DNA from: Lachnospiraceae bacterium
Lineage (GTDB): Bacteria; Bacillota; Clostridia; Lachnospirales; Lachnospiraceae
Assembly: GCA_022798035.1 (NCBI GenBank)
Contig: JAAWLS010000056.1
Span: forward strand, 1-10,235
Length of the DNA stretch: 10,235 nucleotides
Direction: 5' to 3'
Shown here: positions 1 through 10,235 of the stretch, piece by piece
Layout: each line of letters begins with the position of its first letter
Position numbering within the stretch: position 1 is the first letter of the stretch
Position numbers and translations under genes: made by a program
Notes under the pieces: generated by a model
What the model was told of the DNA's origin: nothing
Databases searched by the model: none
The model's input: the letters and a program-made list of their open reading frames with translations, nothing else

Positions 1-4
1 TTTA

Positions 5-23
5 TGGCAACACTTTGGCAACA
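5..23. repeat. Octamer direct repeat at 11-bp period
   Basis: TGGCAACA occurs at 5-12 and again at 16-23, so the copies are one helical turn apart. Similar tandem octamers can be protein-binding sites, and I recall comparable sequence at the 3' ends of Firmicutes tyrosine-recombinase genes. The window edge prevents judging either idea. The repeat itself is certain; any function is a guess. Confidence 0.4.
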
Positions 24-131
24 GAAAATCAGTAAGCCTAAATATAGTGCATAATTGAAGTATAAATTCGGCAATTAGATATAGAAAATTAAACAAAATA
101 GATTAAGAAATAAACTGAACTTGCCGAGGAA

Positions 132-159
132 TTGCTGTAGAATAACATTTTGGTACAAT
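132..159 (+). promoter_or_regulatory. Candidate sigma-A promoter for the purine genes
   Basis: TTGCTG (132-137) and TACAAT (154-159) are separated by 16 bp, which is close to the housekeeping consensus, and the surroundings are AT-rich. Transcription would begin near 166 and leave a leader of about 245 nt before the GTG start at 411. That is long enough to hold a regulatory RNA structure. It is the best promoter I can see upstream of the purine pair. Confidence 0.45.
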
Positions 160-284
160 ATTTACAGAGAGCTGGATGTTGTGCATAAATGGAATTTTGC
201 AGCAGTTCCTTTGTTTTTTACAGAAAATTTCTTACATTAAGGAATAAAGAAATGACAGAAACGGAGATTATCGCATTGCCGCAG

Positions 285-318
285 AAAAGAATTATGCTGC
301 CGAAGCGGTATTCTTTTT
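285..318 (+). terminator. Possible attenuator hairpin in the leader
   Basis: AAAAGAAT (286-293) can pair with ATTCTTTT (310-317). Inside this, TGCCG and CGGTA form a short stem around an AAG loop, with a bulge between the two stems. The 3' arm is itself T-rich, as in an intrinsic terminator. The outer stem is all A/T and therefore weak. It could be an attenuator in the long leader of the purine genes or simply chance A/T pairing. Confidence 0.25.
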
Positions 319-394
319 CAATTTGCTTGTCAGGGAAAATACTGCATGATAGAATAAGAGACGAGAACACAAAGTGGACAAAGGCGTCAAGTAT

Positions 395-401
395 AAGGAG
401 G
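395..401 (+). promoter_or_regulatory. Ribosome binding site that fixes the cyclohydrolase start
   Basis: AAGGAGG is a near-perfect anti-Shine-Dalgarno match. The ATG at 402 touches it and is too close to use. The GTG at 411 sits 9 nt downstream, the ideal distance, while the ATG at 417 is 15 nt away. This favours GTG 411, with ATG 417 as the alternative. Confidence 0.7.
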
Positions 402-410
402 ATGCGAAGA

Positions 411-1127
411 GTGAATATGTTATCGTTAGAAACAGAGTTAAAGGGCAATTCTTATCCAGGGAGAGGGATTGTGATTGGCAAGTCCCAGGATGGAACCTGT
501 GCAGTTACTGCTTATTTCATTATGGGAAGAAGTGAGAACAGCAGAAACCGTATTTTTGTGGAAGATGGGGAAGGAATTCGTACCCAGGCATTTGATGCTT
601 CTAAGGTAAGCGACCCAAGTCTTATTATTTATGCACCGGTGCGGGTGCTTGGAAACAAGACGATTGTGACAAACGGAGACCAGACAGACACCATCTATGA
701 GCGGATGGACAAACAGCAGACATTTGAACAATCGCTGCGCAGCAGAGAATTTGAACCGGATGCTCCGAATTATACCCCTCGTATCTCTGGAATCATGCAT
801 GTGGAAAATGGAAGCTATAATTATGCCATGTCTATTTTGAAGAGCAATCATGGCGATGCTGCTTCCTGTAACCGCTATACCTTTGCTTATGAGAATCCTG
901 CCAATGGAGAAGGCCGTTTTATTCATACTTACATGGGAGACGGCAGTCCGCTGCCCAGCTTTGAGGGAGAGCCTAAACTAGTGGAAATTTCAGGGACGAT
1001 AGATGAATTTGCAGATAAGGTCTGGAGCAGCCTGAATGAGGACAATAAGGTATCGCTTTTTGTGAGATATATAGAAATTGCGACAGGAAAATACGAGACA
1101 AGAATTATCAATAAGAACGTGAGATAA
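411..1127 (+). CDS. purO: IMP cyclohydrolase, stand-alone PurO type
   Basis: Catalyses the last step of de novo purine synthesis, closing the ring of FAICAR to give IMP in the cytosol. The 238-residue product matches the PurO-type fold (IMP_cyclohyd family), not the N-terminal domain of bifunctional PurH. Visible family signatures are YPGRG (residues 15-19), the block AYFIMGRSENSRNR (34-47), TNGDQTD (87-93) and GEGRFIHTY (166-174). The start is taken as GTG 411, 9 nt after AAGGAGG; the family normally begins just a few residues before the YPGRG motif. The frame stays open upstream to 189, and an ATG at 252 has its own AAGGAA, so a longer form is possible but would lack family support. The formyltransferase gene follows after 12 bp, so the two are surely co-transcribed and supply consecutive reactions. 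The identification is firm; the exact start is less so. Confidence 0.92.
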   Translation: MNMLSLETELKGNSYPGRGIVIGKSQDGTCAVTAYFIMGRSENSRNRIFVEDGEGIRTQAFDASKVSDPSLIIYAPVRVLGNKTIVTNGDQTDTIYERMDKQQTFEQSLRSREFEPDAPNYTPRISGIMHVENGSYNYAMSILKSNHGDAASCNRYTFAYENPANGEGRFIHTYMGDGSPLPSFEGEPKLVEISGTIDEFADKVWSSLNEDNKVSLFVRYIEIATGKYETRIINKNVR

Positions 1128-1139
1128 GAGGAGAACATT

Positions 1140-2318
1140 ATGCAGGAATTAGAATTAAAATATGGATGCAACCCTAATCAGAAACCTTCCAGAATCTACA
1201 TGGAAGAGGGAGAACTTCCAATTAAAGTGCTGAACGGCAAACCAGGCTATATCAATTTTTTGGACGCTTTTAACGGCTGGCAGCTGGTAAAAGAACTGAA
1301 AAAGGCTGCCGGACTTCCGGCTGCGGCTTCCTTTAAACACGTTTCACCAGCCGGAGCAGCAGTGGGACTTCCATTAACAGAAGTGGAGAAGAAAATTTAC
1401 TGGGTGGACGACATGGATGTGGAGTTTACCCCTTTGGCCAACGCCTATGCAAAAGCCCGGGGTGCAGACCGTATGTCCTCTTTTGGAGATTTTATCGCCC
1501 TGTCAGACGTCTGTGACAAGGCAACGGCGATGATAATCAAGCGCGAGGTGTCCGACGGCGTTATTGCGCCGGGATATGAGCCGGAGGCGCTGGAGATTTT
1601 GAAGGCAAAGAAAAAGGGAAACTATAATGTGATTGAGATTGACCCGGAGTACGAACCAAATCCTCTGGAGCGGAAAGAAGTATTTGGAATTACTTTTGAG
1701 CAGGGAAGAAATGAGCTGAACATTGACAAAGATTTCTTTGGAAATGTGGTGACAGAGCAGAAAGAACTTCCGGAATCTGCCAAGATTGATTTGGCTATTT
1801 CCATGATTACCCTGAAATATACACAGTCAAATTCTGTATGTTATGCAAAAGACGGACAGGCAATCGGAATCGGAGCAGGACAGCAGTCCAGAATCCACTG
1901 TACCCGTCTGGCAGGGCAGAAAGCAGATAACTGGTTTTTAAGACAGGCTCCCGAAGTGCTGAATCTGCAGTTTGTGGATGGAATCGGAAGAGCTGACAGG
2001 GACAACGCCATTGATTTGTATATCGGTGAGGATTACATGGATGTTCTGGCAGACGGTGTCTGGGAAAAGACATTTAAGGTAAAACCAGAAGTATTTACCA
2101 GAGAGAAAAAGAGAAAATGGCTGGATAAGATGACAGGAGTGGCTCTTGGCTCCGACGCATTTTTCCCATTTGGAGATAATATCGAGCGGGCTCACAGAAG
2201 CGGGGTTACTTATGTGGCGGAGCCCGGCGGTTCCATTCGTGACGACCATGTCATCGAAACCTGCAATAAATACCATATGGTACTGTGTTTTACCGGAATC
2301 AGATTATTCCATCATTGA
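1140..2318 (+). CDS. purH: AICAR formyltransferase, stand-alone (PurH C-terminal type)
   Basis: Transfers a formyl group from 10-formyltetrahydrofolate to AICAR to make FAICAR, the penultimate step to IMP. The 392-residue protein corresponds to the transformylase domain of PurH without the cyclohydrolase domain. Landmarks are KYGCNPNQKP at residues 7-16 (substrate-binding start), the Lys-His pair in ASFKHVSPAG (K66, H67, the equivalents of the catalytic pair in PurH), KYTQSNSV at 226-233, GIGAGQQSR at 243-251, and the expected C-terminal end FTGIRLFHH. Both ends are intact, so the gene is complete. The ribosome binding site (AGAGGAG) lies in the 12-bp gap after the cyclohydrolase gene, indicating translational and transcriptional coupling. 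A stand-alone formyltransferase beside a PurO-type cyclohydrolase is the usual clostridial replacement for bifunctional PurH. No terminator separates it from the AraC fusion gene 17 bp downstream. Confidence 0.95.
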   Translation: MQELELKYGCNPNQKPSRIYMEEGELPIKVLNGKPGYINFLDAFNGWQLVKELKKAAGLPAAASFKHVSPAGAAVGLPLTEVEKKIYWVDDMDVEFTPLANAYAKARGADRMSSFGDFIALSDVCDKATAMIIKREVSDGVIAPGYEPEALEILKAKKKGNYNVIEIDPEYEPNPLERKEVFGITFEQGRNELNIDKDFFGNVVTEQKELPESAKIDLAISMITLKYTQSNSVCYAKDGQAIGIGAGQQSRIHCTRLAGQKADNWFLRQAPEVLNLQFVDGIGRADRDNAIDLYIGEDYMDVLADGVWEKTFKVKPEVFTREKKRKWLDKMTGVALGSDAFFPFGDNIERAHRSGVTYVAEPGGSIRDDHVIETCNKYHMVLCFTGIRLFHH

Positions 2319-2335
2319 TGGTCTGAAAAGGATAA

Positions 2336-3550
2336 ATGGAAAGAACGTATATTTTAAAATTATTGCACGCACAAGTGAATATCAATGGACATATCATAGG
2401 AGCAGCGGTGGGCTCTGGAATGACTGGGAAATGTGCAGTTATGGGCGGCGCCGATTTTCTGCTGGCTTTGAGTGCAGGAAAATATCGTATTATGGGGAGA
2501 AGTTCGTATGCCGGTTATTTTTGTTATGGCAATAGCAATGAAATTGTCATGGACATGGGGGTGCACGAGCTTCTTCCCATTATAAGGGATGTTCCGGTGC
2601 TGTTCGGCCTATTTTCCAGCGACCCGGGTATTTATCTCTATGAATATCTGAAAGAGATTAAAGACAATGGATTTTCCGGAATTGTGAATTATCCGACCCT
2701 GGCGTTGGTGGACGGAAAATTCCGGGAAGCCCTGGAGGAAGAGGGAAATTGTTTTGCCAGAGAAGTGGAAGCAATCAAGCTGGCTCATTATCTGGATATG
2801 TTTACAGTGGCTTTTGCCACAAACGAAACAGAGGCGCGGCAGATGTTAGAGGCCGGAGCAGACGTAATCTGCGTACATTTGGGATTGACAAAAGGCGGCT
2901 TTCTGGGAGCAAAAAAATATATTTCCATTGAGGAGGCCAGGAGAATGGCCGGCCGGATTTTTCAAGTCTGCAGGGAAGTCAATGAAAATGCCATACGTAT
3001 GATTTATGCAGGCCCCGTCAACACTCCCATCGACATGCAGTATATGTATAAAAAGACGGACTGCCAGGGATATATCGGAGGCTCCACCTTTGACAGAATT
3101 CCCACAGAGAGGGCAATTTTGAATACTGCCAGAGCCTTCAAAAGCGGCGGAAATTTTGAAAAAGATAATTTGATGAATAAAATTTACAAAGGCGGATGGA
3201 ATCCGAGAGATTACTCAGAATTTGTGAAGCAATATATTGAAGAATACTATATGGACGAAATTCAGCTGGAAAATCTGGCGCTGGTGGCTCATATTTCTCC
3301 TTCCTATCTCAGCTCGAGATTTAAAAAAGAAGTGGGCATAAGTTTTACAGAGTACTTAATCCGACACCGCATTGACAAGGCAAAAGAGCAGCTTCGCGCC
3401 AGCACAGACAGCTGCCGTCAGGTTGCAGAAAATGTGGGATATGTGGATTATGTGCAGTTTTCTAAAATTTTTAAAAAATATGAGGGAATGTCACCCACCG
3501 CTTACCGGGAAAAATTTACTTCAGCTGGAGAAAATTCTCATTTTTCATGA
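2336..3550 (+). CDS. PEP-hydrolase-like TIM barrel fused to AraC-type DNA-binding domain
   Basis: A predicted transcription regulator with an unusual sensor. Residues 1 to about 275 form a TIM barrel of the PEP_hydrolase / TIM-barrel signalling family (PF09370). It aligns without large gaps to the free-standing barrel encoded at 5285-6115: YGNSNEIV / [21 protein letters not shown] / [27 protein letters not shown] / [24 protein letters not shown] / [10 protein letters not shown]. Residues about 293-395 are an AraC/XylS double helix-turn-helix: the first around 309-334 (LENLALVAHISPSYLSSRFK), the second around 357-386 with the family signature VGYVDYVQFSKIFKKYEGMSP. No membrane segment or signal peptide is seen, so it acts in the cytoplasm. 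Sensor positions differ from the enzyme-like paralogue, for example CHGGP became YAGP, which suggests ligand binding without catalysis (inference). The start follows an in-frame TAA at 2333-2335 and has only a weak, close ribosome binding site (AAAAGG at 2326-2331). The gene follows the formyltransferase gene after 17 bp and probably controls the pair downstream. Confidence 0.88.
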   Translation: MERTYILKLLHAQVNINGHIIGAAVGSGMTGKCAVMGGADFLLALSAGKYRIMGRSSYAGYFCYGNSNEIVMDMGVHELLPIIRDVPVLFGLFSSDPGIYLYEYLKEIKDNGFSGIVNYPTLALVDGKFREALEEEGNCFAREVEAIKLAHYLDMFTVAFATNETEARQMLEAGADVICVHLGLTKGGFLGAKKYISIEEARRMAGRIFQVCREVNENAIRMIYAGPVNTPIDMQYMYKKTDCQGYIGGSTFDRIPTERAILNTARAFKSGGNFEKDNLMNKIYKGGWNPRDYSEFVKQYIEEYYMDEIQLENLALVAHISPSYLSSRFKKEVGISFTEYLIRHRIDKAKEQLRASTDSCRQVAENVGYVDYVQFSKIFKKYEGMSPTAYREKFTSAGENSHFS

Positions 3551-3559
3551 GACTAGAAG

Positions 3560-3656
3560 GCTGCTGCAAAATGTGATGGTTTTGCAAGATACGGTTACAG
3601 AAGTCATAACATCTGTACCTTATCCTGCGGAACCTGCTGTTTGTAGCAGCTTTTTT
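3560..3656 (+). terminator. Branched intrinsic terminator after the AraC fusion gene
   Basis: Just after the stop codon, GCTGTT (3636-3641) pairs with AGCAGC (3645-3650, one G-U) and is followed by six T, a simple intrinsic terminator. The same 3' arm can instead pair over 11 bp with GCTGCTGCAAA at 3560-3570 (one G-U pair). That longer stem encloses a bulged hairpin at 3593-3619 (8 bp). A third small stem, GCAAAA with TTTTGC (3566-3571 / 3580-3585), competes with the 5' arm. Termination of the upstream transcript is the simplest role. Confidence 0.6.
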
Positions 3657-3698
3657 ATCATATAGGAAATTCCTTCGGACTTCCTATATGATAAAAAA
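3651..3698. repeat. Perfect 18-bp inverted repeat, bidirectional terminator-like
   Basis: TTTTTTATCATATAGGAA (3651-3668) is perfectly matched by its reverse complement at 3681-3698, with a 12-nt loop containing CCTTCGG. One arm begins with T-rich sequence and the other ends with A-rich sequence. This gives a terminator-like signal for the opposite strand and shares its T-run with the preceding terminator. Its perfection suggests selection, or a recent insertion of a small dispersed repeat. Confidence 0.65.
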
Positions 3699-3710
3699 CA
3701 AATATGCACA

Positions 3711-3753
3711 CGCAAATGCAGAAGAAGTATGTCGCTGACGCGACGCATTTGCG
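3711..3753. repeat. Nested inverted repeats, GC-rich
   Basis: CGCAAATGC (3711-3719) pairs with GCATTTGCG (3745-3753). Immediately inside the 3' side is a second perfect hairpin, GTCGC-TGAC-GCGAC (3731-3744). The local GC is well above the surrounding AT-rich DNA. There is no T-run directly after it, so it is not itself a terminator. It looks like part of a composite hairpin element with its neighbours. Confidence 0.55.
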
Positions 3754-3757
3754 GCGC

Positions 3758-3785
3758 AGAATTTCGTTTTACGAAATTCTTTTTT
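3758..3785 (+). terminator. Rho-independent terminator
   Basis: AGAATTTCG (3758-3766) and CGAAATTCT (3772-3780) form a perfect 9-bp stem with a TTTTA loop, followed by five more T. CAGAATTT (3757-3764) can alternatively pair with AAATTCTG (3787-3794). It is the third terminator-like structure in a row after the AraC fusion gene. Read-through into the Tm-1-like gene should therefore be low, and that gene needs its own promoter. Confidence 0.65.
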
Positions 3786-3821
3786 AAATTCTGTGACGGG
3801 TGCTTTATATGTGTTAATCCA

Positions 3822-3875
3822 ATATAAACACAAGTAAAATTGATAATAGTACAAATATAATTATATAAACACAAG
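3822..3875. repeat. 13-bp direct repeat, candidate AraC-type operator
   Basis: ATATAAACACAAG occurs exactly at 3822-3834 and 3863-3875. The copies start 41 bp apart, about four helical turns, so they face the same side of the DNA. AraC-family regulators typically bind direct repeats, and an AraC-type protein is encoded just upstream. The second copy overlaps the candidate -10 element, so binding there could repress as well as activate. The repeat is certain; the operator role is inference. Confidence 0.45.
3840..3869 (+). promoter_or_regulatory. Candidate promoter for the Tm-1-like / TIM-barrel pair
   Basis: TTGATA (3840-3845) is followed at 16-18 bp by TATATA (3862-3867) or TATAAA (3864-3869). 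A perfect TATAAT also lies at 3856-3861 but lacks a -35 at the right distance. The AT-richness makes chance matches likely. A promoter is needed somewhere here because terminators lie upstream. Transcription from it would leave a leader of about 155 nt. Confidence 0.4.
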
Positions 3876-3931
3876 AAGAAAGAATATAAAGACATTTTAA
3901 AAGGAATCAAAAAGTAGTAGTATTTTCTCAA

Positions 3932-3952
3932 GTGATATTGGCCAATTGTCAC
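3932..3952. promoter_or_regulatory. Dyad symmetry, candidate operator
   Basis: The 10-bp perfect palindrome ATTGGCCAAT (3937-3946) is embedded in a larger imperfect dyad that begins GTGA (3932-3935) and ends TCAC (3949-3952). The outer half-sites resemble CRP/FNR-type arms (GTGA...TCAC), but their centre is offset by half a base from the inner palindrome. It lies between the candidate promoter and the gene start, where a roadblock repressor could bind. The binding protein is unknown. Confidence 0.35.
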
Positions 3953-4031
3953 AGCGTAGAAATCAAATACCCATGCAGGCAGAATCTCTTGGATGACTGC
4001 TCGGGAATATAGAATCAGAAAGGAGAGGTAT

Positions 4032-5249
4032 ATGAGGACAATAGCAGTAGCCGGAACTTTTGATACAAAAGGGCAGGAATTCCTTTATGTTAAGAAATTA
4101 GTGGAAGAATTGGGGCTGCAGCCCTATATGATTCATACAGGTGTGTTTGAGCCGGCTTTTGAACCAGAAGTTACGAATGCGGAAATTGCATCAGCGGCAG
4201 GATACGATATCAACGAGATAGTGGCAAAGAAAGACAGAGCTATGGCAACGGAAGCGCTCTCAAAAGGAATGCAGAATTTGATTCCAAAATTATACCAGCA
4301 GGGAAAATTTGACGGTATTATTTCTTTTGGAGGTTCTGGGGGAACCTCTCTGGTAACGCCGGCAATGCGGGAACTTCCCATTGGTGTTCCCAAAGTTATG
4401 GTATCTACCATGGCGTCAGGAAATGTGTCCCAGTATGTGGGAACAAGTGATATTATCATGATGCCGTCTATTGTAGACGTGGCAGGATTGAATAAGATTT
4501 CAAAAACAATATTTAAGAATGCTGTTCTGGCAATTGCCGGAATGGTGGAGATGGCAGGGAAACTAAAAGAAGATACAAAAGAGACGAAACCTTTGGTGGC
4601 AGCTACGATGTTTGGCGTGACAACACCTTGTGTGGACCAGGCAAAGGCATATCTGGAAGAGCGGGGCTATGAAGTTCTGGTATTCCATGCTACAGGAACC
4701 GGCGGAAAGACCATGGAGTCTTTGATTAACGAAGGATTTTTTGAAGGCGTCTTGGATTTGACTACAACGGAATGGTGTGATGAGATTGTAGGAGGCGTGC
4801 TGGCGGCAGGACCTTACAGATGTGAAGCAGCGGTTAAGAACAAAGTACCTCAGGTGGTTTCAGTAGGAGCCTGCGACATGGTTAATTTCGGACCTATTGA
4901 CACAGTACCGGAACAATTTGCAGAGCGCAATCTCTACAAACACAACCCAACGGTTACCTTGATGCGCACCACAGAAGCAGAGAATGCAGAGATTGGAAAG
5001 AGATTATCTGAAAAATGGAATCAGGCTGAGACAGACATGGTATTGCTGCTTCCCGCAAAGGGCGTTTCCATGATTGACGCAGCAGGACAGCCCTTTGACG
5101 GCCCAGCGGAACGGGACAGTCTCTTTGGAGCTCTGAAACAGGGAATTACCAACAAGAACGTGACAATATTAGAGCTTGACAATCATATCAATGACAAAGA
5201 ATTTGCAGAGACAGCAGCACAGAAATTGATTGATTTGATGAAAAAATAA
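4032..5249 (+). CDS. Tm-1-like ATP-binding protein (UPF0261 family)
   Basis: A 405-residue cytosolic protein of the UPF0261 / Tm-1-like ATP-binding family. This family matches the N-terminal half of the tomato antiviral protein Tm-1; the biochemical role of the bacterial members is not known to me. Family landmarks are GTFDTK near the N-terminus (residues 8-13), the glycine-rich loop SFGGSGGTSL (98-107), ATGTGGKTME (220-229), TTTEW (244-248), LMRTT (310-314) and LPAKGVSMID (340-349). The glycine loops are where nucleotide binding is expected. The start is ATG 4032, 6 nt after AAAGGAG (4019-4025); an upstream in-frame ATG at 3993 has no ribosome binding site and adds residues outside the family. 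The PEP-hydrolase-type barrel gene follows after 35 bp, so the two are one operon. In plants the same two domains are a single protein, implying that the bacterial products work together. Length is normal and nothing is broken. Confidence 0.93.
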   Translation: MRTIAVAGTFDTKGQEFLYVKKLVEELGLQPYMIHTGVFEPAFEPEVTNAEIASAAGYDINEIVAKKDRAMATEALSKGMQNLIPKLYQQGKFDGIISFGGSGGTSLVTPAMRELPIGVPKVMVSTMASGNVSQYVGTSDIIMMPSIVDVAGLNKISKTIFKNAVLAIAGMVEMAGKLKEDTKETKPLVAATMFGVTTPCVDQAKAYLEERGYEVLVFHATGTGGKTMESLINEGFFEGVLDLTTTEWCDEIVGGVLAAGPYRCEAAVKNKVPQVVSVGACDMVNFGPIDTVPEQFAERNLYKHNPTVTLMRTTEAENAEIGKRLSEKWNQAETDMVLLLPAKGVSMIDAAGQPFDGPAERDSLFGALKQGITNKNVTILELDNHINDKEFAETAAQKLIDLMKK

Positions 5250-5284
5250 GAAACCATAGTTTAGAAAAATCAGGAGGTTAAATT

Positions 5285-6115
5285 ATGTTAAGAAGCACGA
5301 GACAGGAAATCGTTGATAATTTTAAGAAACAAGTTGCAGAAGGCAAAATTTTGGTTGGTGTAGGCGCTGGAACCGGAATCACCGCAAAATGCAGTGAGGC
5401 TGCCGATGTAGATATGCTGATTATCTATAATTCCGGACGTTTCAGAATGGCAGGACGTGGTTCTCTGTCTGGACTGTTGTCTTATGGCGACGCCAACAAG
5501 ATTGTACAGGAAATGGGACAGGAAGTACTGCCTATCGTTAAGAAAACACCTGTATTGGCCGGCGTATGCGGAACAGACCCTTTCCGGATTATGGACGTAT
5601 TTTTGAAACAGCTGAAAGAACAAGGATTTAACGGTGTACAGAATTTCCCGACCGTAGGATTGATTGATGGAAAATTCCGTGCAAATCTGGAAGAAACCGG
5701 AATGGGATATGGATTGGAAGTTGAGATGATTCGCGAAGCCCACAAGCTGGATATGCTTACTTGTCCTTATGTGTTTGAGCCGGAGCAGGCAAAAGCAATG
5801 GCAGAGGCAGGAGCTGATATTCTGGTAGCTCATATGGGACTTACCACAAAAGGTTCCATCGGTGCGGAGACAGCTTTAACTTTGGATGACTGCTGTGTAA
5901 AGATTCGCGATATTATCGAAGCCGGCCGTTCTGTGAGACCAGACATTATGGTAATCTGCCATGGCGGACCAATTGCAGACCCAGAAGATGCAGCGTATGT
6001 AATCAAGAATGTACCGGAAATTGATGGATTCTTTGGAGCTTCCTCCATCGAGCGTCTTGCTTCTGAGAGAGGAATGACGGCTCAGGCAGCTGCATTTAAA
6101 GCAATCCACAAATAA
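5285..6115 (+). CDS. PEP-hydrolase-family TIM-barrel protein (Tm-1 C-terminal domain type)
   Basis: A 276-residue TIM barrel of the PEP_hydrolase family (PF09370), corresponding to the C-terminal half of plant Tm-1. The family name implies hydrolysis of a phosphoenolpyruvate-like substrate, but the true substrate of this type is not established to my knowledge. Conserved blocks run through the barrel: [11 protein letters not shown] (26-36), the long loop from [10 protein letters not shown] to LSYGDAN (48-71), CGTDP (95-99), [13 protein letters not shown] (120-132), [17 protein letters not shown] (174-190), CHGGPI (225-230) and [10 protein letters not shown] (248-257). These positions suggest phosphate- and carboxylate-binding loops at strand ends. 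A strong AGGAGG (5272-5277) sits 7 nt before ATG 5285. It is the second gene of the operon with the Tm-1-like protein and a close paralogue of the sensor half of the AraC fusion at 2336-3550. No export signal is present. The family call is firm; the reaction is open. Confidence 0.92.
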
Positions 6116-6146
6116 AACTTGTTCTGAAATTCCAACTTTATAAATG

Positions 6147-6236
6147 AAAGAATCCCGCCGGAGATACAATGGCAGCAGAAGGGAATACAGTTATGCAGTC
6201 CCTTAAGTGCAGAGAATCTCCAGAGCGGGATTCTTT
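6147..6236 (+). terminator. 90-nt imperfect hairpin after the barrel gene, possible terminator
   Basis: AAAGAATCCCGC (6147-6158) pairs perfectly with GCGGGATTCTTT (6225-6236). Beyond a small internal bulge, GGAGAT (6160-6165) pairs with ATCTCC (6216-6221). An apical stem, AAGGGA with TCCCTT (6179-6184 / 6199-6204), completes a long rod. The T-run is short and lies partly in the stem, so termination may be inefficient or bidirectional. The length is unusual for a plain terminator. Confidence 0.5.
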
Positions 6237-6261
6237 GCTGTGATATGGAAAATGTTTCTTC

Positions 6262-6312
6262 TATAATGTACACAAAATTTTACTAGCTTTTTCTAAAATT
6301 TTCTGGTAAAAT
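6262..6312 (+). promoter_or_regulatory. Candidate promoter(s) for the S1-protein operon
   Basis: Two -10-like boxes are visible. TATAAT at 6262-6267 is perfect, but the hexamer 17 bp upstream (TGTGAT) is poor. TAAAAT at 6307-6312 carries an extended -10 (TG at 6304-6305), which can compensate for its weak -35. Either would place a start upstream of the ribosome binding site at 6349-6355. Confidence 0.35.
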
Positions 6313-6363
6313 AAAATTAATTATGCGATACACGGCTGAAGTATAGGAAAAGGAGTGGTGATT

Positions 6364-7266
6364 ATGGCAGAATCTATGGAAGATTACAAGACGGAACTGG
6401 AAGCGTCTTTTCGTAAAATCAGCGAGGGAGATATTATTTCAGGGACAGTGATTGATGTGAGTGAGGAAGAGGTAACTCTCGATTTGAAATATTATGCGCA
6501 GGGAATTATCAAGACAGAGGACTTGAGCAATGATTCGAATTTTCGTGTGATGGAGGAAGTGCATCCGGGGGATGTAATAGAGGCAACTGTCATAAAGTTA
6601 GATGACGGGGAAGGAAATATTCAGCTCTCCAAAAAGGAAGCAAATGACGTCCTTGCATGGGAAAAATTAAAGACTTATATGGAAGAGGGCACAGAGCTCT
6701 CAGTGAAAATAGCCGGCATTGTGCCCAGCGGAGTTGTGGGGTATGTGGAGGGAATCCGAGGATTTATACCGGCTTCCCAGCTGGCGCTCTCCTATGTGGA
6801 GACTACGGAAGAATGGCTTGGAAAAGAAGTTATGGTGAGAATCATTACGGTGGAAGAGGCCAAAAAGAAACTGGTACTCTCAGCAAAAGTGATTTTAAAA
6901 GAAAAGCAGCAGGAAGAGCACGACCGTAAGATTGCCAGAATGGTTCCGGGAACTGTGATGGAAGGCACGGTGGAAACCTTGATGCCTTATGGAGCTTTCG
7001 TGGACTTAGGAGACGGAATCAGCGGACTGGTTCATATCTCTCAGATTTCCCAGAGAAGAATTGGCAAGCCTTCTGAAGTGCTTCAGACAGGACAGAAGGT
7101 AAAAGTGAAAGTGCTGAATACCAACGATAACAAAGTGAGCCTCAGTATGAAAGCATTGGAAGAAGAGATGGTGGATGTGGACAAGACGGAAAAAGTAGAA
7201 GAATATATATCTCATGAGAATGCTTCCACAAATTTGGGAGACCTTCTCTCCAAAATAAAATTGTAA
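6364..7266 (+). CDS. rpsA: S1 RNA-binding-domain protein (ribosomal protein S1 homologue)
   Basis: A 300-residue RNA-binding protein with three consecutive S1 (OB-fold) domains at about residues 20-90, 106-176 and 194-264. The third has the classic S1 sequence: GTVETLMPYGAFVDLGDG, then GLVHISQIS and a GQKVKVKVL...VSLSMKAL ending. The first two are more diverged, as is usual for the ribosome-binding end of S1. Clostridial genomes often encode such shortened S1 homologues instead of the six-domain proteobacterial protein. Likely roles are ribosome binding and mRNA recruitment, or a general RNA-binding function. The start is ATG 6364, 8 nt after AAAGGAG (6349-6355); two upstream in-frame GTG codons overlap or touch that site and are rejected. 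The transglycosylase gene follows after a short gap, so they may be co-transcribed. The gene symbol is given by homology only. Confidence 0.85.
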   Translation: MAESMEDYKTELEASFRKISEGDIISGTVIDVSEEEVTLDLKYYAQGIIKTEDLSNDSNFRVMEEVHPGDVIEATVIKLDDGEGNIQLSKKEANDVLAWEKLKTYMEEGTELSVKIAGIVPSGVVGYVEGIRGFIPASQLALSYVETTEEWLGKEVMVRIITVEEAKKKLVLSAKVILKEKQQEEHDRKIARMVPGTVMEGTVETLMPYGAFVDLGDGISGLVHISQISQRRIGKPSEVLQTGQKVKVKVLNTNDNKVSLSMKALEEEMVDVDKTEKVEEYISHENASTNLGDLLSKIKL

Positions 7267-7305
7267 ACTTTGACCTATCATCATAAAGAAGGGAGTCACA
7301 GTCAT

Positions 7306-8079
7306 ATGAGAGTAAACGGGATACAGGGCACGGACGGAACAGGAACACAGATAACTGCTCCTGCGGGAGGCCAGGGAGAAGATTTTTCTTCCTATCTGCA
7401 GACAACAGCCTCTTTGGAGTCGATTTTTGAGGAGGCGTCCAAGAAATACAATGTTCCCAAGAATCTGATTAAGGCAATTGCAAAGGCAGAATCTGATTTC
7501 AGGCCGGATGCTACTTCTAAAGCCGGAGCCCAGGGAATTATGCAGCTGATGCCTGCAACTGCAAGGGAATTAGGCGTTACAGATTCCTATGACCCCTACC
7601 AGAATATTATGGGCGGCACGAAATACATCAGCCAGATGCTGGAAAAGTACGACGGAAACGTGTCATTGGCCCTTGCGGCTTACAATGCAGGAAGCAATAA
7701 TGTTGCAAAATATGGAGGAATTCCGCCTTTTAAAGAGACACAGAACTATGTGGCAAAAGTGACCGGCTATATGAATAATGGAGTGGATGTGCCAAATGCT
7801 TCTTACACAGTCAACAGCGGTGCATCTGCAGGCAATTATGTGGCGGCTGCTTCTGTGGAGGAGGCAGAGGAGAGTTACTACCAGGATATTTTAGACCAGC
7901 TCTTTTCTTATGAAGATTATCTGCGTTTTATTGATATGTATACTAAGATGCAGGAAGCACAGCAGGAAAAAGAAGAGCAGAGCCAGGAACAGGAGAATTC
8001 CGCAGAGGAATCCCGTTATGGCTATCGGGAAATCAAGTACAGCCCTGCAGTTATGAATTTGCTGGGAGGCAGTAATTGA
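7306..8079 (+). CDS. SLT-type lytic transglycosylase
   Basis: Predicted to cleave the MurNAc-GlcNAc bond of peptidoglycan to form 1,6-anhydro ends. The 257-residue protein has a family-1 (Slt70-like) catalytic domain at about residues 35-155. The catalytic glutamate is E62 in KAESDF, followed by GIMQLMP (77-83) and AYNAGSNNV (125-133). The start is ATG 7306, 10 nt after GAAGGGAG; a TTG further upstream would add residues unlike the family. There is no hydrophobic signal peptide or membrane segment, which is odd for a wall enzyme: the first 35 residues are Gly/Thr-rich. The C-terminal 70 residues are a charged, Gln/Glu-rich stretch (about 215-235) with a short conserved-looking end of unknown role. 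Its stop codon overlaps the dUTPase start by one base. Family call firm, export route unknown. Confidence 0.9.
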
Positions 8080-8513
8080 TGGAAGTGATTAAGATTAAAT
8101 ATTTTGACGAGAGTTTGGAGAAACTGACCTATATTGGAGGAAAATCAGACTGGATTGACCTGCGGGCAAGCGAAACGGTGGAATTGAAATCAGGAGATTT
8201 TAAACTGATTCCTCTGGGAGTGGCTATGGAGCTGCCCAAAGGCTATGAAGCCCATGTGGTGCCGCGAAGTTCTACCTTTAAGAATTACGGGATTCTCCAG
8301 GTCAATAGCTGCGGCGTGATTGACAACAGTTACTGCGGGGATGAGGATATGTGGCGGATGCCGGTGTATGCCACCAGAGATACGGTGATACATAAAAATG
8401 ACAGAATCTGCCAGTTCCGCATTGTGGAGAATCAGCCGGCAATTGTGTTTGAGGAGACAGAGTCTTTGCAAAATGAAAGCCGTGGAGGATTTGGAACCAC
8501 AGGAGTGAAGTAG
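8079..8513 (+). CDS. dut: dUTP diphosphatase (dUTPase)
   Basis: Hydrolyses dUTP to dUMP and pyrophosphate, keeping uracil out of DNA and supplying dUMP for thymidylate synthesis. All five motifs of the homotrimeric family are present in the 144-residue protein: I, DLRAS (27-31); [13 protein letters not shown] (62-72); [17 protein letters not shown] (79-92), with the catalytic Asp in VID; IV, RICQFRI (109-115); V, RGGFGTTG (135-142), the C-terminal arm that closes over the nucleotide. Motif III reads YCGDEDMW where bacterial enzymes such as E. coli Dut have YRGE or similar. The start is ATG 8079, overlapping the transglycosylase stop (TGATG) and 9 nt after GGGAGG inside that gene, so translation is coupled. 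A strong terminator follows at 8574-8624. Confidence 0.95.
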
Positions 8514-8573
8514 CTTAATTCGTCAATATGTACATAAAATCACAAAAAATTCGTTAGAATGACGAAGAAATAG

Positions 8574-8624
8574 AAAAGCAATACCCTTTCTTGGTGGATT
8601 TAACAAGAAAGGGTATTGCTTTTT
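8574..8624 (+). terminator. Strong rho-independent terminator after dUTPase
   Basis: A perfect 20-bp stem (8574-8593 with 8604-8623) encloses a 10-nt loop (8594-8603) and ends in a T-run from 8620. The 5' arm begins with four A, so the structure can also end transcripts on the opposite strand. It cleanly separates the S1/transglycosylase/dUTPase group from the ABC ATPase gene. Confidence 0.9.
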
Positions 8625-8719
8625 GTACAGTTGGCGGGTGGTATTTCAGAGGGAAGTTTGGTAGTATATTTTCATAAAGAATTCTGATTGGACAGAACAT
8701 TACAGGAGGGAATAAAAGG

Positions 8720-9832
8720 ATGGCAAGTTTATCATTAAAGAACATTTGTAAAGTATATCCGAATGGATTTGAAGCGGTTAAGGATTTTAATCTTGAAATT
8801 GAGGACAAAGAGTTTATTATTTTCGTAGGACCGTCTGGATGCGGAAAATCTACAACGCTTCGTATGGTAGCTGGTTTGGAAGAAATCTCTTCCGGAGAGC
8901 TTTCTATTGATGGAAAAGTGGTAAATGATGTAGAGCCAAAGGACAGAGACATTGCAATGGTATTCCAGAACTATGCATTGTATCCCCATATGACTGTATT
9001 TGACAACATGGCATTTGGATTGAAGTTGAGAAAAGTTCCGAAAGATGAGATTAAAAAGAAAGTAGAAGAAGCGGCAAGAATTCTTGATTTGGAAAAATTA
9101 TTAGACCGTAAACCAAAAGCTTTGTCCGGTGGACAAAGACAGCGTGTTGCTATGGGTCGTGCGATTGTACGTGAGCCGAAAGTATTCCTGATGGACGAAC
9201 CATTATCCAATCTGGATGCAAAACTGCGTGTGCAGATGCGTGCAGAAATTGCTTCCCTTCACCAGAGACTGGGTGCGACGATTATCTATGTAACCCATGA
9301 CCAGACAGAGGCTATGACTCTTGGAACTAGAATCGTGGTATTAAAGGATGGGCTTACCATGCAGGTAGATTCTCCTCAGAAATTGTACAATGAGCCGGAT
9401 AATCTGTTCGTAGCTGGATTTATCGGTTCTCCGCAGATGAATTTCCTGGATGCTGTCTGCCGTATTGATGGCGAGAGAGCAGTTTTGGTAGTAGGTGAGA
9501 ATACTATCACTCTGCCTCCTGCAAAGAGCAAGAAATTGATAGAGGGCAATTATAACGGTAAGACGGTTGTTATCGGTATTCGTCCGGAAGATATTGACGA
9601 TTCCCAGATTGCACTTGAGACTCACAAAGAGAGCATTTTCAATACAAAGGTTACAGGATATGAGCTGCTGGGTTCTGAGGTGCTGTTATACTACACCATC
9701 AACGGAACAAGCATGACGGCAAAAGTAGACTCCAGAACATCTGCCCGTCTTGGTGATTCTATTCAGCTGGCAATGGATATTGAAAAGATTCATATCTTTG
9801 ATAAGGAAACTGAATTGACAATTACCCACTAA
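8720..9832 (+). CDS. ugpC: UgpC/MsmX-type sugar ABC transporter ATP-binding protein
   Basis: Cytoplasmic ATPase that energises carbohydrate ABC importers. In Firmicutes one such protein (MsmX) typically serves several permease systems encoded elsewhere, and its isolated location here, with no permease or binding protein beside it, fits that. The 370-residue protein has Walker [10 protein letters not shown] (37-45), a Q-loop in [10 protein letters not shown] (81-90), the signature [15 protein letters not shown] (134-148), Walker B VFLMDEP (155-161), a D-loop SNLDAK (163-168) and the switch His in [10 protein letters not shown] (191-200). The C-terminal 130 residues form the MalK-type regulatory (TOBE/OB) domain, with GIRPEDI (286-292). 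AGGAGGG lies 9-10 nt before ATG 8720. Terminators on both sides mark it as a single-gene transcript. Choosing between UgpC and MsmX names is only convention. Confidence 0.94.
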
Positions 9833-9861
9833 TCCAGTAATATAATTTCATAGCACAAGTG

Positions 9862-9898
9862 ACGGAAGTAATGCAGAGATGTGTTACTTCCGTTTTTT
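9862..9898 (+). terminator. Rho-independent terminator after ugpC
   Basis: ACGGAAGTAA (9862-9871) and TTACTTCCGT (9884-9893) form a perfect 10-bp stem with a 12-nt loop, followed by a run of T to 9898. It ends the single-gene ABC ATPase transcript before the next gene. Confidence 0.88.
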
Positions 9899-9962
9899 AA
9901 CATATAATAAAGACGCCTTTTCACATTTCACATTATAAACATTCAAATTTCAGGAGAATCAT

Positions 9963-10235
9963 ATGCTGTCGAATCACAAATTACAAGTTACATTAGAAGA
10001 AATTAAGGATATAGCAAGAACTGATTTAGCTCTTTACAGCGATAAGGGGAAATTGCTGGCCTCCACGTATCAGGCGGAGGAGGAGATGGAGGATGCAATT
10101 CGTCTTTTTGCAGATTCCATGGCGGAGAGCCAGATGCTGTCAGGCTGTCATTTTTTTAAAATTATAATAGAAGGAGAGCTGGAATATATTCTGCTGGCAA
10201 AGGGGGCCAGCGATGATGTATATATGGTGGGAAAG
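9963..10235 (+). CDS. Partial gene, probable PucR/CdaR-like regulator N-terminus
   Basis: An open frame of 91 codons runs off the window edge with no stop; I translated it by hand. The start is ATG 9963, 5 nt after AGGAGA (9952-9957). The visible product begins MLSNHKLQVTLEEIKDIART and contains LALYSDKGKLLASTY and a FFKIIIEGELEYILLAKG segment. It looks like an alpha/beta sensor-type domain with no membrane segment. This resembles the N-terminal part of Lachnospiraceae regulators of the PucR/CdaR helix-turn-helix group, which I recall beside UgpC/MsmX genes. The DNA-binding end is outside the window, so the call rests on N-terminal style and context. If right, it could tie sugar-importer ATPase expression to a carbon or nitrogen signal (inference). 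Perfect -10-like sequence (TATAAT, 9903-9908) lies upstream but no good -35 is seen. Confidence 0.55.
   Translation, partial: MLSNHKLQVTLEEIKDIARTDLALYSDKGKLLASTYQAEEEMEDAIRLFADSMAESQMLSGCHFFKIIIEGELEYILLAKGASDDVYMVGK

What the first reader, a model, noticed from the sequence alone, without database searches (positions are those of the whole stretch)
2336..6115. A split Tm-1 system with a dedicated regulator built from its own barrel domain
Seen: three consecutive genes encode an AraC regulator whose sensor is a PEP-hydrolase-family TIM barrel, a Tm-1-like/UPF0261 protein, and a free PEP-hydrolase-family barrel. The last two are the two halves of the plant antiviral protein Tm-1. The sensor barrel and the free barrel share many long blocks (for example NYPTLALVDGKFR versus [13 protein letters not shown]). 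Inference: the regulator arose by fusing a copy of the enzyme barrel to an AraC DNA-binding domain, so that it senses the substrate or product of the pair. This would be a self-contained metabolic module in which enzyme and sensor share one fold. Its substrate is unknown to me.
Basis: partly seen in the sequence, partly recalled or inferred. Interest (0 to 1): 0.75.

Follow-up and report, generated by a model that had tools for sequence, protein, structure and literature searches.

The report
Dead-enzyme sensor guarding its metabolic genes
A bacterial gene switch carries a copy of an enzyme barrel that appears to have lost its catalytic residue, sits beside two genes related to the halves of a tomato antiviral protein, and very probably turns them on from its own promoter, which offers a way to find out what those widespread, little-understood genes do.

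Summary
In detail: 2336-3550 encodes a PF09370 barrel fused to AraC, followed by UPF0261 and a free PF09370 barrel.
(1) The set is real: 70 of the 80 best named relatives hold all three genes, as do 21 of 23 sampled genomes with a fusion.
(2) The same sensor barrel is also fused to a sigma-54 AAA+/Fis activator in the same slot. All sensors form one lineage apart from the free barrels: one old fusion plus one output swap, not a copy of the local enzyme.
(3) Sensors keep most pocket residues but have Tyr/Phe where free barrels have a near-invariant His (0 of 238 have His).
(4) Each output has matching DNA before UPF0261: AraC loci a 21-bp-spaced direct repeat abutting a -35, with a -10 at one fixed distance in 52 of 59 loci (window 3863-3923); sigma-54 loci a -24/-12 element in 8 of 8. 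In 20 genomes, 15 of 16 close operator matches precede the pair.
A solved UPF0261 relative binds acetovanillone and is probably the kinase MarK. I propose a kinase plus phosphate-type barrel, with the sensor reading a phosphorylated pathway compound. The ligand is unknown; sugar acids are the best guess.

The parts
2336..3550 (+). Regulator: PF09370 sensor barrel fused to an AraC DNA-binding domain
   Evidence: 1175 related proteins, the 120 listed all PF09370+AraC
2351..3145 (+). Sensor barrel domain (residues 6-270); Tyr224 where free barrels have His
   Evidence: model mean pLDDT 81, Tyr224 the last residue of a predicted strand
3227..3523 (+). AraC-type DNA-binding domain (about residues 298-396)
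3822..3832 (+). Extra upstream half-site ATATAAACACA
   Evidence: exact copy, 41 bp before the next
3863..3873 (+). Operator half-site 1 (ATATAAACACA)
   Evidence: (1 match of the tandem in the window, 0 in 200 shuffles)
3884..3894 (+). Operator half-site 2 (ATATAAAGACA), 21 bp from half-site 1
3895..3900 (+). -35-like hexamer TTTTAA abutting half-site 2 (TTTACT or similar in many relatives)
   Evidence: position inferred from the -10, weak match on its own
3918..3923 (+). -10-like hexamer TAGTAT at offset 55 from operator start
   Evidence: offset 55 has a -10-like hexamer in 52 of 59 dereplicated loci
4032..5249 (+). UPF0261 protein (half of Tm-1), probable small-molecule kinase
5285..6115 (+). 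Free PF09370 barrel, the presumed enzyme, with His226 present

Best explanation
The locus is a three-gene metabolic module with its own one-component switch. UPF0261 phosphorylates a small molecule, the free PF09370 barrel acts on the phosphorylated product, and the regulator is a non-catalytic member of that barrel family fused to an AraC domain. The regulator binds a pathway compound (most likely the phosphorylated intermediate) in its retained pocket, then binds the two half-sites at 3863-3894, touches RNA polymerase at the abutting -35, and activates UPF0261-barrel from the -10 at 3918-3923. Shown: domains, adjacency, one sensor lineage with two exchangeable outputs, loss of the conserved His, and promoter elements matching each output type. 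Inferred: kinase activity of this member, catalysis by the free barrel, ligand identity, and activation rather than repression (activation is the established mode of sigma-54 enhancer-binding proteins and of AraC proteins bound next to a -35; recalled).
For: All three genes in 70 of 80 named loci, 67 of them in the order regulator-UPF0261-barrel on one strand, and in 21 of 23 sampled genomes with a fusion. In 8 of these 23 the regulator slot is taken by barrel + sigma-54 AAA+ (Pfam run on 7 of the 8; Fis HTH in 6 of the 7, the seventh frame stops in the AAA lid). Sensors form one side of a branch, AraC one clade, two changes in total. His: 22 of 22 partner-type and 22 of 25 other free barrels; Tyr 236 and Phe 2 of 238 sensors, while R61, D105, N127, E152, T194 are kept in 238 of 238. 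Operator: 21 bp is the best gap in both parts of the AraC family, scores 325 and 371 against 32-45 shuffled; -10 at offset 55 in 52 of 59; in 20 genomes, 15 of 16 matches with two or fewer mismatches precede the pair. Sigma-54 element in 8 of 8 upstream regions of sigma-54 loci against 3 of 83 in AraC and 1 of 38 in fusion-less loci; RpoN in 8 of 8 such genomes. UPF0261 relative 9mpy solved with acetovanillone; N. aromaticivorans starts acetovanillone catabolism with 'MarK, a single-component kinase' (PMC13101465, passages).
Against: No biochemical data for any member of the set. That 9mpy (Saro_1862) is MarK is my inference; the MarK paper was not held. 9mpy is only 29% identical to this UPF0261. 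16 of 37 sampled UPF0261 pairs with a partner-type barrel have no PF09370 regulator beside them, so the sensor is not obligatory. At the strict threshold only 25 of 96 AraC loci show the tandem before UPF0261, and 13 tandems lie elsewhere in 2.3 Mb of locus sequence (some at other targets); 3 of 20 genomes had no match. The sigma-54 set is 8 loci, four of one family. The conserved His has not been proven catalytic. The window's genome is a 64% complete assembly, so its regulon search is partial.
Confidence: 0.72

Rival explanations
1. Sugar-acid reading of the ligand (compatible with the best explanation): the pathway handles a keto-deoxy sugar acid or similar sugar phosphate, and the sensor reads that phosphate, for example KDG or KDPG or a near relative.
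For: In four Selenomonas ruminantium loci the regulator has no UPF0261 neighbour, and an operator-like array (4-6 mismatches of 22) with -35 TTTACT and -10 TAAAAT at the same spacing lies between it and hexuronate genes: tagaturonate reductase, a galactarate-dehydratase-family gene, glucuronate isomerase, KDPG aldolase in L175/L176; KDPG aldolase, PfkB kinase, mannonate dehydratase, a fructuronate-reductase-like gene in L183; KDPG aldolase, PfkB kinase, KduI, KduD-like, KdgT in L178. What the three arrangements share is KDPG aldolase. A carbohydrate (FGGY) kinase gene follows the barrel in four sigma-54 loci of one family (one profile-tested). The barrel fold resembles phosphate-binding barrels including a KDPGal aldolase.
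Against: Most triads have no recurrent sugar gene beside them. In Selenomonas the free barrel is divergent and the sensor may have changed ligand.
Confidence: 0.45
2. Aromatic reading of the ligand: the pathway handles phenolic or aryl-ketone compounds, taken up by an anion symporter and released from sulfate esters by an arylsulfotransferase.
For: 9mpy holds acetovanillone. A DASS-type symporter cluster (10 loci, 7 different triad loci after removing L068 and same-contig duplicates) and an arylsulfotransferase-family cluster (11 loci) lie near the triad (four symporters and four sulfotransferases profile-tested), and in L161 that operon has its own copy of the operator, -35 and -10.
Against: A minority of triads carry these genes; UPF0261 of other branches sits with RuBisCO-like and sugar genes.
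Confidence: 0.15
3. The sensor is controlled by mixed assembly with the free barrel rather than by a small ligand, so that enzyme level or occupancy is read by protein contact.
For: The two barrels share one fold at 36% identity; the solved relative has six chains in its entry.
Against: Two sensors of G175 stand by very divergent barrels, and for L069 and L185 no barrel was found in the stretch held, so a matched partner is not always beside it. No interface was tested.
Confidence: 0.1
4. The regulator is a trigger enzyme that still catalyses, or it represses rather than activates.
For: Most pocket residues are kept.
Against: The near-invariant His is lost in 238 of 238 sensors; the sigma-54 version points to activation; the half-site abuts the -35.
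Confidence: 0.1

Closest known systems
AraC-family one-component activators that bind two direct half-sites next to -35, such as AraC at araBAD (recalled)
   Same: AraC DNA-binding domain, direct half-sites 21 bp apart, promoter-proximal one abutting -35
   Different: Sensor is a PF09370 TIM barrel, not a cupin-type AraC arm
Enzyme-derived sensor regulators such as MocR/PdxR, SorC/CggR and DeoR (recalled)
   Same: A metabolic-enzyme fold serves as ligand sensor
   Different: Different fold, and one sensor lineage found with two unrelated outputs and matching promoter types
Sigma-54 enhancer-binding activators (NtrC kind)
   Same: The sister form of this sensor is barrel + Sigma54_activat, mostly with Fis HTH
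   Different: The window's protein itself is the AraC form
Tomato Tm-1 (PMC5028733 abstract and passages; 3wrw, 3wry)
   Different: Two separate bacterial genes plus a regulator; no antiviral role implied
9mpy, Saro_1862, Novosphingobium UPF0261 protein; probably the kinase MarK (PDB title; MarK seen only in passages of PMC13101465)
   Different: In passages of PMC13101465 MarK starts acetovanillone catabolism in a pathway much like Hpe/Acv (kinase, carboxylase, phosphatase); no PF09370 barrel is named there
plu1012-1010 of Photorhabdus (PMC2422844, one passage)
   Same: A 'PrK012399-domain' gene (which I take for PRK02399, the NCBIfam name of UPF0261) next to a TIM-br_sig_trns gene there called a putative sigma54-dependent activator
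   Different: Reported there as insect-induced, with no mechanism in the passage seen

Membership tests
PF09370 (PEP_hydrolase) | Profile match over the curated cut-off | tested here: met
   318.6 and 418.2 bits against cut-off 33.8
PF09370 active enzymes | Near-invariant His of the strand-7 motif (2p10 numbering 233) | tested here: not met
   Sensor has Tyr224; 0 of 238 sensors have His. The free barrel of the window has it (His226).
AraC regulators | HTH_18/HTH_AraC domain | tested here: met
   E 7.2e-22
AraC activators with direct half-sites beside -35 | Two direct half-sites, promoter-proximal one at -35, -10 at fixed distance | tested here: met
AraC activators with direct half-sites beside -35 | Binding and activation | not testable with these tools
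   needs DNase footprint and reporter
UPF0261 / Tm-1-like | PF06792 + PF23189 domains and Tm-1 fold | tested here: met
UPF0261 kinases (MarK) | Phosphotransfer to a small molecule | not testable with these tools
   only homology to 9mpy (E 1.3e-58)
Tm-1 protein | Both domains in one chain | tested here: not met
   two separate genes
PEP mutase / phosphonopyruvate hydrolase superfamily | Fold match | tested here: inconclusive
   none among the 50 rows apart from 2p10, whose title says putative; the list is no proof of absence

The most novel reading that the evidence does not exclude
One ancient dead-enzyme sensor has been moved between two unrelated transcription machineries (sigma-54 enhancer binding and AraC/sigma-70) while staying with the same kinase-barrel pair, the promoter type changing with it. 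Its ligand is the phosphorylated compound made by the UPF0261 kinase, so the sensor reports directly the unknown metabolite of the Tm-1 protein halves, in plants too.
Probability: 0.35. Interest if true: 0.78.

Novelty: new variant of a known kind. Interest (0 to 1): 0.63.

Why it matters
UPF0261 and PF09370 are widespread (bacteria here; plants and fungi per PMC5028733 and PMC8963296), but what they do together is not established in anything I found. A dedicated sensor with a defined operator and a fixed -10 turns that into a simple reporter screen for the inducing compound. It is also a clear natural case of one sensor domain exchanged between two kinds of activator with matching promoters, useful for building biosensors and for studying how regulators are rewired.

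Tried and rejected
Rejected: recent origin of the sensor from the local free barrel (trees). Rejected as the general rule: a conserved fourth gene; the neighbour clustering found none at a fixed place for the sensor-linked triad. The four 3-mismatch operator matches away from the locus in 20 genomes are at the level of the reversed-pattern control (3), and none of the four carries a -10 at the fixed place. No operator-like array was found in the 300 bases upstream of the regulator gene in the window, so no sign of autoregulation by the same site. Rfam at gathering thresholds: no match. The nested hairpin seen in relatives is not in the window; two of the six slices folded there (L133, L196) were cut badly and say nothing. 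Literature: searches turned up no functional study of a PF09370-AraC regulator in the library held; most subscription papers are not in it. The protein labels themselves ('predicted TIM-barrel enzyme/AraC-like DNA-binding protein') show that the fusion is known to annotation pipelines.

Caveats on counts: the 80 named loci are the 80 best of 263 confirmed, so they lean towards near relatives; one of the 70 complete ones (L195) has a regulator frame without an AraC match. Some G loci and named loci are the same contig (such as L059/L193, L060/L158, L139/L178), so undereplicated counts hold duplicates. The operator model was trained on 22 loci chosen for having a tandem; the -10 was not used in choosing them. 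One search dropped 14 of 83 loci scoring under 12 and 10 near-identical ones. Nine long-branched B-type barrels and the six UPF0261-less divergent barrels were left out of the second tree. Type A (partner-type) free barrels were defined by a score of 340 or more to the window's barrel. The 173 AraC and 65 sigma-54 sensors are 90%-identity clusters from two searches, 120 of them the nearest to the window. The shuffles keep base composition only. On re-check I changed: the number of sigma-54 fusions profile-tested (7 of 8), the pair count (16 of 37), the symporter count, and raised the sugar-acid reading from 0.40 to 0.45 because searches showed that three different Selenomonas operons behind the operator share KDPG aldolase.
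Full report
Observation. The window is one whole 10,235-base contig (C30) of a 325-contig assembly (G000, 63.6% complete); its two PF09370 genes are the only two matches found in that assembly. The upstream neighbours are purine genes and the downstream ones are S1-type, transglycosylase, dUTPase-like and ABC ATPase genes. The neighbour clustering shows none of these at a fixed place around relatives; the one large cluster is of ABC ATPases at scattered places.

How common is the set? PF09370 was searched in three draws of genomes: 200 of the same family, 392 of the class, 299 of the phylum, the own genome listed in each. Over the cut-off were 10, 18 and 28, that is 54 different genomes. I fetched the surroundings and scored reading frames against the window's proteins. 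23 of these 54 genomes carry a fusion: 15 the AraC form and 8 a form of about 540-620 aa. Pfam on 7 of these 8 finds Sigma54_activat and the AAA lid in all seven and a Fis-type HTH in six; the seventh frame (L073) stops inside the lid. 21 of the 23 have UPF0261 and a partner-type free barrel in the same fetched stretch; the exceptions are G175 and G609. G001 has besides its triad a second AraC fusion (L069) with neither. In G264 the three lie within about 10 kb but not side by side. In reverse, 16 of 37 UPF0261 pairs with a partner-type barrel have no PF09370 regulator beside them, so the pair can live without it. A scan of named genomes gave 263 relatives, the best 80 kept: 70 carry all three genes, 67 of them in the order regulator, UPF0261, barrel on one strand, median gap 147 bases. 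Of the ten others, four end at or near a contig end, L185 has the regulator alone, and five (four Selenomonas, L212) have a divergent barrel and no UPF0261. The set reaches Bacilli, Negativicutes, Actinomycetaceae and Lonepinella (Pasteurellaceae).

Origin of the sensor. In a tree of 121 barrels, AraC sensors form one clade (SH-aLRT 96) and AraC plus sigma-54 sensors together one side of a branch (97), apart from all 53 free barrels in it. A second tree with many more sigma-54 sensors (120 rows: 66 AraC, 37 sigma-54, 17 free) gives the same: one change between sensor and free, AraC one clade (93), two changes in total. The simplest reading is one fusion and one exchange of the output domain. 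Which output came first is not settled. A protein search limited to the barrel of a sigma-54 fusion listed 120 of 126 hits, 67 sigma-54 and 53 AraC, no third output (only proteins of about 330-1060 aa could appear). These are quick trees without bootstraps.

The promoter. Unsupervised motif search between regulator and UPF0261 found ATATAAACACA copies in 27 loci near the window (width 16, score 205 against 46-53 in shuffles). They come in tandem: of 29 tandems before UPF0261, 26 are spaced 21 bases. At up to two mismatches per half a tandem lies before UPF0261 in 25 of 96 AraC loci and in 0 of 39 fusion-less and 0 of 8 sigma-54 loci; 13 tandems lie elsewhere in 2.3 Mb, some at other likely targets. 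A shared-half-site model with the gap varied peaks at 21 both near the window (325; next best gap 222) and in the rest of the AraC family (313, next 254; 371 with more starts), shuffles 32-45. With the operator as anchor, a -10-like hexamer stands at offset 55 in 21 of 22 loci (at most 7 in 200 shuffles) and in 52 of 59 dereplicated loci of a wider set, 17 bases from a -35-like hexamer that abuts the second half-site. In the window: half-sites 3863-3873 and 3884-3894, -35 3895-3900, -10 3918-3923. In 20 whole genomes the tandem pattern with up to 3 mismatches occurs 24 times in 17 genomes; of the 16 with two or fewer mismatches 15 precede the pair, and the last (L161:4353) precedes a symporter-arylsulfotransferase operon with the same -35 and -10. 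Of the eight with three mismatches, four are at the locus and four elsewhere; the reversed control pattern gives three. In four Selenomonas loci without UPF0261 a weaker array (4-6 mismatches of 22) with -35 and -10 at the same spacing precedes hexuronate genes, of three arrangements that all include KDPG aldolase. So the site follows the target genes.

Sigma-54 loci. A TGGCAY-N5-TTGC-like element (8 or more of 10 positions) lies before UPF0261 in 8 of 8 loci, in 3 of 83 upstream regions of AraC loci and 1 of 38 of loci without fusion; 1.4% of shuffles reach that score. RpoN is found in 8 of 8 of these genomes; of 15 AraC genomes 3 show no match and one (G515) only a weak partial one. Four of the eight are of one family.

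Verdict. The kind of system (enzyme-derived sensor) is known; this sensor, its two outputs and its promoter code appear undescribed in the searches listed.

Noticed in passing
L151, L170, L088, L059 and others, just upstream of UPF0261: The -10 hexamer lies inside the 5' arm of a long hairpin followed by T, as if the promoter were nested in the terminator of the regulator gene. Stems of 12 or more pairs in 25 of 59 loci (0.7% of shuffles), with several pair types per position among 30 loci. Not seen in the window.
   Followed up: partly
L161:4353-4413: Second copy of operator, -35 and -10 before a DASS-type symporter and an arylsulfotransferase-family gene.
   Followed up: partly
L175, L176, L178, L183: Selenomonas variant: divergent barrel overlapping the start of the regulator, no UPF0261, operator-like array before hexuronate/keto-deoxygluconate genes.
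   Followed up: partly
L061, L062 (G175): Fusion regulators next to very divergent PF09370 barrels without UPF0261, among carbohydrate-type genes.
   Followed up: no
L064:6931-14386: Six PF09370 barrels and two UPF0261 genes in one tandem run behind a sugar-type ABC transporter.
   Followed up: no
L136, L137, L140-L143 and others: UPF0261 with one or two barrels beside a RuBisCO-like protein (cluster of 15 loci, one profile-tested); a ComB-like phosphatase cluster of 7 loci overlaps it.
   Followed up: no
window 2318-2336: The regulator starts 17 bases after the stop of an AICAR transformylase gene, so here it may be read with purine genes; no such neighbour recurs in the clustering of relatives.
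   Followed up: no
window 3651-3698: Perfect 18-base inverted repeat with 12-base loop, just after a terminator-like stem at 3634-3650.
   Followed up: no
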